A DNA stretch of 64,000 nucleotides from the NCBI RefSeq assembly GCF_900168015.1, contig NZ_FUYR01000003.1, positions 62,001 to 126,000 on the forward strand, given 5' to 3'. Shown here piece by piece: positions 1-64,000 of this stretch (its first letter is position 1; each line of letters opens with the position of its first letter). The stretch is from Daejeonella lutea (GTDB taxonomy: Bacteria; Bacteroidota; Bacteroidia; Sphingobacteriales; Sphingobacteriaceae). The position numbers were made by a program, and so were the translations under genes. The notes beneath the pieces are model-generated. The model did not search any database and was not told where the DNA came from. It was given only the letters and a program-made list of their open reading frames with translations.

Positions 1-9
1 AAGATCTGC

Positions 10-729
10 ATGCATAAACGTAATCTGGAAGTTTGCCTGACACCTGCGCTTCTCCATCTTTATGACTTTAAGGCAAGTATCGTTGTAGTCATAGACATAT
101 TCAGGGCAACGTCATCGATCTGCTATGGAATCGAAAACGGTGCCGAGGCAATTATTCCTGTTGCAACAGTAGAAGCGTGCGAATCTTACAGACATTCTGA
201 ATTCTTACTTGCAGCCGAACGAAACGGTGAAGTAGTTGCGGGATTTGATTTTGGAAACTCTCCGTTTTCCTATATCCGTGAAAAAGTAGATGGTAAAACC
301 ATTGTGTTAACAACAACGAATGGGACCCATGCCATTAATCTTTCAAGGGGAGCAAGTAAAATCGTTATAGGTTCGTTTTTAAACATTACAGCCCTTTGCA
401 ATTGGCTCAAAACACAGCCGAATGACGTCCTGCTTTTATGTTCGGGGTGGAAAGATAAAGTTAACCTTGAAGATTCTTTATTTGCAGGTGGAGTCGTGCA
501 TTTACTTAAAGACGAAGACTATCACCTGGATGATTCTGGAATTGCTACCGAAGATCTTTATAATCTGGCAAAAGCAGACCTCAATGCATATCTGAAAAAA
601 ACCTCCCATAGCGAGCGCCTAAAAAAACTCGGAATTGAGGAGGATATTGCTTTTTGCCTAAATCTCGATGTCACCAAAAGTATCCCCGTGCTCGATGGGG
701 AGCGGTTGGTGAAGATGGAATTGGAATAG
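10..729 (+). CDS. comB: 2-phosphosulfolactate phosphatase family protein (ComB)
   Basis: This 239-residue protein matches the ComB family along its whole length. Family members hydrolyse 2-phosphosulfolactate to sulfolactate in coenzyme M synthesis in archaea; what the bacterial homologues do is less clear. Visible family motifs are DIFRATSS at residues 29-36, a TTTNGT stretch at 101-106 and CSGWKDK followed by an acidic LEDSLFAG stretch at about 144-160. It has no signal peptide, so it should be cytosolic. The ATG at position 10 gives the usual short N-terminus before EVCLTPALLHLYD. It converges on the mazG-like gene, 59 bp away. No coenzyme M pathway partner is present in the window. The family is confident, the physiological substrate is not. 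Confidence 0.88.
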   Translation: MHKRNLEVCLTPALLHLYDFKASIVVVIDIFRATSSICYGIENGAEAIIPVATVEACESYRHSEFLLAAERNGEVVAGFDFGNSPFSYIREKVDGKTIVLTTTNGTHAINLSRGASKIVIGSFLNITALCNWLKTQPNDVLLLCSGWKDKVNLEDSLFAGGVVHLLKDEDYHLDDSGIATEDLYNLAKADLNAYLKKTSHSERLKKLGIEEDIAFCLNLDVTKSIPVLDGERLVKMELE

Positions 730-788
730 CTCTATTCTCTAAATCCTTCGATGTGAATTATTATTGCAAGGAAGGACGGATAAGGATA

Positions 789-1115
789 TTACCGCAGTTT
801 AGTATTGTTCTCATGTCTCTCGGCATCCCGTATGCTTTTCTTCTCAAGATTCTTTTGCAGCGCTTCAGTGAGATTAATACCAGTTTGATTTGCCAAACAG
901 ATCAAAACAAACAGAACATCTGCAAATTCATCCCCGAGATCTTGATCTTCTTCTGATTTTTTAAAAGACTGTTCACCATATTTGCGGGCCATTATACGCG
1001 CTACTTCACCTACCTCCTCCATCAGAATTGCTGTATTTGTAAGCTCATTGAAGTATCTTATCCCTGTGGAATTAATCCACTTTTCAACCGTATTCTGTGC
1101 TTCCTCTATGGTCAT
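789..1115 (-). CDS. MazG-like nucleotide pyrophosphohydrolase
   Basis: A 108-residue all-alpha MazG-type protein. The metal-binding signature is visible as EEVGE at residues 33-37 and DEFAD at 62-66, the two acidic clusters that coordinate Mg2+ in this superfamily. Family members cleave nucleoside triphosphates, often non-canonical ones, to monophosphate and pyrophosphate, so a house-cleaning role is plausible. It is a single-domain form, much shorter than the two-domain E. coli MazG. It starts 3 bp after the dtd stop codon and is the last gene of an rsgA-dtd-mazG-like operon on the minus strand. The exact substrate cannot be read from the sequence. Confidence 0.85.
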   Translation of the reverse strand: MTIEEAQNTVEKWINSTGIRYFNELTNTAILMEEVGEVARIMARKYGEQSFKKSEEDQDLGDEFADVLFVLICLANQTGINLTEALQKNLEKKSIRDAERHENNTKLR

Positions 1116-1118
1116 AAC

Positions 1119-1571
1119 TTATTCTTTTGATTTTGAATCGATTTGGATGGTCACGGGCCCATCATTTACCAGCCTTATTTTCATATCGGCGCCAAAAATT
1201 CCGGTTTGGACTGGTTTTCCAGTTACTCTTTCAAGTTCTGCAATCATTTTTTTGTAAAGAGGTATAGCTATATCGGGTTTCGCAGCTCGGGTAAACCCAG
1301 GTCTGTTACCTTTCTTTGTAGATGCGTATAAAGTAAATTGACTGATTAGTAATATATCACCGTTAACGTCGCCTAGTGATTTGTTCATTGCACCATTTTC
1401 ATCCGAGAAAATCCGCATGTTTGATATTTTCTGGGCAAGCCAGCTGAGGTCCTCATCCCCGTCTGTTTCCTCAATGCCTAAGAGCACCATAAGACCCGTA
1501 TCGATTTGTCCTGTAGTTTTTGTATCTACTGAACAGGAGGCGCTGCTTACCCGTTGTATGATTGCTCTCAT
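1119..1571 (-). CDS. dtd: D-aminoacyl-tRNA deacylase
   Basis: A 150-residue protein of the normal DTD length. It hydrolyses D-amino acids (and glycine mischarged on tRNA-Ala) from tRNA and so protects translation fidelity. Both active-site signatures are present: SQFTLYA at residues 77-83 and the Gly-cisPro motif NDGPVT at 136-141; NRPGF at 89-93 is also typical. The N-terminus MRAIIQRVSSASC fits the family, which supports the ATG at 1571. The gene begins directly after the rsgA stop codon with no spacer and is followed 3 bp later by the mazG-like gene, so the three are almost certainly co-transcribed. Confidence 0.96.
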   Translation of the reverse strand: MRAIIQRVSSASCSVDTKTTGQIDTGLMVLLGIEETDGDEDLSWLAQKISNMRIFSDENGAMNKSLGDVNGDILLISQFTLYASTKKGNRPGFTRAAKPDIAIPLYKKMIAELERVTGKPVQTGIFGADMKIRLVNDGPVTIQIDSKSKE

Positions 1572-2492
1572 TTACGCTCTTGTGTCGTTATTGTGATAAA
1601 TACTTAAATAGCTTTCATAGCGTGAAGGTTCAATTTCATCGTGCTCGACTGCTCGCAGCACAGCGCAACCAGGTTCATTTATATGTCTGCAGTTGTGAAA
1701 TTTGCAATCGCCCATAAGTTCCCGAATTTCCGGGAAAAGTCTTCCCAGTTCCTGCTTTTCGATGTCGAAAACGCCCAGCTCGCGGATACCTGGAGTATCA
1801 ATCAGATATCCGCCGAAAGGCAGTTCAAACATTTCTGCGAAAGTGGTAGTGTGTTTTCCTTTATCGCTCCAGTCTGATATGTCTCCGGTCTTTAACTTTG
1901 ATCCGGGAAGCAAAGCATTTATAAGAGTTGATTTTCCTACTCCGGAATGGCCGCTTACGAGTGTAACCTGATCTTTAAGCAATTCCCTTATCTGATCAAT
2001 ATTGGTTTGTTCAATCGCGGAAACGCTGTAGCACGGATAACCAGCTTTTTCATAGATTTCCTGGTATTGCCTCAGTATATCCAGTCCTTCATTACTAAAG
2101 AGATCTAATTTGTTAAATATTAATTTCGCCGGGATGGCGTATGCTTCGGCAGTGACTAAAAAGCGATCGATAAAACCCAGGGAAGTGCGGGGAGAAGCCA
2201 GAGTAACGATCAAAAATGCCTGATCGAGATTAGCCGCAATAATCTGAGCTTGCTTCGAGAGATTAACTGATTTACGAATGATATAATTTTTGCGGGGATG
2301 GAGTGAGATGATGATACCCGTATTCTGATCGGGTTCCCGCTCTATCTCCACCTGATCGCCCACCGCTATGGGATTAGTAGTTTTTATATCCAGTGTTCTG
2401 AACTTGCCTTTAATCCGGCAATTAATTGTTTCACCGCTTTGAGTGATGACTTCATACCAGCTCCCGGTTGATTTAATTACTAAGCCTTGCAT
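1572..2492 (-). CDS. rsgA: Ribosome small subunit-dependent GTPase A
   Basis: RsgA (YjeQ) is a circularly permuted GTPase that checks late maturation of the 30S subunit. The G motifs occur in permuted order: NKLD at about residue 127, then the P-loop GHSGVGKS at about 181-188 and DTPG at about 232. The C-terminal zinc site is intact (Cys263, Cys268, His270, Cys276). I place the start at the ATG at 2492, giving 306 residues beginning MQGLVIKSTG; a longer TTG-initiated reading from 2501 would run into the probable -7 promoter element. It is the first gene of a three-gene minus-strand operon. Confidence 0.96.
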   Translation of the reverse strand: MQGLVIKSTGSWYEVITQSGETINCRIKGKFRTLDIKTTNPIAVGDQVEIEREPDQNTGIIISLHPRKNYIIRKSVNLSKQAQIIAANLDQAFLIVTLASPRTSLGFIDRFLVTAEAYAIPAKLIFNKLDLFSNEGLDILRQYQEIYEKAGYPCYSVSAIEQTNIDQIRELLKDQVTLVSGHSGVGKSTLINALLPGSKLKTGDISDWSDKGKHTTTFAEMFELPFGGYLIDTPGIRELGVFDIEKQELGRLFPEIRELMGDCKFHNCRHINEPGCAVLRAVEHDEIEPSRYESYLSIYHNNDTRA

Positions 2493-2498
2493 TGAATA

Positions 2499-2506
2499 CA
2501 AAGATA
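2499..2506 (-). promoter_or_regulatory. Bacteroidota -7 element for rsgA-dtd-mazG operon
   Basis: Read on the minus strand this is TATCTTTG, a perfect match to the Bacteroidota -7 consensus TAnnTTTG. It ends only 6 nt before the rsgA ATG at 2492, so the transcript would be leaderless or nearly so. No convincing TTTG -33 element lies upstream. Confidence 0.5.
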
Positions 2507-2662
2507 CGAGATAGTTGCATACCTGCTATTGTCACCTCTTGGTTGCTGCTTTACAAGTTGTTCTATTAGTATAAGCCAAAAAAGAGCAAAAGAAATAAGA
2601 TCCAATAAATAAATTTGCTAATTCGAAAACTAAGCCCGTAATTAGCGCCACAGAAAGAAGCA

Positions 2663-2740
2663 ATGAATATTAATTTTTATACCACAACAACCAATACCAC
2701 AACCACGCTTACGCGATGGGGAAGGTCTTGTATGGTGTAA
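2663..2740 (+). CDS. thrL: Threonine operon leader peptide
   Basis: A 25-codon open frame beginning at ATG 2663. Nine of its 25 residues are threonine: two runs of four (residues 7-10 and 12-15), separated by Asn11, and one more at residue 17 after Leu16. The peptide then reads RWGRSCMV before the TAA at 2738-2740. It lies just upstream of a strong terminator and of thrABC, the layout of a ribosome-mediated attenuator in which slow decoding of Thr codons at low charged tRNA-Thr stalls the ribosome. It resembles E. coli thrL in logic, but has almost no isoleucine (one Ile, residue 3), so the control should respond to threonine alone. Confidence 0.88.
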   Translation: MNINFYTTTTNTTTTLTRWGRSCMV

Positions 2741-2774
2741 TAAAAAGCATAAAACATCAAAAGCGCCTTCCTCC
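2718..2774 (+). promoter_or_regulatory. Threonine attenuator: putative antiterminator pairing
   Basis: The octamer GGGGAAGG occurs twice: at 2718-2725, over the Trp-Gly-Arg codons near the end of the leader peptide, and at 2781-2788, where it forms the 3' arm of the terminator. Both copies can pair with the single CCTTCC at 2766-2771. Pairing of the first copy would preclude the terminator. A ribosome stalled on the Thr codons would leave 2718-2725 free to pair; a ribosome that finishes the peptide would cover it. The pairing is read from sequence; the mechanism is inferred by analogy with known amino-acid operon attenuators. Confidence 0.72.
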
Positions 2775-2800
2775 GACAACGGGGAAGGCGCTTTTTTTTA
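2761..2800 (+). terminator. Intrinsic terminator of the thr attenuator
   Basis: An 11-bp perfect stem, AAGCGCCTTCC (2761-2771) with GGAAGGCGCTT (2783-2793), followed by an uninterrupted T tract to 2799. It lies between the leader peptide and thrA, with 78 bp left before the thrA ATG, so it can only act as an attenuator for the thr operon. Confidence 0.92.
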
Positions 2801-2878
2801 TCAAAAATTTAAGCTCATATATTTCATCCAGCCAATTATTCGGACGGGTGCACAACAATTGAAACAAAATAACTAGAA

Positions 2879-5329
2879 ATGAAAATTTTAAAATTCGGAG
2901 GCACATCAGTTGGGTCAGTTGAATCGATCAGCAAGCTATTACAAATCGTGGAACGGGAAGATCAAAGTACAGGAAATCCTGTAATTGTTCTTTCGGCAAT
3001 GAGTGGGGTCACGAACTTGCTTTCTGCAATGGCTGATAAAGCTTCCCAGGGAGGAACTTTTCAGGATGAGTTGAAGCAACTGGAAGAGCGCCATTTCGAT
3101 GTGATCAAAGAACTTTTGGCTGTTTCACGTCAAAACCCTGTTTTTACACAGTTAAGAATATTGTTCAATGAGATTGAAGATTTACTACAAGGTGTTTCAA
3201 TGTTGCGCGAGCTTACTCCAAGAACCCGTGACCTGGTTTTAAGTTACGGTGAGCGATGCTCAACATTCATGATTAGTAAAATTGCGGGGCAGGAAAAGGA
3301 TAACACCATTTTTGTGAATGCCGCCGACTTAGTAAAAACGGACAGCAGCTTCGGGCAGGCAAAGGTGAATATGGAGCTAACAGAGATACTGATCCGTGAT
3401 TATTATGAGAAAAATAAATCCAAGATGTTGTTTGTAACCGGCTTTATTGCAAGTAACGATGAAGGACGTATAACAACACTCGGCCGTGGTGGTAGCGACT
3501 ATACTGCAGCGATATTTGGTTCAGCGCTCAACGCAAGTGAGATAGAGATTTGGACAGATGTAAACGGAATGATGACTGCCGATCCGAGAATGGTTAAAAA
3601 GGCATTTTCATTACCGGAGTTGTCTTATACTGAAGCTATGGAGCTTTCATTTTTCGGGGCAAAGGTGATTTATCCGCCAACAATGATCCCGGCGTTTATG
3701 AAAAAGATTCCGATCGTAATCCGTAATACGTTTGAACCTGACTTTATCGGTTCAGTAATTAAGCATAATTGCGACAGTTCGGATCTTGCAATTAAAGGAA
3801 TTTCATCGATCAATGATATAAGTATAATAAATATTGAAGGAAGCGGAATGGTAGGAAAAGCTGGCTTCAGCGGCCGCTTGTTCTCTCTTCTCGCACGGGA
3901 ACAGATCAATGTAATCCTAATTACGCAATCTTCATCAGAGCACAGTATCACATTTGCTATACATCCCACTGATGCCGCAAAAGCTCAACGTGTCATTGAA
4001 CATGAATTTGAGTTGGAACTATTGGCAAAAAAATTGGAAGCTCCGATATTTGAGAAAGGTTTGGCGGTACTCGCAATTGTAGGGGAAAATATGAAGCAAA
4101 CTCCTGGTATATCAGGCAAGCTTTTTCATGCACTGGGTAGAAATGGTATCAATGTAAGAGCAATTGCTCAGGGTTCATCTGAATATAATATCTCTGTTAT
4201 CATATCGCACGATGACTTGAACAAAGGTTTGAATGCAGTTCATGATGCCTTCTTTGTTGATCTTAACAAGACGCTAAACCTGTTTTGTCTGGGAACGGGT
4301 AATATAGGTAAAACATTATTCCGCCAGGTTCAGGAGCACCGCCAGTTTTTGCAGGAGCATAATGGCATTCAAATTAGGGTAGTAGGAATTGGCAATACCC
4401 GGAAAATGTATTTTGATCCGGACGGTATAGATCTGGAGAATTGGGAGACTACACTTGATTCAGCCGGTCAAACGGCCGACCTATCTGCTTTCGTGGAGAA
4501 AATGAAGAATTTGAATCTTCCAAACTGTGTTTTTGCTGATAATACTGCCAGCTTAAAGCCAATAGAGTTTTATCATGAAATATTTAGCTCAAACATCTCA
4601 ATCGTAACATGTAACAAGATAGGAAATTCATCAAGTTATAGTCAATACAAATTGTTTAAAGATACTGCCCGGACCCATGGCGTGGACTATTTTTATGAAA
4701 CCAATGTCGGCGCAGGTTTGCCGATAGTTCGAACACTTAAGGACCTTATGGTGAGCGGCGACAGGGTTTTAAGCATCGAAGCGATTCTTTCAGGTACCAT
4801 CTCCTATATTTTCAATAACTATAAGGGTGATGTTACTTTTCATGATATTGTGAAGCAGGCACAGGAGAAAGGCTATACTGAGCCTGATCCACGTGACGAT
4901 TTGAAGGGCACAGACTTTATGCGTAAAATGCTAATCCTTGCCAGGGATGCTGGATATCCGCTTGAAGCTGAAGATGTGCACATTGAAAGTATGCTGCCCC
5001 AGTCTTGTATAGATGCTCAGTCGGTAGATGAGTTTTACGCCGAACTAAAAAAAGAAGGGGCATTTTTCGAAAATCTGAAGAAACAGGCCCAGGCTGAGAG
5101 GAAAGTTCTCAGATACATTGCTAAACTTGAAGACGGCAAAGCTACTATCAATTTGCAAATGGTAGACGACACTCATCCTTTTTATGCGCTTTCCGGGAGT
5201 GATAATATAATTTCTTTTACAACAGATAGATACAAAGAACGTCCAATGGTAGTAAAAGGACCGGGTGCCGGAGCCGATGTAACTGCCGCCGGGGTTTTTG
5301 CGGATATCGTTAATGTTGGTGCACAATAG
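2879..5329 (+). CDS. thrA: Bifunctional aspartate kinase / homoserine dehydrogenase I
   Basis: An 816-residue fusion enzyme catalysing the first and third steps from aspartate to threonine. The N-terminal aspartokinase shows KFGGTS at residues 5-10, LGRGGSD at 201-207 and WTDVNGMMTADPR at 225-237. Two ACT domains span about 314-460 and normally carry allosteric threonine inhibition. The homoserine dehydrogenase half begins with the nucleotide-binding motif LGTGNIG at 471-477 and contains LSGTISYIFN further on. The length matches E. coli ThrA (820). It is the first gene of thrABC and is preceded by a threonine attenuator, so expression and activity should both sense threonine. Confidence 0.97.
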   Translation: MKILKFGGTSVGSVESISKLLQIVEREDQSTGNPVIVLSAMSGVTNLLSAMADKASQGGTFQDELKQLEERHFDVIKELLAVSRQNPVFTQLRILFNEIEDLLQGVSMLRELTPRTRDLVLSYGERCSTFMISKIAGQEKDNTIFVNAADLVKTDSSFGQAKVNMELTEILIRDYYEKNKSKMLFVTGFIASNDEGRITTLGRGGSDYTAAIFGSALNASEIEIWTDVNGMMTADPRMVKKAFSLPELSYTEAMELSFFGAKVIYPPTMIPAFMKKIPIVIRNTFEPDFIGSVIKHNCDSSDLAIKGISSINDISIINIEGSGMVGKAGFSGRLFSLLAREQINVILITQSSSEHSITFAIHPTDAAKAQRVIEHEFELELLAKKLEAPIFEKGLAVLAIVGENMKQTPGISGKLFHALGRNGINVRAIAQGSSEYNISVIISHDDLNKGLNAVHDAFFVDLNKTLNLFCLGTGNIGKTLFRQVQEHRQFLQEHNGIQIRVVGIGNTRKMYFDPDGIDLENWETTLDSAGQTADLSAFVEKMKNLNLPNCVFADNTASLKPIEFYHEIFSSNISIVTCNKIGNSSSYSQYKLFKDTARTHGVDYFYETNVGAGLPIVRTLKDLMVSGDRVLSIEAILSGTISYIFNNYKGDVTFHDIVKQAQEKGYTEPDPRDDLKGTDFMRKMLILARDAGYPLEAEDVHIESMLPQSCIDAQSVDEFYAELKKEGAFFENLKKQAQAERKVLRYIAKLEDGKATINLQMVDDTHPFYALSGSDNIISFTTDRYKERPMVVKGPGAGADVTAAGVFADIVNVGAQ

Positions 5330-5404
5330 ATCTTTCCGAACAAATGAATTTGATAATTTTGAAACAGAGGAAAATGGCTTTGGCCCAGAAGGGAATTTTA
5401 TATT

Positions 5405-6340
5405 ATGGATAGATCAGTAAAAGTCTTTGCCCCGGCTACGGTAGCGAATGTTGTTTGCGGATATGATGTACTCGGCTTTGCAGTGGACCAGCCCGGAGAT
5501 GAGGTGATCATGCGTATTAAAGATGAGCCTGGAGTTGTAATTACAAAGATCAGCGGCGACGAAGGCCGTTTGCCTTATCACCCGGCAAAAAATACCGTCA
5601 GCGTCAGCGTCCAGCATTATCTTGATCATATTGGCCGCCCTGAGGTAGGGGTGGAGATCGAGCTATTTAAGAAAATGCCCATTGGCAGTGGACTTGGTTC
5701 CAGCTCTGCAAGTACAGTTGCCGGGCTGTTTGCCATCAATACCTTAATGGGAAACCCATTAACGCAGATGGAGCTTGTCCCCTTTGCCATGAAGGGCGAG
5801 GAAATGGCTTGTGGGACAGGTCATGCTGATAATGTTGCCCCAGCTTTGCTGGGCGGTTTTGTTCTGATCAGAAGTTATGAACCCCTTGATATTATACGGT
5901 TACCATATCCCGAAGAGTTATATTGCTCGATAGTATTTCCACATGTAGACGTTCCTACCCGCGACGCCAGAAAGATCATTCGCAGCAACGTGTCGCTTAA
6001 GGATGCCGTTGTGCAATGGGGGAATGTCGCTGGACTGGTCAGCGGGTTATTTCTGAAAGATATTGATTTGATCTCCAGGAGTATGAAGGATGTAATTGTT
6101 GAGCCTGTGAGATCTATCCTGATCCCTGATTTTTATAAATTGCGGGAAATCGCTATGGACAACGGAGCGTTAAGCTTTGGTATCTCGGGATCAGGTCCGT
6201 CAGTATTTACGTTTACACGAAATGCTGATGACGCCCAAATCATTAATGAAAAACTTAAGAAACATTTCCTTTGGCTTGATACTGAAAGTATTTCCTATCA
6301 TTCCCCAATAAATTCAAAAGGCCCGATAATTTTAGATTAG
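5405..6340 (+). CDS. thrB: Homoserine kinase
   Basis: A 311-residue GHMP-superfamily kinase that phosphorylates homoserine to O-phosphohomoserine. The GHMP ATP-binding signature PIGSGLGSSSAS lies at residues 92-103, and a glycine-rich GISGSGPS near the C-terminus matches GHMP motif 3. It follows thrA after 75 bp and its TAG stop directly abuts the thrC ATG, which suggests translational coupling. The 75-bp spacer before it holds no terminator. Confidence 0.96.
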   Translation: MDRSVKVFAPATVANVVCGYDVLGFAVDQPGDEVIMRIKDEPGVVITKISGDEGRLPYHPAKNTVSVSVQHYLDHIGRPEVGVEIELFKKMPIGSGLGSSSASTVAGLFAINTLMGNPLTQMELVPFAMKGEEMACGTGHADNVAPALLGGFVLIRSYEPLDIIRLPYPEELYCSIVFPHVDVPTRDARKIIRSNVSLKDAVVQWGNVAGLVSGLFLKDIDLISRSMKDVIVEPVRSILIPDFYKLREIAMDNGALSFGISGSGPSVFTFTRNADDAQIINEKLKKHFLWLDTESISYHSPINSKGPIILD

Positions 6341-7648
6341 ATGCAACTTTACAGTACAAATAATAAAGACCTTAGGGTATCTTTCAAAGAAGCAGTTTTT
6401 AACAGTTTGCCTGCCGATAAAGGTTTATATATGCCTGAATCAATTCCAGAATTGGATCCTGATTTTCTGCGCAATTTGCACACCTTCAGTCTTCCCGAGA
6501 TTGCTTTTAATGTGGCAAGGAATATTCTCAATGGAGACATCCCTGATAGTGACTTGAAGAAAATTATAGATGATGCTATAAATTTTGACGCCCCATTAGT
6601 GAAGCTTGAAAAACAGGTCCACGTGCTCGAACTTTTCCATGGTCCATCTCTTGCATTTAAAGATTTTGGAGCACGTTTTATGAGCCGGGTGATGAGCTAT
6701 TTTCTGGAGGCCGGTGAAAAGGAGTTAAACGTATTGGTTGCGACGTCGGGCGACACTGGTGGAGCAGTTGCACTAGGGTTCTTAGGCGTTCCTAATACGA
6801 CGGTAACGATATTGTATCCAAAAGGTAAAGTAAGTCCCATACAGGAATTGCAGTTAACTACGAACGGTCAAAATATTCGCGCTGTTGAGATTGAAGGCAC
6901 ATTTGATGATTGTCAGGCTTTAGTAAAACAGGCTTTTATTGATCCGGATTTAAAAGCCCGGTTCCGGTTAACATCTGCGAATTCAATTAATATTTCCCGT
7001 TTAATTCCGCAGACTTTCTATTATTTTAATGCATATGCGCAATTACAGCGATTGGGCAAGCATGAAGTTATTTTTGCGGTTCCCAGTGGCAATTTCGGAA
7101 ATATAGGAGCAGGATTCCTTGCATGGAAAATGGGACTGCCGGTCAGGAAATTCATTGCGGCCACTAATATCAATGACACGGTTCCTGTTTTTTTAAGCAG
7201 CGGCGTCTACCAGGCTAAGCCGTCTGTGCAGACTTTCTCGAATGCAATGGACGTTGGTGATCCGAGCAACTGGGTAAGAATCATGGATCTTTTTAAGGGT
7301 GATAGGTCAGCATTGAAAAGATTTTTGACTTCCTACACTTTTACTGATTCAGAGACGCTTAATGCGATTAAGGAAGTTTTTGATAAACATCAATATATTA
7401 TGTGTCCGCATACAGCAATTGCATGGCTGGCATCTAAACAATGGTTAAATGATAATCCAGGTAAGAATTCAGATATAATTTTTCTGTCCACCGCCCATCC
7501 GTGTAAGTTCCCAGATATATTTTCGGAAGACCTGGTTGCGAAAATTGATGTACCATCCCAGGTCAAAGAGCTTGAAGGTCGGGCAAAGTTTGCGGTTAGC
7601 TTAGGCAAGGATTTTGCAGGTTTCAAACAGTATTTGCTCGGGTCATAG
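6341..7648 (+). CDS. thrC: Threonine synthase
   Basis: A 435-residue PLP enzyme that converts O-phosphohomoserine to threonine. The PLP lysine is Lys107 in SLAFKDFG, and the phosphate-binding SGDTGGA follows at about residue 135-141. The N-terminus (MQLYSTNNKDLRVSFKEA) is typical of bacterial ThrC enzymes of this length class. The gene begins at the base after the thrB stop codon and completes the thrABC order found in many bacteria. Confidence 0.97.
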   Translation: MQLYSTNNKDLRVSFKEAVFNSLPADKGLYMPESIPELDPDFLRNLHTFSLPEIAFNVARNILNGDIPDSDLKKIIDDAINFDAPLVKLEKQVHVLELFHGPSLAFKDFGARFMSRVMSYFLEAGEKELNVLVATSGDTGGAVALGFLGVPNTTVTILYPKGKVSPIQELQLTTNGQNIRAVEIEGTFDDCQALVKQAFIDPDLKARFRLTSANSINISRLIPQTFYYFNAYAQLQRLGKHEVIFAVPSGNFGNIGAGFLAWKMGLPVRKFIAATNINDTVPVFLSSGVYQAKPSVQTFSNAMDVGDPSNWVRIMDLFKGDRSALKRFLTSYTFTDSETLNAIKEVFDKHQYIMCPHTAIAWLASKQWLNDNPGKNSDIIFLSTAHPCKFPDIFSEDLVAKIDVPSQVKELEGRAKFAVSLGKDFAGFKQYLLGS

Positions 7649-7696
7649 TTAGGTAGTTTGCCCTATGCTAACGTAAAAAGCAGTACCTTAATTTTT

Positions 7697-7966
7697 ATGG
7701 GGAAATTCTCAGTTCCTGAAAACACAATTTATATCTGCCAGGGCAGCAAATGTTCTAAGCGGGGCAGCCGGGAGTTGTATAAAAACCTAAAGCATTACTT
7801 AAAAAGCCAAGGGGTAAAGGATGACATCGAACTTGTTGTCACCGAATGTACTGATAGATGTAAATACGCTCCTGTGTTGGCAGCACAACCCGCTAATATC
7901 TGGTTAAAAGAGTATACTGCTAAAGAAGTAGTGAAGCTGGTAGATGATATTTTGAACAAGGAATAA
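7697..7966 (+). CDS. [2Fe-2S] thioredoxin-like ferredoxin domain protein
   Basis: A small protein of the thioredoxin-like [2Fe-2S] ferredoxin fold. With the ATG at 7697 it has 89 residues and four candidate cluster ligands, Cys14, Cys19, Cys51 and Cys55, in the CX4C...CX3C pattern typical of this fold. An earlier TTG at 7658 in the same frame would add 13 residues of no clear family character, so I prefer the ATG. It follows thrC by 48 bp on the same strand with no terminator between, so it may be co-transcribed with the thr operon. Its redox partner is unknown; the (2Fe-2S) ferredoxin assignment is good, a role in threonine synthesis is not implied. Confidence 0.8.
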   Translation: MGKFSVPENTIYICQGSKCSKRGSRELYKNLKHYLKSQGVKDDIELVVTECTDRCKYAPVLAAQPANIWLKEYTAKEVVKLVDDILNKE

Positions 7967-8003
7967 CGTCGGAAGACTGAAATCTTTCAGACTCCAGCTT
8001 CAG

Positions 8004-8531
8004 TTATTCTGCAGAATATTTAATGTTTCCGATATTTTTATCAATATCCCAGTATCCGGTACCGTTTTCGCCTATAACTTCAAATAATTCAAGGGCTCTT
8101 CTCGCTACATATTCTTCTTCTCTTTGTTCCCTCAGGAACCAGTTTAGAAATTCAAGGGTAACATAATCTTGTTCTTTATGGCACCGCGCAACGATGTTTT
8201 TGAACGATTGGGTGATGGCAATTTCCTGATCCAGGGCATCTTCAAATACTTCGCGGAAAGTACCAAATTCGATCTTTATATTATTTATATCCGGCGAAAT
8301 CGCAGTTCCACCCATATCGAGAATATATTTATATATCTTCAATTGATGCTCTCTCTCTTCATTAGATTGTTTGAAGAAAAAGTCAGCAGATCCATCGAAA
8401 CCATTGCGATCGCACCAGGAAGCCATTGATAAATAAATGGCCGAAGAATGAGCTTCTTTTTTCACCTGTTGATTCAGAAGAGATTCTATTTCTGCTGACA
8501 GCAGGCTTTTAATACGCATCAGATCTTTCAT
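8004..8531 (-). CDS. ftnA: Ferritin (iron storage)
   Basis: A 175-residue non-haem ferritin. Ferroxidase ligands are visible in a helical context: Glu26 in KKEAHSSAIYLSMA, the EERxH motif at residues 58-62, Glu103 in DALDQEIAIT, and an acidic/Gln cluster near 135-140. The length matches bacterial FtnA. It stores iron as ferric mineral in a 24-mer in the cytoplasm. The start could be Met1 or Met5. It converges on the [2Fe-2S] gene, with an imperfect hairpin (CTGAA/TTCAG) between the two stop codons. A TAAGTTTG element about 34 nt upstream of the ATG is a likely promoter. Confidence 0.93.
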   Translation of the reverse strand: MKDLMRIKSLLSAEIESLLNQQVKKEAHSSAIYLSMASWCDRNGFDGSADFFFKQSNEEREHQLKIYKYILDMGGTAISPDINNIKIEFGTFREVFEDALDQEIAITQSFKNIVARCHKEQDYVTLEFLNWFLREQREEEYVARRALELFEVIGENGTGYWDIDKNIGNIKYSAE

Positions 8532-8564
8532 AACTTTTATTGTTTATTGTGATTGCTATTAAAA

Positions 8565-8572
8565 CAAACTTA
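8565..8572 (-). promoter_or_regulatory. Probable -7 element of the ferritin gene
   Basis: On the minus strand this reads TAAGTTTG, matching TAnnTTTG, 33 bp upstream of the ferritin ATG. The expected -33 position holds CTTTAG, an imperfect TTTG. No Fur-box-like dyad is evident. Confidence 0.42.
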
Positions 8573-8623
8573 ATAATAATAAGTTCCTAGAATCTAAAGA
8601 AAGGCAATATGGAGTTAATCTAA

Positions 8624-8983
8624 TTAAGATATAACCAGTCTGTCAAGGCAATCCGTAATGATATGATTCAGCCTAAACATAGTGAAGGCGCCCTGAAGTA
8701 TTTCTTTAAGGTATATGATTTCAATGCCTGATAATACAAAGCAGTTATCTTTCAATAGAATAATTTCGATATCAGCGTGCTCGATCAAGGTGCACATATG
8801 ACCAAGATCAACCTTATCTATTATTTTTTTTAAATCGTTTAGGGATTGAAAGCTGAGTCTGGAGGTCTTCCCGGAGAAAGTTAGGTAAAGGCAGTTCTCA
8901 ACATCTGATTGATATATCGAGCCTTTTGCTGTGACAAAAACTTCTATTAATTCAGTTGTATCGAATCGATCTCTTCCTAACAT
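8624..8983 (-). CDS. Hypothetical protein, 119 aa
   Basis: I do not recognise this 119-residue protein. It has no signal peptide or membrane segment. Residues about 28-60 look like alternating beta strands followed by an amphipathic helix (SLNDLKKIIDKVD), and the second half (EHADIEIILLKDNCFVLSGIEIIYLKEILQGAF) again reads strand-strand-helix, suggesting an internally repeated alpha/beta fold; this is inference. It lies between metF and ferritin on the same strand as both, 69 bp upstream of metF's stop and 92 bp before the ferritin ATG, but no operon is obvious. Confidence 0.6.
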   Translation of the reverse strand: MLGRDRFDTTELIEVFVTAKGSIYQSDVENCLYLTFSGKTSRLSFQSLNDLKKIIDKVDLGHMCTLIEHADIEIILLKDNCFVLSGIEIIYLKEILQGAFTMFRLNHIITDCLDRLVIS

Positions 8984-9052
8984 TGCTTACAAAGATCGGA
9001 TTATTTAGAAGTAATCCAAATAAATTCTGCAAATATTAGGTCATTTCATCTG

Positions 9053-10009
9053 CTAAAAAATCGCTTCAGCTATTCGTTTAGTGGGCCCCGGATTACTCAT
9101 GGTATAGAAGTGAAGAACGGGAGCACCAGCTTTCATAAGTTCTTTACATTGCTGGATCATGAATTGAATTCCAACTTCTTTTACCTCTTTCTCTGACTTG
9201 CATTTTAGAATAGCCTCACTCAGATCTTCCGGCAGGTCAATGTGGAATATTTTTGGTAGTGATATTAGTTGTTTTGAAGAAGTTATGGGTTTCAATCCAG
9301 GAATAATAGGCACATTTATTCCATTTTCACGGCACTTTTTCACGAAATCGATATATTTCGAGTTATCGAAGAACATTTGGGTTACGATAAACTCGGCTCC
9401 CATGTCAACCTTTTTTTTCAGAAAACTAAAGTCGGTCTTAAGGTTTGGCGCTTCAAAATGTTTTTCGGGGTAGCCGGCTACGCCAATGCAAAATTGGGTT
9501 TTGAAAGCAGTATCATGATCTTCGTGTAGATAAATACCATTATTCATATTTGCTACCTGTTGCAGCAAATCTGTCGCGTAAGCATGGCCGCCAGGCGTCG
9601 GTATAAAACCAGAATCGGCATGACGGGCATCACCACGAAGCACAAGGACATTATCTATTCCCAAAAACTGAAGATCGATAAGCGCGTTTTCGGTTTCTTC
9701 CTTAGTGAAACCACCGCAGATAAGATGAGGAACCGCATCAACCTTGTATTTATTCATAATGGCCGCACAGATGGCAACGGTGCCTGGACGTTTACGGTAC
9801 GAAACCTTTTCAAGCAAGCCGTTATCGTGTTGTTTATAGATATAGTCTTCGCGATGATAGGTTACATCAATAAAAGGCGGATTGAATTCCATCAAAGGAT
9901 CAATCGCGTCGTAAATTCCCTGGATACTTTGTCCCTTTACTGGCGGGAGGAGTTCAAAAGAAAATAGGGTTTTGCCGGCGGCATTTTGGATGTGTTCTGT
10001 GATTTTCAT
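9053..10009 (-). CDS. metF: Methylenetetrahydrofolate reductase
   Basis: A 318-residue FAD enzyme reducing 5,10-methylene-THF to 5-methyl-THF, the methyl donor for MetH. The catalytic Glu lies in FSFELLPP near residue 19, and GIDNVLVLRGD carries the Asp that interacts with FAD. The ATG at 10009 gives the family's usual N-terminus [19 protein letters not shown] and overlaps the metH stop codon by one base (TAATG), which indicates translational coupling. A longer reading from 10036 lies inside metH and is not supported. Expression should follow the SAM riboswitch upstream of metH. Confidence 0.96.
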   Translation of the reverse strand: MKITEHIQNAAGKTLFSFELLPPVKGQSIQGIYDAIDPLMEFNPPFIDVTYHREDYIYKQHDNGLLEKVSYRKRPGTVAICAAIMNKYKVDAVPHLICGGFTKEETENALIDLQFLGIDNVLVLRGDARHADSGFIPTPGGHAYATDLLQQVANMNNGIYLHEDHDTAFKTQFCIGVAGYPEKHFEAPNLKTDFSFLKKKVDMGAEFIVTQMFFDNSKYIDFVKKCRENGINVPIIPGLKPITSSKQLISLPKIFHIDLPEDLSEAILKCKSEKEVKEVGIQFMIQQCKELMKAGAPVLHFYTMSNPGPTKRIAEAIF

Positions 10010-13000
10010 TAATAACTCAAATTGGGGCTTAACCACCTTTCCACATCTTCCAGCGGCATCTTTTTCCTTACCGCATATTCTTCAACCTGGTCCTTGTTAA
10101 TTTTTCCAAGCCCGAAGTAACGTGACTGCGGATGGGCAAAATAAAATCCACTGACCGCTGCTGTCGGGAACATTGCGAAGCTTTCGGTAAGGTGAATTCC
10201 TGTTGTTTTTTCGGCGTCGAGAATTTCAAATAAAGTCGCTTTTTCTGTGTGGTCCGGACATGCAGGATAACCTGGGGCAGGTCGGATTCCCGCATACTTT
10301 TCTTTTATCAGTTCTTCATTTGAAAGAGTTTCATCTTTTGAGTAAGCCCAAAATTCTTTCCGCACAAGTTCATGCATCCGTTCTGCGAATGCTTCAGCTA
10401 AACGATCCGCCAGGGCTTTAACCATGATGCTGTTATAGTCGTCATAATTCTTTTCATACTCTGCGACCAATTCATCAACGCCTATTCCTGTTGTCACTGC
10501 GAAACCTCCCCAATAATCTGCAACTCCGGATTCTTTAGGTGCGACAAAATCAGAAAGCGCATAGTATGGCTCCCCAGCAGCTTTTTCAGCTTGCTGCCGA
10601 AGAGTGTGGATAGTCCTGAATACTTCTGTCCTGCTTTCGTCTGTATAAAGCTCGATGTCATCGCCTACAGAGTTTGCTGGCCAGAAACCTATTACTCCGT
10701 TTGCTTTCAAGCTTTTGCCTTTTACTAGTTTATCAAGTAGCACCCTTGCTTCGTCGTATAATTTTTTTGCCTCCACTCCGACAAACTGATCGTCAAATAT
10801 CTTAGGGAAACTTCCGCGTAACTCCCAGGTATGAAAGAACGGTGTCCAGTCGATATAAGGGACTAATTCATCGAGTGAAAAGTCTTTGAAAACTCTGGTT
10901 CCGATGAATGCTGGCCTGGGTGCAATCGATCCATTGAGATCGATCTGGAATTTCTGCGCTCGAGCTTCTTCTATTGTTTTAAATCGCTTATCTGATTTTT
11001 TGCTTAGGTGAGCTTCTCGCGCTTTTGTATATTCATTATGGATCCCAGTAATATACTCCTCCTTATTTTCATCACTCATGAGGGTGCTGCATACGGTTAC
11101 ACTTCGTGAAGCATCAAGAACGTGAACCGTCGGCCCCGAATAATTCGGAGCAACTTTTACAGCTGCATGGATTCGGGACGTTGTTGCTCCACCAATGATC
11201 AGTGGAATATTAAACCCTTCACGCTCCATTTCCTTGGCAAAGTGAACCATCTCGTCGAGAGAAGGAGTGATCAAACCACTGAGACCAATGATATCAACTT
11301 TTTCCGCCTTTGCGGTTTCGATGATCTTTTGTGCCGGCACCATAACGCCTAGATCAATCACCTCAAAATTATTACAGGCAAGTACAACACCAACGATATT
11401 CTTGCCAATATCATGAACGTCACCCTTTACTGTTGCTAGTAATATTTTACCAGCATTTTTACGCTGATTGCTGTCAGCATTATTTAATTTCTCTTCTTCT
11501 ATAAAGGGCAGTAAATAGGCAACAGCTTTTTTCATTACCCTCGCAGATTTTACAACCTGCGGCAGGAACATCTTACCCTGTCCAAACAGATCGCCGACAA
11601 TACCCATACCGTCCATTAGCGGGCCTTCAATCACCTCGAGAGGCTTCGCATATTTCTGACGGGCTTCTTCCACATCATCATCCAGGTAATCTATAATTCC
11701 TTTTACAAGAGAATGCGACAAACGGGATTCAACGCTTTCTTTGCGCCACTCCTCGTCTTTCACCATTACCTTACCCTTGGTTTTAATTGTCTCAGCGAAA
11801 TCAACCAGGCGTTCAGTTGCATCTGGTCGGCGATTTAATAGAACGTCTTCTACCAGTTCCAGCAAATCTTTAGGTATCTCTTCATAAACTTCAAGCATGC
11901 CCGCATTCACGATCCCCATATCCAGACCAGCTTTAATAGCGTGATAAAGAAATGCAGAGTGCATTGCCTCACGGACCGTATTGTTTCCTCTGAATGAGAA
12001 TGAGATATTACTTACACCCCCACTTACTTTAGCGAGAGGTAGATTTTGTTTTATCCATCGTGTTGCCTCGATAAAGTCCACAGCATAATTATTGTGTTCT
12101 TCGAGACCGGTTGCGACAGTTAGAATGTTTGGATCGAAAATGATGTCCTGCGGCGGGAAGTTAACTTCGTTCACGAGTATATCATATGAACGCTTACAGA
12201 TCTCTTTTCTTCTTTCAAGTGAGTCAGCCTGCCCGTTTTCGTCAAATGCCATCACAACCACGGCAGCACCGTATTGAGCAATTTTCCTGGCTGATTTGAT
12301 AAATGCTTCTTCCCCTTCTTTCAGACTAATTGAGTTGACGATACCTTTTCCTTGAAGGCATTTCAGTCCAGCCTCAATAACCGACCATTTAGAGGAGTCG
12401 ACCATGATCGGAAGTTTTGAAATGTCAGGTTCTGACGCGATTAGATTAAGGAATTTAACCATCGATGCTTCTGAATCGATCATTCCCTCGTCCATGTTTA
12501 CGTCAATGATCTGTGCACCGCCCTCAACCTGCTGACGTGCAACAGAGAGTGCTTCTTCAAAATCACCGTTCAAGATCAATTTTGAAAATTTTGGTGATCC
12601 GGTAATGTTTGTACGTTCGCCAATATTCGCAAAATTGGTTTCCGGAGTCATCGTAACCGGCTCCAATCCACTTAGTCTTAAAAATGGCTCCGGCACCGGA
12701 GGAACCCTCGGTGGGAATTTCGCAGCTTTCTCAGCGATGCATTTAATATGCTCAGGTGTGGTACCGCAGCATCCGCCGACAACATTTACAAAGCCGCTGG
12801 CCATGAAATCTTCTACCAAATGAGCTGTTTCATGAGGTAGCTCATCATAGGCACCAAACTCATTTGGTAATCCTGCATTTGGATATGCCGAGATATAACA
12901 TCCGGCTTTTTGAGACAACTCTTCGATGTGCGGCCGCATATCTTTAGCTCCTAAAGCGCAATTAAGCCCAATACTTAAAAGATTCGCATGGCTCAGAGAA

Positions 13001-13680
13001 TTCAAAAACGCTTCAACGGTCTGGCCAGATAAAGTCCTTCCGCTGGCATCTGTGATAGTGCCAGAGATCATAATCTCTATTTTTTTACCGATTTCGTTTT
13101 CATAATTCTTAGCCGCAAAAAGTGCCGCTTTGGTAATTAATGTGTCAGTGATGGTCTCGAACAAAAGTACATCTGCACCCCCATCGATCAGGCCTTTTAT
13201 TTGTTCGTAATAGGCGTCGACCAGTTCATCAAAAGTTACAGCACGATATCCCGGATCATTCACATCGGGCGACATAGAAGCCATTTTGGTAGTTGGGCCC
13301 AAAGCTCCGGCCACAAAACGTGGCTTATCAGGATTTTTCAAAGTGAATTCATTAGCAACTTCTTTTGCTATTCGCGCCCCTTCAAAGCTCATTTCATAAG
13401 AAAGATCTTCCATTTGATAATCAGCCATGGAGATACGCTGTGTGCTAAACGTATTTGTCTCGATTATATCTGCCCCAGCCTCCAGATATTCGGCATGGAT
13501 AGCTTTTATAATATCCGGACGGGTAATATTCAAAAGGTCGTTATTACCCCGTACATCACAGGGGTGATCTTTAAATCGTTCTCCACGAAAATCCTCTTCT
13601 GTTAGCTGGTAACGCTGGATCATCGTCCCCATCGCACCATCGATTACCAGAATGCGTTTTTTTAGTTCTTCTCTTATCAT
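10009..13680 (-). CDS. metH: Cobalamin-dependent methionine synthase
   Basis: A full-length 1223-residue MetH that methylates homocysteine to methionine using 5-methyl-THF and cobalamin. The homocysteine domain has the zinc cysteines Cys241, Cys304 and Cys305; the pterin-binding domain starts near residue 350 ([13 protein letters not shown]); the cobalamin domain carries DVHDIG at 754-759 with the Co-coordinating His756; and the C-terminal AdoMet activation domain starts near 890-900. All four modules are intact. It forms an operon with metF. A SAM-I riboswitch lies 163 bp upstream, so transcription should fall when S-adenosylmethionine is plentiful. Confidence 0.98.
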
Positions 13681-13815
13681 GTAAGTATCAAGTATCAGGT
13701 ATCAAGTATCAAGTGTCAAGTATAATGTATCAAGATCGGGCATCATAAGACATGATGAAGCGTGTCAAAGGGCAATTCGAATATGTCTTGATACTTAATA
13801 CTTGTTACTTGCTGA
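13681..13815. repeat. Degenerate word dyad (TATCAAG family) in the metH leader
   Basis: The left arm (13684-13734) is about seven imperfect copies of an AGTATCA/TATCAAG word; the right arm (13785-13813) is the reverse complement (CTTGATAC, TTAATACTTG). The arms flank about 50 nt of unrelated sequence. The element lies between the SAM riboswitch and the metH start, so in the metH transcript it would form a long irregular hairpin next to the start codon. It belongs to the intergenic dyad family described in the findings. Confidence 0.8.
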
Positions 13816-13842
13816 TCAAAAAGTCGGTATTATTGACCTTAA

Positions 13843-13941
13843 CTTATCTGTTCCCGAAATATTCGGGATAGAATGTAGCACCTTGTTAGCACAGGTTGCT
13901 AAGACTTCGCAGGGTCTAATCCCTCCGTCTTTCTGAATAAG
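13843..13941 (-). promoter_or_regulatory. SAM-I riboswitch (S-box) upstream of metH
   Basis: On the minus strand the segment begins CTTATTCAG and ends GATAAG, giving the P1 helix CTTAT(T/C)/GATAAG. Between these are the conserved SAM-I core blocks GACGGAGGGATTAGACCC, GCGAAGTC, TTAGCAACC, AAGGTGCTACATTC and a final hairpin CCCGAATATTTCGGG. The order and spacing match the SAM-I aptamer, which binds S-adenosylmethionine. The expression platform is not obvious: no GC-rich terminator follows, and the next 160 nt is the TATCAAG dyad, so the switch may act on translation or on that structure. It controls metH-metF. Confidence 0.93.
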
Positions 13942-13988
13942 CAGTGCAAAGGTGGGTGATTTTTTGCTGAAAAGCAAATTTGGCTATC

Positions 13989-14117
13989 TGTTACCAGCTT
14001 TCAGTTGCCAGGCTGGATGCATAGGCAAGTGCCCAATATAGTTATTCGGTACTTATTAAGCTTTAACAGCGTTTAGAAATCCACTTTGCCTGGCAACAGG
14101 TAACGGGTAACTTGCAA
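13989..14117. repeat. Degenerate word dyad with boundary motif, 3' of the Bax-inhibitor gene
   Basis: The left arm (13989-14016) holds TGTTACCAG, TTTCAGTTGCCAGGC; the right arm (14087-14117) holds GCCTGGCAACAGG, GTAACGGGTAAC, TTGCAAC, its reverse complement in degenerate form. Just before the right arm is AGCGTTTAGAAAT (14068-14080), the boundary motif shared with the 56-59 kb arrays. The right arm ends where the neighbouring gene's stop codon begins. Confidence 0.75.
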
Positions 14118-14855
14118 CTACTTCCTTCCTCCAAACAACCTCAACAACATAATAAACAAATTAATAAAGTCAAGGTACAAGGTCAATGCACCCATAATTA
14201 CCATTTTGTTTGCCGAAGCGTCGCCGTATTCAATTCCGGCAGCAATTCGTTTCAGTCGCTGCATGTCGTAAGCAGTGAGGCCGATGAAAAGAGCTACACC
14301 GATGAAGCTGATTATATAATCAAGTTGGCTACTGCCTAAAAAGAAGTTCACAAGGCTCGCAACAATGATACCCACCAGGGCCATCATAAGAATTGAACCG
14401 AATTTAGTTAAATCCGTGTTGGTAGTGTAACCCGCAATGGCCATTACAGCAAATAGAACTGATGCAGAAATAAAGCAGCCCAAAACCGATGCAGACGTAT
14501 ATACCAAAAGAATATAACTTAAGCTGATACCTGTGGCAGCTGAATAGAGCACGAACACCAGGGCCAATACGGGGAATGACAATCTGTTTAATCCAAACGA
14601 CATCAGCAGCACGAACGCCAATGGGGCGAACATCGCAATTGTTCCTAGTCCGGTTCTACTTCCAGTTGCGGGATCAATAAGTAATCTTAACAAGCCTGCA
14701 TCTGTCGAAAAGAAATATGCAAAGCCGGCTGAAAGTCCCAGTGCAATAAACATCCAAAGGAAAACATTTGGAAGAAAGTTCCTGGACGTGATTGTACCAC
14801 CGCGTTGTACTAATGGATTTTGATCGAATTCAAATGCGTTTCTTACTTCTGGCAT
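14118..14855 (-). CDS. Bax inhibitor-1/YccA family membrane protein
   Basis: A 245-residue integral membrane protein with seven hydrophobic segments and the BI-1 family character: a short polar N-terminus (MPEVRNAFEFDQNPLVQRGG), and a C-terminal helix LYLDFINLFIMLLRLFGGRK. The Asp in LYLDFINLF corresponds to the conserved C-terminal aspartate thought to matter for pH-dependent Ca2+ leak in bacterial homologues. Bacterial members (YccA, YbhL, BsYetJ) are inner-membrane proteins; YccA binds FtsH. It lies 33 bp downstream of an unknown gene on the same strand. Confidence 0.92.
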   Translation of the reverse strand: MPEVRNAFEFDQNPLVQRGGTITSRNFLPNVFLWMFIALGLSAGFAYFFSTDAGLLRLLIDPATGSRTGLGTIAMFAPLAFVLLMSFGLNRLSFPVLALVFVLYSAATGISLSYILLVYTSASVLGCFISASVLFAVMAIAGYTTNTDLTKFGSILMMALVGIIVASLVNFFLGSSQLDYIISFIGVALFIGLTAYDMQRLKRIAAGIEYGDASANKMVIMGALTLYLDFINLFIMLLRLFGGRK

Positions 14856-14888
14856 AACAATGTTTTTTATAAAATTAGTGAAATTTTA

Positions 14889-15455
14889 TTAGTTCAGACG
14901 TCTTCCTAATTCCAGCTCAACATTTTTGAAAAGCTGTAAAGGCTTTAGGTTCCTCCAATTCATATCATCGAGGTTGCCGCCAAAATTAATGTAGTAGTCA
15001 ATGTTATTGCGCTTAAATTCACTGATTACATGCTCTCGAAAGTTGATTCCAGCTATCCAGCCTTCGTCCGCATCCTGGAACCACTCCTCATAATAGCAAT
15101 CATCGGAGGAATGAAAATTTAGAACATTCTCACCAATCAGGATGAATTTGTTGATGCCGTCTGTTACCATGAGATCGAGAATTTCCCGCTTAAGCGTCAT
15201 GATATCATTGTGGAGGGCGTCATTCCATTCACCGATAAATTCGATGACAGCATAACCCCGGTCATAATCAGCATAAAGTACTTTAAGATAAAGTGTTTGA
15301 GAACCAAAGAAATCCCATTGCGGATGAATTAGATAATTGTAGATCTGCTTGTCGAATTCAAATTCACTGTACTTTGTATCAAAGAATGGTGAACGAGGGT
15401 CTTCGGAAGCTACATAATCATCGCGCCATCGGTAATATGGTTCTATTTCATGCAT
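14889..15455 (-). CDS. Hypothetical protein, 188 aa, cytosolic
   Basis: I do not recognise a named domain. The protein is soluble and acidic, rich in aromatic residues (MHEIEPYYRWRDDYVASEDP at the start), and alternates predicted strands (TLYLKVLYADYDRGYAVIEFIG) with helices, with a long amphipathic segment HNDIMTLKREILDLMVTDG. It has no signal peptide. It precedes the Bax-inhibitor gene by 33 bp on the same strand and follows murQ by 40 bp, so a murQ-unknown-BI-1 transcription unit is possible. The regular coding pattern and compact spacing support a real gene. Confidence 0.72.
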   Translation of the reverse strand: MHEIEPYYRWRDDYVASEDPRSPFFDTKYSEFEFDKQIYNYLIHPQWDFFGSQTLYLKVLYADYDRGYAVIEFIGEWNDALHNDIMTLKREILDLMVTDGINKFILIGENVLNFHSSDDCYYEEWFQDADEGWIAGINFREHVISEFKRNNIDYYINFGGNLDDMNWRNLKPLQLFKNVELELGRRLN

Positions 15456-15495
15456 TGGCTTTTTTATTTCTGAACGGAGAATTGTTCAATTAATT

Positions 15496-16320
15496 TTATG
15501 CCAGATCCATGTTATTTTTTGGTGCATTATCAATGGCTTTGCGAACGCTGCCGTATTTATCCAACAGCTTTTGGGCTGATTCCTGATCTAAATTAGTGGA
15601 CTGCATAACCATATTCACAGCACGACCTACGAGCTTATTATTAGTCATTTGCATATCAACCATTTTATTGCCCTTCACTCGTCCCAGGCGGATCATAGTT
15701 GCAGTACTGATCATATTCAAAACCAACTTTTGTGCTGTGCCCGATTTCATACGGGTTGATCCTGTAACAAACTCAGGCCCAACGACAACTTCAATTGGGT
15801 ATTTTGCTTCTTTAGCTATCGCACTGTGCTCATTACAAACGATACACGCGGTTTCCAAACCGTTTTCATTGGCCTTGCGCAGGCCACCGATCACATATGG
15901 TGTTGTTCCTGATGCAGCTATCCCAACTACCACATCTTTATTATTTATTTCATACGTTAACAAGTCCTTCCAGGCTTGTTCCATGTCGTCTTCAGCATTT
16001 TCTACGGCTTTACGGATGGCCTTATCTCCACCAGCAATAATTCCGATCACCATATCAAAGGGTACTCCGTAAGTTGGAGGGCATTCGGAGGCATCGAGTA
16101 CTCCCAGTCTGCCACTGGTTCCGGCACCGATGTAAAACAAACGGCCTCCATTACTGATCTTTTCCACGATCACAGTAACTACTTTTTCAATTGCAGGTAT
16201 TACTTTTTCAACAGCATATGGTACAGTAGTATCTTCCTTATTAATGCCGTGCAACAATTCTGCAACCGACATTTTTTCAAGATCATTATAATTTGAGTCC
16301 GCCTCCGTAGTTCGTTTCAT
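15496..16320 (-). CDS. murQ: N-acetylmuramic acid 6-phosphate etherase
   Basis: A 274-residue SIS-domain enzyme that cleaves the D-lactyl ether of MurNAc-6-P to give GlcNAc-6-P and lactate. The sugar-phosphate loop GAGTSGRLG is at residues 65-73, the catalytic Glu79 is in DASECPPTYG and a second acidic residue lies near 110 (ENAEDD), matching the two catalytic glutamates known in E. coli MurQ. The signature GSTRMKSGTAQK follows. It is slightly shorter than E. coli MurQ (298). With the NamZ-type gene at 52.3 kb it suggests use or recycling of peptidoglycan muramic acid. Confidence 0.96.
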   Translation of the reverse strand: MKRTTEADSNYNDLEKMSVAELLHGINKEDTTVPYAVEKVIPAIEKVVTVIVEKISNGGRLFYIGAGTSGRLGVLDASECPPTYGVPFDMVIGIIAGGDKAIRKAVENAEDDMEQAWKDLLTYEINNKDVVVGIAASGTTPYVIGGLRKANENGLETACIVCNEHSAIAKEAKYPIEVVVGPEFVTGSTRMKSGTAQKLVLNMISTATMIRLGRVKGNKMVDMQMTNNKLVGRAVNMVMQSTNLDQESAQKLLDKYGSVRKAIDNAPKNNMDLA

Positions 16321-16450
16321 TTTTTAAGTTTGATGCCGCTAAAATCGGAATATTATCCAATAGCTTAAAATATTAATCAACTAATATACATTCCTGCTAT
16401 TTATCCACCCAAAAAAGGTAAAAAATGCTATATTTTGTAATTTTATATAA

Positions 16451-16458
16451 CAAAGATA
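16451..16458 (-). promoter_or_regulatory. Possible -7 element upstream of murQ
   Basis: TATCTTTG on the minus strand, 130 bp upstream of the murQ ATG, within the 193-bp spacer between the divergent murQ and protease genes. No clear -33 partner is seen, so the assignment rests on the 8-mer alone. Confidence 0.35.
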
Positions 16459-16513
16459 GTGTTAAACGTACATTAAGCGACTAACTTTACGTTCTGATTC
16501 TGGGATTACATTA

Positions 16514-18127
16514 ATGGGCTCTTTTACGAGGAAAAATTTGTCAGTTGCCGCAGGTTACGCGGCGGTGTTAGTTGCTGGTTTACTCCTGGGGCCCAGGATA
16601 ACTTCGTATGATGGCAGTCCCCGCAAAAAATCACTGCTCGGATTTGAACTTGGCGATCGATCTGACAAGGTAGAAGAAGTTCTTCAGATTATAAATGAAA
16701 ACTATGTAGACTCTGTTACGATAGATACAGTCCAGAACATGGCTATCCAGGAGATTCTGAAACATCTCGATCCTCATTCAGCATATTTAGCCCCGTCAGA
16801 AGCCCAATCTTTAACCGAGGACCTGGAAGGTAATTTCGATGGAATTGGGATCGAATACTACATTTTAAACGATACCTTACTGGTGACATCCGTTAGCCCG
16901 GGAGGTCCGGCGTCAAAAGCTGGACTAAAACATGGTGACAAAATTCTTTCCATCAACAAACATCAGGTTTCCGGGATAAAGATTACCCCTAAAAAGATAG
17001 TGGAACAGATCAGGGGAAAAAAAGGAACTCCTGTTGAGATTCTGGTTAAAAGGGATACTACAAAGAGAAACTTCAGTGTATTAAGGCAACGGATAGTAGT
17101 TAGTAGCATCGATGCCGCTTATATGTTGAACGAACAGAATGGTTACATTAAGATCAGCAAGTTTGGGGCACATACTGACGAGGATTTCGCAGCACAGCTC
17201 CAAAGGCTTCAGAAACTGGGAATGAAGAATCTCGTTCTTGATCTCCGCGACAACGGCGGCGGGTATCTTAGCGCAGCTACGGGCCTTGCAGATGAATTTC
17301 TTAAGAATAATGAGCTGATTGTTTATACGGAGGGACTGCATGAACCCCGGACAGACTATTTCGCCAGTTCAAAAGGAAATTTTGAGCAGGGCAAGCTCGT
17401 CGTGCTGATTGATGAGAACACAGCATCCGCCAGTGAAATAGTGGCCGGCGCAATACAGGACCTAGAACGTGGAACTATTATCGGCCGTCGATCATTTGGT
17501 AAGGGCTTGGTTCAGGAGCAGTTTGATTTTGGAGATGGCTCAGCGTTGAATCTGACGATTGCACGCTACTATACGGCATCGGGGAGGTCCATTCAAAAAT
17601 CCTATAAGAAGGGCAATGAGGCTTATTACGGCGAGGTAGGCAATCGCTATAAGAACGGGGAACTGGTATCCGACGGTAAAAATTTGAGTGATACTTTGTT
17701 TGACAAAAAGAAAACATTTACGACAAAATCGGGCAAAGTTCTTTATGGGGGCGGTGGAATAATGCCGGATATTTATGTGCCGGTGGACACTAGTGGTTTC
17801 ACTAACGTATATTATGCCCTCGGCACTAAAGGCATACTGAATGATCTAGTGTTCAATCACCTGGTTAAAGCTAATCCTAAATATAACTCTTCGGAAGAAA
17901 TCGTAAAAAGCTTTAGACTTGGCGATCAGGAAATAAAAAAAATTGTTCAACTGGCTGCTGCCAAAAAAATAAAAATCACTGAGAAGCAGGTGGAAATATC
18001 TCGTAAGGAAATAGAGACACAGATTAAGGCTTTATTTGCCCGCTACTATTTCGGCGACGAGGGGTATTATAAAGCTTTAAACTCCGGCGACCAGGCCATT
18101 GCCCGCTCGCTCGAAGTTTTAAAATAG
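16514..18127 (+). CDS. C-terminal processing protease, S41 family
   Basis: A 537-residue periplasmic S41 peptidase. An N-terminal membrane segment (about residues 10-28) anchors or exports it; a PDZ domain covers about 100-185; the catalytic Ser305 (NTASASEI) and Lys330 (SFGKGLVQ) are 25 residues apart, as in Prc/CtpA, forming a Ser-Lys dyad. The C-terminal 200 residues are helical and typical of Bacteroidota CTPs. Family members trim or degrade periplasmic proteins with hydrophobic C-termini. It diverges from murQ. Confidence 0.94.
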   Translation: MGSFTRKNLSVAAGYAAVLVAGLLLGPRITSYDGSPRKKSLLGFELGDRSDKVEEVLQIINENYVDSVTIDTVQNMAIQEILKHLDPHSAYLAPSEAQSLTEDLEGNFDGIGIEYYILNDTLLVTSVSPGGPASKAGLKHGDKILSINKHQVSGIKITPKKIVEQIRGKKGTPVEILVKRDTTKRNFSVLRQRIVVSSIDAAYMLNEQNGYIKISKFGAHTDEDFAAQLQRLQKLGMKNLVLDLRDNGGGYLSAATGLADEFLKNNELIVYTEGLHEPRTDYFASSKGNFEQGKLVVLIDENTASASEIVAGAIQDLERGTIIGRRSFGKGLVQEQFDFGDGSALNLTIARYYTASGRSIQKSYKKGNEAYYGEVGNRYKNGELVSDGKNLSDTLFDKKKTFTTKSGKVLYGGGGIMPDIYVPVDTSGFTNVYYALGTKGILNDLVFNHLVKANPKYNSSEEIVKSFRLGDQEIKKIVQLAAAKKIKITEKQVEISRKEIETQIKALFARYYFGDEGYYKALNSGDQAIARSLEVLK

Positions 18128-18131
18128 TTTG

Positions 18132-18335
18132 TTACTTTATTGAATCTACAACAACGGTGTCAAGGCCGGATGAATCTGCAGATAAGGTATCAGCAGCCAT
18201 CGCAGCGTTTAAGATCGAATCAGCTTCAGCTGCCTGCGCAATCGAATCCTGAGTTTCTTTTTCTTTTTTATCAACGCTGTTACACGCTGTAGCAACTAGA
18301 ACCGCTGCAAATAATGTAAAGATCAACTTTTTCAT
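18132..18335 (-). CDS. Small lipoprotein, 67 aa
   Basis: A 67-residue putative lipoprotein: MKKLIFTLFAAVLVATACNS has a clear signal sequence with lipobox ATAC, cysteine at residue 18. The mature part is only about 50 residues, Ala/Asp/Ser-rich, very acidic and probably disordered, with repeated ADS-like units. It starts 22 bp downstream of der on the same strand and ends 4 bp from the protease stop codon. Function unknown. Confidence 0.75.
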   Translation of the reverse strand: MKKLIFTLFAAVLVATACNSVDKKEKETQDSIAQAAEADSILNAAMAADTLSADSSGLDTVVVDSIK

Positions 18336-18357
18336 ATTTATCTGTTTTTAGTGAATA

Positions 18358-19659
18358 TTATTTCTGTCTGAAATAGATCTGAATTGGAACTCCGGTGAAA
18401 TCAAAATTCTCCCTGAGTTTGTTTTCAATGAAGCGTTTATAAGGCTCTTTAATGTATTGTGGTAAATTACAAAAAAATGCAAACATAGGGGAGGACCCAT
18501 TTATCTGGGTCACATATTTAATCTTCACATACTTACCTTTGACAGCTGGCGGAGGATAGTTTTCAATGATGGGCAGCATCACGTCATTCAGTTTCGAGGT
18601 TGGAATCTTCTTTAATTTATTCTCGTAAACTTTTGAAGCTGCCTCTAGGGATTTGTAAATCCTCTGTTTTTCAACAACCGAAGTGAATACAATTGGTACA
18701 TCAGTAAAGGGTGCTATTTTATCCCGAATGGTATCCTCAAATACACCTGTAGTTTTAGTGTTTTTTTCGATTAGGTCCCATTTATTTACCAGGATGACCA
18801 CACCTTTCTTATTCTTTTCGGCGAGGTGAAAAATATTAATGTCTTGTGATTCAATTCCTTCAACAGCGTCGATCATCAGAATAATTACATCCGCCTCTTC
18901 GAGTGCCTTGATGGTACGCATCACCGAATAAAACTCTATATTCTCTTTTACTTTTGTCTTTTTACGTAATCCAGCCGTATCAATAAGCATAAACTCATGT
19001 CCATATTGATTGTAATGGATGTGGATGGAATCACGGGTAGTGCCGGCAATCGGTGTAACAATATTTCTTTCTTTGCCTATAAGGGCGTTTATAAGGGAAG
19101 ATTTTCCAACATTAGGTCGGCCAACAATCGCATATTTTGGAAGCTGGTTTTCGTCTTCCGGCTCGTCTTCAAAATGTTTAATCACTTCATCTAACAACTC
19201 TCCAGTACCTGAACCTGACATGGCCGAGAGAGAATAGATCTCACCAAGTCCTAAGCTGTAGAAAATGCTTGCATCATTCAGCCGTTGATTATTATCAACT
19301 TTGTTTACAACCACAAAAACGGGTTTATTGCTACGGCGCAGCAGTTTGGCAATATCGTCATCAAGATCAGTAACTCCTGTAACCACATCAACCATGAAAA
19401 GAATCACTGTGGCTTCCTCAATGGCAATTACAACCTGTTCGCGGATTGCAGCCTCAAACACATCGTCAGAGTGCGCTACGTAGCCGCCGGTATCAATTAC
19501 CGTAAAGTTTTTGTCTGTCCACTCAGCAGTGCCGTAATGCCTGTCACGGGTGACACCACTGTAATCATCAACTATCGCTTTGCGCGTTTCAGTCAGTCGG
19601 TTATATAATGTCGACTTTCCTACATTGGGACGGCCTACTATTGCTACTATGTTGCTCAT
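18358..19659 (-). CDS. der: Ribosome biogenesis GTPase Der (EngA)
   Basis: Der is the only bacterial GTPase family with two tandem G domains and is needed for 50S assembly. P-loops GRPNVGKS are visible at about residues 9-16 and GRPNVGKSS at about 180-188, each followed by DTGG/DTAG and NKxD motifs (NKVD, NKWD), and a C-terminal KH-like domain. I choose the ATG at 19659 ([11 protein letters not shown], 433 residues); a longer reading from 19704 adds 15 residues made of repeat-derived sequence. It is separated from era by 138 bp that contain a degenerate dyad. Confidence 0.97.
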
Positions 19660-19668
19660 TATTTTTGA

Positions 19669-19789
19669 TTCAGGATTCAAGAGCCAGGATTCAAGACAAA
19701 TCAAAGTCGTAAATCAAAGGCTCTTAAACCTAATATGATATATTTTTATCTTAGAGCCCCAAGGCTTGATTCTTGGTTACTGGCTCTTG
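19669..19789. repeat. Nested degenerate dyad between der and era
   Basis: The left arm TTCAGGATTCAAGAGCCAGG plus ATTCAAGAC (19669-19697) is the approximate reverse complement of the right arm at 19761-19789 (AGGCTTGATTCTTGG, TTACTGGCTCTTG). Inside it is a second stem GGCTCTTA (19719-19726) / TTAGAGCC (19751-19758). It fills the whole der-era spacer and the two genes are on the same strand, so the der transcript would carry it if it reads through from era. Confidence 0.75.
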
Positions 19790-19797
19790 TTTTATTT

Positions 19798-20676
19798 TCA
19801 GTCTTCGTATCCGAAACTTTTCAGATAATTCTTCCTGTTCCGCCAATCCGGAATAACTTTTACGAACATCTCCAGGAAGACTTTCTTTTGAAGGAATTCT
19901 TCCATGTCTTTGCGGGCGTAAGTTCCTACTCTCTTTAACATTTCCCCGGCCTTACCGATAATGATATTTTTCTGTGAGTCACGCTCAACGATTATTTCAG
20001 AGCTTATGCGAACAATTTTAGGTTCATCCTTGAAAGCGGTGATAATGACCTCGGTGCTATATGGAATTTCTTTTTCATAAAGCTTAAACACTTTTTCACG
20101 GATGATCTCCGACACGAAGAAGCGCTCATTGCGATCGGTTAGTGTGTCTTTGTCATAGTATGCCGGATGTTCAGGGAGATTATCCATGATAAACTGCATA
20201 ACAGCAGGGACGTTATGATCATGCAAAGCCGACACTGCAAATACCGCTTTAGGCTTTAATGTTTCTTCCCAATACGCTACCTTTTCCTTTACCAGATCCT
20301 CCTGTGATTTGTCGATCTTGTTGATTACCACTGCAATAGGTGAAGTAGTTTTCGCCAATTTTTCCAACACATCATTTTCATCGTATTTTTCATTGATGTC
20401 GGTGACAAAAAGAATAATATCGGCGTCAACCAGCGAACCATTGACAAAGCTCATCATGGATTCCTGCATTCCGTACACAGGCTTGATGATTCCCGGAGTG
20501 TCCGAAAATACGATCTGATAATCATCTTCATTTACGATGCCCAGAATTCGGTGTCGAGTAGTTTGTGCCTTAGGAGTTACTATGGATAGTTTTTCACCAA
20601 CCAAAGAATTCATCAGCGTGGATTTTCCAACGTTCGGCTTTCCGACAAGACTAACAAATCCGGCTTTATGAGACAT
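19798..20676 (-). CDS. era: GTPase Era
   Basis: Era is a 16S rRNA-binding GTPase acting in 30S maturation. This 292-residue protein has the P-loop GKPNVGKS at residues 12-19, DTPG, NKID, and a C-terminal KH domain with the RNA-binding loop IIGKAGEMLKR at about residue 243-253. The length matches the family (about 300). Its promoter region is shared with the two tRNA genes on the opposite strand through a 14-bp-arm dyad. It lies upstream of der on the same strand. Confidence 0.97.
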   Translation of the reverse strand: MSHKAGFVSLVGKPNVGKSTLMNSLVGEKLSIVTPKAQTTRHRILGIVNEDDYQIVFSDTPGIIKPVYGMQESMMSFVNGSLVDADIILFVTDINEKYDENDVLEKLAKTTSPIAVVINKIDKSQEDLVKEKVAYWEETLKPKAVFAVSALHDHNVPAVMQFIMDNLPEHPAYYDKDTLTDRNERFFVSEIIREKVFKLYEKEIPYSTEVIITAFKDEPKIVRISSEIIVERDSQKNIIIGKAGEMLKRVGTYARKDMEEFLQKKVFLEMFVKVIPDWRNRKNYLKSFGYED

Positions 20677-20698
20677 GTAAAATTTATTTTGAAATTTA

Positions 20699-20738
20699 TT
20701 TGGACTGCAAAGAAACGAAATATATCTTTGCAGTCCAA
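20699..20738. promoter_or_regulatory. Bidirectional promoter in a perfect dyad (era / tRNA)
   Basis: The arms TTGGACTGCAAAGA (20700-20713) and TCTTTGCAGTCCAA (20725-20738) are perfect reverse complements with an 11-nt spacer. On the plus strand TTTG (20699-20702), a 20-nt gap and TATCTTTG (20723-20730) make an ideal Bacteroidota promoter for the tRNA genes. Because of the symmetry the minus strand reads TTG, a 20-nt gap, then TTTCTTTG, one base from consensus, placed to serve era. So one 40-bp element appears to drive both directions. Confidence 0.7.
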
Positions 20739-20784
20739 TTTAAAAGCAACACAGAGACGTTCTTTAAGCTTAAAATTGTCACAG

Positions 20785-20857
<73 letters not shown>

Positions 20858-20935
20858 CCTAAGAAGAGACGAAAGTTTCTTCTTTAATTTTCGAGCATAC
20901 GTAATACGAATGACGTAAAACGTACAACTCACAAT

Positions 20936-21007
20936 GGCCCGTTCGTCTAGGGGTGAGGACGCCAGATTTTCATTCTGGAAACAGGGGTTCGATTCCCCTA
21001 CGGGCTA
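20936..21007 (+). tRNA. tRNA-Glu (TTC)
   Basis: A 72-nt cloverleaf: acceptor GGCCCGT/ACGGGCT with a G:T closing pair, anticodon stem-loop CCAGA-TTTTCAT-TCTGG with anticodon TTC, and T arm AGGGG-TTCGATT-CCCCT. CCA is not encoded. It lies 78 nt after tRNA-fMet and just before an intrinsic terminator, so the two tRNAs are probably one transcript. Confidence 0.96.
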
Positions 21008-21009
21008 CT

Positions 21010-21040
21010 AAACCCACTTTACTTCAGTAGAGTGGGTTTT
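21010..21040 (+). terminator. Terminator of the tRNA operon
   Basis: AAACCCACT (21010-21018) pairs with AGTGGGTTT (21031-21039) around a short loop, ending in TTTT. It begins three bases after the tRNA-Glu discriminator base. Confidence 0.85.
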
Positions 21041-21383
21041 GTGCTTTAGGAGCATTTTATTCAAATTGCCGGGCTGGCTTAAGAAATTCTATATTTTATT
21101 ATTCATCAAAAGAATTGCCGAAATATAACGTCACGGCCGATAACAACCGCAAGGTTTATCTCTAATGTTATTCAATTAGAATCCTAACCCCCCCCCGCGA
21201 AACCCCGAACCAATTGAGGAAAGACCGCACCTCCAGTTACCGCGCCGCTGGTGATTTTTCTCACTCTACTTATTCTAAATCTCACATAAAAAATAAACTA
21301 TTAACAAAGCGGTGCTAACATTTAACAATGAGTTAAAAAAATTCCCTGATTTTTTTATTTTTGGTATCTAGACCAAAACGACA
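21041..21383. other. Intergenic region upstream of cfa
   Basis: A 343-bp spacer with no gene I can support. It contains a run of nine C at about 21188-21196 and an AT-rich 3' third. Near cfa, TATTTTTG (21356-21363) matches the -7 consensus and overlaps the dyad TTTTGGT/ACCAAAA (21359-21365 / 21372-21378), which ends 6 bp before the start codon. Confidence 0.5.
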
Positions 21384-22499
21384 TTGATATCACTCCCGAA
21401 AATTTTCGCTGACGCCTTTCTTACTGTAGGGGTTACTGTAAATGGCAACAAACCCTGGGATATCCAGGTGCATAATCCCAAATTGTATGACCGGATCATA
21501 AGCCAAGGCCCATTGGGCTTCGGAGAGGCGTACATGGATGGCTGGTGGGACGTTGAAGCATTGGATGAATTCTTCTTCCGAGTGCTCTATCATCGACTCG
21601 ATAAAAAATTACCAAGGGACTTTAGAACACTCTTTTACTTCCTAAGATCTAAGTTTAAGAACCTGCAAACGAAGGACCGTGCCAAAGAAGTTGCGCATAA
21701 ACACTATGATATTGGCAACGAGCTTTTTGAGAAAATGCTTGACAAAAGGATGATGTATTCTTGTGCATATTGGGAAAAAGCAACAAACCTGGACGATGCG
21801 CAGGAAGCTAAGCTCGACCTTATTTGCCGCAAACTTAAGCTAGAGAAGGGTATGCGCCTGCTAGAAATTGGTTGTGGCTGGGGAACGTTTGCAAAATATG
21901 CAGCGGAAAATTACGGAGTTTCTGTTGTGGGGCTAACTATTTCAGAGCAACAAGCAGTCCTTGCCAGAGAAATTAACAAAGATCTTCCCGTGGAAATCCG
22001 TGTACAGGACTACCGTGACGTCCACGGGCAATTCGAGAGAGTCGTTTGTATCGGCATGTTAGAGCATGTTGGTTATAGGAATTTTCGACAGTATATGGAA
22101 GTTGCTGAACGGAATTTAACCCAAGACGGCATTTTTTTAATACACACAATAGGAGGCAACTACGATGCGAAGACTACAGACCCTTGGATAGATAAATATA
22201 TTTTTCCAAAGGGAATGCTGCCCTCTGCCAGCCAGCTTTCAAAAGCCTGGCAAGGCCTTTTTGTCCTCGAAGACTGGCAGAATTTTGGACCGTATTACGA
22301 ACCTACGTTGCTAGCATGGCTTAAAAATTTCGAAAATAGTTGGGATAGTATTAAAGAAAATTACGACGAAACATTTTACAGAATGTGGCGGTATTATTTA
22401 AATGCCAGCGCTGCCTCGTTCCGTGCGAGGAAAAATCATCTTTGGCATATCGTGTTGACAAAGCCCATGCATGTTGGACTTTACGAATCGATTCGCTAA
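21384..22499 (+). CDS. cfa: Cyclopropane-fatty-acyl-phospholipid synthase
   Basis: A 371-residue SAM-dependent methyltransferase that adds a methylene bridge to unsaturated acyl chains of membrane phospholipids. It has the N-terminal lipid-binding region with GLGESYMDGWW-like GFGEAYMDGWW near residues 47-57, KAHYDIGN-like KHYDIGNELF near 110-119, and the SAM-binding motif LEIGCGWGTF near 155-165. The N-terminus lacks an ATG: a stop lies 5 codons upstream of TTG 21384, so TTG is the only reasonable start that keeps the family's first helix. Such enzymes are often induced in stationary phase. Confidence 0.93.
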   Translation: MISLPKIFADAFLTVGVTVNGNKPWDIQVHNPKLYDRIISQGPLGFGEAYMDGWWDVEALDEFFFRVLYHRLDKKLPRDFRTLFYFLRSKFKNLQTKDRAKEVAHKHYDIGNELFEKMLDKRMMYSCAYWEKATNLDDAQEAKLDLICRKLKLEKGMRLLEIGCGWGTFAKYAAENYGVSVVGLTISEQQAVLAREINKDLPVEIRVQDYRDVHGQFERVVCIGMLEHVGYRNFRQYMEVAERNLTQDGIFLIHTIGGNYDAKTTDPWIDKYIFPKGMLPSASQLSKAWQGLFVLEDWQNFGPYYEPTLLAWLKNFENSWDSIKENYDETFYRMWRYYLNASAASFRARKNHLWHIVLTKPMHVGLYESIR

Positions 22500-22612
22500 G
22501 TAACTTTGGAATACTCAGAAGATGTTTGATAATCTGATTGTAGCCTAAAAAACTTCAATAGCGAAATATTTTTCCGAGACATGCAGCGACATCAATAGTT
22601 CGTAACTCATTT

Positions 22613-23785
22613 GTGCCTGTTATAAAATTTAATTCATTTAAGGATTTTTTTAATTCCAAAACGGCTGGTGGAGTTGTATTACTCTGCTGCGTTGTCATTA
22701 GCGTGGCTATTGCGAATTCAACCGGCGGTGAAACCTATTCTCATTTATTAGCCACCGAAATCGGTGTAAATACTGGGAAAATCGTTTTACGCTATCCTGT
22801 TCTTCTTTGGATTAATGATGGCCTAATGGCCATTTTCTTCTTGCTGGTAGGTTTGGAAATAAAGCTGGAGCTTGTGGAAGGCGAGCTCTCTTCGCCAAAG
22901 CAAGCAGCACTTCCGGTATTTGCGGCTATTGGGGGAATGATTGTTCCCGCCCTGATCTTCGGACTTTTTAATAATACACCCACTTCAGGTGGCTGGGGTA
23001 TACCGATGGCAACCGGCATTGCCTTTGCAATTGCTATACTTTCACTGCTGGCCGATCGCGTTCCCCTGGCGCTCAAGATATTTTCAACAGCACTGGCTAT
23101 TGTTGACGATCTGGGGGCAATAGTCGTCATCGCTGTTTTCTATTCTACGGATATTCATTATGATTAACTGGTCTATGCAGCAGGTGTATTAATATTTCTC
23201 ATCGCGCTTAACAGGCTTAAGGTTATGAGCTTTATGTTTTATTTACTTCCGGGTTTATTGCTGTGGTATTTTATTCATCACTCAGGGATTCATGCGACAA
23301 TAGCTGGAGTACTTACAGCCCTTACCATACCAACAACTCCCGATGACACAGAATCGCCCTTAGAAAAGCTCGAATATGCACTAACGCGCCCTGTGAGTTT
23401 TTTCATAATTCCTCTTTTTGCACTGGCTAACACCAATATCAAGCTGGAATCAGGAATGATTGAGGGCTTATTCAGTAATTTGGGACTAGGAATTTTATGG
23501 GGACTGCTTTTGGTAAGCCTTTGGGTATCCCTAAACATGTCATGGGTATCAGTTAAGCTAGGCTTTAGTGTTCTCCCTAAAAATACCAGATGGGCACAAA
23601 TTGGTGCTTTGGGGATATTAGGTGGCATTGGCTTTACTATGTCAATCTTTATCGCAATGCTTTCTATTAGCGATGCAGCTTTCCAAACCGAAGCGAAATT
23701 TGCTATTCTCGTGAGTTCTATTCTTGCCGGTACTTTAGGTTTTATTTTGTTGAAGCTCCTCCCACAATCCAGTGAAAGCAAGTAA
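22613..23785 (+). pseudogene. nhaA: Na+/H+ antiporter NhaA, interrupted by an in-frame TAA
   Basis: Two consecutive open segments in the same frame (22613-23164 and 23168-23785) together give about 390 residues, the normal NhaA length, and align as one protein. They are separated only by a TAA at 23165-23167 where intact homologues have an amino acid (context HYD-stop-LVYAAGV). The Na+-binding Asp165-Asp166 pair (AIVDDLGAI) lies before the stop; the transmembrane segments that complete the transport core lie after it. No frameshift is needed. The first segment starts at GTG 22613; the second could restart at ATG 23225. Either a recent nonsense mutation, readthrough, or a sequencing error. Confidence 0.85.
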
Positions 23786-23801
23786 CCCCCTATTCACCCA
23801 A

Positions 23802-24473
23802 CTAGAAGCTGTGATAAAAGCCTACATTCAGGAACAACTTGTGAACCGGAAGCGGGTCTAACACTTTTTCCAGCCTATAATCAATTCCGGTTTCTATTTG
23901 ATCTCTGTCAGAAAAATTATAACCGAGTGAAGCCAGCCCGCGAATTTCTAAATTGGCTTCTGCTTTCTGAAGGATACCCAGGTATTCATTGTTTAGCTTG
24001 AGATAAAATTCTTTTGCATCAACTTCCTGCCCGTTTAATGCTTTTTCCCAGCTAAGCCGATAACGCAATCTGAATTGCATTGACTTATCTTTTTCTAAAG
24101 TTTGGTCTGTCCTGAAGCGATGTGCCAATCTTGAACCCACTAATTTCTGTGTAATTGAATATTGCTGGATAAAGCGATGGGTAAATGAACGCTTTGACCG
24201 CCTGATCAAGTAGCCAGCTCCCAGTGCGTCCTGACCGGCAAGTTTTTTTGTAGCTACGAACTCCAGATCCAGCCGCTCGAACTGTCTCTGGTTCATATCG
24301 TCGGGATAAGGATTTTGCAAGAAAACCTGTCTGCCTTCGGTCTTTGCATTCACTTTCCAGCTATCACTAATTTTAAAATCTGTATTGATCTGTGGGATTA
24401 ATCCGATCTGATTTTGTGCGGAACCCAGAACTGATATGCTGAGAAAAAAAACAATAAACAGGAAGAATCTCAT
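23802..24473 (-). CDS. DUF2490 family outer-membrane beta-barrel protein
   Basis: A 223-residue secreted protein with signal peptide MRFFLFIVFFLSISVLGSAQ and a mature part made of alternating amphipathic strands ending in a terminal aromatic residue (FLNVGFYHSF), as expected for an outer-membrane barrel. Motifs such as QNQIGLIPQINTDFKISDSWK and RHRFRTDQTLEK-like AHRFRTDQTLEKD fit DUF2490. Function unknown. It follows the PepSY-like gene by 13 bp on the same strand, so the two form a small exported-protein operon. Confidence 0.82.
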   Translation of the reverse strand: MRFFLFIVFFLSISVLGSAQNQIGLIPQINTDFKISDSWKVNAKTEGRQVFLQNPYPDDMNQRQFERLDLEFVATKKLAGQDALGAGYLIRRSKRSFTHRFIQQYSITQKLVGSRLAHRFRTDQTLEKDKSMQFRLRYRLSWEKALNGQEVDAKEFYLKLNNEYLGILQKAEANLEIRGLASLGYNFSDRDQIETGIDYRLEKVLDPLPVHKLFLNVGFYHSF

Positions 24474-24486
24474 GAAATATCAGGAT

Positions 24487-25059
24487 TTAATAAATCAAGT
24501 TGTGACTATTCCTCTCAATTATGGTTGATGTGCGGATCACCTTTCCGTTTTCGTCCATTAAGAATTCATAATATCCTGTCTGGCGGTTTTTCGTGCCTCT
24601 AACTGTAATTTCATAATTGATCACATGCTTTCCCGGTGCAGGTTCTTGTCTAATTAATGAGGAAAGAACTTTTGAATCAGCGAGCCATTGGACCTGCGTT
24701 TTTTGGATCCGGTACTTAGAAAAATTTAAATCCAGTTGTGTCGCTATAGCTTTTCTGGTAGTTTCTGGCAGATTATTAAAGCTGACTACCACCTCCACAT
24801 CTTGTAAATCGCCGGCAGTATTAAATTTGACGCTGTAAAGATTACCGCCCTGCTTTCCCTTTGCCTCAATTGCCTTACCACTCAAGTTGTCTTCACCATA
24901 CCATTTTATTTTGCCAGTCCCGAAACTACTCCGAACAAAATCAAGGGCTTTTGAAGGGACTTCCGACTGTTTTATACGATACTCTCGCTCAAGCTTTTCT
25001 TGAGCAAATGCAGAGGTAACCGTAAAAAACAGGAACAGTAAAATTAATTGCGTTTTCAT
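24487..25059 (-). CDS. Secreted PepSY-like protein
   Basis: A 190-residue protein with signal peptide MKTQLILLFLFFTVTSAFAQ. The mature part resembles the PepSY-like/BLIP-like fold common in Bacteroidota: PSKALDFVRSSFGTGKIKWYGED near residues 36-58, a strand-helix repeat with LYSVKFNTAGDLQDVEV, and VINYEITVRGTKN followed by YYEFLMDENGKVI. Such domains bind or inhibit [12 protein letters not shown] some families; the role here is unknown. It is the first gene of an operon with the DUF2490 protein and has a good promoter upstream. Confidence 0.75.
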   Translation of the reverse strand: MKTQLILLFLFFTVTSAFAQEKLEREYRIKQSEVPSKALDFVRSSFGTGKIKWYGEDNLSGKAIEAKGKQGGNLYSVKFNTAGDLQDVEVVVSFNNLPETTRKAIATQLDLNFSKYRIQKTQVQWLADSKVLSSLIRQEPAPGKHVINYEITVRGTKNRQTGYYEFLMDENGKVIRTSTIIERNSHNLIY

Positions 25060-25105
25060 AATATCAGTTCAGCTTAATCCTAAATCGAGGATGGGGCGAA
25101 TCTGA

Positions 25106-25139
25106 CAAAGGTATTTCTTTTAGTTGTACGCGGGCCAAA
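25106..25139 (-). promoter_or_regulatory. Promoter of the PepSY-like/DUF2490 operon
   Basis: On the minus strand TTTG (25139-25136), a 22-nt gap and TACCTTTG (25113-25106) match the Bacteroidota promoter TTTG-N19-22-TAnnTTTG, 46 bp upstream of the ATG at 25059. Confidence 0.6.
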
Positions 25140-25201
25140 CCCTTCAGTATTGATACATCCGGGCAGATCGGAACAGGCTCCGCCCGGCGTAATTTAATAC
25201 G

Positions 25202-28012
25202 TCAACCTACAGTATTCCTCGGATTAGACCTACCCTGAGTCGGGCCAGCTTTATTTATTCTAAAATTTAACATCATATAGAAATATCTTGTCATGCTGTT
25301 GAAGCGAATATCTTCGATTCGGCTGGCATTAATCGTTCTGTCAATATTGGTGTTTTGGTTTAGTATATCAAAACCCCTGAGAGATAAGGTGATTCTTCTT
25401 TTCATCATATACTGTTCAATTCCGGAATTGAGCAGGAACATATTGTTATTAAAGCCATCTGCCCGGCCTGCGGTTCCGTTATATTGAAGTTCAGAAGTAA
25501 TTCGCGTATTTTTTATAAATTCCCAACTTAGGCTGGTGTTATTATAAAAGCTGAAATATTTATTATCAATGGCTGCCGGTTGTGAATTGTTAACCATGCT
25601 GTACTGAACACTAAAATAAACCCCGGCATTAAGCTTTCCATCAATATCATAATTGAAGCTGGCATTAGGGCCTACGTTGTAACGATCGGTTATGTTTTTT
25701 GCTAAGTTTATGAAAGACGATGTATGTGAAGCGAAAAGATTAAGCCCGTATCCCATTCTCAGGTTTTTCACTCCTGTTGGTTTCCCAAAATAAGTTCCGG
25801 TATTAATGTAATAATTCCCGTCGACGTTTACAGGTTGTACGTTTTGAACACCATCCTGGTAGCGTACGCTGTTTCCGAAATCATCCAGGGCGTAGTTGAT
25901 CAGGAAATACCCATTCCAGTATTTGTTATTATCTGCACTGAAGGTATTGAAATTTATCGCCATGCGATGATTTTTCCGAGCCTCAAGCTCAGGGTTCCCA
26001 ATACGCTGGTATAGTGGATTTGTGTTGTTCTGAACCGGCTGCAGATCATTAGAAGACGGAAGATTTACGGAAGAGTTATAATTTAACTGAATGGTGTGAT
26101 TTGCCTTATTCTTGAAGCTGATATTTAAACGTGGGAGAAAATTGTAATATGTTTTTTCCAGTTGGTTGATGGTACTGCCGCCACTGTTAAACGCCGCTAC
26201 GTTCAGCCCAGTTTCCTGTAATGCAAATCCGAAATTATAAGTCCACTGTGCTCCTGTATTGATAAAGCCGAATCTCGCTGCATGCAGCCAGTTCATATTG
26301 TCTGTGCGGTTGGAAAGGGCCGGAACTATGGTTTCATACCGACCGGTAATCGTATTATATTCGTAGGTGAGTTGCTGTGCATCTACGGTGCCGCGATTAT
26401 ATCCATAGCCAGCATTGGTGCTCCAAGCCTTGTTTAGTTGGCGATTGTAAGTCAGGCCGACTGTATAGGTTTTAGAATCATTGTCCTGCCCGGCCTGCTG
26501 ATCAAGCCTCGTAACTTCCGATGCCCCGTTGGGGTATGTATTGATCAATGAACGATTTATCCAGTCCGCATTATACGTGTTTTGTGTGCCGTTTAGACGG
26601 AGAGCGACAGAGCCTTTTTTTATTCGACGTAAAACAGAGAACTCGCCAAAAAGCGAGGGTGTAGCATTTCGCTGATCAAAAAATTGGGTGCCATCGTTGC
26701 TCCTGCCTGTACCATCAAATGCTGAGTTGAATGAACGGTTATAGATGTTACGAGTATAGTTAAGGATAATATTAGGGCGGAAAATAATATCTGTGAGCGA
26801 GTCAGGATGATATTCTGCACGAAGGTTAAACCGGTGAGCCTCGTTATCGGAATTCCGGTTGGTGCTTTCGGCAGTTCGCAGTACGTCCGTTTGATTGATA
26901 TCCTGAATATTTGAAAGCCTGTCGCCGATACCCTGAGAGAAATTCGTAAAATAGCTGCTGCTGATAGCGAGTTTATTGTTCTTACCCCAGCTATTGCTAT
27001 AGTTTATGCCCCCGCTGTGCGTTGTCACTTCTCCAATAGCTGTATTATCAAAAACTCCCGACCCGCTGATCGTAGTGCGACCATTGTTAACGTTTATTGA
27101 AAAGCTTCCCCCGGCTGGTGGCGAAAAAATATTCCCCACATTACCGCCTGAAAAGCTGTTCAGGTCGTCATATTGATAACTGGAGTTGCTGATATTGTTA
27201 CTCATGCCAAGTACTGCAAACTGAAGATTTTTATTGAAGTGGTTTGCGCTCAGATAACCGTTATATCTTTCAGTTGTACCTCCGAAAGCATTCGCATTTC
27301 CAAACCAGCCCCTTTTCTTATCCTCTTTTATTGTTAGATTCAGAACTTTTTCACGCTGACCATCGTCGATTCCCGTTGCTTTCGCTTCCAGTGTTTTGCT
27401 GTCCACAACCTGTACTTTAGCTATCGCATCAGCCGGAAGGTTCTTGGTTGCGGTTTTAGGATCACTGCCAAAAAAATCTTTACCATCTACCGTGAGGCGG
27501 GTCACTTTTTGCCCCTGTACCAGGATGTTTCCATCCCGATCAATTTCAACTCCAGGTAGTTTCTTCAACAATTCTTCTACCACAGCATTAGGCTGGGTTT
27601 TGAAGGAGTCCGCATTATATTCAATGGTGTCTTTTTTGACTTTGACGGCAAGCTGTTCACCAGTTACTACAACCTCTTTTAGTGATAGAGCGTCTTCCTC
27701 TAGTTTGAAAACTCCCAGATTAATACTGCCCGAAGTCACTTCAACTGGTTTAATGAGTGTCTTATAGCCCAGGAAAGATATTCGGAGCAGATATTTGCCT
27801 TGAGCCGGGCTCTTCAGGTCAAATTCTCCCCTGGCGTTTGTCAATGCTCCGGTGCGGCTGCTGGAATCAGCCTGTTGTGTGAGTAAAATGGCCGCATAGG
27901 CTATAGGTTCGTTATTAGTAGCGGAAACAACTTGTCCACTGAGTTGCAAGTCTTGTGCAAATAATTGCGCCGATATCAGGCAGGTAAAAATTAAAACGAT
28001 AGTCTTTTTCAT
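25202..28012 (-). CDS. TonB-dependent receptor-like outer-membrane beta-barrel protein
   Basis: A 936-residue protein with signal peptide MKKTIVLIFTCLISAQLFAQ, an N-terminal carboxypeptidase-regulatory-like domain (about residues 22-108), a plug domain (about 115-220, with LLKKLPGVEIDRDGNILVQG and VTRLTVDGKDFFG) and a long barrel region ending in an aromatic-rich strand. This is the OMP_b-brl family related to TonB-dependent transporters but without a recognised substrate. No SusD partner is adjacent, so a polysaccharide-utilisation role is not supported. A short hairpin (CGAAGG/CCTTCG, 28026-28046) lies in its 5' leader. Confidence 0.9.
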   Translation of the reverse strand: MKKTIVLIFTCLISAQLFAQDLQLSGQVVSATNNEPIAYAAILLTQQADSSSRTGALTNARGEFDLKSPAQGKYLLRISFLGYKTLIKPVEVTSGSINLGVFKLEEDALSLKEVVVTGEQLAVKVKKDTIEYNADSFKTQPNAVVEELLKKLPGVEIDRDGNILVQGQKVTRLTVDGKDFFGSDPKTATKNLPADAIAKVQVVDSKTLEAKATGIDDGQREKVLNLTIKEDKKRGWFGNANAFGGTTERYNGYLSANHFNKNLQFAVLGMSNNISNSSYQYDDLNSFSGGNVGNIFSPPAGGSFSINVNNGRTTISGSGVFDNTAIGEVTTHSGGINYSNSWGKNNKLAISSSYFTNFSQGIGDRLSNIQDINQTDVLRTAESTNRNSDNEAHRFNLRAEYHPDSLTDIIFRPNIILNYTRNIYNRSFNSAFDGTGRSNDGTQFFDQRNATPSLFGEFSVLRRIKKGSVALRLNGTQNTYNADWINRSLINTYPNGASEVTRLDQQAGQDNDSKTYTVGLTYNRQLNKAWSTNAGYGYNRGTVDAQQLTYEYNTITGRYETIVPALSNRTDNMNWLHAARFGFINTGAQWTYNFGFALQETGLNVAAFNSGGSTINQLEKTYYNFLPRLNISFKNKANHTIQLNYNSSVNLPSSNDLQPVQNNTNPLYQRIGNPELEARKNHRMAINFNTFSADNNKYWNGYFLINYALDDFGNSVRYQDGVQNVQPVNVDGNYYINTGTYFGKPTGVKNLRMGYGLNLFASHTSSFINLAKNITDRYNVGPNASFNYDIDGKLNAGVYFSVQYSMVNNSQPAAIDNKYFSFYNNTSLSWEFIKNTRITSELQYNGTAGRADGFNNNMFLLNSGIEQYMMKRRITLSLRGFDILNQNTNIDRTINASRIEDIRFNSMTRYFYMMLNFRINKAGPTQGRSNPRNTVG

Positions 28013-28159
28013 GTTTCTTTTCGAAGGATTAGCTGCCTTCGCTTAAAAAGACTCATCACAAATTCAAATGTGACAGTTGTAGAAATATTTTTTTTGACTC
28101 TTCAGTGAAATCAGGTTTACAGATTGAATCCTTGGCTTTATTCTTGCTTTGTGGACGCC

Positions 28160-28726
28160 ATGAAAAGGTTATTAACGGCTTTTGTTTTTCTATTTTTTAT
28201 TTCATGCAATCAGACTCAGGAACCTCCTGAGGTTAAGTCAGCAGATTCAATTGTTGCTCCTGTTCCAAAATCTATCGAACAGGTTCCCGCTACGAAAGAA
28301 GACCCAATAGAATTTATCAGGGAAAAAGTGGAAAAAATAAATACCATGAAACTTGAGAAAAAGCACTTTGAATTCGTTTGCGATGTGAAGATGATGGTTG
28401 ATTACTTTTATGTGGATGGTAAAATTGTAAAGATCGCTGTTGACTTCGGCACTCTTGGTGATTCGTATGCCAGGGAAGGCTATTACTATGACTCCGGGAA
28501 ATTGATCTTTAATTATGAATTTGTGGAAGGCGGTCCGGCTTGCGAAGGGTGCATAAAGACCGACGAATATCGCTCCTATATTCTCGATGATAAAGTCATA
28601 AAATATCTTAAGAACAAAAGCGAAGCTAGCTGCAGAAAATGCGATTTTTCTCTATCATCAAGACAATACAAATTGCTTCAGGCAAGAACAGCGGAAGAAA
28701 TTAAGGCTATTTTGTGCCCTCAATAA
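28160..28726 (+). CDS. Hypothetical lipoprotein, 188 aa
   Basis: With the ATG at 28160 the protein has 188 residues and begins MKRLLTAFVFLFFISCNQ, a lipoprotein signal with lipobox FISC. An upstream start at 28124 would add 12 residues ahead of the signal and is unlikely. The mature part has a CEGCIKTDEYRSYI and a CRKCDF motif; these two CxxC pairs suggest a small metal site or disulfides. No named domain recognised. It diverges from the outer-membrane receptor gene and converges on the acylase gene. Confidence 0.7.
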   Translation: MKRLLTAFVFLFFISCNQTQEPPEVKSADSIVAPVPKSIEQVPATKEDPIEFIREKVEKINTMKLEKKHFEFVCDVKMMVDYFYVDGKIVKIAVDFGTLGDSYAREGYYYDSGKLIFNYEFVEGGPACEGCIKTDEYRSYILDDKVIKYLKNKSEASCRKCDFSLSSRQYKLLQARTAEEIKAILCPQ

Positions 28727-28779
28727 CTTCTAATCTCCATTCTCAATTTTCAACTCTCCACTCTCAATTCTCATTTAAA
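28727..28779. repeat. Single-arm word repeat (CTCTCAATT family)
   Basis: Between two convergent genes there are imperfect copies of a CAATTCTCA/CTCTCAATT word (ATCTCCATTCTCAATTTTCA, CTCTCCACTCTCAATTCTCA). Unlike the other loci there is no matching reverse arm here. Confidence 0.45.
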
Positions 28780-31038
28780 TTACTCCTGCCCAGGCCGATA
28801 CTCTTTAATCACCCCTTTCTTAATATCTTCCTCGGTAAAGGCAACCTTTTTCATTTGTTTATTGGCGTACAGTTCCAACTGATCAGCAAAGTATGGAGAG
28901 CCATCTTTATTGCTTTCTCCATAGGTCAGAACGGAATATGCGCGCGGTGTTTTTCCGAATTCAACAGCGATAACCCAGCCGTCACCACCGCGGGTTTCAC
29001 GCTTCATTTTATCAGTTTTATGGGGGATAAACCAAAGTACGCTGAACGTACCAAGTTCACCAGTGGCACCGCTGATCGGAATATCTTTACCGGCGATTCG
29101 TGCACGGTTCACATCGCCCCATGCCAGGTCCCAACTCCCATACCTTTTCTTAGCTGTCTCAACGGCTTTTATAAAGGCTTCCACAGCGCGGCTTTCACTA
29201 GCTAGTCCTTTCGGAGTTGTTGCTGGATAAGCGGGTGTCCAGACCTCTGCGAATAATGCATTGCCCGGGGCGGGAAAGCCAACGGATGCCGCAGTGCCAG
29301 GCACACGTTTGCCACCGTTTGAAAGCTCAACGTAATGCTCCCACCAGATTTCGAAAAGTACACCGCCCTTGCTTTCGCGGTTTACGGTATTATCCCAGTC
29401 TTCCATCTGCTTCAATGCGTCTGCAATTTCGCCTGTGGGCGAGGATTTTTTTACAGCAGCAATCAGATCTGCTTTCACGCGTTCCGCCAGAAGCATGCGC
29501 TGGCTATACTTCAGCTTTACTACGTCCTCGAGTGAGAATTTTTTCTTGTTGGCGATCATGTCTAAAGCATGCTGACTGCGAAGCCTGAGAATTGGCTGCG
29601 AGAAATGCGGTGGGAACTTCGACGCATCTATTACCTCGTTCAGGTTGGTATAGTGGAACGGATCGTTCTCATTATGCAGATAGCCACCCTTCGGATTGAG
29701 CAATTGCGGGAGCTTATCGAAGGGAATGATATTTCGCCAGACCTGGTCGCTGCGTGTAACAGCTATAGCGCTGGTGTCTCCGCCTGAAGGATGCGGCAAG
29801 TCAGGTGTCATCGCATTCCAAACATAGTAGATATTACCATCAGCATCGGCATAGGTGAAATTGGAGCTGGTCTTCGCTTGGATCCTCATAGCCTCCTTGT
29901 ACTCCGCAAGGTTGCGGGCTTTCATCATCATTAAAAATTGTTCTCCCAGCCGATATTCGCCATTACCTGCGTCGCGGATGACATATATCTTCCCATTTTC
30001 GCGATGGAACACTGGGCCGAATGGCGTAAAGAGAAATTCACGGGTTTCTTCACCAGAACCTTCACCATTCTTGAATTTGACACTTACTCGTTTCTTTTCG
30101 ATTGGCAAGGATGTACCATCAATCAGGAAATGATCTGGCAGTGTGGGAGAAACCTGGAATGAATAGATCTCATCGCTGTCGGGATCATTATTAGTCGTTG
30201 AAAAGCCTAAGCGCTCGTTATATCCGCCAATGGTGATCAGAGGTCCCCCGATGCGGAAATCGCCGTAAAAATTCAGGATCCCGGGCACTTCAAGTTGCGC
30301 TTCGTAATAACCTGCGTTCCAGGCAAGATGCGGGTTACGAAGTAAAATGGCTCTGCCGGAAGTTGTGCGGCTTGGCGCTAACGCAAATGCATTAGAACCC
30401 TCGTCCGGGTGAGGAGCTTCCTCTTTTTCAGCCAATCTAGCCCAGACTGTACTGCCTTCTAAAACCTGCATTCCGACTTCTTCGGTAAGGGTACGACTGT
30501 TTGCATTCTGGCGTTGTAGAGTCCGCATAAACCCTTGCACAGATCCGCCGGTAACACCTCCTATACTCTGGGCATGAACGTCATAACCAGTAAAATTCGG
30601 TTTTATCCACTCCGGAAACTCGCTTTTATGACGTTCAATATATCTGTTCATCCCCGCCGCAAAGCCAATAAGTACATCCTGGGTTTCTTTTCTTAACAGA
30701 GAGAATGTTTCAACCGCCCGGCTATATCGCAATTTGTTGGAAGCATCCCGGTCGAGGCTCTGCGCTCGTTCCTGCGCATTCATATCATGAAATTGGCTCC
30801 ACTCGCCGCGTGCCCTTACCATACCATCAACAACGCCCCGGCCATAATCTTCCAGCTGGACATATCCTAAGCCAAATCCTGCCGCCTGCATATTCTCCGC
30901 TTTAATATGTGGTACGCCATAGGCCGTACGCCTGATTACAACCTGATCAGCAAGATCCTGCGCGGTAAGCCCCAGACTTGGTAATTGGATAAGGAGTAAT
31001 AGCCCTGCCAGGCCCAAATAGTAGGAAGGTGATTTCAT
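28780..31038 (-). CDS. Penicillin acylase family (Ntn-hydrolase) protein
   Basis: A 752-residue periplasmic Ntn hydrolase of the penicillin/AHL acylase family. A signal peptide (about residues 1-26) is followed by an alpha chain, a spacer and a beta chain that would be freed by autocleavage between Gly214 and Ser215 (EGSNAFAL); Ser215 would be the N-terminal nucleophile. RNPHL shortly after and the asparagine region near GGYNERLGFSTTNNDPD also fit. Family members hydrolyse amide bonds in beta-lactams, N-acyl-homoserine lactones or related compounds; the substrate cannot be read from sequence. Confidence 0.92.
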   Translation of the reverse strand: MKSPSYYLGLAGLLLLIQLPSLGLTAQDLADQVVIRRTAYGVPHIKAENMQAAGFGLGYVQLEDYGRGVVDGMVRARGEWSQFHDMNAQERAQSLDRDASNKLRYSRAVETFSLLRKETQDVLIGFAAGMNRYIERHKSEFPEWIKPNFTGYDVHAQSIGGVTGGSVQGFMRTLQRQNANSRTLTEEVGMQVLEGSTVWARLAEKEEAPHPDEGSNAFALAPSRTTSGRAILLRNPHLAWNAGYYEAQLEVPGILNFYGDFRIGGPLITIGGYNERLGFSTTNNDPDSDEIYSFQVSPTLPDHFLIDGTSLPIEKKRVSVKFKNGEGSGEETREFLFTPFGPVFHRENGKIYVIRDAGNGEYRLGEQFLMMMKARNLAEYKEAMRIQAKTSSNFTYADADGNIYYVWNAMTPDLPHPSGGDTSAIAVTRSDQVWRNIIPFDKLPQLLNPKGGYLHNENDPFHYTNLNEVIDASKFPPHFSQPILRLRSQHALDMIANKKKFSLEDVVKLKYSQRMLLAERVKADLIAAVKKSSPTGEIADALKQMEDWDNTVNRESKGGVLFEIWWEHYVELSNGGKRVPGTAASVGFPAPGNALFAEVWTPAYPATTPKGLASESRAVEAFIKAVETAKKRYGSWDLAWGDVNRARIAGKDIPISGATGELGTFSVLWFIPHKTDKMKRETRGGDGWVIAVEFGKTPRAYSVLTYGESNKDGSPYFADQLELYANKQMKKVAFTEEDIKKGVIKEYRPGQE

Positions 31039-31212
31039 ATTTTTTAGTGATTCGGTTTAACAGTTTGCCCCATTCTCTTAATCTCAATCCTAATTTAGAA
31101 ACTAAATGTCGATCGTTTAGTCTTTTTCCATTCCATCAATTATATTACACGGAAATCGTATTCAAAAGCATATTCAGACCAACTTTAAGACCGTTAAATC
31201 CGTATATTAATT

Positions 31213-31422
31213 ATGGCACGCTTAGAAAAGTTAATTTCAGAAAGAGCAAAGGCCTATCATAGAATAGACGCTCTATACATTCTGCTCAGCACGATGGATG
31301 CTGATTCTCCGCAATATACGGAACATCGCAGTGAAATTGCTGCGTTGAAACTTCAGGTAGTTAAACTGCAAAGGCAAATTGTAATATCAAGAATGAAAAA
31401 GGCTGAACATTTTTTCAGCTAG
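31213..31422 (+). CDS. Small helical protein, 69 aa
   Basis: A 69-residue, probably all-helical protein beginning MARLEKLISERAKAYHRID. The central part (residues 38-60) has heptad-like hydrophobics (IAALKLQVVKLQRQIV), suggesting a short coiled coil. No named family recognised. It starts 175 bp after the divergent acylase gene and precedes the DUF4139 gene by 117 bp on the same strand. Codon structure looks normal; real gene status is likely but unproven. Confidence 0.55.
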   Translation: MARLEKLISERAKAYHRIDALYILLSTMDADSPQYTEHRSEIAALKLQVVKLQRQIVISRMKKAEHFFS

Positions 31423-31539
31423 AGATTTCATGTTTGCTTCTCAACATGCTATTTAATTAGTTCGATTCCAAGGTAAAGGCAAGTTATAGTGCAAAAAATA
31501 ATGTAACTTCCTTGGTCAATTTACCTAATCGAAATTCCC

Positions 31540-33399
31540 ATGATTCGTCACATAGTTCTGTTGCTGTTAATATCAGTTTTTACCGCAGTTAGTTACAGCC
31601 AGGAGAGAAAGATACCATCCGAATCAAAAATAGAACGTGTAATTGTTTTTCTTCAGGGTGCTCAGGTCGAGCGTGCAGCCACCTTGTCAATTCCGTCAGG
31701 GATCTCAATTATCGAATTCGGGGGATTATCACCTGATATCGACGAACAAAGCATTCAGGTTAAGGGCACTGGAAATTTCACCATTCTTTCGGTTAACAGA
31801 CAAAACAACTTTCTGAATGAGCAGAAATATAATGAAGAGATAAAAGTACTCGAAGATAAGATAGCTAATCTAAGGACTGAGATTGAGAGGGAGGAAGCTG
31901 AACTGATGATCCTGGGAAAAGAGCAGGAAATCCTGGCGGCCAATCAGAGTATTGGTAATGGCGGGGCTGGCCTCGATTTGAATAAACTTAAACTAGCGCT
32001 GGAATTTCATAAGCAGCGCCTGACAGAAAACAGGGCTAACCAAATAAAAACACAGAAAACCCTTGATCAGCTGCGGGTTCAGCTTTCGGCGGTACAGCAG
32101 CAGGCTAGTGAACTTCGGGCTAAAGGTAGAAGCAATACAAGTGATATCGCGGTGAAGGTTGATAGTAAAATAGCTTCCATTGGAAGCTTTAAAATTACTT
32201 ATCTCGTAAAAAATGCAAGCTGGTATCCTTCTTATGACTTGCGTGCTACCGATGTGAATAAACCGATTGACTTAATATACCGCGCAAATATCACACAACG
32301 CAGCGGTGAAGAGTGGAACAATGTTAAGCTTGTCCTTTCTTCGGGGGACCCATCACGAGGGGGAAATAAACCTGTTTTGAAGCCTTACCGTGTAGGGTAT
32401 AATGTTTTTGATCAGGGTGCTGCTTCAGCAATCACCAGTGTTCAGGGAAGGGTTGTTGCTGCTTCCGGGAATCTGAGTTTACCTGGTGTTATTGTCCGGG
32501 TAAAAGGCAGTTCAATTGCTACAACCACCAACCAACAGGGCGCCTATTCGATCCAGATACCTTCGCCCGGTTCAGTTCTTGTATTTTCTTTGATCGGTTA
32601 TGAAAATGCGGAACGGCCGGTAACAAGCAGTCTCATGAATGTAAGCCTTAATGAATCAGTTCAAATGTTGAGTGAGGTAGTAACTACTGGTTATAGTAGC
32701 AGCGTTTCCGGGAAAGTTGCAGGCGTCGCCATACGTGGGAATTCAAGTATGTCAAGCACAATCCCTTTAGAGGTAGACGTTTTACAGGGTCAAACAACAG
32801 TTCAGTTCGACGTGGCTCAGCCCTATTCAATTTCAAGTGATGGCAAACAGTTAACGGTTCAACTCTCGAGTAATACCCTCAATGCTGATTATAAGTATTT
32901 CGCAGTCCCCAAATTAAGCGAGAATGCGTATCTGACGGCGGCTATCACAGGCATTAACGACCTTAGTTTAATGAGCGGCGAGGCAAATATATTTTTTGAA
33001 GGCGCATTTTTGGGCAAGACCCTTCTAAACGTACAGAATACCAGCGATACATTATCTATTTCTTTAGGCGTAGACAGAAACATTATCGTCAAGCGGGTTA
33101 GACAAAAAGAAGAAAATGAGAAGTCTTTTACCGGAGCTACTCAGCGTGCCACTCGTTCATTCCTGTATTCTGTTCTTAATCGAAAAACAGCGCCGGTAAA
33201 TGTCACGGTAGAAGACCAGCTACCTATATCTAACAGTAGCGAAGTTACTGTGGAGAGGCAAGAACTATCAAATGCAAAGGTTGATGAGCCTACTGGTACC
33301 CTGTCCTGGGACCTTCAGCTTCAGCCCAACGAAAAGAAGGAGTTCCAGATGAGATATCAGGTCAGGTACCCGAGGAATAAGCCCGTGCGGCTTGAATGA
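31540..33399 (+). CDS. MuiA-type DUF4140/DUF4139 protein with an inserted carboxypeptidase-regulatory domain
   Basis: A 619-residue secreted protein (signal peptide MIRHIVLLLLISVFTAVSYS). Residues about 28-125 match the N-terminal DUF4140 region (ERVIVFLQGAQVER), 100-195 form a long coiled coil, and about 215-615 are DUF4139 (YLVKNASWYPSYDLR, RSGEEWNNVKLVLSSGDP, final PNEKKEFQMRYQVRYP). Within DUF4139, about residues 300-403 is an insertion that looks like a SusC-type carboxypeptidase-regulatory domain plus the start of a TonB plug (VQGRVV, NQQGAYSIQIP, LIGYE, SEVVTTGYSS). The family is named after mucoidy inhibitor A; its function is unknown. Confidence 0.88.
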   Translation: MIRHIVLLLLISVFTAVSYSQERKIPSESKIERVIVFLQGAQVERAATLSIPSGISIIEFGGLSPDIDEQSIQVKGTGNFTILSVNRQNNFLNEQKYNEEIKVLEDKIANLRTEIEREEAELMILGKEQEILAANQSIGNGGAGLDLNKLKLALEFHKQRLTENRANQIKTQKTLDQLRVQLSAVQQQASELRAKGRSNTSDIAVKVDSKIASIGSFKITYLVKNASWYPSYDLRATDVNKPIDLIYRANITQRSGEEWNNVKLVLSSGDPSRGGNKPVLKPYRVGYNVFDQGAASAITSVQGRVVAASGNLSLPGVIVRVKGSSIATTTNQQGAYSIQIPSPGSVLVFSLIGYENAERPVTSSLMNVSLNESVQMLSEVVTTGYSSSVSGKVAGVAIRGNSSMSSTIPLEVDVLQGQTTVQFDVAQPYSISSDGKQLTVQLSSNTLNADYKYFAVPKLSENAYLTAAITGINDLSLMSGEANIFFEGAFLGKTLLNVQNTSDTLSISLGVDRNIIVKRVRQKEENEKSFTGATQRATRSFLYSVLNRKTAPVNVTVEDQLPISNSSEVTVERQELSNAKVDEPTGTLSWDLQLQPNEKKEFQMRYQVRYPRNKPVRLE

Positions 33400-33658
33400 T
33401 AAATAACATGCACGCAAAACAACGGCATAAGTAGGTCGACACAAAAGGAAGGATACATTTGCCTGGAAGCTGAAGGTGCTGAGATTGAATGTCGTAATTT
33501 CCAACTTATCGCGCTAGCTTCCGGCGTAACGTCAGCAGAACAGACTGCTGCATTGCTGCCGTAGTAAATCTTTCCGATATTTTTCTTGATAAGCCACCAA
33601 CCCTGTGGTACAGGCTTTGCAATAAATCATTAGCTATTTAACTGATAGTGATTACTTA
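33400..33658. other. Intergenic region with a possible decayed small frame
   Basis: No gene I can support firmly. From 33409 to 33564 one plus-strand frame stays open for about 52 codons and ends EQTAALLP-stop with amino-acid use like real protein (EGYICLEAEGAEIECRNFQL), but it has no ATG, GTG or TTG at its head; an ATG at 33408 is in another frame that closes after 8 codons. It may be the rest of a frameshifted small gene. Confidence 0.35.
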
Positions 33659-33991
33659 ATGATTCATCTAAACATCAAAGCCATGTTTGATATATATCTT
33701 ACAGAAACCGGCCACAGTGGTTTGTTTTCAGCTAAAACAGTACATACAACAGTGGGAAGCCTTTCTTTCCGTTATAGTGGCCCTCACAGCCTGGTGGTCG
33801 TCTCACTTGACGTTGAGCCAAGCCTGAATTTAAGGCCTATTGCCTACGAACTGCTTGACTCCCTGCATAGGTATGCGTTTGATAATGATTGCTCAATCAA
33901 TTTTCGTTGTCCTAAAGCAAAGGCAATCAATGACCAGCAAATTGCACAGGAATTAATGCAACTGTCTCTACTTCAGGCAGTGGCAGCATAA
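33659..33991 (+). CDS. Hypothetical protein, 110 aa
   Basis: A 110-residue soluble protein not recognised. It may start at Met1 (33659) or Met9 (MFDIYLTETGHSG, 33683). It mixes strands (SLSFRYSGPHSLVVVSLDVEP) with a helix (LRPIAYELLDSLHRYAFDND) and ends in a helical tail. No signal peptide. It stands alone between the DUF4139 gene and a convergent acidic protein, with 218 bp of featureless spacer after it. Confidence 0.5.
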   Translation: MIHLNIKAMFDIYLTETGHSGLFSAKTVHTTVGSLSFRYSGPHSLVVVSLDVEPSLNLRPIAYELLDSLHRYAFDNDCSINFRCPKAKAINDQQIAQELMQLSLLQAVAA

Positions 33992-34209
33992 TCAGCTTGG
34001 ATTTTATCCACATAACGCAAGTTGTTAACATTAAGTTGCCGATTAGCATAATGCGCCTCCGTTTTTAAATCATAACGGAATCCAACGACCGACACACTGT
34101 ATTTTGGCCGGCAAGCTCATAGAATAGGCCACTCCCTACTATCCATTATCTACCTGTGCGTCCCAATTGCACCATCTCCAATATCAACCCTACATTCTCT
34201 ACACTTAAC

Positions 34210-34575
34210 TCAAAAAGAGTCATTCTCCGGTTCTGGATTTTCCCAGTCAGTTTCATCAGCTTTTTCTTGCTGGCTTAATCCGCTACCTGGTCCCTGGTGG
34301 TATGGAGCGGCCGGATCTTTAAATTCGCTGCTGGGTTTGGACCCCGGACCCGTATATTGGCTCACGTCAAGGCCACGTTCATCATCAGTGGGCTGACCAC
34401 CAACATAGCCTACCGTTTCATTCGGGTGGCCGGTCTTTTTTCCCTGAGAAAGCTCAAGATCGTCTTTGACGACCTCTGCGTCAGCTTTCTTGTCCTCCGT
34501 TTTTACGGCTTTGGCGTCACTTTTACTTTGATTTTGTTCGTGAAACTCGCCCCTGGTATGGTTTTCAAAAGTCAT
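34210..34575 (-). CDS. Hydrophilic low-complexity protein, 121 aa
   Basis: A 121-residue, highly charged protein with no signal peptide, rich in Lys/Asp/Glu/Gly/Pro and with almost no bulky hydrophobics after residue 30, so probably intrinsically disordered (segments such as KTEDKKADAEVVKDD and GPGSKPSSEFKDPAAPYHQ). Similar hydrophilic proteins in Bacteroidota are often stress-related, but I make no functional claim. It is a single-gene unit. Confidence 0.55.
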   Translation of the reverse strand: MTFENHTRGEFHEQNQSKSDAKAVKTEDKKADAEVVKDDLELSQGKKTGHPNETVGYVGGQPTDDERGLDVSQYTGPGSKPSSEFKDPAAPYHQGPGSGLSQQEKADETDWENPEPENDSF

Positions 34576-34739
34576 GGTCGGAAATTTAGTAATTACTATA
34601 AAGAGATTTTTAATCCAAAAATGTTTTGATTACGGATAAATAATGCGATTGTACCCGGTCCTGGAGCAAAATGAAATCATACACGTGTTTACTTCAGGAG
34701 AATTTGAATTTGGGAATTAATAGATACTTTGGACGGTGT

Positions 34740-35438
34740 TTAATTGGTTATTGAATCAAATGCCGCAAGATATTTATCAATGTAAAATTGCTTGCTGCGG
34801 TTTTTGTACTGCATGATAAACCTTGGGTGTTCCAGGGGGACAATCTTCTTGAAGAACCCATGCTCAACGTTAAGCTTATTTAGGAATTTCTCGTTTTTAC
34901 CAGTACCAAAGCAAAAACAAGTCGTCCTTTCAACTCCTAGTCCAATGAGTTTGTTCAGGCTGTCGATCATAAATCCCTGAACGGCATTGATCAGTTCCCG
35001 GCTGTCGTAATAATTATAGTTTGTTTCCTTTCCATTTTTATCTATGGATGTAAAACCTAGCGGGCAGGGCGAATTTATATAGAACCTGCTGTAGAATGCC
35101 TCCGGTCCTCCGAATGCTTCAATCACCTCGTACACGAAAACAGACGAGGGTTCATGGGACATCCTGCCAGTATAACCGATATTAAGCTCATTAATAAGTC
35201 GCTTTGGATCCGTGAACGGTATGCCAGTCAGGCCGCCACCCAGCCGGCTGGGATTTATCCCTAAAATCAGGTGGCGCGAATTCTGGTCATTATAATATTT
35301 GCGGTAAAAGTCCTCCACGATGTTCATGGTAGCTGGAAATTCTTTGAATGGATTCATGATGCGAATCCCTGGCGGCAAAGGGTTTCCGTTATAGCTTATC
35401 TCCCTGTTGAACTGAATGGCTTTATCTGCGAAGGTCAT
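34740..35438 (-). CDS. SMUG2-type uracil-DNA glycosylase family protein
   Basis: A 232-residue protein of the uracil-DNA glycosylase superfamily, SMUG2 branch. The catalytic-loop motif GINPSRLGGGLTGIPFTDP spans residues 60-78 and the C-terminal DNA-binding loop HPRFIMQYK begins near residue 204. SMUG-like enzymes excise uracil or xanthine/hypoxanthine from DNA in base excision repair; which base this subfamily member prefers cannot be told from sequence. The ATG at 35438 gives a complete domain. It diverges from the DUF1810 gene across 59 bp. Confidence 0.85.
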   Translation of the reverse strand: MTFADKAIQFNREISYNGNPLPPGIRIMNPFKEFPATMNIVEDFYRKYYNDQNSRHLILGINPSRLGGGLTGIPFTDPKRLINELNIGYTGRMSHEPSSVFVYEVIEAFGGPEAFYSRFYINSPCPLGFTSIDKNGKETNYNYYDSRELINAVQGFMIDSLNKLIGLGVERTTCFCFGTGKNEKFLNKLNVEHGFFKKIVPLEHPRFIMQYKNRSKQFYIDKYLAAFDSITN

Positions 35439-35497
35439 AGAATAAAATTAACGCACAATATCGAAAATCATTTTTAAAGCGTTTTTGTTATCAGAAT

Positions 35498-35935
35498 ATG
35501 GCTGTAATGACAACTCAGGAATTTGGACCTTTTTATACTGCCCAAAAGCACAATTTCGCCCGGGCCTTTAGTGAAGTTAAAGACGGTAAAAAGATGAGTC
35601 ACTGGATGTGGTTCATATTCCCGCAGCTCGCGGGACTGGGTTCGAGCGAGATGGCACAACTGTATGCGATACAAGACATCGCGGAGGCTAAAGCGTACCT
35701 GAACGATCCGGTCCTTGGTGAACGTCTCGTCAGCATTTCAAAGCAAGTGCTTGTTCATGGTGATAAAACTGCCAGTGAGATTTTTGGAACACCTGATGAT
35801 CTTAAGCTAAGATCTTCGATGACACTATTTAGCCTTGTCCCTGGCACCAACCCCGTTTTTCAGGAAGTCCTCAATATGTTTTACGGCGGAGAACCAGATC
35901 CGCGTACGATAGCATTACTTAATCAAGGACCTTAG
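35498..35935 (+). CDS. DUF1810 family protein
   Basis: A 145-residue soluble protein that matches DUF1810: it has the typical MSHWMWFIFPQLAGLG block (residues about 31-48), YAIQDIAEAKAYLNDPVLGERL, IFGTPDDLKLRSSMTLF and FYGGEPDPRTIALL near the C-terminus. The all-helical fold has no proven biochemical activity (one rice/plant-type calpastatin link is only nominal). Its last 17 bp overlap the 3' end of the convergent small membrane protein gene. Confidence 0.9.
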   Translation: MAVMTTQEFGPFYTAQKHNFARAFSEVKDGKKMSHWMWFIFPQLAGLGSSEMAQLYAIQDIAEAKAYLNDPVLGERLVSISKQVLVHGDKTASEIFGTPDDLKLRSSMTLFSLVPGTNPVFQEVLNMFYGGEPDPRTIALLNQGP

Positions 35936-36041
35936 TTCCAAAAAAATAGAATATAGCAAGCCAAACTAGTCCCTTGATAAAAAAGAACAGGAAGCCGGCA
36001 AGTCCCAGCTTTTTAATCCATGTTTTGTATTTTGGTCCCAT
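35919..36041 (-). CDS. Small single-pass membrane protein, 40 aa
   Basis: A 40-codon minus-strand frame from ATG 36041 to TAA 35921-35919. It begins MGPKYKTWIKKLGLAG and continues with a single hydrophobic segment of about 20 residues (FLFFFIKGLVWLAIFYFF) before a short GTKVLD tail. The basic N-terminus followed by one membrane helix predicts an Nin-Cout inner-membrane protein. It is too short for usual gene-finding cut-offs. Its 3' end overlaps that of the convergent DUF1810 gene by 17 bp. Function unknown; I recall similar KKW(I/L)K...GF(L/I)FFLIKG proteins in related bacteria but cannot verify it here. Confidence 0.7.
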   Translation of the reverse strand: MGPKYKTWIKKLGLAGFLFFFIKGLVWLAIFYFFGTKVLD

Positions 36042-36088
36042 CTGCCGCAAATGTAAAAATATGGCAAGTACAGGTGGGTGAAACTTAT

Positions 36089-36385
36089 TTATTCTGCGTC
36101 GTATATCACCACTCTTTCGAAGAATACTCTGAATTCTTCCAAAAAAGCCTGATGCAGCGCATGGTTTTGATAGACATTGTGGCCATCCATATCGTCGAAT
36201 GCCAATAACAAGCTAAAAGTATAGGAGGTATCTACAACAGCGCGTTCAATTGGTGCGGGAGTGCCAACATGAAAGAATTTCGCAACTTCTATGTCTTTCA
36301 ATGTTTCGAGGCTTTTACGAAAAGCAATTTTTTGATCTGCGGTGGTATCGGCTTTAAGCCAGAATAAAACGTGGTGTGATATCAT
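36089..36385 (-). CDS. Dabb family (stress-responsive A/B barrel) protein
   Basis: A 98-residue Dabb-domain protein: ISHHVLFWLKADTT at the N-terminus, an amphipathic helix (ADQKIAFRKSLETLKDI), then FHVGTPAPIERAVVDTSYTFSLLLAFDDMDGHNVYQNHALHQAFL, which is the signature region of the dimeric alpha/beta barrel. The biochemical role is unknown; members include stress-responsive proteins and small cyclases. It lies 47 bp upstream of the small membrane protein gene on the same strand. Confidence 0.88.
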   Translation of the reverse strand: MISHHVLFWLKADTTADQKIAFRKSLETLKDIEVAKFFHVGTPAPIERAVVDTSYTFSLLLAFDDMDGHNVYQNHALHQAFLEEFRVFFERVVIYDAE

Positions 36386-36558
36386 TTGTATATTTTTTTC
36401 AAAGATAGAAAATGAGCGATGACCTGTCCAGGTAGTTCCATCTTATTTTTTTAATGTAAAACAATCGGGTGACGGCTTGGTTAGAAAATTACTAACCAGT
36501 ATGACCTGAGGGGTGAGGTTGGAATTTTATCCGCTCTTGGCCATTTAAAATTATCCTT

Positions 36559-37248
36559 ATGGAAGAAAGTAAGCTTTTGAACGATTACACCTCGGAGGAG
36601 AAAACAGCCTACCTACACGCTATTGCATCACTCGCAACTGCCGATAGGTCTGCCTCGCCGGAAGAACTTGAATACCTAACTGCCCTTGTCTCAAAAACAG
36701 GCCTCTCAATAGCTGAGCAGGAAAGCATTCTCACTTCGGCAAAAGACCCCAATGGTGAGAGTCTGCCGGAGAACCTCGAATTACTCAAATCAAGTGAACT
36801 GCGATTTTCCCTCTTAGCGGACCTGATACAGTTTGCCGGGGCAGATCAGACTTATTCTGAAGAAGAGAAGAAAAATGTGGCTGAGATCGCCCGCTTTCTG
36901 AATGTTAATCAGGATCAATTTGCTGCGCTGGACCAGTTCGTAGATGAAACGAAAGATAAAAATCTCAGCCCTCAGGAAGTTGAGCAATCAAACTTTCTCT
37001 CGGGGACAGGTATCGAAGAGAAACTAAAGTCGGTAGGAATTAACCTTGGGAGCCTGACCAAAGGATTATTAGGAACTCTTGCCCCACTGATTTTGGGCAA
37101 AGTTCTGGGAGGAAGCAGGTCATCCGGTTTTCCAGGCCTAGGCTCCGGCGGCTTAGGCTCATTGATTTCAAGCATCACCAGGGGTAATTCAGGAAGGCGT
37201 GGTTCGGGAGGTTTGTTGGGAAATATATTGTCCCAGTTGACACGTTAA
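36559..37248 (+). CDS. TerB-like protein with glycine-rich tail
   Basis: A 229-residue protein. Residues about 12-130 form two helical, acidic modules with the TerB-like pattern (AYLHAIASLATADRSASPEELEYL and LLADLIQFAGADQTYSEEEKKNV), each with a negatively charged loop that could bind metal. Residues about 165-229 are Gly/Ser/Leu-rich (GFPGLGSGGLGSLISSI, GRRGSGGLLGNIL) with an apolar segment near 170-185, suggesting membrane or filament association. No other ter genes are near, so a tellurite role is not implied. No signal peptide is seen. Confidence 0.72.
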   Translation: MEESKLLNDYTSEEKTAYLHAIASLATADRSASPEELEYLTALVSKTGLSIAEQESILTSAKDPNGESLPENLELLKSSELRFSLLADLIQFAGADQTYSEEEKKNVAEIARFLNVNQDQFAALDQFVDETKDKNLSPQEVEQSNFLSGTGIEEKLKSVGINLGSLTKGLLGTLAPLILGKVLGGSRSSGFPGLGSGGLGSLISSITRGNSGRRGSGGLLGNILSQLTR

Positions 37249-37292
37249 ACTTTAAATCAAACTTACACACCAATTATACTAAATAGCTAGAA

Positions 37293-37667
37293 ATGAAAAA
37301 CTTCAAACTACTCACACTGGGCGCAATGTTCTGTTTTGTTCTGTTCGCCTGCGGCAAAAAGGATGCTAAGCTGGCCAATACCTGGCAAGTAACAGGTATT
37401 GATACTGAAACAGATATCCCTGACTCTCTAAGGAATGCGATGATTGCCAACTCTAAAATGGTCTTCACCGAAGACGGTAACTACACAACTTCCGGCGGAA
37501 TTGGTGCTGATCAGGGAACGTATACCGTGGACGAAAATGTCAAGAATTTATCAACGGTTTCAACTGCAGGGAAAAGCAGTGAAGTGTACACGATTAGTAA
37601 ACTCGACAAAGACAATCTAATTCTAATAAACAAAGGCAATACCGTTACTTGTATTGCTGTAAAATAA
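37293..37667 (+). CDS. Lipocalin-like lipoprotein
   Basis: A 124-residue lipoprotein beginning MKNFKLLTLGAMFCFVLFACGKK with lipobox LFAC, cysteine at residue 20. The mature part resembles the lipocalin-like domain common in Bacteroidota: LANTWQVTGID, SKMVFTEDGNYTTSG, DQGTYTVDE, and a final VTCIAV strand. Ligand unknown. It starts 44 bp after the TerB-like gene and precedes the BON+SH3 gene by 6 bp. Confidence 0.78.
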   Translation: MKNFKLLTLGAMFCFVLFACGKKDAKLANTWQVTGIDTETDIPDSLRNAMIANSKMVFTEDGNYTTSGGIGADQGTYTVDENVKNLSTVSTAGKSSEVYTISKLDKDNLILINKGNTVTCIAVK

Positions 37668-37673
37668 AAAATC

Positions 37674-38123
37674 ATGGGACTATTTGATCAGGTAAATAAA
37701 GCAGTTGTAAATCAGCAGCAGCAAAATAATTATGGCGATGTTTTAAAAAAGGCAGGGATAAATATTCCAAACCTTTGGGTACAGGATGTTGATGGAACTT
37801 TAACCATTGCAGGTACCGTGCCCGATATGCAAACAGCGGAGAAAGCCGTTGCAGCATTAAAGTCGCAGCCAGGAGTTGTGAATGTTTTTAACCTGTTGGA
37901 GATGGAAGACCTGACCAGCAAGAACATCAAAATGAAAGTAATCACCCAATCATCGAATCTGAATATCAGAAAAGGTCCGGGCACAGATTATGAAATCGTA
38001 GGGAAAGCGAAACATGAATCACAGGTGCAGCTAATCAAAAAGATGTACAACGATTGGTACTATGTGCGTACAGAGGACGGAGTTGAGGGATTTAGCTCGG
38101 CGAATTATTTGCAGGGGATTTAG
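37674..38123 (+). CDS. BON domain + SH3-like domain protein
   Basis: A 149-residue protein with two recognisable parts. Residues about 20-80 are BON-like (NLWVQDVDGTLTIAGTVPDMQTAEKAVAALKSQPGVVNVFNLLE). Residues about 90-149 form a bacterial SH3 domain (SNLNIRKGPGTDYEIVGKAKHESQVQLIKKMYNDWYYVRTEDGVEGFSSANYL). The combination is like LysM-less YgaU/KbpA relatives that bind cell-envelope or K+; here it has no signal peptide, so a cytosolic role is possible. It starts 6 bp after the lipocalin-like gene and is probably co-transcribed with it. Confidence 0.8.
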   Translation: MGLFDQVNKAVVNQQQQNNYGDVLKKAGINIPNLWVQDVDGTLTIAGTVPDMQTAEKAVAALKSQPGVVNVFNLLEMEDLTSKNIKMKVITQSSNLNIRKGPGTDYEIVGKAKHESQVQLIKKMYNDWYYVRTEDGVEGFSSANYLQGI

Positions 38124-38162
38124 CATAGTATAAAGTATCAGCTATCAAGAATCGACATATGG

Positions 38163-38206
38163 GGTCGGAAGGGTAACAGGGAATGTTCACTTTTCGACCT
38201 TTTTTA
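38163..38206 (+). terminator. Probable terminator after the BON+SH3 gene
   Basis: GGTCGGAA (38163-38170) can pair with TTTTCGACC (38191-38199), followed by TTTTTT. It lies 40 bp downstream of the stop codon. Short copies of the AGTATCA/TATCAAG word precede it at 38126-38150. Confidence 0.55.
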
Positions 38207-38327
38207 ATAAACAAAATCGAAGCAATCTTAAACGACCGCCTCTTTTTGGTAACACCTGATAAAAAAAACCCTTTCCGAAAGCGATTGGCATGGTAATAGA
38301 TATCCTTTCATTCTAAATCCTATGATC

Positions 38328-38858
38328 ATGAAAAAGTATTTTCTATTGGCTGCCCTCGTAATTGCGGCCCTGCAACCACTAAAATCGTCAGCACAAATAA
38401 ATGTAAATGTTAATCTGGGTAGTCAACCTCTTTGGGGACCTGTAGGCTATGAGCGCGCCGAGTACTATTATCTGCCCGATATTGAAACCTACTACCACGT
38501 GCCCAGCAAACAGTTTATCTATTTAAACAATAACAACTGGCTATTTGCTTCAAATCCTCCATCACGGTATTCAAACTACAATTTATATAATGGTTATAAA
38601 GTAGTATTAAATAGTCCTAAACCTTACCTGAGCTTTACGAACCACAAAGTAAAGTACGCAAAGTTCAAGGGAGCCAAAGGGCAATCTTCCATCAGGTATA
38701 GTAACGACCCAAGATATACCCAGGTAATTCGCGCAAATCGCAGCAAAATTACCACAGGGAATACGAAAAAAATAAGCGGAGGAGCTGCTTACAAAGCGCA
38801 GTATTCCGGAGGTAAGGGAAAAGGTAATGGAAACGGAAAAGGGAATAAGAAACACTAA
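38328..38858 (+). CDS. Secreted basic protein, 176 aa
   Basis: A secreted protein of 176 residues from ATG 38328 (MKKYFLLAALVIAALQPLKSSAQ signal peptide); an ATG two codons earlier is also possible. The mature part begins INVNVNLGSQPLWGPVGYERAEYYYLPDIETYYHVPSKQFIYL, a Tyr-rich pattern found in uncharacterised Bacteroidota secreted proteins, and ends in a Lys/Gly/Asn-rich tail (GKGKGNGNGKGNKKH). The charge of the tail suggests surface or polymer binding. Function unknown. A terminator follows 22 bp later. Confidence 0.7.
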   Translation: MKKYFLLAALVIAALQPLKSSAQINVNVNLGSQPLWGPVGYERAEYYYLPDIETYYHVPSKQFIYLNNNNWLFASNPPSRYSNYNLYNGYKVVLNSPKPYLSFTNHKVKYAKFKGAKGQSSIRYSNDPRYTQVIRANRSKITTGNTKKISGGAAYKAQYSGGKGKGNGNGKGNKKH

Positions 38859-38879
38859 GAGCTTCCAGCAGTTATTACG

Positions 38880-38908
38880 GCCTCAGATTGATTTCTGGGG
38901 CTTTTTTT
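38880..38908 (+). terminator. Intrinsic terminator
   Basis: GCCTCAG (38880-38886) pairs with CTGGGGC (38895-38901) with one G:T pair and is followed by seven T. It lies just after the secreted basic protein gene. Confidence 0.8.
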
Positions 38909-39078
38909 GTTTTCTATTATCCTATCTCTAGGGTAACTCGGGTATGATTAATATCCCCTCATTAATAATGTTACATTTTCTGGAGCACCACTTGCTCTTT
39001 GTTCGCAGTTTAATTTCTAAATTTAGTTTGTCATAGCTCCGACAGATAGTTTTAGAATTATAAAAATCGATATCACAA

Positions 39079-40866
39079 ATGAGTAAACTTTACCAGACTT
39101 TTCGCACCCGCCGCATGCCGAAGATCTATTTTGCGGCTTTCATAATTTTCTTCACAATTTATGGTTTTACCCATTATCAAAGCTCAAAACTCCCGCCAGG
39201 AGATCCGAACAATGCCGGCCTTATTTTGCCGGATGGATTTGAAGCCCTCGCAGTTGTAGACAGCTTGCCGGGATTTGCAAGGCATCTCGCCGTGAACGCC
39301 AATGGCGACATTTACGTTAAAACCCGCCTTCATGCCCGTAACGATGGCTATGGAAACATCGCCATGCGTGACACCGATAATGATGGTAAGGCTGATATAA
39401 TTACTCCGTTCAATAAGTACGAAAGCAGTCAGTATGGTACGGCAATGAAAATCCATAATGGATATCTTTATTATAGCTCGAACCTGATTGTTTACCGCCA
39501 GAAACTTGAGCCAGGCAAATTAGTGCCGGAAGGTAAAATCGATACCATCGTATGGGATATGCCACCAAGTCATTCGCACCAGACCAAGCCTATCGCATTT
39601 GATGGCAGAGGCTATATGTACGTAGGCTGGGGATTGGGATCGGATGTTTGTACCAATGGTAGACCAGGTGCAATGGGCGCTGGGAAGGCTGATCCGGAAA
39701 TCCCGGGTGAAGGTTGCCCGGGTATGATCGACCACGGCGGGATCTGGAAATTCAGCGAAAGCAAGCTTAATCAAAAACAAGAACAGGGTAAGCGAGTTGC
39801 AACGGGTATGAGAAGTATTGTTGGTATGGATTGGGATAAAACTACAAATGCTTTATATGCGGTAGTTCACGGACGCGACAATTTCAGAATGTTATGGCCG
39901 GGCATGTATTCTCCATGGGAGAGTGCAGTGCTTCCATCAGAAGAACTATTCAAGATCCACGATGGTATTGATGGGGGATGGCCATATTACTATTATGACC
40001 ATATCAGAGGAAAAAAATACCTGAATCCTGAGTACGGTGGTGACAAAGTTAAAGAAGGAAATGGTGCAAAACTGACAAAGCCTGTTATGGGCTTCCCGGG
40101 TCACTTCGCACCAAACGATATTTTATTTTACAAAGGAAATCAACTACCTGCCCGTTATAAAAAAGGAGCATTCGTGGTTCTTCATGGCTCTACTATTCGC
40201 CAGCCTTACCCTCAGGCAGGATATTTTGTAGCCTTTGTTCCAATGGAAGGCGGGAAGGTAACTGGTCCATGGGAAGTATTTGCAAATGGTTTTGCAAAGA
40301 ACCCGATCCTAACGGCAAACTCAGCGGGTTATCGCCCAATGGGTATTACCGAAGGTCCGGATGGATCACTTTACATCAGTGAAACTGAAAAAGGTAAAAT
40401 CTGGCGTGTGATGTACAAGGGCGATAAAGCAAAATTCGGTCCTGCACAACTCGCAAAAATGGTTACTGAAAAGAACACTGCTGCTAATATCAAAGACCCG
40501 GATCCAATAAAAGATGATCTGGATAGAGGCAAGCCAGTTGTAGCATCAGCAGTTTATTCAATGTATTGTGCCGCTTGTCACCAGAGAGATGGTAAAGGCG
40601 ACAACAGTCGTTTCCCGCCACTGAATGAATCAGAATGGGTGAATGGAGATAAGAACAGGCTGATCAGTGTTGTACTGAATGGCTTATCCGGCCCGATCAA
40701 AGTTAAAGGGCAGGACTATAACGATCCTATGCCCGCTCACGGCAGTTTCCTGAGCGATGATCAGATCGCCGAAGTATTAACTTATATAAGATCAAACTGG
40801 GGTAATACCAGCAGCGCGGTGACTAAAGATGAAGTTGCTGCGATGAGGAAAGCGACAACGAAATAG
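39079..40866 (+). CDS. PQQ-type (L-sorbosone/sugar) dehydrogenase with cytochrome c domain
   Basis: A 595-residue exported protein. After an N-terminal membrane or signal segment (about 15-31) comes a six-bladed beta-propeller of the soluble-glucose-dehydrogenase/L-sorbosone dehydrogenase type (DGFEALAVVDSLPGFARHLAVNANGDIYV, AFDGRGYMYVGWG, GMRSIVGMDWDKTTNALYAVVHGRDN, GPDGSLYISETEKGKIWRV). A C-terminal class I cytochrome c domain has the haem motif CAACH (Cys497, Cys500, His501) and a possible Met ligand in DPMPAHGSF. So electrons from sugar oxidation could pass to the fused haem. PQQ genes are not in the window. A terminator follows. Confidence 0.88.
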   Translation: MSKLYQTFRTRRMPKIYFAAFIIFFTIYGFTHYQSSKLPPGDPNNAGLILPDGFEALAVVDSLPGFARHLAVNANGDIYVKTRLHARNDGYGNIAMRDTDNDGKADIITPFNKYESSQYGTAMKIHNGYLYYSSNLIVYRQKLEPGKLVPEGKIDTIVWDMPPSHSHQTKPIAFDGRGYMYVGWGLGSDVCTNGRPGAMGAGKADPEIPGEGCPGMIDHGGIWKFSESKLNQKQEQGKRVATGMRSIVGMDWDKTTNALYAVVHGRDNFRMLWPGMYSPWESAVLPSEELFKIHDGIDGGWPYYYYDHIRGKKYLNPEYGGDKVKEGNGAKLTKPVMGFPGHFAPNDILFYKGNQLPARYKKGAFVVLHGSTIRQPYPQAGYFVAFVPMEGGKVTGPWEVFANGFAKNPILTANSAGYRPMGITEGPDGSLYISETEKGKIWRVMYKGDKAKFGPAQLAKMVTEKNTAANIKDPDPIKDDLDRGKPVVASAVYSMYCAACHQRDGKGDNSRFPPLNESEWVNGDKNRLISVVLNGLSGPIKVKGQDYNDPMPAHGSFLSDDQIAEVLTYIRSNWGNTSSAVTKDEVAAMRKATTK

Positions 40867-40885
40867 GGGAGAGATTTCCGTTATT

Positions 40886-40920
40886 AAAAGGCTGCTGACT
40901 TAATGTTAGCAGCCTTTTTT
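40886..40920 (+). terminator. Intrinsic terminator after the PQQ dehydrogenase gene
   Basis: AAAAGGCTGCTGAC (40886-40899) pairs with GTTAGCAGCCTTTTTT (40905-40920) around TTAAT, a 14-bp stem with one G:T pair and a run of six T. Confidence 0.92.
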
Positions 40921-40975
40921 GTTTGCTGCACAGCCCCCGGCATACCGGTTCCACTACTTTCAACTATTCGCTTGG

Positions 40976-41103
40976 GGTTCCTCCCTTCGGTCGGAATGAC
41001 GGCCTCCGATTTGGAGGGAGGAGGGAGAGGGAGAAAAGCGAAGCTTCTTCTCCCTCTCCCTCTATAAAAAATATACCCGTCATTCCGACCGAAGGGAGGA
41101 ACC
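40976..41103. repeat. Large nested perfect inverted repeat
   Basis: Outer arms of 26 nt (40976-41001 and 41078-41103) are perfect reverse complements; the left begins GGTTCCTCCCTTCGG and the right ends GAAGGGAGGAACC. Inside is a second perfect 15-bp stem, GAGGGAGAGGGAGAA (41021-41035) with its complement at 41048-41062. The right arm contains GTCATTCCGACC, like common bacterial REP elements. It lies between the PQQ gene terminator and the LpxH-like gene. Overlapping open frames here are by-products of the repeat. Confidence 0.9.
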
Positions 41104-41189
41104 TCAGGAAGCTTTTCATTTCCCCAATTCCTTAATCCCACCTTAACATCCAGGTCATCTTCCGTCCATTACTTTGCAAACAAACCACC

Positions 41190-42041
41190 ATGCCCAAACG
41201 CGAAGTCGATCTCGTAGTAATCTCAGATATCCATCTCGGCACCTACGGCTGCCATGCTAAAGAGCTTCTTAGTTACCTGAAGAGTATCAAACCCAAAAAA
41301 ATAATTCTGAATGGTGATATAATTGATATCTGGCAGTTCAGTAAATCTTACTGGCCGGAGTCGCATATGAAAGTACTGCGGAGGCTTATGAAGTTTGTTT
41401 CAGAAGGAGTTCCGGTTTACTACCTCACCGGTAACCACGACGAAATGCTGCGCAAATTTGCCGACTTAAAGATCGGCAGCTTCAGGCTCTTAAACAAACT
41501 TGTGCTTAATCTCGATGGTAATAAAGCCTGGATATTTCATGGTGACGTCTTCGATATTACCATGCAAAATTCCAAATGGCTGGCGAAATTGGGAGCGGTC
41601 GGCTATGATACCCTGATCCTGCTGAATAGCTTTGTGAACTGGTGCCTTACATCCATTGGGAAGGAGAAAATGAGCTTTTCTAAACGAATAAAAGCCAGTT
41701 TCAAAGATGCCGTAAAGTTCATTAATGATTTTGAAAATACTGCTTCAGACCTTGCAATAGAAAAGGGATACAAATACGTTGTTTGCGGCCATATCCATCA
41801 GCCGGAAATGCGCGAGATAATTTCCCCGAAAGGAAAAGTACTATATCTTAATTCGGGGGATTGGGTGGAAAGCCTGACCGCTCTTGAATACCACGATGGA
41901 CAGTGGAGCATTTATAAATATCAAACAGAGAGTCTTGTTGATATGGTGGCTGATACAGAAGATTTCCTCGACAATCAGGATCTTGAAGCAATGCTTGACA
42001 TCAAATCGCTGTTCACACAATTCAAAGGGGCAAAGGTTTAA
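41190..42041 (+). CDS. UDP-2,3-diacylglucosamine diphosphatase-like metallophosphoesterase
   Basis: A 283-residue calcineurin-like phosphoesterase close to LpxH. The metal-binding motifs are complete: SDIHLG (residues 12-17), NGDIIDIW (41-48), GNHDE (81-85), HGDVFD (117-122) and GHIHQPE (about 199-205). LpxH removes UMP from UDP-2,3-diacylglucosamine in lipid A synthesis; Bacteroidota homologues of this length may do so, or may act on other lipid substrates. It is convergent with the GH1 gene. Confidence 0.85.
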   Translation: MPKREVDLVVISDIHLGTYGCHAKELLSYLKSIKPKKIILNGDIIDIWQFSKSYWPESHMKVLRRLMKFVSEGVPVYYLTGNHDEMLRKFADLKIGSFRLLNKLVLNLDGNKAWIFHGDVFDITMQNSKWLAKLGAVGYDTLILLNSFVNWCLTSIGKEKMSFSKRIKASFKDAVKFINDFENTASDLAIEKGYKYVVCGHIHQPEMREIISPKGKVLYLNSGDWVESLTALEYHDGQWSIYKYQTESLVDMVADTEDFLDNQDLEAMLDIKSLFTQFKGAKV

Positions 42042-42044
42042 AGA

Positions 42045-43400
42045 TTATCCTTTCAGGAAGTTAGCATACCAATGCCCGGACGATTTAATGATTCTTTGCT
42101 GTGTATCAAAATCAACATACACTAATCCGAATCGGGGATGGTATCCCTCCGTCCACTCAAAATTATCGGTCAGGGTCCATGCAAAATAACCTTCGACATT
42201 TAACCCTTCACTACGGGCTCGTAAAACTTGCGCCAGGATATTTCTGATGTAATCAGTTCGCTTGGTATCATTGATCTCCCCCTTTGAAATTACGTCGTCA
42301 AAAGACGCCCCGTTTTCAGTGATGTAAAGTTTCTTTATTCCCTTATAAGCATTAAACTTTTTGATCATTTCGTAAATCGATTGAGGATAAACCTCCCAAC
42401 CCATCGACGTAAACGGGACATTCCTTTTACGTGCCTTTACCAATGAAGCCTGAACATAAGGAGTGAAAAAGGAGCTCTTTACGATTTCCCGGGTGTAATT
42501 CTGGATGCCAATAAAGTCGAAATCAAAAGCCATCTTATCCTCATCACCCGGATGAAAATACTTTGCTGTTTTTTTCAAGAACCAAAGGTCATCTTTCGGA
42601 TAACCCATTCCAAGAATAGGCTCGATGAACATTCTATTTAAAAGCGCGTCAATTCGATGTGCGGCAGCAATATTTCTGGGATACGAATTAAATGGCTCAA
42701 CCAGAGAACAGGAAAAAGTAGTCCCAATTTCTGCGTCCGGAAGCAGGTCTTTCAGGATGCGGCCCCCCTCACTAATGCTCAACACAGTGTGATGCACTGC
42801 CGGAATGAAGTTTTTTGCCCCTGTTCTTCCAGGCGCATGTACACCCAGGAAGTATCCGGCGCCGGTGAAAGCCATGGGCTCGTTCATCACGATCCAGTTC
42901 TTTACTCTGTCGCCGAAGTGCTTTGCGCAAACTACTGCGAATTCGGAAAACCAGGAGATAACATCCCGGTTAGTCCAGCCCCCTTTTTGTTCCAGGGCAT
43001 GTGGCAAATCCCAATGATATAATGTAAGCCATGGATCGGTACCATTCTCCAGGCACTTGTCAATTACCCGGTTATAAAAGTCGATGCCTTTTTGATTTAC
43101 GGCACCTGTCCCATTGGGTAGTATCCTGGACCAGGATGTAGAGAATCTGAAGTTGGGAATGTTGAGTTGTTTAACAAGGTCTAAATCTTCCGGATATCGG
43201 TTATAAAAATCGCAGGCTATTTTGCCGTGATGGCCATTTAGTATTTTATTCTTTCGTTCGGTGTAAACGTCCCAGATCGAGCTTCCTTTTTCATCTATAT
43301 CGTGGCTCCCTTCAATCTGATATGCGGCTGTTGAAACTCCCCACTTAAAATCTTTTCCGAACAGATTCCGGCTTAAACCGCCATCAGTGTCAATATCCAT
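42045..43400 (-). CDS. Glycoside hydrolase family 1 beta-glycosidase
   Basis: A 451-residue GH1 enzyme. The acid/base Glu174 lies in NEPMAF and the nucleophile Glu362 in YITENGAS, with the GH1 N-terminal signature FKWGVSTAAYQIEG. The start is taken as ATG 43400; a TTG three codons earlier is adjacent to the upstream stop. There is no signal peptide, so it should act in the cytosol on imported beta-glucosides or on glycolipid sugars. It begins 10 bp after the stop of the glycosyltransferase gene and is surely in its operon. Confidence 0.93.
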   Translation of the reverse strand: MDIDTDGGLSRNLFGKDFKWGVSTAAYQIEGSHDIDEKGSSIWDVYTERKNKILNGHHGKIACDFYNRYPEDLDLVKQLNIPNFRFSTSWSRILPNGTGAVNQKGIDFYNRVIDKCLENGTDPWLTLYHWDLPHALEQKGGWTNRDVISWFSEFAVVCAKHFGDRVKNWIVMNEPMAFTGAGYFLGVHAPGRTGAKNFIPAVHHTVLSISEGGRILKDLLPDAEIGTTFSCSLVEPFNSYPRNIAAAHRIDALLNRMFIEPILGMGYPKDDLWFLKKTAKYFHPGDEDKMAFDFDFIGIQNYTREIVKSSFFTPYVQASLVKARKRNVPFTSMGWEVYPQSIYEMIKKFNAYKGIKKLYITENGASFDDVISKGEINDTKRTDYIRNILAQVLRARSEGLNVEGYFAWTLTDNFEWTEGYHPRFGLVYVDFDTQQRIIKSSGHWYANFLKG

Positions 43401-43409
43401 TAATGTCAA

Positions 43410-44435
43410 TCAAATAAATAATGCTTCGTCGCTGTCAAAAGTACTGTCACCTTTATGCTTGTTAACAATCATGTCAACAATTTGCTGTGTAATATCAGGA
43501 TAATTAACAGATATTTTCTGCCCGTTTTTTAACCATTCCTCAATCATTGATTTGTATCTAGGTTTGAGGCTTTTAATTACCGGAACGGCCATGGCCTTTA
43601 AAGCTGCAGCATTGAGGTGCTGCTCATATTGATTTTTCATTGGAATCACCATCAGCTTTTTACCGAGAAAAAGTGCTTCCGCGGGTGTTTCGAACCCAGC
43701 CCCGCAGAGTACCCCGGCTGATGATGCCATACTTGCGGTGAATTTTTCGCCATTAACTGGCTGGATAGTGATGTTTTTTGTCCTCGAAAGTTTTGAATTA
43801 TGCTTTGAAAATACATCCCATTTAACATCGGGGAATTCGGAAAGGAAGTTAATCAATCTTTTATCATCATACGATGGGAGGTATACGGTATAATGACCTT
43901 GATTGCTAAGCTCCTGCGTCCGCACCTGTGAACGTATGACGGGAGTAAAGATATTCTCGCGGAAAGGAGAAAAATGAAAACCATATTGAGCACTGGACGG
44001 CGCGTAATTATTTAATAACAGCTTGCCCATCATATCTGCATGCTCTGGCCGGGGCAGTCCGGGACTAAGAACCGCTGACTGATGGCTAAGTGAGATACAA
44101 GCTTTATTCTTGAAATAGCATGCCCAGGCACTAACCGGTTCGAAATCTGTAATTACAAGATTGTAATCTTCAACAGGTAAATTTTTTATCGATCGGATTA
44201 GCTTCCTGATATTCGTGCGGGCAAATGTCTTCCATAAGCTCACACCCCCGGATTTTCCAAAGATGAAGCTCAAGCCAGACAACTTATATTTTACAGAAAA
44301 CGGCAGGCTTAAATCTCCCTGGCTACCGCTTACCAGAATGTCAACTTCCCCATGCTTTTGCAGACAGGGAACGATATCCAACGCACGGCTTAAATGACCA
44401 TTGCCAGTCCCCTGGATTGCATAAAGTATTTTCAT
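43410..44435 (-). CDS. Glycosyltransferase (GT28/UDP-glycosyltransferase-like)
   Basis: A 341-residue GT-B fold glycosyltransferase. The N-terminal loop GTGNGHLSR (9-17) and a C-terminal donor-binding stretch CGAGFETPAEALFLGKKLMV (near residue 235-255) are typical of GT28/MGDG-synthase-like enzymes. Such proteins glycosylate lipids or small acceptors; no lipid-anchoring signal is seen. It is the first gene of a two-gene operon with the GH1 enzyme, 40 bp upstream of a long stretch of repeat hairpins. Confidence 0.83.
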   Translation of the reverse strand: MKILYAIQGTGNGHLSRALDIVPCLQKHGEVDILVSGSQGDLSLPFSVKYKLSGLSFIFGKSGGVSLWKTFARTNIRKLIRSIKNLPVEDYNLVITDFEPVSAWACYFKNKACISLSHQSAVLSPGLPRPEHADMMGKLLLNNYAPSSAQYGFHFSPFRENIFTPVIRSQVRTQELSNQGHYTVYLPSYDDKRLINFLSEFPDVKWDVFSKHNSKLSRTKNITIQPVNGEKFTASMASSAGVLCGAGFETPAEALFLGKKLMVIPMKNQYEQHLNAAALKAMAVPVIKSLKPRYKSMIEEWLKNGQKISVNYPDITQQIVDMIVNKHKGDSTFDSDEALFI

Positions 44436-44700
44436 GTCAGCCGCGTACTAAATGGTCCGGTATGTTTATGATCTCCTTGTCGGAAAGGTGAATAAAATGA
44501 TCTCATACGAAGCTGAAATATAAACCTGGATATTCCCGGCAGCCAGGTCAGGGGATTCAGATATTTAACAATTTCCATTACGCAAGTTAAAGAGGCGATA
44601 TTACCCCGGGATTTATTCCTTGTAATCAGATTGTTAACATTCTAGCCAGAGTACTGTTCGACCCCGAAGGGATGTGATATCATGAAAATGCAACGGGAGG

Positions 44701-44885
44701 TTCCCGCTTTCGCGGGAATGACAACCCGGTTAGGGAATATGGGGAGATTCCAGCCTCCGCTGGAATCTTAGCCGGCCGCAATAAGCTTGAACACCGGTGC
44801 AACCATGCGGTTCCAAACTTCGATCCTGACGAAGGTCAGGATCTCCCAATTAACTCACTATATTTGTCATCCCAGCGAACGCTGG
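44701..44885. repeat. Cluster of four REP-like hairpins
   Basis: Within the 505-bp spacer upstream of the ThuA gene's 3' end and the glycosyltransferase's 5' end there are four separate palindromes: TTCCCGCTTTCGCGGGAA (44701-44718), GATTCCAGCCTCCGCTGG plus AATC (44746-44767), GATCCTGACGAAGGTCAGG plus ATC (44822-44843) and CCCAGCGAACGCTGGG (44870-44885). Their GTCATTCC/GGAATGAC flanks are those of dispersed REP elements. No gene is supported here. Confidence 0.8.
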
Positions 44886-44940
44886 GACCTCTTAACCTTA
44901 ACTTTATATCAAATTCCTTCAGGGTCATTCATATTTTTAC

Positions 44941-45780
44941 TTACTTTCCCCTTCCCATCCAAAGCAAAGCGTCAATAATCAATTTGTTCTGTGTCTCGTT
45001 AACAAACTGCCACGACAGCGTCTTATTTGTGTTATCATATTTGTGCTCGTAGTCAATATCATTGTGTCCCATATTGACGTATAGCATCTTGTAATTTTTA
45101 TTAGTCCACACCACAGGGTAGTAGCCGCTGTGCCAGATCTCATGCAGCTTCGGACCAGTGCCTAATGGGAAACTAGACTGATCAATTGAAAGCAGCACAT
45201 TGATGTTTGGATTTGCTTTCAGGTCATTTGACCAACTATACCACTCATTGGGGGATGACTTGAATGTTCTCGGCAAGTGTTTAGTGGCGGGGTGCTTACG
45301 GTCCTCTACCTTGAGAACGGCCGATGTAGGCCTCCAGGTATTCCCTTTGTACGAGCCTGAGCCAAGAAATTCATTGTAATACCAATCCCACTTCTTCGGA
45401 TCTTGTGTAAAGGCCGAAACGTGAAAGCCAATAAATCCGCCGCCGTTTTCCATATACTTTTTGAACTCTTCACGCTGCGCTGGTGGAACAACATTATCCA
45501 GAAATAAGATCGCTTTATAATCTTTCAGATACTCCGCATTGAGATTGCTCCATTTCTTCGTTGAATCATAAGTGAAATTGAACTCTTCAGCCATTTTTGG
45601 AAACCATCTGTTCGCCTCATGAGCAAAGCTGATATGTGCCTGATCCCAGTTAGCGGAATAAAAGGCAAGGACTTTGAAAGCGGGTTTTTTGTTTTGTCCG
45701 TAGGAGATGTTTGTTTTAAAGGTTAATAACAGCCCCGCATAGATTAGTGAGGTAATTGCTGATTTGAATGGCGCGCGCAT
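44941..45780 (-). CDS. Secreted ThuA domain protein
   Basis: A 279-residue protein with a signal peptide (about residues 1-27) and a ThuA-like domain: KVLAFYSANWDQAHISFAHEANRWFPKMAEE at the start, FVPPAQREEFKKYMENGGGFIGFHVSAF in the middle, and PVVWTNKNYKMLYVNMGHNDIDYE near the C-terminus. ThuA proteins are class I glutamine-amidotransferase-like folds linked to trehalose and other sugar metabolism in Bacteroidota, with unclear catalysis. It is a single-gene unit. Confidence 0.85.
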   Translation of the reverse strand: MRAPFKSAITSLIYAGLLLTFKTNISYGQNKKPAFKVLAFYSANWDQAHISFAHEANRWFPKMAEEFNFTYDSTKKWSNLNAEYLKDYKAILFLDNVVPPAQREEFKKYMENGGGFIGFHVSAFTQDPKKWDWYYNEFLGSGSYKGNTWRPTSAVLKVEDRKHPATKHLPRTFKSSPNEWYSWSNDLKANPNINVLLSIDQSSFPLGTGPKLHEIWHSGYYPVVWTNKNYKMLYVNMGHNDIDYEHKYDNTNKTLSWQFVNETQNKLIIDALLWMGRGK

Positions 45781-46031
45781 TTGATATGTTTAAAATCTAA
45801 ATATAAAAAGTGTTTACTGATTTCGCTATTAGGAATTATGTAGCGAATAATTTTTGGAAAGTAACGGTAGTGCTTTTGGCTGCCGCTAGTCCCGTGATCC
45901 GCTGCAAGAACCGGCGGCAAAGTTTTCGGCAAATTTAATTGGGAATCTGCCGGTTGCTTTTCGCTACTCCCGGGTTTAGTTACTCAGGACACTGCGGATA
46001 ACCCTGGAACAAAATTTAAAATAAATTTTTA

Positions 46032-46052
46032 ATACTTAGAACTTCTAAGTAT
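46032..46052. promoter_or_regulatory. Probable PadR operator
   Basis: A perfect 9-bp dyad ATACTTAGA (46032-46040) / TCTAAGTAT (46044-46052) with a 3-bp centre, 9 bp before the padR start codon. PadR regulators usually repress their own promoters through short dyads at this position. Confidence 0.8.
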
Positions 46053-46061
46053 ACTTGATTT

Positions 46062-46433
46062 ATGAAAGAGCTGAACAAAGATCTAATGGCAAGTTCATTA
46101 GCCCCGATCGTGTTGATGATATTAAGGGGAAGAGAAAGTTATGGCTACGAGATAATCCAGGAACTTCGTGATAAAACCAAGGGACAGCTAAGCGTGGCTG
46201 AAGGAACTCTTTATCCTATCCTTAAAAAAATGGAGGCTAAAAAATGGATTGAGAGCAATTGGAAGACTGCTGATACCGGGCGCGAAAGAAAGTACTATAT
46301 GCTGACTTCTGAAGGTAAGAGAGAGCTTGAGGAGCAGTATTCACAATGGAATTTTATAAATGAATTAATCGATAAGCTATGGAATCAACCAAATTCAATC
46401 TCAGGGAGTCAGTTGACAATTACATCAGCCTGA
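46062..46433 (+). CDS. PadR family transcriptional regulator
   Basis: A 123-residue PadR protein: N-terminal winged helix with LAPIVLMILRGRESYGYEIIQEL (about residues 14-37) and TLYPILKKMEAKKWIESNW, followed by the helical dimerisation tail. It likely represses its own operon through the dyad immediately upstream; the inducing signal is unknown. Its last 55 bp overlap the following gene in another frame, which suggests translational coupling. Confidence 0.92.
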   Translation: MKELNKDLMASSLAPIVLMILRGRESYGYEIIQELRDKTKGQLSVAEGTLYPILKKMEAKKWIESNWKTADTGRERKYYMLTSEGKRELEEQYSQWNFINELIDKLWNQPNSISGSQLTITSA

Positions 46434-47461
46434 TTCAAAATCAAGGAGCACTAACCGGATCAGATGTTAGAGAACTGACGGATCATCTGTTGGATGCGAT
46501 TGAGGAATTGCATAAGCATGGACTTTCCGAAGAAGAGGCATTTGTAATTGCAGCTAAGAGGTTAGGTAATGAGGAAGTTTTAACCCAGGAATATGCAAAG
46601 GTAAATCCTTCAGTAAACACCAATAAAGTATGGGCCTACCTTTTCCTTGGATATAATCTTCTTTACATGTTTTTTGCTCTGATATTTGCGTCATTCGGCG
46701 GTTTTTATTTCCTAATTTTTGAAAATTTTGGCACAAGTTCAGTTAGTGTAGGCCTGATTGCCACCATGCACCTCTTATTTAGTTGCCTGATTTTATTTCT
46801 CGTCTCTAAGAAGACATTAATTTCCTCATTTATTGACAGACAAGTTCGAATTAACCCGATGCGAATTGTCATAATATCCTTTGTACCCCAAATCGCGCTT
46901 TTCGTATTAACGCCCTTGCTCCCTATTACATTTCGTGCGATAATTTCTGTGGATCCTTTTAATTACGCTCTCCGAGAATTTAGGGGATCCATAGTCGAGT
47001 TTACATTCTACATAGCTGTGTTTAGCATTCTCGGTGGTATCTTGTCACTAATCTTTAGCATTAGCAACTCTGGAAAAATAACCCTAAAGTCATTATTTGA
47101 AAAACCGTCCATACTCTTTTTGGTTTCCTTTGGGATTCTAGTTGAGCTATTTTCTACATCCAGTCGCACTATACCTGCCCTGTATGTTTGGCAAAATGCA
47201 GTTGTATTCGGGCTTATTTATGCAGCTGCTGCTTATTTGATAACCATTTATAATGCCTCCACAAATGCACCCAAGTATCTAGTAATCTTTGCGCTTTTTG
47301 GATTCGTTACTGAATTATTATTAGGCTTTAACAAGATAGTAGAGAATGGCAACTATTACAACAATATGTTTTTTTGTCCGGCACTCCTGTCAGGACTAGT
47401 ACTGGGTTGGTGGATTGGCACTGTTCACAGAAAAACTAAACTTATTCCCGACCAGACCTGA
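46379..47461 (+). CDS. Permease-prefix/HAAS domain membrane protein
   Basis: A 360-residue protein. Residues about 10-80 match the permease prefix (HAAS) domain typical of proteins coupled to PadR regulators (LTDHLLDAIEELHKHGLSEEEAFVIAAKRLGNEEVLTQEY). From about residue 85 on there are eight or nine hydrophobic segments of an integral membrane protein. In PadR operons such proteins are thought to transmit signals to or from ABC transporters; no ABC genes are adjacent here. It begins inside the padR gene. Confidence 0.82.
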   Translation: MESTKFNLRESVDNYISLIQNQGALTGSDVRELTDHLLDAIEELHKHGLSEEEAFVIAAKRLGNEEVLTQEYAKVNPSVNTNKVWAYLFLGYNLLYMFFALIFASFGGFYFLIFENFGTSSVSVGLIATMHLLFSCLILFLVSKKTLISSFIDRQVRINPMRIVIISFVPQIALFVLTPLLPITFRAIISVDPFNYALREFRGSIVEFTFYIAVFSILGGILSLIFSISNSGKITLKSLFEKPSILFLVSFGILVELFSTSSRTIPALYVWQNAVVFGLIYAAAAYLITIYNASTNAPKYLVIFALFGFVTELLLGFNKIVENGNYYNNMFFCPALLSGLVLGWWIGTVHRKTKLIPDQT

Positions 47462-47522
47462 GATATTTTGCGCCGAAAGGAATAGATTTACAGAACCGGC
47501 TTAGACTCTTAATTTCTGTAAT

Positions 47523-48863
47523 ATGAAGCGCCTACTTAAAATATTTGCCATTGCATTAACTGCAATGTTTGTGTTGGTGAGCATAAACGGATCAGCACAA
47601 AACACTTCAACTAAAACGCTCCTCAAAAACGCAACCCTGATCGATGGCAATGGCGGCAAACCACTGCAAAATATTGATATCCTTATTGACGGTGAAACGA
47701 TCTCGGAAATAGGCACAAATTTAAGTGCTTCGGGTGCTAAGCTGGTTAATTTAAAAGGCAAGACAGTTATGCCAGCCCTTATCAGTGCACATGTGCATGT
47801 TGGAGTAATTAAAGGTAATGAAGGTGGCGCTAAATTTTACACACGTCAAAACATTATATCGCAGCTAAAGAAATACCAGGATTATGGCATAGGAACCGTA
47901 CTTGCTATGGGTACCGACAGACCGCTACTTTTCGAAACTGGTCTGCGGGATTCATCAGTGCGGGGGCTTTTGCCTGGCGCAAGATTATATTCCGCCGGAT
48001 ATGGCTTCAATGTTCCAGATCCAACCGTCAGCCACGATTACTTTTTAGGAAATTTATACCGCCCAGCGTCCGTTGCCGAGGTTCCGCTTATGATGGAACA
48101 GCTCGCTAAACTGAAGCCTGAAGTAGTAAAGCTTTGGGTTGATGGTAAAATGAAACCTGAGGTTTATCAGGCTATCCTGCAGGAAGCTCATAAGCATAAT
48201 ATAAGGGGGCTTGCACATGTCTTCTATCTTTCGGACGCCCGCAAGCTAGTAGCTTCAGGCATTGACATCTTCGGACATAGTATACGTGACAGCGTGGTTG
48301 ACAATGCTTTGGTTGAGCAAATGAAGGCCAGGAATATTCCATACATCCCCACACTTACACTCGACCTTTTTGCGCATGCTTACGCGGGAAAACCATATTG
48401 GCTGAATGATAAGTTTTTTAAGAAGTCCCTTGAGCCTGGAGTTTATGAGATGCTAAGCTCCGAGAAATATCACAATGATCAGAAAGCATCATCTGCCAGT
48501 GCCCGCGCCGCCGCCGCATTTCAAATAGCCATGAAAAACGTAAAAAAGCTGCACGATGCAGGAGTGATGATCGCGCTCGGAACCGACTCCGGTTCATTTC
48601 CTTATCGTCCGCAGGGATTTGCAGAACACCTGGAACTGGAAATGCTGGTCAAGGCTGGTCTGACTCCATTGCAGGCAATAACAATCGCTACGCGAAACGC
48701 TGCTCGAGTATTGAGAATCGAAAAGAGCTTCGGTACTTTGGAGAAAGGAAAAGTTGCTGATCTAATTATTCTAGGCTCCAACCCCGTGGAAAATATTAAG
48801 AATACGAGAGATATTGAGGGGGTTTATAAAGGAGGGATGGTGGTAAGTAGGGGACAGAAATAA
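47523..48863 (+). CDS. Exported amidohydrolase family protein
   Basis: A 446-residue amidohydrolase with signal peptide (about residues 1-25). Metal-binding residues are visible: His90 and His92 in SAHVHVG, and Asp355 in GTDSGSF; the final YKGGMVVSRGQ loop is also typical. The family hydrolyses amide or related bonds in small molecules (imidazolonepropionase/prolidase-like relatives). Substrate unknown. It is a single gene 61 bp after the membrane protein. Confidence 0.88.
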   Translation: MKRLLKIFAIALTAMFVLVSINGSAQNTSTKTLLKNATLIDGNGGKPLQNIDILIDGETISEIGTNLSASGAKLVNLKGKTVMPALISAHVHVGVIKGNEGGAKFYTRQNIISQLKKYQDYGIGTVLAMGTDRPLLFETGLRDSSVRGLLPGARLYSAGYGFNVPDPTVSHDYFLGNLYRPASVAEVPLMMEQLAKLKPEVVKLWVDGKMKPEVYQAILQEAHKHNIRGLAHVFYLSDARKLVASGIDIFGHSIRDSVVDNALVEQMKARNIPYIPTLTLDLFAHAYAGKPYWLNDKFFKKSLEPGVYEMLSSEKYHNDQKASSASARAAAAFQIAMKNVKKLHDAGVMIALGTDSGSFPYRPQGFAEHLELEMLVKAGLTPLQAITIATRNAARVLRIEKSFGTLEKGKVADLIILGSNPVENIKNTRDIEGVYKGGMVVSRGQK

Positions 48864-48904
48864 AGTATTAAAGCTAAGTCAATAATAAATTTCGTCCCGC
48901 TTGT

Positions 48905-49157
48905 AGCCGGGATGGGCAAGTACTTTTCCTGCAGCAGAAAAGTACCAACCTGCCTGCCGGCAGGCAGGAATGCCGCCGCTGCGCCTGATGCTATTAAAGC
49001 TAGTGCTTTGGCTTGGCATGTGATTGCCGCACCAGCCCTGCCTACCGGCAGGCAGGCAATGCGGAATGACGGTGAACGGAGATTCAGTGCTTAGGCTCAA
49101 GAAGCGTACACATAGCCTAGCTGGTGGATTGATGTGCGCCTGCGGCCCGCGGTATGT
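48905..49157. repeat. Dispersed intergenic element, copy 1
   Basis: This segment shares a diverged but clear similarity with 59630-59844. Common parts are a hairpin head (AAGTACTTTTCCTGCAGCAG plus AAAAGTACC here), a CCGCCGCTGCG block, a GGCTTGGCATGTG/GCCGCAC block, AACGGAGATTCAGTG (49075-49089), GGCTCAAGAA, CTAGCTGGTG and CCGCGGTATGT. Two 20-bp palindromes CCTGCCTGCCGGCAGGCAGG (48949-48968) and CCTGCCTACCGGCAGGCAGG (49037-49056) are present only in this copy, as if inserted. Overlapping open frames do not look like genes. Confidence 0.75.
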
Positions 49158-49731
49158 CGTTAGGTACGCGTGTAGCTGACACTAATAGATCTTCAAACTC
49201 TGCAAGTTGCAGAACTCGCCCTCCTGAGATTTCGAAGCAAAGGCGCGTTTTAGACCCATAAACTCATTGCCATTGTTTGCCAGCCTTTAAGCAATGCAGA
49301 AGTGTTGCAGTCGCATTCAGTTTCGCACTGACTTTCACACGGCTTGTATTGCGCCTTGGGGCTAAAATGTGGATTTGCAAGAAATATCAGGCAGGCGCGG
49401 CTGTTACTCGTTTTTGTTTGTTGTTTTTTAAGGCACTCGTGGTCTCCCGCTGGTCGGCATGCCTACTTTCCAGCTGAAGGGACCTCCGGAGGAAGCTTGA
49501 GGGCCCTTGAAAACAATTAAACGACCGAAAAACGTAGGTGCCAGTCCGCCGGCACAAGGAGGAATAAATTATTTTTACCCGAAGGAAGGATAATAGGTAC
49601 CCGCTGCCATGAGCAGATAAAAAATATTAGGCGAAGTCAATCTTGCAACAACCCGCAACAATTCTTGCATGATCTTGCAGGAATAGACAAAAAGTTTCTA
49701 TCTTCATTATTAATAAGCCCTGCATCTACCT
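49158..49731. other. Non-coding region upstream of the second TonB receptor
   Basis: About 570 bp without a convincing gene. It has GC-rich stretches and the sequence from 49200 to 49400 may be the further part of the dispersed element; I see no reliable frame. GGAAGCTTGAGGGCCC (about 49492) and CTCTGCAAGTTGCAGAAC (49198) are short dyads. Confidence 0.45.
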
Positions 49732-52158
49732 ATGTTCAAATCTACCTTCTGCCTTTCACTGCTGGTCTTATTACTTTTTAAACTACAATTAACAGCTCAG
49801 CCCGTGGCTCACCAGATCACCGGGCAGGTTGTTGATGAATCACAGCGGCCGCTTCCTGCAGCCACTGTGATTCTTTCTGATCTGCAGGGTAAACAATTCT
49901 CTAAAGTATCGACGGATATAAATGGGCGTTTCAAAGTTTTAGTCGACGTAAAGGGTGAAGTCAATCTAAGTATCAGTTTTACAGGATATAAAACATACCA
50001 GACAGTATTAAGCTTAAATAGCAGTAAAGATCTTAGTCTTATAAGATTAGTGCCAGGCGAAAATTCTCTCGCTGAGGTAGTTGTTCAGGCTAAGCAGGAC
50101 TTGATTGAGCTTGAGGGCGGAAGCATAATCTACAATGTTTCAAAAAGCATTGATGCACAGGGAGCCACAGCACTTGATGCGATAAAAAAGGCACCGGGAA
50201 TTTACGTGGATAATAACAATACCATAACTCTTAATGGCAAACAGGGAGCGATGATATTATTAGACGGTAAGCAGACTTATATGTCGGGACAAGAACTGAC
50301 CGACCTGCTTCGCTCGATGCCTTCTTCGGGTATCAGATCTGTTGAAATCATCAACAGTCCGACGGCAAAATATGATGCTGCGGGTTCGGCAGGAATCATT
50401 AATATCAAAACTCTTAAATCACAGATTAAAGGTTTTAACGGTAATCTGACGACAGGTTTGGCTTACGGCGTCCACGTACGTCAAAATCAGGATCTCTCGT
50501 TAAACTACCGAAAAAACAAGGTCAACGTTTACGGAGCCTACAATCATTTCCTGGGATACTATTCTTATCTCTACGGATCCGACAGGATCCAGAACGCTAA
50601 AACCTACGACAGCTTTACCGATGACACCGATAAGAGGAACAGGATGGGCAGTCGGTTTGGTGCGGATGTCACACTCGATAAAAAGAATACCCTGGGAGTC
50701 CTGCTGACGGGCAACTTTATTTTTGGAGGAGGACTAACTGATACAAAAACTGATATAGGCAACGCTGTATCTCCCGCAACTGTTCAGGTCCTGGATGCGG
50801 TTAACGATTACTATCACCAGCTGACTCAGCGTTACAACATGAACCTCAACTATAAGTACGAAGATACACTGGGCAGAATCATTAATGTGGATGCAGATTA
50901 TGGTTATTTCAAGAAAACAAATGGTAACCTTCAATCGAATATTTACTCCGGAGGGCAGAACAATATTATTAGTGAGAACTATTACAGGTCCCTAAACGCT
51001 ATAGATATAAATCTGAAAGCCTTTAAATTTGACTATACTACCAATCTGGGTAAGAGTAAGCTTGAGACTGGCATGAAATTCTCCGACATCAGTGCTGACA
51101 ACGACTCGAAGTTCCTGCATGTATTATCTGCCAAAGATAGTCTGGACGACCGCCGTTCCAATGCATTCGCATACGATGAGCGAATAACCAGTGGCTATGT
51201 GAATTTGAAACGCAATTACGCAAAGTGGAGCCTGCAGGGTGGCCTCCGTTTGGAAAATTCCTCATCATTAGGTCAGCTTCGGTTCAAATCGGCTGGCTCT
51301 CATCAGCAGGACAATATCCGGCGCAGCTACCTAAACCTTTTTCCGTCTGTAAGCGCGTCATATAAAGCTTCCGCCAGCCATAATTTTTCACTCGGATATT
51401 CCAGGAGAATCGACAGGCCCGCCTACCAGGATCTGAACCCTTTCGTTTACATGCTCGATGAGCTTAATTTTTGGCAAGGCAACCCATTTCTGCAGCCGCA
51501 GTTATCTCATCGCGGCTCGCTGACATATGCTTATAAAAGCGCTACCATTGTCGGTCTGACCCTTGCGCATACTGATCAGTACAGCACACAAATTACCGAT
51601 ACCCTCGATGTAAACAAGGTCATGCTGGTTTACCGGAATCTTGGGATCCAGAATAACCTGTCCCTCTCACTAACCCAAAATGTTTCACCAGCAAAGTGGT
51701 GGGATATTTCGTTTAATAGTACCCTTTACCAGATAAGGAATAAAATTTCATTCGACCAGTATCGCGACTTTGACCTAAAGCAAGCCGCAGCGCGCATGAA
51801 CCTGCAGCAGACATTCAAACTGCCGAATAAATTCACGGCTGAAATCTCCGGCGCCTTTACATCAAGAAGACTTACCGGAGCGAACAATATCAGCCGATCA
51901 TTGAGCCAAATAGATCTTGGTTTGCAAAAGAGTATCTTTAATTCAAAAGGAATGCTAAGGCTAGTTTTGAACGATATTTACCAGGGAAACAGAGGCAATT
52001 CTGTTCAACGTTACGAAGGCTTCTACATGCGCAGCTACAGCTACTACGAAAGTCGCCAGTTGCGGCTTAATTTCACTTATAAATTTGCGGATGCGAGTGT
52101 GAAAGGTCCAAGGTCGAGGAATTCTGCGCTGGGGGATGAGAATGGGAGGATAAAGTAA
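49732..52158 (+). CDS. TonB-dependent receptor family outer-membrane protein
   Basis: An 808-residue outer-membrane protein with signal peptide MFKSTFCLSLLVLLLFKLQLTAQ, a carboxypeptidase-regulatory-like domain (about residues 27-110: ITGQVVDESQRPLPAATVIL), a plug domain (about 120-220, with IKKAPGIYVDNNNTITLNGKQG) and a long barrel. It is the OMP_b-brl_3 type seen in Bacteroidota without SusD partners. Substrate unknown. An 18-bp palindrome lies 6 bp after the stop codon. Confidence 0.88.
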   Translation: MFKSTFCLSLLVLLLFKLQLTAQPVAHQITGQVVDESQRPLPAATVILSDLQGKQFSKVSTDINGRFKVLVDVKGEVNLSISFTGYKTYQTVLSLNSSKDLSLIRLVPGENSLAEVVVQAKQDLIELEGGSIIYNVSKSIDAQGATALDAIKKAPGIYVDNNNTITLNGKQGAMILLDGKQTYMSGQELTDLLRSMPSSGIRSVEIINSPTAKYDAAGSAGIINIKTLKSQIKGFNGNLTTGLAYGVHVRQNQDLSLNYRKNKVNVYGAYNHFLGYYSYLYGSDRIQNAKTYDSFTDDTDKRNRMGSRFGADVTLDKKNTLGVLLTGNFIFGGGLTDTKTDIGNAVSPATVQVLDAVNDYYHQLTQRYNMNLNYKYEDTLGRIINVDADYGYFKKTNGNLQSNIYSGGQNNIISENYYRSLNAIDINLKAFKFDYTTNLGKSKLETGMKFSDISADNDSKFLHVLSAKDSLDDRRSNAFAYDERITSGYVNLKRNYAKWSLQGGLRLENSSSLGQLRFKSAGSHQQDNIRRSYLNLFPSVSASYKASASHNFSLGYSRRIDRPAYQDLNPFVYMLDELNFWQGNPFLQPQLSHRGSLTYAYKSATIVGLTLAHTDQYSTQITDTLDVNKVMLVYRNLGIQNNLSLSLTQNVSPAKWWDISFNSTLYQIRNKISFDQYRDFDLKQAAARMNLQQTFKLPNKFTAEISGAFTSRRLTGANNISRSLSQIDLGLQKSIFNSKGMLRLVLNDIYQGNRGNSVQRYEGFYMRSYSYYESRQLRLNFTYKFADASVKGPRSRNSALGDENGRIK

Positions 52159-52163
52159 TTGAG

Positions 52164-52181
52164 ATCCGATAGCTATCGGAT
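52164..52181. repeat. 18-bp perfect palindrome
   Basis: ATCCGATAGCTATCGGAT, self-complementary over its whole length, just after the receptor stop codon. It may act as a transcript 3' end, although no T run follows, or be a dispersed repeat. Confidence 0.65.
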
Positions 52182-52296
52182 GGAGAATTGAAAAAAACAA
52201 TGGGGATTCGGAGGAATTGTTATTCGATTTAATCGGGGAACATTTCCTTCCACATAATTATATACCTTAGTCGAACGTTCCTTTTTAAATACCTAA

Positions 52297-53520
52297 ATGA
52301 AAATGACCTTAATCCTAACCTTCCTTCTGGCTGTTTTCGCTGCATGCAGCAATACTGATCTTCCAAAAGAAAAAGCTGATTCTGCTAAGATTGCAAACCA
52401 GACTACTCGTCAGGCGGCTATTATTACCGGTGCACAACAGGTCGATAAATACCTGCCCATGCTGAAAGGCAAAAAGGTGGCGCTGGCTATTAACAACACT
52501 TCGGTAATCGATGGCAAACTTAGTATGGATACCTTGCTGAAGCTAGGAGTGAACATCGTCAAAGGTTTCGGTCCTGAGCATGGATTCCGCGGAAAGGCCA
52601 GTGCAGGTGCAAAAATAGGTGATGAAACAGACGAGAAAACCGGCGTGCCTCTCATATCCTTATACGGCTCAAAATACAAGCCTACAAAGGCAGATATGCA
52701 GGGAATAGATGTCATGGTCTTCGATATGCAGGATGTTGGCGTTCGCTTCTACACTTATCTTTCAACACTGCATTACATTATGGAAGCCTGTGCGGAGAAT
52801 AATGTTGATCTGATCGTTCTTGACCGCCCGAATCCTAACGACGGCTATGTTGACGGACCCGTTCGCGAACCTGATCAGGAATCATTCGTCGGAAAGCACG
52901 CAATTCCAATCCTTCACGGTCTTACATTTGGTGAATATGCCGGTATGATCAATGGGGAAGGCTGGCTTCCGGGAAAGGCGAAAAGTAAGCTGACCGTGAT
53001 TAAAATGCAAAACTATAACCACGGTAAACCATACATTCTCCCTATTGCACCCTCACCAAATCTAAATACACAGCAATCCATACTACTTTATCCTTCATTG
53101 TGCCTTTTTGAAGGTACAGTGATCAGCCAGGGGCGTGGAACTCTATATCCTTTCACCGTTCTTGGCAATCCTGAACTGAAAGGTAAATATGACTTCTCGT
53201 TCAAGCCAGTTTCTATACCCGGAATGAGTGAAAGTCCACCGCATATGGACAAAGATTGTTACGGAATTGATTTGAGAACGTACGACACTGGTACTTTTGC
53301 AAAAACCGGACGGATCAACCTTACCTGGCTCAAGCAGTTCTACGCAGATTATCCTAATAAAGCACAGTTCTTTCGTGCGGCAAACTTTGATCGGCTGGCT
53401 GGTACTAGCAAACTTAGAACCCAGATCATCGAAGGAAAATCTGAAGAGGAGATCCGTCAAAGCTGGGAACCGGCTTTGGGGCAGTATAAGGAGACGAGGA
53501 AGAAGTATCTGCTCTACTAG
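52297..53520 (+). CDS. Exo-beta-N-acetylmuramidase NamZ-type (DUF1343) lipoprotein
   Basis: A 407-residue DUF1343 protein. NamZ releases terminal N-acetylmuramic acid from peptidoglycan fragments. Residues 1-17 form a lipoprotein signal (MKMTLILTFLLAVFAAC, Cys17); the catalytic-loop signature GPEHGFRG is at residues 92-99 and the family block QDVGVRFYTYLSTLHYIMEA near 145-165. It should sit on the periplasmic or outer-surface side and could feed MurNAc to a pathway ending in MurQ at 15.5 kb. Confidence 0.87.
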   Translation: MKMTLILTFLLAVFAACSNTDLPKEKADSAKIANQTTRQAAIITGAQQVDKYLPMLKGKKVALAINNTSVIDGKLSMDTLLKLGVNIVKGFGPEHGFRGKASAGAKIGDETDEKTGVPLISLYGSKYKPTKADMQGIDVMVFDMQDVGVRFYTYLSTLHYIMEACAENNVDLIVLDRPNPNDGYVDGPVREPDQESFVGKHAIPILHGLTFGEYAGMINGEGWLPGKAKSKLTVIKMQNYNHGKPYILPIAPSPNLNTQQSILLYPSLCLFEGTVISQGRGTLYPFTVLGNPELKGKYDFSFKPVSIPGMSESPPHMDKDCYGIDLRTYDTGTFAKTGRINLTWLKQFYADYPNKAQFFRAANFDRLAGTSKLRTQIIEGKSEEEIRQSWEPALGQYKETRKKYLLY

Positions 53521-53670
53521 TTGACAGTTGACAGTGGACGGTTGACAATGTCGTTCTGACGAATAAACCGTCAACAAGATTTCTCTTTTCATGAATAAAA
53601 CGTGTGTCGAACCGATTAGGTACGTATGCTAACTGTCAACTGTCAACTGTCAGCTTTGAACTGTCAACTT
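53521..53670. repeat. Degenerate word dyad (GTTGACAGT family)
   Basis: The left arm (53521-53549) is GTTGACAGTTGACAGTGGAC followed by GGTTGACAATG; the right arm (53637-53670) is AACTGTCAACTGTCAACTGT followed by CAGC and GAACTGTCAAC, the reverse complement in degenerate form. The centre (about 90 nt) shows no obvious structure. It fills the spacer between two plus-strand genes. Confidence 0.8.
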
Positions 53671-53710
53671 TTTCCCTATCTTAATGCTGTTAAACAACAC
53701 CAGCCTCTGA

Positions 53711-56458
53711 ATGTCCCTGAGATATTGTCTCTCCCTGCTTATTTTTTTCCTGTTGGCAACGGTAGCGATCGCTCAGCCAAAAATCACGGGATTCGCACCA
53801 AATCGCGGACCGGCAGGGATTAACGTTACCTTGGTTGGAAATTTCAACGCTGTACTTACAAATAACATAGTCTATTTTGGTGCTGTTAGGGGGCGTGTAA
53901 TTGGTGGTTCGCTTTCTACATTGCTTGTAAACGTTCCGCCGGGAGTAAGTCACGAGGCAGTATCAGTTTTAGATATTGCTACGGGTTTAACTGGATTTGC
54001 AAGACATCCATTTGTGATGAACTACAACGGAACATCCAGTCTTACTCCTGCTTCTTTTCCCAGCAGAAATGACTTCGCTGCACAAAACAATATAACAGGA
54101 ATTGCGATTGCAGACCTCAACAACGACCCTAAGCCTGACATCATCACGGCCAATGGTAGTTCGCTCAATATCTCTGTTCTTCAAAATGCTAGCTCCGTAG
54201 GCAGTGTTAAATTTAACACGCATATCGACTTCCCCATTTCTTCCTCAGGCATTCTGGGGGCTATTGCTCTTGCCGACTTCGATGGCGATGGTCGCAAAGA
54301 TGTTGTAGTTGCAAATGTTTCGCAGAACAAGATCATTGTTTTAAAGAATGTAACTACTAGTCAGGGGCCTGTAAATTTCACTAACAAGATCGAATTTGAA
54401 ACAGGTAATGAGCCGCATTCCATAGCCACTGCAGATTTTGACCTGGATGGGAAGATTGACATAGCAGTTTCAAATACGAAGTCTGGAACAATATCGGTAT
54501 ACCGTAATATTTCCAGCCCCCAGGCCATCGACTTTGCCTCAAAAGTGGATGCACAATCTGGCGGAAATGTGAAAGGCATTTCACTGACCGACGTGGATGC
54601 CGACGGCCGGGTAGATATTGTGGCAGCGAATCAGCTCCCAAGTGGTATATCGGTAATTCGTAATATAGGGAATTCAAATATTGGTTTTGCACTACGGTTT
54701 GATTTCCCCGGAGGTAGTCAGTTGGAAGATATTGCAGCTGGCGACATGAATGGTGATGATCAGATTGACGTGGTGTCTACCAGTAAAGGGAACCCGGTGA
54801 ACAATGTGACAATTTTCCGGAATACCAATAACGTAAAGTTGATGAGCTTCCTTCCCGGCCCTGATCTTTCTACAAATGCTTCCGCAATCGGTGTAGATCT
54901 GGCTGACCTTAACGGAGACAGCTATGTCGATATAGGCATTGCAAACAATTCATCAAACAGTATTTCGTTATTCAGCAACATTGGAACGGGTGGCAATATG
55001 GTCTTTGAGCCTCCGGTAAATTATGCAGCCGGTCAGAATCCGGGACCAATTGCCATGTGCGATTTTGATCTTGATGGGAAAACTGATATTGCAGTAGCGA
55101 ATAGCGGCAGCAATCTTGTGTCGGTTTATCTTAATGAAAATTCTCCCTGTCCCACAAAAGCAACTTTGGGCGGATCCGAATGCATTGGCGGAAAACTGTC
55201 CGTGAGTTCCAGTCAGCCTCCTACCGCAATTTCCTGGCTCCTTAACGGACAAACGATTGCTGGTCAACAGGGAGCCGATCATACGATCCTCAAGACAGGA
55301 AGCTACACAGCAGTGGTAACCTTTGCCGGTGGATGTTCTGTAACAACGAATCCTGTTTGGATAGGAGAGAATAAAGCCGAAGTAAAGCTCACGGTAAATT
55401 CTGCAGCCTTATGCTCGTCCACTACATCGGTATTTAACGTATCAGCAGCGGGGGCAAGCGCTGCAACCATTTATCAATGGAAAATAAATGGAGTTAATTC
55501 AGGAGTGCTAACCACTTCTGTTACATTCTCGCCCACTGGTTTAAAGGTTGGCGATCAGGTGAGCGTTGAAGCCTTCGTAGCAAATGCTTGCGGGACGATA
55601 TTCCCTGCTGCCAGTAACGTCATCACTATGACTCCTCCTTCTTTAGAGGCGCCTGCAATTATCATCCGGACAGACAACACAGAGGTCTGTACTGGCGCGA
55701 ATGTCATATTTACACTTTTGGCAACTTATGCCGGCTCAGCTCCGTCCTACCAATGGATGCGAAATGGAGTAGCCATACCCGGAGCTACTGCTGGTATCTT
55801 AAATATAAGCCAGCTCGCTGATGGCGACCGGATCAGCTGTGACGTAACGAGCAATGATCCCTGCCAGGCAATTACCCAGGCCAAAAGCAATGAGATAAAG
55901 ATCGCTATCATGTCGACTCCAGCGCCAGAGATTACTATCATGAGTAATGCGAAGCTTGTCTATAATGGGGCTGCAGTCACATTCACAGCATCCACACAAA
56001 ACGCAGGGCCTCAGCCGGAGTATGAATGGCTGGTTAATGGAATAAAGTCGGGAACTAATGCCCCTGTTTTTGTTACCCGTGAATTGCAGGAAGGGGATGT
56101 GGTAGAGTGCCGGCTGCTAAGCAACTTGAACCTTGCATGTAAAGGAATTGAAACTGTCTTATCAAATGCTATCGCGATTTCGATCACCGACATTACAACA
56201 GTTGAGCCGCCTAGCGCTTTTTCGCCAAATGGCGATGCAGTAAACGATACCTGGGAGATCCCTGGAATAAGTGCCTTCCCCGAAAGCCGGATTAAAGTGT
56301 TCAATCGCTACGGATCAGAAGTCTACAATTCTGTCGGCTACGAAAAACCCTGGACTGGAGAGTATAATGGCGCAGTTATCCCCGTCGGCGTATATTACTA
56401 CTGGATAGTTCTTGGTAATGGAACCACGGTTAAAGGGAATGTGACGGTGTTGAGGTGA
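53711..56458 (+). CDS. FG-GAP repeat protein with T9SS type B (gliding motility) sorting domain
   Basis: A 915-residue secreted protein with signal peptide MSLRYCLSLLIFFLLATVAIAQ. An IPT/TIG-like domain covers about 25-105. Seven FG-GAP/VCBS-type calcium repeats follow (DLNNDPKPDIITAN, DFDGDGRKDVVVAN, DFDLDGKIDIAVSN, DVDADGRVDIVAAN, DMNGDDQIDVVSTS, DLNGDSYVDIGIAN, DFDLDGKTDIAVAN), then Ig/PKD-like modules to about residue 830. The C-terminus is the CHU_C/gliding motility-associated domain (SAFSPNGDAVNDTWEIPG, IKVFNRYGSEVY, VGVYYYWIVLGNG) that directs secretion by the type IX system. It should be a large surface adhesin or matrix protein. Confidence 0.9.
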   Translation: MSLRYCLSLLIFFLLATVAIAQPKITGFAPNRGPAGINVTLVGNFNAVLTNNIVYFGAVRGRVIGGSLSTLLVNVPPGVSHEAVSVLDIATGLTGFARHPFVMNYNGTSSLTPASFPSRNDFAAQNNITGIAIADLNNDPKPDIITANGSSLNISVLQNASSVGSVKFNTHIDFPISSSGILGAIALADFDGDGRKDVVVANVSQNKIIVLKNVTTSQGPVNFTNKIEFETGNEPHSIATADFDLDGKIDIAVSNTKSGTISVYRNISSPQAIDFASKVDAQSGGNVKGISLTDVDADGRVDIVAANQLPSGISVIRNIGNSNIGFALRFDFPGGSQLEDIAAGDMNGDDQIDVVSTSKGNPVNNVTIFRNTNNVKLMSFLPGPDLSTNASAIGVDLADLNGDSYVDIGIANNSSNSISLFSNIGTGGNMVFEPPVNYAAGQNPGPIAMCDFDLDGKTDIAVANSGSNLVSVYLNENSPCPTKATLGGSECIGGKLSVSSSQPPTAISWLLNGQTIAGQQGADHTILKTGSYTAVVTFAGGCSVTTNPVWIGENKAEVKLTVNSAALCSSTTSVFNVSAAGASAATIYQWKINGVNSGVLTTSVTFSPTGLKVGDQVSVEAFVANACGTIFPAASNVITMTPPSLEAPAIIIRTDNTEVCTGANVIFTLLATYAGSAPSYQWMRNGVAIPGATAGILNISQLADGDRISCDVTSNDPCQAITQAKSNEIKIAIMSTPAPEITIMSNAKLVYNGAAVTFTASTQNAGPQPEYEWLVNGIKSGTNAPVFVTRELQEGDVVECRLLSNLNLACKGIETVLSNAIAISITDITTVEPPSAFSPNGDAVNDTWEIPGISAFPESRIKVFNRYGSEVYNSVGYEKPWTGEYNGAVIPVGVYYYWIVLGNGTTVKGNVTVLR

Positions 56459-56459
56459 G

Positions 56460-56634
56460 GAACGTTATACGTTATACGTTGTACGTTATACGTTCACGTG
56501 TTAATGCTTAAGTTATTGGTTGTAAGTGTAAAGTATAATACAGTTTATAGTAACTTCCAACTTCCAACCTACAACCTACAACTCTTTCCAAGCGTCTAGA
56601 TACGTACAACGTATAACGTACAACGTACTACTCC
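56460..56634. repeat. Nested degenerate word dyad (ACGTTATACG family)
   Basis: Outer arms: AACGTTATACGTTATACGTT and GTACGTTATACG on the left (56461-56492), ACGTACAACGTATAACGTAC and AACGTAC on the right (56602-56628). Each arm ends at a boundary motif: GTTCACGTGTTAATGCTT (56492-56509, reverse) and AGCGTCTAGATAC (56591-56603, forward). Inside is a second dyad with other words (GGTTGTAAG / CCTACAACCTACAAC). The element separates a plus-strand and a minus-strand gene that converge. Confidence 0.82.
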
Positions 56635-57266
56635 TTCCCCATATACTTAATCTGACTATACTCCACCGCACAATCCTGTCCTACCGGGGATTGAGAGTAA
56701 AACCCAATCATCATATTATCAGTCTTATGATAAACAAAATTACGGACCACCTCCCATTGCCTGCCATCCTGTGAGGTGAGGAAAGTAAAGACGCGGCCGA
56801 CCTTGGTCACGCGAAGATAGATCTCCCGGTTCTGCGGTATATTAAAATAGCTGTCGTCTGTGATCTTGTTTTTAACTACTGAATTTCCCAGGATCAATTT
56901 ATCGCCAGTATATTGAAACAGGATTTTCGCCCAATTATCCTTGTCGCTGTAAACCAGCACAGCACCGCCATCATACCTGCCTTCAAAATCAGGTTTAACC
57001 TTTGCAGAGAAGTCGAAATCTTTTGCAGGAGTAAAGAGCAGTTTCGGAGCATTGTTGAAAAAGGCCGTCCCGCTAGCCGGATTATGCAGGTCAGTTTTCT
57101 CGCCGGCTGTCACGATCAGGGCGCTGTCAGAAAGGATTTTTACCTCCTTCATCTTGTCGATCACTATGAATGGTGGCATTGCTTTGATGGAACCGGAATA
57201 AACTTCTGGGTTTTGTGCTTTTAAGAGCGTCGGAATTAGGAGGAGGAGGGTTATTAACCGGGACAT
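56628..57266 (-). CDS. Secreted DUF1349 (concanavalin-like) protein
   Basis: A 212-residue secreted protein (signal peptide MSRLITLLLLIPTLLKAQ) with the DUF1349 concanavalin-A-like domain: FSAKVKPDFEGRYDGGAVLVYSDKDNWAKILFQYTGD in the middle and a FLTSQDGRQWEVVRNFVYHKTDNMMIGFYSQSPVGQ stretch typical of the family. It probably binds a sugar or polymer. Its 3' end overlaps the right arm of the neighbouring dyad by a few bases. Isolated gene. Confidence 0.85.
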   Translation of the reverse strand: MSRLITLLLLIPTLLKAQNPEVYSGSIKAMPPFIVIDKMKEVKILSDSALIVTAGEKTDLHNPASGTAFFNNAPKLLFTPAKDFDFSAKVKPDFEGRYDGGAVLVYSDKDNWAKILFQYTGDKLILGNSVVKNKITDDSYFNIPQNREIYLRVTKVGRVFTFLTSQDGRQWEVVRNFVYHKTDNMMIGFYSQSPVGQDCAVEYSQIKYMGKE

Positions 57267-57273
57267 CTTGTTT

Positions 57274-57664
57274 AGTTGACAGTGGACAGTTGACAGCGAC
57301 GAGGGATTTCAACCTGACGTACCTTCTCAGATTTAAATTCTCACTACTAAGTTAATCAATGCGAATAACTTTTAATGCGTTTAGAAACAGTCAACTCTCA
57401 ACTCCTTTGCAGCGTTTAGTAATTATCAACCGTCCGCTAGTTGGAGCGTTTAGAAACTGTCAACCGTCAACTTTCAACTGTCCACTAGTTGGAGCGTTTA
57501 GAAACTTTCCACTTTCCACTTTCCACTATCAACCGTCCACAAGTTGCAGCGTTTAGAAACTGTCAACTGTCAACCGTCAACTTACAACCGTCCGCTAGTT
57601 GGAGCGTTTAGAAACTTTCCACTTTCCACTTTCCACTTTCCACTGTCAACCGTCAACCGTCCAC
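57274..57664. repeat. Tandem boundary-motif array with variable word blocks
   Basis: The most elaborate repeat. A short left arm GTTGACAGTGGACAGTTGAC (57274-57294) faces a long right array in which the motif AGCGTTTAGAAAC recurs at 57377, 57411 (diverged), 57445, 57493, 57548 and 57603. Between motif copies are 34-55 nt made of CCGTCAAC, TTCAACTG, TTTCCACT words in different numbers and combinations. Three copies are preceded by CTAGTTGG and one by CAAGTTGC. It lies upstream of the minus-strand HxlR gene's 3' end and beyond DUF1349's start, with no coding frame. It looks like an array that grows by copying whole motif+word units. Confidence 0.85.
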
Positions 57665-57669
57665 TGACT

Positions 57670-58092
57670 TTAGTTCTGCTTAAGAATATACCTTTCCCTC
57701 GCCTCCAGCACCGCCTTCATATTATCATTCGCCCAGTTCGATAAACTAATAAGCTCGACTACCAAACTCCTGCCGAGGGTTGTTAATTCATATTCAACTT
57801 TTGGTGGGATCTGAGGGAATATGGTGCGCGTAACAAATCCGTCTTCTTCAAGGGTCCGGAGAGTTACAGTCAGCATTCTTTGTGAGATGCCTTCAACCTG
57901 ATTCTTGAGTTCAGTAAACCGCAGCTTATCACTCTTACCTAATATGATCAGGGTATGCATAGTCCACTTATCGCTTATCCGCGCCAGCACATCCGTAATG
58001 GGACAATCATTTGTCTTTTTGACGTCACAAAAGTGATTTATGATTTCTTCCTTGCTGCCTTTTTCGGCTAATTCTCCATTAGTTACCTTCAT
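57670..58092 (-). CDS. HxlR family transcriptional regulator
   Basis: A 140-residue HxlR-type winged helix protein: CPITDVLARISDKWTMHTLIILGKSDKLRFTELKNQVEGISQRMLTVTLRTLEEDGFVTRT. HxlR proteins are small DNA-binding regulators that often control nearby oxidoreductases in response to aldehydes or redox stress. The gene is divergent from a nitroreductase-family gene and shares its 93-bp promoter region, where both strands have -7 elements and an AGTTACT/AGTAACT dyad. Confidence 0.9.
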   Translation of the reverse strand: MKVTNGELAEKGSKEEIINHFCDVKKTNDCPITDVLARISDKWTMHTLIILGKSDKLRFTELKNQVEGISQRMLTVTLRTLEEDGFVTRTIFPQIPPKVEYELTTLGRSLVVELISLSNWANDNMKAVLEARERYILKQN

Positions 58093-58119
58093 ACAACTGG
58101 GTATTATTAGTGTTCCTTA

Positions 58120-58167
58120 TTGTGTAGTCCAAAGTTACTAAATAATTTTGAGTTATTAAAAGTAACT
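58120..58167. promoter_or_regulatory. Divergent promoters and HxlR operator
   Basis: On the plus strand, TTG (58120-58122), 20 nt and TAATTTTG (58143-58150) form a promoter for the nitroreductase gene. On the minus strand TAACTTTG (58137-58130) is a -7 element for hxlR. The imperfect dyad AGTTACT (58133-58139) / AGTAACT (58161-58167), with further A/T symmetry inside, covers both -7 elements and is the likely operator. Confidence 0.68.
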
Positions 58168-58185
58168 AACATATCAGGAATAACC

Positions 58186-58827
58186 ATGGATATCATATCA
58201 ACATTGAACTGGCGGCATGCTGCAAAAGCGATGACAGGCGCCACTATCCCACAGGAAAAAATAGACGTAATTTTAGAAAGCATCCGCTTGTCGGCTTCAT
58301 CAATGGGTTTGCAGCCTTACAAGGTTATAGTGATAAGCGACAAGGAGCTGTTAGAAAAGATAGAACCAATCGCGATGAATCAACCTCAGATCTCTAAAGC
58401 TTCACACCTGATAGTGTTTGCAGCCTGGGAACGCGTAACTGAATCGCATGTGGATGCTTTTATTAAAAATATGGCTGATGTCCGCAATGTCGAAGAATCG
58501 TCACTTGCACAGATGAGAGCTTACGGGATGAATATGGTGGCACAGTCGCCGGAGGATAGTTTCAGGTGGACAGCCCGTCAAACTTATATCGCACTGGGTA
58601 CCGCACTTGTTGCCGCCGCTTCCGTGCAGGTTGACAGCACCCCCATGGAGGGTTTTTATAACGACCAGCTTGATGAGTTGCTGGGATTGAAGGAGCTGGG
58701 TTTAAAGAGCGTCTCCATCTTACCATTAGGATACAGGGATGAGGAAAAGGATTGGCTGGCGCCGCTGAAAAAGGTTAGGACGCCGAAGGAGGAGTTGTTT
58801 GTATTTGATGAGGAATTGGTAGGTTGA
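58186..58827 (+). CDS. Nitroreductase-family oxidoreductase
   Basis: A 213-residue FMN-dependent oxidoreductase of the nitroreductase superfamily. The start is ATG 58186 (MDIISTLNWRHAAKAMTG); an upstream in-frame position at 58120 would add residues unlike the family. FMN contacts are visible in the RHAAKAMTG and SASSMGLQPYKVIVI stretches, with GTALVAAASVQVDSTPMEGF and the final SILPLGYRDEEKDWLAPLKKVRTPKEELF. It is probably regulated by the divergent HxlR. Confidence 0.9.
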   Translation: MDIISTLNWRHAAKAMTGATIPQEKIDVILESIRLSASSMGLQPYKVIVISDKELLEKIEPIAMNQPQISKASHLIVFAAWERVTESHVDAFIKNMADVRNVEESSLAQMRAYGMNMVAQSPEDSFRWTARQTYIALGTALVAAASVQVDSTPMEGFYNDQLDELLGLKELGLKSVSILPLGYRDEEKDWLAPLKKVRTPKEELFVFDEELVG

Positions 58828-58829
58828 GT

Positions 58830-58990
58830 TTTACGTTGTACGTGATACGTTATACGTTTTCTAAACGCTGCGAAAAAGTTACCGATAACTATAGACGTTT
58901 ACACGTGAACTTATAACGTATCACGTACAACGTATAACTTTAAGCGTTAACACGTGAACGTACAACGTATCACGTAAAACGTACAACTTT
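58830..58990. repeat. Degenerate word dyad (ACGTTATACG family) with boundary motifs
   Basis: The left arm (58831-58855) has TACGTTGTACGTGATACGTT followed by the reversed motif GTTTTCTAAACGCT (58856-58869). After a 24-nt centre, the right side has the motif GACGTTTACACGTGAAC (58894-58910), words TATAACGTATCACGTACAAC and GTATAAC, the motif again as AGCGTTAACACGTGAAC (58943-58959), and words GTACAACGTATCACGTAAAA and CGTACAAC to 58990. It separates two plus-strand genes. Confidence 0.82.
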
Positions 58991-59024
58991 TTTCCTATTT
59001 TGCTTCCACCTAAACCACCATCAC

Positions 59025-59615
59025 ATGATCACCAAAGGACGCCTGGAAGCATTCAGCGATGCCGTTATCGCCATCATCATCACCATTATGGTATTGGAAC
59101 TTAAAGTTCCTCACGATGCCAGCGTGGAAGCATTAAAGCCACTGATCCCCATTTTTATAAGCTACATATTAAGCTTTATTTATATCGGCATTTACTGGAA
59201 CAATCATCATCATATGCTGCACGCAGCTAAATCCGTAAATGGAAGGGTCCTCTGGGCGAATATGCATTTACTGTTCTGGCTTTCAATGATACCATTTGTG
59301 ACAGCATGGATGGGGGAGAATCACTTTGAAATGTGGCCGGTTGTATTCTACGGGATCGTATTAATCCTGAATTCAATTGCATATTACATTTTAGCGCAAA
59401 CTCTTGTAAAACATCATGGTAAAGATTCGCTGATAGCAACTGCTGTAGGTCACGACCGGAAAGGTAAAGTCTCAACTGCGCTGTATGCGGTTGGTATTGG
59501 CTTAGCCTTTGTGAACGCCTGGATTGGGATTGCTGTGTATACTGTTGTAGCTATTATTTGGTTAATACCGGATACGAGGATTGAGAGGGTGCTGGTTGAA
59601 GGTGAGAAGCATTAA
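59025..59615 (+). CDS. TMEM175/DUF1211 family membrane protein
   Basis: A 196-residue integral membrane protein of the TMEM175 family. The RLEAFSDAVIAIIITIMVLELKVP stretch (about residues 5-28) carries the FSD motif that lines the pore in bacterial TMEM175 potassium channels, and five further hydrophobic segments follow. It is probably a K+ channel or related ion pathway. It is a single gene 34 bp after the end of the dyad. Confidence 0.88.
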   Translation: MITKGRLEAFSDAVIAIIITIMVLELKVPHDASVEALKPLIPIFISYILSFIYIGIYWNNHHHMLHAAKSVNGRVLWANMHLLFWLSMIPFVTAWMGENHFEMWPVVFYGIVLILNSIAYYILAQTLVKHHGKDSLIATAVGHDRKGKVSTALYAVGIGLAFVNAWIGIAVYTVVAIIWLIPDTRIERVLVEGEKH

Positions 59616-59629
59616 TTTTTCCGCTCATG

Positions 59630-59844
59630 GCCGTGGAATGGCCTAGTTCTTTTGCTTTAGGTCAAAAGAACCAAAACCCCACCGCTGCGTCTGCTGCTTC
59701 GGAAGCCACTACTGAGGCTCGGGTTGTGCAATCCGCACGAGCCGAGGCGGATAAAAACGTCAACGGAGATTCAGTGGTTTGGCTCAAGAAACGCACACAC
59801 CGTTTAGCTGGTGTAGAAGTGCTGGCCTGCGGTCCGCGGTGTGT
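59630..59844. repeat. Dispersed intergenic element, copy 2
   Basis: Diverged second copy of the element at 48905-49157. Matching blocks are TAGTTCTTTTGCTTTAGGTC plus AAAAGAACC as the head hairpin (59644-59672), CCACCGCTGCGTCTGCTGCT, GGCTCGGGTTGTGC/TCCGCAC, AACGGAGATTCAGTG (59762-59776), GGCTCAAGAAACGCACACA, TTAGCTGGTGTA and CCGCGGTGTGT (59834-59844). The CCTGCC palindromes seen in copy 1 are absent. Confidence 0.75.
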
Positions 59845-59851
59845 AGGTCTC

Positions 59852-59895
59852 CAGCTCCCCTTTTTTCAAGGGGAGCTGTCAGCTTCTTCAGCTGA
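59852..59895. repeat. Twin perfect hairpins
   Basis: CAGCTCCCC/GGGGAGCTG (59852-59860 / 59870-59878) with a T-rich loop, directly followed by TCAGCT/AGCTGA (59879-59884 / 59890-59895). This GGGGAGCTGTCAGC...GCTGACTGAGGGG arrangement is a widespread type of REP-like repeat. Confidence 0.7.
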
Positions 59896-60013
59896 CTGAG
59901 GGGTCTATTCGCCCAGTGTCCCTATCTGGAGCCGGGTCCGAATGGCTTCAGCCGGGCGGAGGGGGAAGATAAAATTCTCAATCAAAACGCTATTTTAGCA
60001 ATAAAAAACCTCC

Positions 60014-61315
60014 TTGCCCGAACCAGATCAAATTTCAAAAAAACGCTTAAAAGCAATCTTTGGCGGCAGCATCGGCAACCTCGTCGAATGGTACGACTGG
60101 TACGCCTACTCCGCATTTGCCTTATACTTTTCTGCTTCCTTTTTCCCTGCCGGGGATAAGACTGCACAGCTGCTGAATACCGCGGGTGTTTTTGCATTGG
60201 GATTTCTGATGCGGCCTATCGGTGGCTGGATGTTTGGCCGGATTGCGGATAAAGTAGGTCGCAAGCAGAGCATGACGCTTTCAGTGTTATTAATGTCCTT
60301 CGGTTCCCTGCTGATTGCTTTTATTCCAACATATAAGGATATCGGTATCGTCGCGCCGACCGTACTGCTCATCGCCAGGTTATTGCAGGGATTGAGTGTC
60401 GGCGGCGAGTACGGTGTTTCGGCAACTTACCTCAGCGAAATGGCCAGCAAGAACCGGCGAGGCTTCTATTCAAGCTTTCAATATGTTACCCTGATCGGCG
60501 GACAGTTAATTGCGCTCGGCATTCAGCTCATATTGCAGCGCTGGCTTTTAACCGAAGAGGAACTTCATGACTGGGGCTGGCGAATTCCCTTTATCATCGG
60601 GGCTATCCTTTCATTAGTCGCCCTTTACCTTCGCCAGAGCCTGTACGAAACCAAAGCCTTCGAAGCCCAGAGAAATAAACCCGACGAGCGCAAAGGAACA
60701 ATTAAAGAATTGCTGAAACATCCCCGTGCCCTGTTGACCGTCATCGGCCTCACCATGGGTGGAACCCTCGCGTTCTACACCTACACCACTTACATGCAAA
60801 AATTCCTGGTGAATACCGTGCATCTCAGTAAAAGCGAATCTACCCTCATCTCCTTCTGGAGCATGCTGATCTTCGCCCTGATGCAGCCCGCATTCGGTGC
60901 CCTGTCCGATCGTATCGGCCGCCGCCCTCTGCTCATCGGCTTTGGGGTTTTGGGAACAATATTTACTGTGCCACTGCTCACCACTCTCGGCCAAACCACC
61001 TCACAATACCAGGCATTCTTCCTCCTCCTCGCCGGACTGATAATCGTAAGCGGCTACACCAGTATCAATGCCATCGTTAAAGCCGAACTTTTCCCAGCCC
61101 AGATCCGGGCTCTGGGTGTAGGACTACCCTATGCGCTTACAGTAGCGATCTTCGGCGGTACTGCTGAGTACGTTGCCTTGTGGTTAAAAGGAATCGGAAA
61201 TGAGGAATGGTTTTACTGGTATATCACCGGGTGTATATTCTTGTCGCTGATTGTTTATGTGGGGATGAGGGATACGAAGGAGACGTCGGAGTTGGAGAAG
61301 GATGTGCAGGGATAA
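60014..61315 (+). CDS. MFS transporter (metabolite:H+ symporter family)
   Basis: A 433-residue major facilitator transporter with 12 predicted membrane segments. The N-terminal GGSIGNLVEWYDWYAYSAFALYFS is the signature of the metabolite/proline:H+ symporter group (ProP, KgtP, ShiA), and the cytoplasmic GRIADKVGRKQSM loop is present. The start is TTG 60014: an in-frame stop lies at 60002-60004, so no ATG is available upstream. It probably imports a small organic acid or osmolyte by proton symport. Confidence 0.88.
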   Translation: MPEPDQISKKRLKAIFGGSIGNLVEWYDWYAYSAFALYFSASFFPAGDKTAQLLNTAGVFALGFLMRPIGGWMFGRIADKVGRKQSMTLSVLLMSFGSLLIAFIPTYKDIGIVAPTVLLIARLLQGLSVGGEYGVSATYLSEMASKNRRGFYSSFQYVTLIGGQLIALGIQLILQRWLLTEEELHDWGWRIPFIIGAILSLVALYLRQSLYETKAFEAQRNKPDERKGTIKELLKHPRALLTVIGLTMGGTLAFYTYTTYMQKFLVNTVHLSKSESTLISFWSMLIFALMQPAFGALSDRIGRRPLLIGFGVLGTIFTVPLLTTLGQTTSQYQAFFLLLAGLIIVSGYTSINAIVKAELFPAQIRALGVGLPYALTVAIFGGTAEYVALWLKGIGNEEWFYWYITGCIFLSLIVYVGMRDTKETSELEKDVQG

Positions 61316-61384
61316 TATGTATTGCCAAATCTTTTATGCTACAATAATTCTTTTTGTAGTAGCTTACAACTTAACGCTGTGTAG

Positions 61385-63361
61385 ATGACAAGATTTTTTT
61401 ATTCCAGTTCTATTAGTTCCTTTTTAGAAGCACCAGAAAATGAAATACTCGGAATCCTTGCCAAGAATAATGAATTCGCGCTAGAGCAAACACAACGAGA
61501 TGCTTGGCAACAGGAAATTGAAATACTAAAGACTTCGCTAAAGTCATTTACAGGGGGGGTGTTCTTTGAGTACGCCATTCCAAGAATGGGACGAAGGGTG
61601 GACGTTATACTAATTATTCAAAGTGTGATATTTGTTGTCGAATTCAAAATTGGAGAAAAGGATTTTCTTTCTAGCGCTATCGACCAAGTATGGGATTACT
61701 CGCTTGATCTGAGAAATTTCCACGAGACCAGCCAGAATAATTTAATTGCTCCAATTTTAGTTGCAACTGCAGCAAGATCCATTCCTTATAATCTCTATGA
61801 AGATACTGCAAACGATAACTTATTGGTGCCGATAAAAGCAAATTCTACTACTCTTACCAGTAGCATCGAAAACGTACTGTCCGTTTCGAAAGGTAACCCA
61901 ATCTTTATGGAAGAATGGAGCAATGGTAGATATTCACCCACACCGACCATTATTGAAGCTGCAATTGCGCTATATAGCGAACATTCAGTAATCGATATAT
62001 CAAGGAGCGACGCTAGTGCTATTAATTTAACTGAGACAAGTAATGCTGTTTCAGAAGTTATTCGGGACGCGAAATCTAATTCAAAAAAAGCTATTTGTTT
62101 TGTTACAGGCGTTCCGGGGGCTGGTAAGACTTTAGTGGGGCTAGATATTGCGACACAAAACTTGAGCAAAAATGACAATTCCACTTCAGTATTTTTATCT
62201 GGAAACGGCCCCCTAGTAGCTGTACTCAGGGAAGCATTAACAAGAGACAAGGTTCGAAGGGAAAAACTAAACGGTAATAAAATAACGAAGGGAGAAGCCT
62301 TGCGGGGTGTGAAGACATTTATCCAAAATATACATCATTTCAGAGATGAATGTTTAGTTGATGAGAGTAGGGCTCCCTTTGATCATGTGGCTATTTTTGA
62401 TGAAGCTCAACGAGCATGGGATCAAGTCCAAACGGCAAATTTCATGCAAAGGAAAAAAGGCAAGCCAGGCTTTACTTTTTCCGAGCCAGAATTTTTGATC
62501 TCATGTTTAGACCGTCATAAAGATTGGGCTGTTATTGTTTGCTTGGTTGGCGGAGGCCAAGAAATTCACACTGGGGAGGGAGGCATAGCCGAGTGGATCG
62601 CATCATTAAATCGATCGTTCCCTCATTGGGAAGTGAATATTTCCTCGAGATTGATGGATAGCGAATACGCTGCTGGAAAAGCATTGCAGTTATTCACAAA
62701 CAAGTCGTCTGTTTCCGTGACGGATGAGTTGCATCTTGCAGTTTCGATGAGATCTTTCCGTGCAGAAAATGTATCCCATTTGGTAAAAAGCATATTGGAT
62801 TTTGAAATTACAGAAGCTCAAAAGAACTTAGCATTAATTAAAGACAAATACCCTTTGGTACTTACCAGAGATCTAGCAAAGGCCAAAGCATGGTTAAAGT
62901 CGAACGCTCGTGGAACAGAGCGGTATGGTATTGTTGCTTCGTCGCAAGCTCAAAGGTTGAAACCATATGCGATCGATATTAGAGTTCCCATCGATCCAGT
63001 ACATTGGTTTTTGGATCCGAAAGAAGATGTAAGGTCTTCGTATTATCTCGAAGATGCGGCAACAGAATTCCAAGTGCAAGGTTTAGAATTGGATTGGGCT
63101 TGCGTCACTTGGGACGGTGATTTCCGTTACTCCGATGATGGTTGGGCTCCCTTTTCGTTCGTTGGAGACAAATGGCAAAACATTAAAAAAGAAGCACGAC
63201 AACAATATATCAAAAACGCATACAGAGTCCTTTTGACGAGGGCTAGACAAGGTATGGTGATCGTCGTGCCTTTCGGGAGTAGTGAAGACAACACGAGAAG
63301 GCCGGAATATTATGATGGGACATTTAATTATCTTCAGAGTATCGATTTGGAAATGATTTAG
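61385..63361 (+). CDS. PD-(D/E)XK nuclease + DUF2075 superfamily 1 helicase-like protein
   Basis: A 658-residue fusion. The N-terminal part has the nuclease motif D73 ... E86-x-K88 ([17 protein letters not shown]). The second part has Walker A GVPGAGKT (242-249), Walker [10 protein letters not shown] (334-342, DE at 339-340), a [15 protein letters not shown] motif (386-400) and, near residues 625-640, [19 protein letters not shown], a superfamily 1 motif VI-like stretch, matching DUF2075. Such nuclease-helicase fusions occur in defence islands, but no partner gene is visible within the window. It lies alone at the end of the window with AT-richer coding sequence than its neighbours, consistent with acquisition by transfer. 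Confidence 0.88.
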
Positions 63362-63580
63362 TTGAGGTCTATTTCAAGATTCAACCTGCCGAAAATACTT
63401 ATTGAACATTTTCGTTTTTAAAAGGGTGTCAAAGAACTACTAGATGTTACACTTCATCTGATGCACACACCCAAATATCCCCAACTTCCATCCCAACTCT
63501 CAAATTTTGACCGAAAATGACCGAAAATGACCGCCTGACCAGTCAAAATTTAGTCAAAACAGGGGTCAAATCTGTGTTTT

Positions 63581-63736
63581 GTTCGTACCTCCTTCGTACC
63601 TTGTTCGTCTAACATGCCGTTTAGACTACCGCCAGCGCAATATGAGACGAACATGGTACGAACTTGGACACTACTTGGTACGAAGGAGGTATGGGGAGGT
63701 GGGAGCCTTGATACTTAATACTTGATATTCAATACC
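63581..63736. repeat. Degenerate word dyad (TTCGTACC family) plus TATCAAG words
   Basis: The left arm (63581-63610) is GTTCGTACCTCCTTCGTACC then TTGTTCGTCT; the right arm (63645-63691) is AGACGAACATGGTACGAACT and ACTTGGTACGAAGGAGGTA, its reverse complement in degenerate form. The centre contains GCCGTTTAGACT (63617-63628), which resembles the AGCGTTTAGAAAC boundary motif. A run of CTTGATACTTAATACTTGAT words follows at 63708-63736, identical in type to those at metH. Confidence 0.75.
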
Positions 63737-64000
63737 ACTCCCATTCGCAAACCTCATCGTCCCTTTCCCGTAATCACAGCTTTTAAAAAGAGTACTTTCA
63801 GACCTTTGTGTAAACCCCTTAGTGTAAAAAGAGCTTCAGTGTGTTTTATATTTCCGGCAGTCCGGACAAAAAAATTTCAAACAGAGAAACTTGGAACTTT
63901 TTTCGACCTGTCTCTTACAAATTTAACTTTGATGATCACGTCGCGTGTTTACCTCCTTTTTTGCTAAATTTTAACCGTTCTGGGGAAGTTTCTGGCAGTT
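63737..64000. other. Unassigned region at window end
   Basis: No gene can be supported. TAACTTTG at 63924-63931 matches a -7 element and overlaps an ATG at 63932 that opens a frame of only 11 codons (MITSRVYLLFC). It could precede a gene that starts beyond the window. Confidence 0.35.

Follow-up and report, generated by a model that had tools for sequence, protein, structure and literature searches.

In the heptad parS of plasmid pSM19035, a site of contiguous 7-bp words in direct and inverted orientation, each dimer of ParB/Omega (RHH) binds one word, and at least four contiguous heptads are needed for function (PMC9499535). Heptamers are also known as chromosomal repeats: arrays of TAACTGA, found in Beggiatoaceae, Cyanobacteria and some Bacteroidetes, have a period of 7, are intergenic, occur within ribosomal-protein operons and show a scattered distribution among species (PMC4679880). 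Heptamer repeats are known in many bacteria and have no accepted cause. Among other short repeats, REPINs are inverted pairs, intergenic, present in many copies and in tandem clusters, with arms of a single conserved sequence that show compensatory changes, and with an associated RAYT (PMC3116915); the DUS dialects of Neisseriaceae are words used genome-wide by each species, present singly in thousands of copies (PMC3630211); and inverted repeats can be homogenised by template switching (PMC8604942, PMC8794818), which in yeast yields inversion of the spacer between them (PMC8604942).

Here we describe intergenic arrays of short words, arranged as dyads, from a window of 64,000 nt (G000:C7:62001-126000) of the Daejeonella lutea genome (G000; 4.03 Mb, 10 contigs, 99.98% complete). 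A T9SS CHU_C domain and the order of the DUF4295 and ftsY genes point to the Bacteroidota. Arrays were sampled in 464 kb of G000 (a 400-kb sample and the window) and in 400 kb of the sister species G003, the genus was represented by at least 20 species (one genome per species), and four independent orthologous sites were read across the genus. As the sequence-only reading had stated, no described repeat with exactly such an architecture was found in the literature searched. Among described repeats the TAACTGA heptamers come closest, and our arrays share with them the period of 7, the position between genes (including those of ribosomal-protein operons) and the scattered distribution, as expected of heptamer simple sequence repeats of the STRR/TAACTGA type; they differ in that TAACTGA is one fixed word in direct arrays, with no dyad or spacer motif described. 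The closest working analogue is the parS of pSM19035, although we do not claim membership. Exactly four words, the functional minimum of that system, make up 125 of the 171 GTTNTAC-type arms in G000 and G003, but the plasmid word is WATCACW rather than GTTNTAC or GTTNTAA, and the plasmid sites lie at promoters and have no spacer motif, whereas here dozens of intergenic dyads are spread over a chromosome and the reader is putative.

Anatomy of the dyads and the boundary motif

Arrays with a period of 7 are frequent in G000 (45 in 400 kb, against none in Markov sequence), while each period from 8 to 13 yields only 0-6 arrays; thus, of the word lengths of 7-9 nt proposed from the sequence alone, 7 is borne out and 8-9 are not. 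In the 400-kb sample and the window together, 58 of 62 arrays are intergenic, though coding sequence makes up 84% of the DNA. Many of them start within approximately 10 bases of a stop codon, a distance that is approximate because genes in the samples were called with a simple hexamer model.

The dominant word in G000 and G003 is GTTNTAC. The word pair GTTNTACGTTNTACGT has 101 matches in G000 (51 forward, 50 reverse) and 133 in G003 (70 forward, 63 reverse), with none for the reversed control in either genome; the G000 matches represent about 41 separate strict loci by hand count, two of them in the window (at 56.46 and 58.83 kb). The commonest form in both genomes is a compact dyad, in which a spacer resembling CTGGGCGGATAGCACAGCGTTTAGAAA stands between four GTTNTAC words and four inverted words, giving an element of about 86 bp with a 30-nt spacer (GT..AC included) composed of modules that are common to the copies. 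In genomes with GTTNTAA words the arms vary from 3 to 13 words, and the four-word rule is clear only in G000 and G003. The word pattern used fixes positions 1, 2, 5 and 6, which leaves positions 3, 4 and 7 as those informative on conservation: position 3 is T in 84% and position 7 is C in 79% of words, while position 4 is free (in G000 A.40, G.35, T.19, C.05).

Single GTTNTAC words outside arrays are not enriched (49 against 40 expected in the whole G000 sample, 36 against 38 in G003), which speaks against the reading as a DNA uptake signal whose species dialects biased transformation maintains. The dialects and the intergenic inverted placement do resemble the uptake sequence dialects (PMC3630211), and words characteristic of a genome are common to both systems, but the Neisseriaceae words act singly and in thousands of copies, and we regard such a signal as a very improbable explanation.

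The boundary motif AGCGTTTAGAAAC, which the sequence-only reading had described as a module kept beside changing words, has 10 matches with at most two mismatches in the 64-kb window, against 1.7 expected, and none of 100 shuffles reaches 10. Its exact 12-mer form occurs 13 times in the whole genome of 4.03 Mb, where the reversed control occurs 3 times. With at most one mismatch it has 16 matches in the array zones of G000, which make up 1.7% of the DNA, and 30 in the remainder, an enrichment of 30-fold (p=4e-17); in G003 the enrichment is 75-fold. These figures confirm its association with the arrays. The proposal that motif and words are separable holds as well: the same motif is joined to GTTNTAC words, to GTTGACA and CTTTCCA words (57.4 kb), to GTTACCA words (14.0 kb) and to CTCTGTG-type words (loci L001 and L002). 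The motif is optional, being absent from the arrays at 13.68-13.81, 28.73-28.77 and 53.52-53.66 kb. After the opposite arm comes a second module, CTGGGCGG. Two candidate markers were rejected: the 12-mer as a genus-wide marker, with about one match per genome outside G000 and G003, mostly not in arrays among the loci viewed, and CTGGGCGGAT, which is too common in all genomes to be specific. At L001 and L002 the motif stands beside arrays that are longer, have a period of about 9-10 and consist of CTCTGTGTC-type words.

Arrays, dyads and boundary motifs in the window
Feature	Position	Strand	Context and remarks
GTATCAA heptamer dyad without motif	13683..13813	.	upstream of metH, below SAM riboswitch aptamer
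Dyad with GTTACCA-type words	13989..14119	.	one boundary motif at 14068-14080
GTTGACA heptamer dyad without motif	53515..53664	.	
GTTNTAC dyad	56457..56633	.	fills gap between convergent stops of T9SS/FG-GAP gene (+) and DUF1349 gene (-)
Arms of the 56.46-kb dyad	56462-56494 and 56602-56631		20-nt perfect inverted match, period 7
Diverged boundary motif AGCGTCTAGATAC	56591..56603	+	adjoins right arm; 2 mismatches
Left arm, GTTGACA words	57274..57296	+	adjoins DUF1349 gene
Six boundary-motif copies	57376..57668	+	copies at 57376, 57411, 57445, 57493, 57548, 57603; TGTCAAC or CTTTCCA words in the inverted array after each copy; motif and arm tandemly duplicated at 34-55-nt spacing, reaching HxlR gene stop
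Left arm GTTTTAC GTTGTAC GTGATAC GTTATAC	58827..58860	+	directly after nitroreductase stop codon
Boundary motif, reverse orientation	58857..58869	-	adjoins left arm 58827..58860
Two right-arm copies	58908..58987 (58908-58940, 58957-58987)	-	49-bp tandem duplication, before TMEM175-family gene
TTCGTACC dyad, period 11, degraded motif	63581..63691	.	weak case, doubtful member

The arrays with inverted arms that had been noted at 13.99-14.12, 56.46-56.63, 57.27-57.67 and 58.83-58.99 kb are all present. A dyad is also present at 63.58-63.69 kb, but with its 11-nt word and degraded motif it is a weak case. The GTATCAA dyad separates the start of metH (10009-13680, - strand) from the SAM riboswitch aptamer (13841-13943, - strand), standing where an expression platform would be; in the sister species this spot has a degenerate array made of different words. 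Elsewhere in the window, the gene at 61385-63361 encodes a Schlafen group 3 helicase domain (PF09848).

Growth of the arrays and pairing of their arms

Comparison of neighbouring words divides the arrays into two groups. Adjacent GTTNTAC words are identical at position 4 less often than expected by chance, both in G000 (0.224 against 0.328) and in G003 (0.252 against 0.321); slippage predicts the opposite and is therefore disfavoured for these dyads. In GTTGANN and GTATCAN arrays, adjacent words are identical far more often than by chance (0.42 against 0.14 and 0.78 against 0.37, respectively), so that the near-identical neighbours typical of heptamer simple sequence repeats are found in these two sets and not in GTTNTAC, and the lengths of GTTGANN arrays fall off from three. 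The array at 57.27-57.67 kb looks like a member of the slippage-like group that has grown also by duplication of motif and arm in 34-55-bp steps. The suggestion of local copying made in the sequence-only reading thus accounts for GTTGANN and GTATCAN arrays, this one among them, but not for the GTTNTAC dyads.

As a general explanation, local mutational growth would have functionless arrays arise by 7-nt slippage and by template switching between arms. It is right for GTTGANN and GTATCAN words, and it can draw on the tandem duplications at 57.27-57.67 and 58.88-58.99 kb, on the variation of the rpsC-rplP site among species (no array, TTAGTAG-type words or GTTNTAC words), and on one orthologous site (L210 and L079) at which the dyad spacers of two species run in opposite directions, an outcome that template switching can produce (PMC8604942). 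However, besides the dissimilar neighbours, the GTTNTAC arms peak at four words, show no covariation, and persist as dyads between species whose synonymous sites are saturated; we consider this explanation unlikely.

The arms of a dyad pair at about six of seven word positions, and dyads often begin directly after stop codons, two features that would suit an mRNA hairpin acting in processing, stability or termination. The free base does not bear this out. At position 4, the arms of one dyad match no better than permuted partners (0.315 against 0.324, p=0.64, 31 dyads), and whole words match no better between the arms of one locus than between different loci (p=0.46 and 0.17). That the free base is unmatched between arms argues against both a selected RNA hairpin and arm-to-arm copying. 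Comparison with an offset of one word gave 0.419 in one of the two directions, and the arms are well matched at some loci (58.83 kb, L174 and L084), so that arm copying may occur occasionally. Compared with inverted repeats homogenised by template switching, the dyads are alike in the spacer inversion, seen once, and differ in that their arms are not homogenised on average.

Mismatches on the sense strand comprise 10 G.T and 16 A.C, with no bias to G-U, and in 26 tandem dyads the sense strand is not more stable than the antisense (p=0.40); in the rplP-rpmC gap it is the antisense that folds more stably (p=0.02, for related and hence not independent species). The Rfam search gave no match on the arrays. 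The arm and folding results thus speak against a selected mRNA hairpin, which we consider hardly credible, and against the earlier idea of an RNA-structured repeat. The other earlier idea, a transcript-end structure, does not agree with the position of dyads inside essential operons, i.e. in rpsC-rplP, rplP-rpmC and rpmB-rpmG, nor with the separate terminator found beside the dyad in the DUF4295-ftsY gap. Intrinsic terminators, in which a hairpin with a T run ends a transcription unit, were rejected as a class for these elements, dyads being found within ribosomal-protein operons.

Orthologous sites, word dialects and possible mobility

About 10 G000 dyads have a dyad-bearing orthologous site in G003, although only 33% of four-fold degenerate sites are identical between the two genomes. 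Of the four sites read across the genus, three are gaps in ribosomal operons. In the rpsC-rplP gap several species have a small hairpin without an array, six have TTAGTAG-type words, and G000 and G003 have GTTNTAC. The rplP-rpmC gap carries an array in nearly all species, with differing words. In the rpmB-rpmG gap most species have a dyad, whose locus-specific second word, GTATTA, is the same in most of them (GCATTA in G003); at position 7, the left-arm words have A in most relatives, whereas G000 and G003 have C in all four. In the DUF4295-ftsY gap (L308, L309 and relatives), G000 has a GTTNTAC dyad and G003 a GTRATCR dyad beside the terminator, with none seen in the others, which shows that these dyads were gained independently and hence that dyads can arise anew.

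The distribution of words among genomes forms a set of dialects. GTTNTAC pairs are absent from G002, G008, G009, G012, G015, G017 and G018, which instead carry GTTNTAA (12 to 79 pairs), while neither G000 nor G003 has the TTAGTAR pairs that are common in G001, G002, G009 and G017. The switch of dialect is incomplete: G000 has 31 GTTNTAA pairs, and the left arm at rplP-rpmC is still of the GTTNTAA type in both G000 and G003. These two genomes are slightly GC-richer than their relatives; GC pressure as the cause of the change from A to C at position 7, however, would be expected to act on the word's remaining AT positions as well.

One rival is a non-autonomous mobile repeat of about 86 bp (REPIN- or MITE-like), which a transposase would have dispersed in the ancestor of G000 and G003, both species having its copies by descent. 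It would explain why the words are genome-specific, why the compact form is so uniform (a 30-nt spacer flanked by four words on each side, its modules recurring from copy to copy), and why two gaps that measure 222 and 273 bp in G000 are 24 and 48 bp long in G003. However, the check for a REP-associated transposase proposed earlier came out negative for G000: the Y1/RAYT family (PF01797) has no match in this 99.98% complete genome and one in G003. Moreover, position 4 varies far more than positions 3 and 7, unlike the decay of copies of one master, position 7 was changed in place at rpmB-rpmG, and no target duplication was seen. With REPINs in particular, the dyads share the intergenic inverted pairs in many copies and in tandem clusters, but here the words vary, and membership was rejected on the RAYT result and on the lack of arm covariation at position 4. 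On balance we find a mobile repeat rather unlikely, if deserving of some weight.

A putative reader of seven-base words

An unread base, a fixed number of contiguous words, the use of one word on both strands with no constraint to pair, and a species-wide spelling that was altered in place at rpmB-rpmG favour a trans-acting, sequence-specific DNA-binding protein. Our tentative preference, which stops short of calling it probable, is that the GTTNTAC dyads are dispersed arrays for a putative protein reading 7-bp words. The period of 7, the four-word arms, the free fourth base, the absence of arm covariation, the retention at orthologous sites and the word dialects are observed features; the protein, its cooperativity and the function of the dyads are what we infer from them. 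The protein would load side by side on the four contiguous words of each arm, the two arms being inverted around a spacer in which CTGGGCGG and AGCGTTTAGAAAC are often present, and would leave the fourth base of each word unread. The word would be a dialect, with word and reader changing in step from species to species: GTTNTAA for most of the genus and GTTNTAC for G000 and G003. The likeliest job of such a protein may be nucleoid or centromere-like organisation rather than control of promoters or operators, because the sites lie between genes inside operons and not at promoters. The other word families may be older or relaxed arrays, expanding by ordinary slippage and local duplication.

Against a binding protein we count that the four-word length is specific to G000 and G003, that the dialect switch is incomplete, that some arms are well matched, and that new dyads appeared at DUF4295-ftsY. 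With still more reserve, we suggest that these elements might form an undescribed class, defined by dozens of intergenic chromosomal dyads of 4+4 words per genome, a lineage-specific reader, and a dialect that changes in concert and in place. For heptamer repeats in general, the genus separates two causes, as one set of words behaves as slippage and another, with its fixed length, free base and dialects, as expected of protein sites. The question is thereby made testable, the candidate being a protein whose specificity tracks GTTNTAA versus GTTNTAC.

Outside the genus, we also found a CTTCTAA heptamer array common to the Chryseobacterium loci L052, L055, L057, L058 and L059, which suggests that heptamer arrays may be widespread in Bacteroidota.

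Follow-up and report, generated by a model that had tools for sequence, protein, structure and literature searches.

The 23S rRNA intervening sequence (IVS) of Coxiella forms an inverted-repeat stem that contains an S23p ORF; two to three tandem heptamers lie beside the ORF, and their copy number varies between strains (PMC4990558). Heptanucleotide repeats of the cyanobacterial STRR type are found in P6b of the Nostoc tRNA-Leu intron (PMC3488679), TAACTGA repeats in Beggiatoaceae, Cyanobacteria, and five Bacteroidetes (PMC4679880), and further heptamer repeats in Xanthomonas (GGGAATC) and Nostoc (PMC4692102) as well as in Geobacter (PMC2700814). Neither for heptamer repeats in bacteria nor for the proteins of the IVP/S23 family (PF05635; 23S rRNA IVP, S23, or four-helix bundle) is there an accepted origin or function, decades after both became known.

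The locus considered here is part of a 64,000-nucleotide stretch of the Daejeonella lutea genome (the window; contig NZ_FUYR01000003.1, positions 62,001 to 126,000). It resembles the STRR-type repeats in being built of tandem seven-base units, which keep a strict register through units 1-6, and it resembles an IVS in possessing an inverted-repeat stem, its 23-nt left arm pairing with each unit. It is located between hxlR and a DUF1349 gene, not within a 23S rRNA gene, and no IVP ORF is present in the window, so that the loop of the array does not hold one.

Anatomy of the array and of neighboring heptamer loci

The features of the locus, together with the other heptamer loci of the window, are as follows:

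13681-14120, no strand: heptamer word clusters on either side of the SAM riboswitch, upstream of metH
13841-13943, minus strand: SAM riboswitch (RF00162) upstream of metH
53518-53669, no strand: separate heptamer hairpin made of the array's words, with a GTTGACA left arm directly after a stop codon and a TGTCAAC right arm
56459-56632, no strand: separate heptamer hairpin of ACGTTAT and ACGTATA words, with the diverged motif AGCGTCTAGATAC
56628-57266, minus strand: DUF1349 protein (PF07081), the left arm lying directly 5′ of its start codon
57274-57296, plus strand: left (opposite) arm AGTTGACAGTGGACAGTTGACAG, 23 nt, G-type heptamers, ending 7 nt before the DUF1349 start codon
57297-57375, no strand: loop separating the arms, its first bases CGACGAGG resembling the inner flank CGGTGAGG of IVP element L218
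57376-57410, plus strand: unit 1, TGCGTTTAGAAAC plus words, 35 nt
57411-57444, plus strand: unit 2, diverged motif AGCGTTTAGTAAT, 34 nt
57445-57492, plus strand: unit 3, TGTCAAC type, 48 nt
57493-57547, plus strand: unit 4, TTTCCAC type, 55 nt
57548-57602, plus strand: unit 5, TGTCAAC type, 55 nt
57603-57665, plus strand: unit 6, TTTCCAC type followed by TGTCAAC/CGTCAAC, ending 4 nt from the hxlR stop codon
57670-58092, minus strand: HxlR-family regulator (PF01638), the array lying directly 3′ of its stop codon
58828-58990, no strand: separate heptamer hairpin of ACGT words, with motif AGCGTTTAGAAAA on the minus strand

A preliminary description had reported six motif copies, one of them diverged, with variable word blocks of 34-55 nt. 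The array at 57376-57665 does contain six units of AGCGTTTAGAAAC plus words, starting at 57376, 57411, 57445, 57493, 57548, and 57603, which gives spacings of 35, 34, 48, 55, and 55. The motif is exact at the last four of these positions; the second copy, with two mismatches, is the diverged one, and the first differs by a single change. Ten matches to AGCGTTTAGAAAC with two mismatches or fewer are found in the window, compared with a mean of 1.7 and a maximum of 5 in shuffles, and the complete 4.03 Mb genome contains seven exact copies versus none of a backward-read control pattern.

The words of the array (TGTCAAC, CGTCAAC, TTTCCAC, and similar) keep a strict 7-base register that begins with the AAC of AGCGTTTAGAAAC (AACTGTC AACCGTC AACTTTC ... 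or AACTTTC CACTTTC ...), and the "boundary" motif and the "word" blocks fall within this one common register. The asymmetry first described for the locus is borne out, a single 23-nt left arm standing opposite six right-arm units, each composed of a hairpin-tip motif and words; the reverse complement of AGTTGACAGTGGACAGTTGACAG aligns with all six, the best being unit 5 (21/23). Elsewhere in the locus, positions 57311-57341 of the loop region gave a 31-bp, 97% match to Listeria phage LIS04, a single record that is probably due to chance. A strong PADLOC match to the candidate defence family PDC-S41 (E 9e-288) was recorded at window positions 61385-63361 on the plus strand.

The heptamer arrays of this genome were counted in 464 kb of sampled regions, which contain 52 non-simple arrays of period 7 and 0-5 of each other period between 5 and 12. 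Their dispersal is that of STRR-type repeats, 31 of 34 array loci in the samples being intergenic. The words of the array recur elsewhere, as had been claimed, and word matches between heptamer loci are sometimes as good as those within one locus. A clear opposite arm is uncommon (5/52 arrays score 36 or more); a general rule of arm pairing is thus unsupported, many arrays being one-sided. The window also possesses a long intergenic inverted repeat at 40975-41105 (GGTTCCTCCCTTCGGTCGGAATGACGG ... CCGTCATTCCGACCGAAGGGAGGAACC) that is devoid of heptamer words.

Copying of whole heptamers and whole units

The array shows whole-heptamer and whole-unit copying together with one-sided growth. The last four spacings (34, 48, 55, and 55) are all 6 mod 7; those units therefore differ by whole heptamers. 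Their word parts tend to alternate, with 76% identity between units 3 and 5 and 70% between units 4 and 6, versus 52% between units 3 and 6 and 57% between units 5 and 6; this is a tendency only, since the neighboring units 4 and 5 are also 71% identical. The genome has a sister array, L073 (G000:C10, about 617.6-618.0 kb), of nine units with the motif variant AGCGTTTAGTAAC, in which units three apart are 100% identical in three pairs, amounting to an exact three-unit higher-order repeat. The whole-heptamer steps, the alternation of units, and the sister array all support the initial suggestion that growth proceeded by the copying of motif-plus-word units and not by the acquisition of spacers.

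A related arrangement is found in the same-genus genome G003, where one left arm is followed by four units of 61-62 bp with AGCGTTTAGAAAC (L036). Orthologs of the DUF1349 gene are absent from the 19 relatives and, therefore, hxlR and metH were used to compare the locus within the genus. The only close hxlR ortholog found, that of G007, possesses on its 3′ side about 30 nt of heptamer words without the motif, from which it follows that unit number is not fixed. The check for invariance first proposed (identical units in distant strains) was run at the level of species, between which unit number differs.

In the orthologous metH region, the heptamer words differ from one related species to another. 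This holds as well for those preceding the metH start, where a hairpin nevertheless seems to be kept, so that heptamers may make up the expression platform of the metH SAM riboswitch. Several relatives possess, downstream of metH, a gene for a four-helix-bundle IVP between heptamer words, which is the reason that the flanks of PF05635 genes were tested (see below). There is no spacer between metH and metF in this genome and almost none in G016; in many relatives a heptamer arm directly after the metH stop codon is followed by an IVP ORF and then by heptamer words before metF. On a quick tree of modest support, at least two origins are required for the IVPs found here. The pattern fits insertion or replacement of IVP elements, and loss in D. 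lutea is possible.

Two further arrangements were seen in this region. Between metH and metF of G005 (L153), another small ORF, hydrophobic by translation, is located between weak heptamer-like arms where relatives have an IVP. Downstream of metH in G001 (L147), there is a one-sided array of left-arm words with the separators GCAAGCGACAACAAGA and GTAAAAGAGA; it has the same plan as the array at 57376-57665 and another motif.

IVP genes inside heptamer hairpins

The location of IVP genes inside heptamer hairpins, seen in Bacteroidota, Cyanobacteria, and others, is a new observation, and no paper joining the IVP/S23 family with such heptamer repeats was found in the open-licence literature. In the arm test, 220-bp flanks were compared by local alignment using a chosen score cut-off. 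Complementary flanking arms with a score of 30 or more surround 21/26 IVP genes and 4/331 control ORFs of similar size (p=6e-17). With 60 distinct IVP elements, 44 are situated in heptamer hairpins, versus the same 4/331 control genes; the first 26 genes are part of the 60 elements, and the two counts are therefore not independent. Inspection by eye had singled out the loci first, and the tests followed; the second genome set was fresh.

The own arms of the 60 elements align with a median score of 35.5, compared with 17 for foreign arms, and their polarity is strongly biased, G exceeding C in the left arm of 40 and the reverse holding for 2. Among arms of at least 22 nt, the best lag is 7 in 35 cases and 8 in 4. 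The same layout is found for IVPs on plasmids of Cyanobacteria, Azospirillum, Gemmatirosa, and Riemerella, with scores of 29 or more in 13/16. The nearest solved structures to IVP are 2gsc (Xanthomonas campestris XCC0516) and 2rld. IVP genes with heptamer or octamer words were also seen inside CRISPR operons (cas6-cas4; cas10-cmr3), namely at L191 and L197, which are on cyanobacterial plasmids, and at L205.

Heptamer abundance was measured as the number of matches to AACN4AACN4AACN4AAC and its reversal, a measure that favours AAC words and misses others. Across 100 genomes it rises with the PF05635 count (rho 0.69), a correlational result for which phylogeny was only partly corrected; the 22 genomes without PF05635 have a median of 2 and a maximum of 17 matches, and the 78 with it a median of 54.5. 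A replicate with 110 further genomes, again correlational, gave a rho of 0.64; in this set some genomes with five or more IVPs have few heptamer matches, and G187 and G196, rich in matches but devoid of PF05635, are clear exceptions to the association. When genome size and Y1 transposases were controlled, the partial correlation was 0.63 and Y1 itself was unlinked. Contrasts within genera between members with and without IVP go in the expected direction in 6/7 genera.

Arrays of period 8 also correlate with PF05635 (rho 0.62); they are therefore not a clean negative control, and unit length can be 7 or 8, a choice that may depend on the IVP subfamily. Period 8 was noticed instead of or beside period 7 in G033, G037, G086, G097, G060, and G065, each of which has several PF05635 genes. 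Given IVP genes in heptamer hairpins of several phyla and an association at the level of genomes, the repeats and the protein become one testable question.

Origin of the array and comparison with known systems

Other loci of the D. lutea genome do carry an IVP ORF, there being eleven PF05635 matches, nine of them with arms scoring 30 or more. The arms of one such element, L218 (G000:C4:29862-30167), consist of the array's own words, GTTGACA and TGTCAAC, and its inner flank is similar to that of the array (GTTGACAGCGnnGAGG; GTTGACAGCGGTGAGG in L218 versus GTTGACAGCGACGAGG at the array locus). By eye, the IVP elements with ACGT words and the ORF-less hairpins seem to have a GGCGGATAACA-like inner sequence in common. 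The proposal that AGCGTTTAGAAAC is itself a terminal motif of IVP elements was discarded, since no exact copy was found in the inner flanks of those elements. A link of the array to an IVP element is suggested by shared words, by polarity, and by a short match of the inner flanks.

We place at roughly 55% the probability that this ORF-less hairpin, amplified on one arm, is a relative of the IVP hairpin elements. ORF-carrying hairpins would be the parent elements, themselves presumably relatives of the 23S rRNA IVS, and ORF-less hairpins and arrays such as that at 57376-57665 would derive from them. The pentameric IVP protein may bind the folded arms and help them to be copied or moved; whole words and units would then be gained through slippage and unequal exchange, and copying templated by the hairpin could keep both arms complementary. 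A wider and more tentative proposal is that IVP/S23 proteins drive a self-amplifying hairpin element, the signature of which is words of 7 or 8 bases, that underlies many bacterial heptamer repeats and possibly STRRs and 23S rRNA IVSs, with ORF-less arrays as its overgrown products.

The locus might instead be an ordinary heptanucleotide (STRR-type) repeat that grew through slippage of the polymerase and unequal exchange; no dedicated protein would be involved, and IVP genes would be tolerated in such spacers or collect there. The register, the length steps, and the higher-order repeats are as such processes would give, an excess of heptamers in bacteria has long been known (PMC4692102, PMC4679880), and two genomes without a PF05635 match are rich in arrays (104 heptamer matches in G187 and 48 in G196). 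Nevertheless, complementary arms are about 67 times commoner around IVP genes than around control genes, the polarity of IVP-element arms is fixed across phyla, and most IVP-less genomes have almost no arrays, which makes slippage somewhat doubtful as the whole explanation.

Slightly less probable is that the hairpins are mainly transcription terminators or other 3′-end mRNA structures after stop codons, selected for RNA pairing, and that the array is a neutral overgrowth of one. Many heptamer word clusters begin at a stop codon or only a few nt away from one; three species without heptamers (L147, L155, and L158) have, by eye, an ordinary terminator-like hairpin upstream of metH; and the minus-strand transcript of the array locus folds better than shuffles (z -2.6). 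The plus strand, however, folds no better than shuffles (z -0.4), no intrinsic terminator (a stem followed by a T run) was called within the array, and both the heptamer periodicity and the presence of IVP genes in loops are left unexplained. A search of 53-60 kb with Rfam gave no match. Slippage and selection for terminator hairpins can each be partly true alongside the derivation from IVP elements.

Dispersed intergenic palindromes resemble REPs and REPINs. Movement by a Y1 (TnpA-REP) transposase, as with REP/RAYT elements, is nonetheless very improbable for the array: PF01797 (Y1_Tnp) has 0 matches in this genome, G002, G026, and G034 possess 397-687 heptamer matches yet no Y1_Tnp gene, and Y1 shows no partial correlation with heptamer abundance. 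A CRISPR-like repeat-spacer array, brought to mind by the regular alternation of a short motif with variable blocks, can be dismissed, the spacers being low-complexity heptamer words common to other loci, the units duplicating as blocks, the ten neighboring proteins giving no PADLOC cas match, and the array no phage match (the one 31-bp match lies outside it).

The array at 57376-57665 is a convenient substrate with which to measure unit turnover. It may be compared with four described systems. With the 23S rRNA IVS of Coxiella and Leptospira (PMC4990558), the elements share an IVP-family ORF in an inverted-repeat loop and, in Coxiella, heptamers of variable number; they differ in being located between protein genes, in their long degenerate heptamer arms, and in being mostly ORF-less, the array included. 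REP/REPIN-RAYT systems are similarly dispersed intergenic palindromes with a few protein-coding relatives, whereas here the genome has no Y1 transposase, the words are of 7 bases, and the associated protein is a four-helix bundle. The cyanobacterial STRRs, including Nostoc P6b, are likewise degenerate heptanucleotide repeats of variable copy number that pair as hairpins; no protein is linked to them in their descriptions, whereas the present locus is a higher-order array of motif plus words with one arm amplified. Lastly, the TAACTGA (PMC4679880) and GGGAATC (PMC4692102) repeats are also intergenic tandem heptamers, sometimes with heterogeneous words, but they have one main word per genome and have been read as regulator or G4 sites, whereas here many words and paired arms are found.
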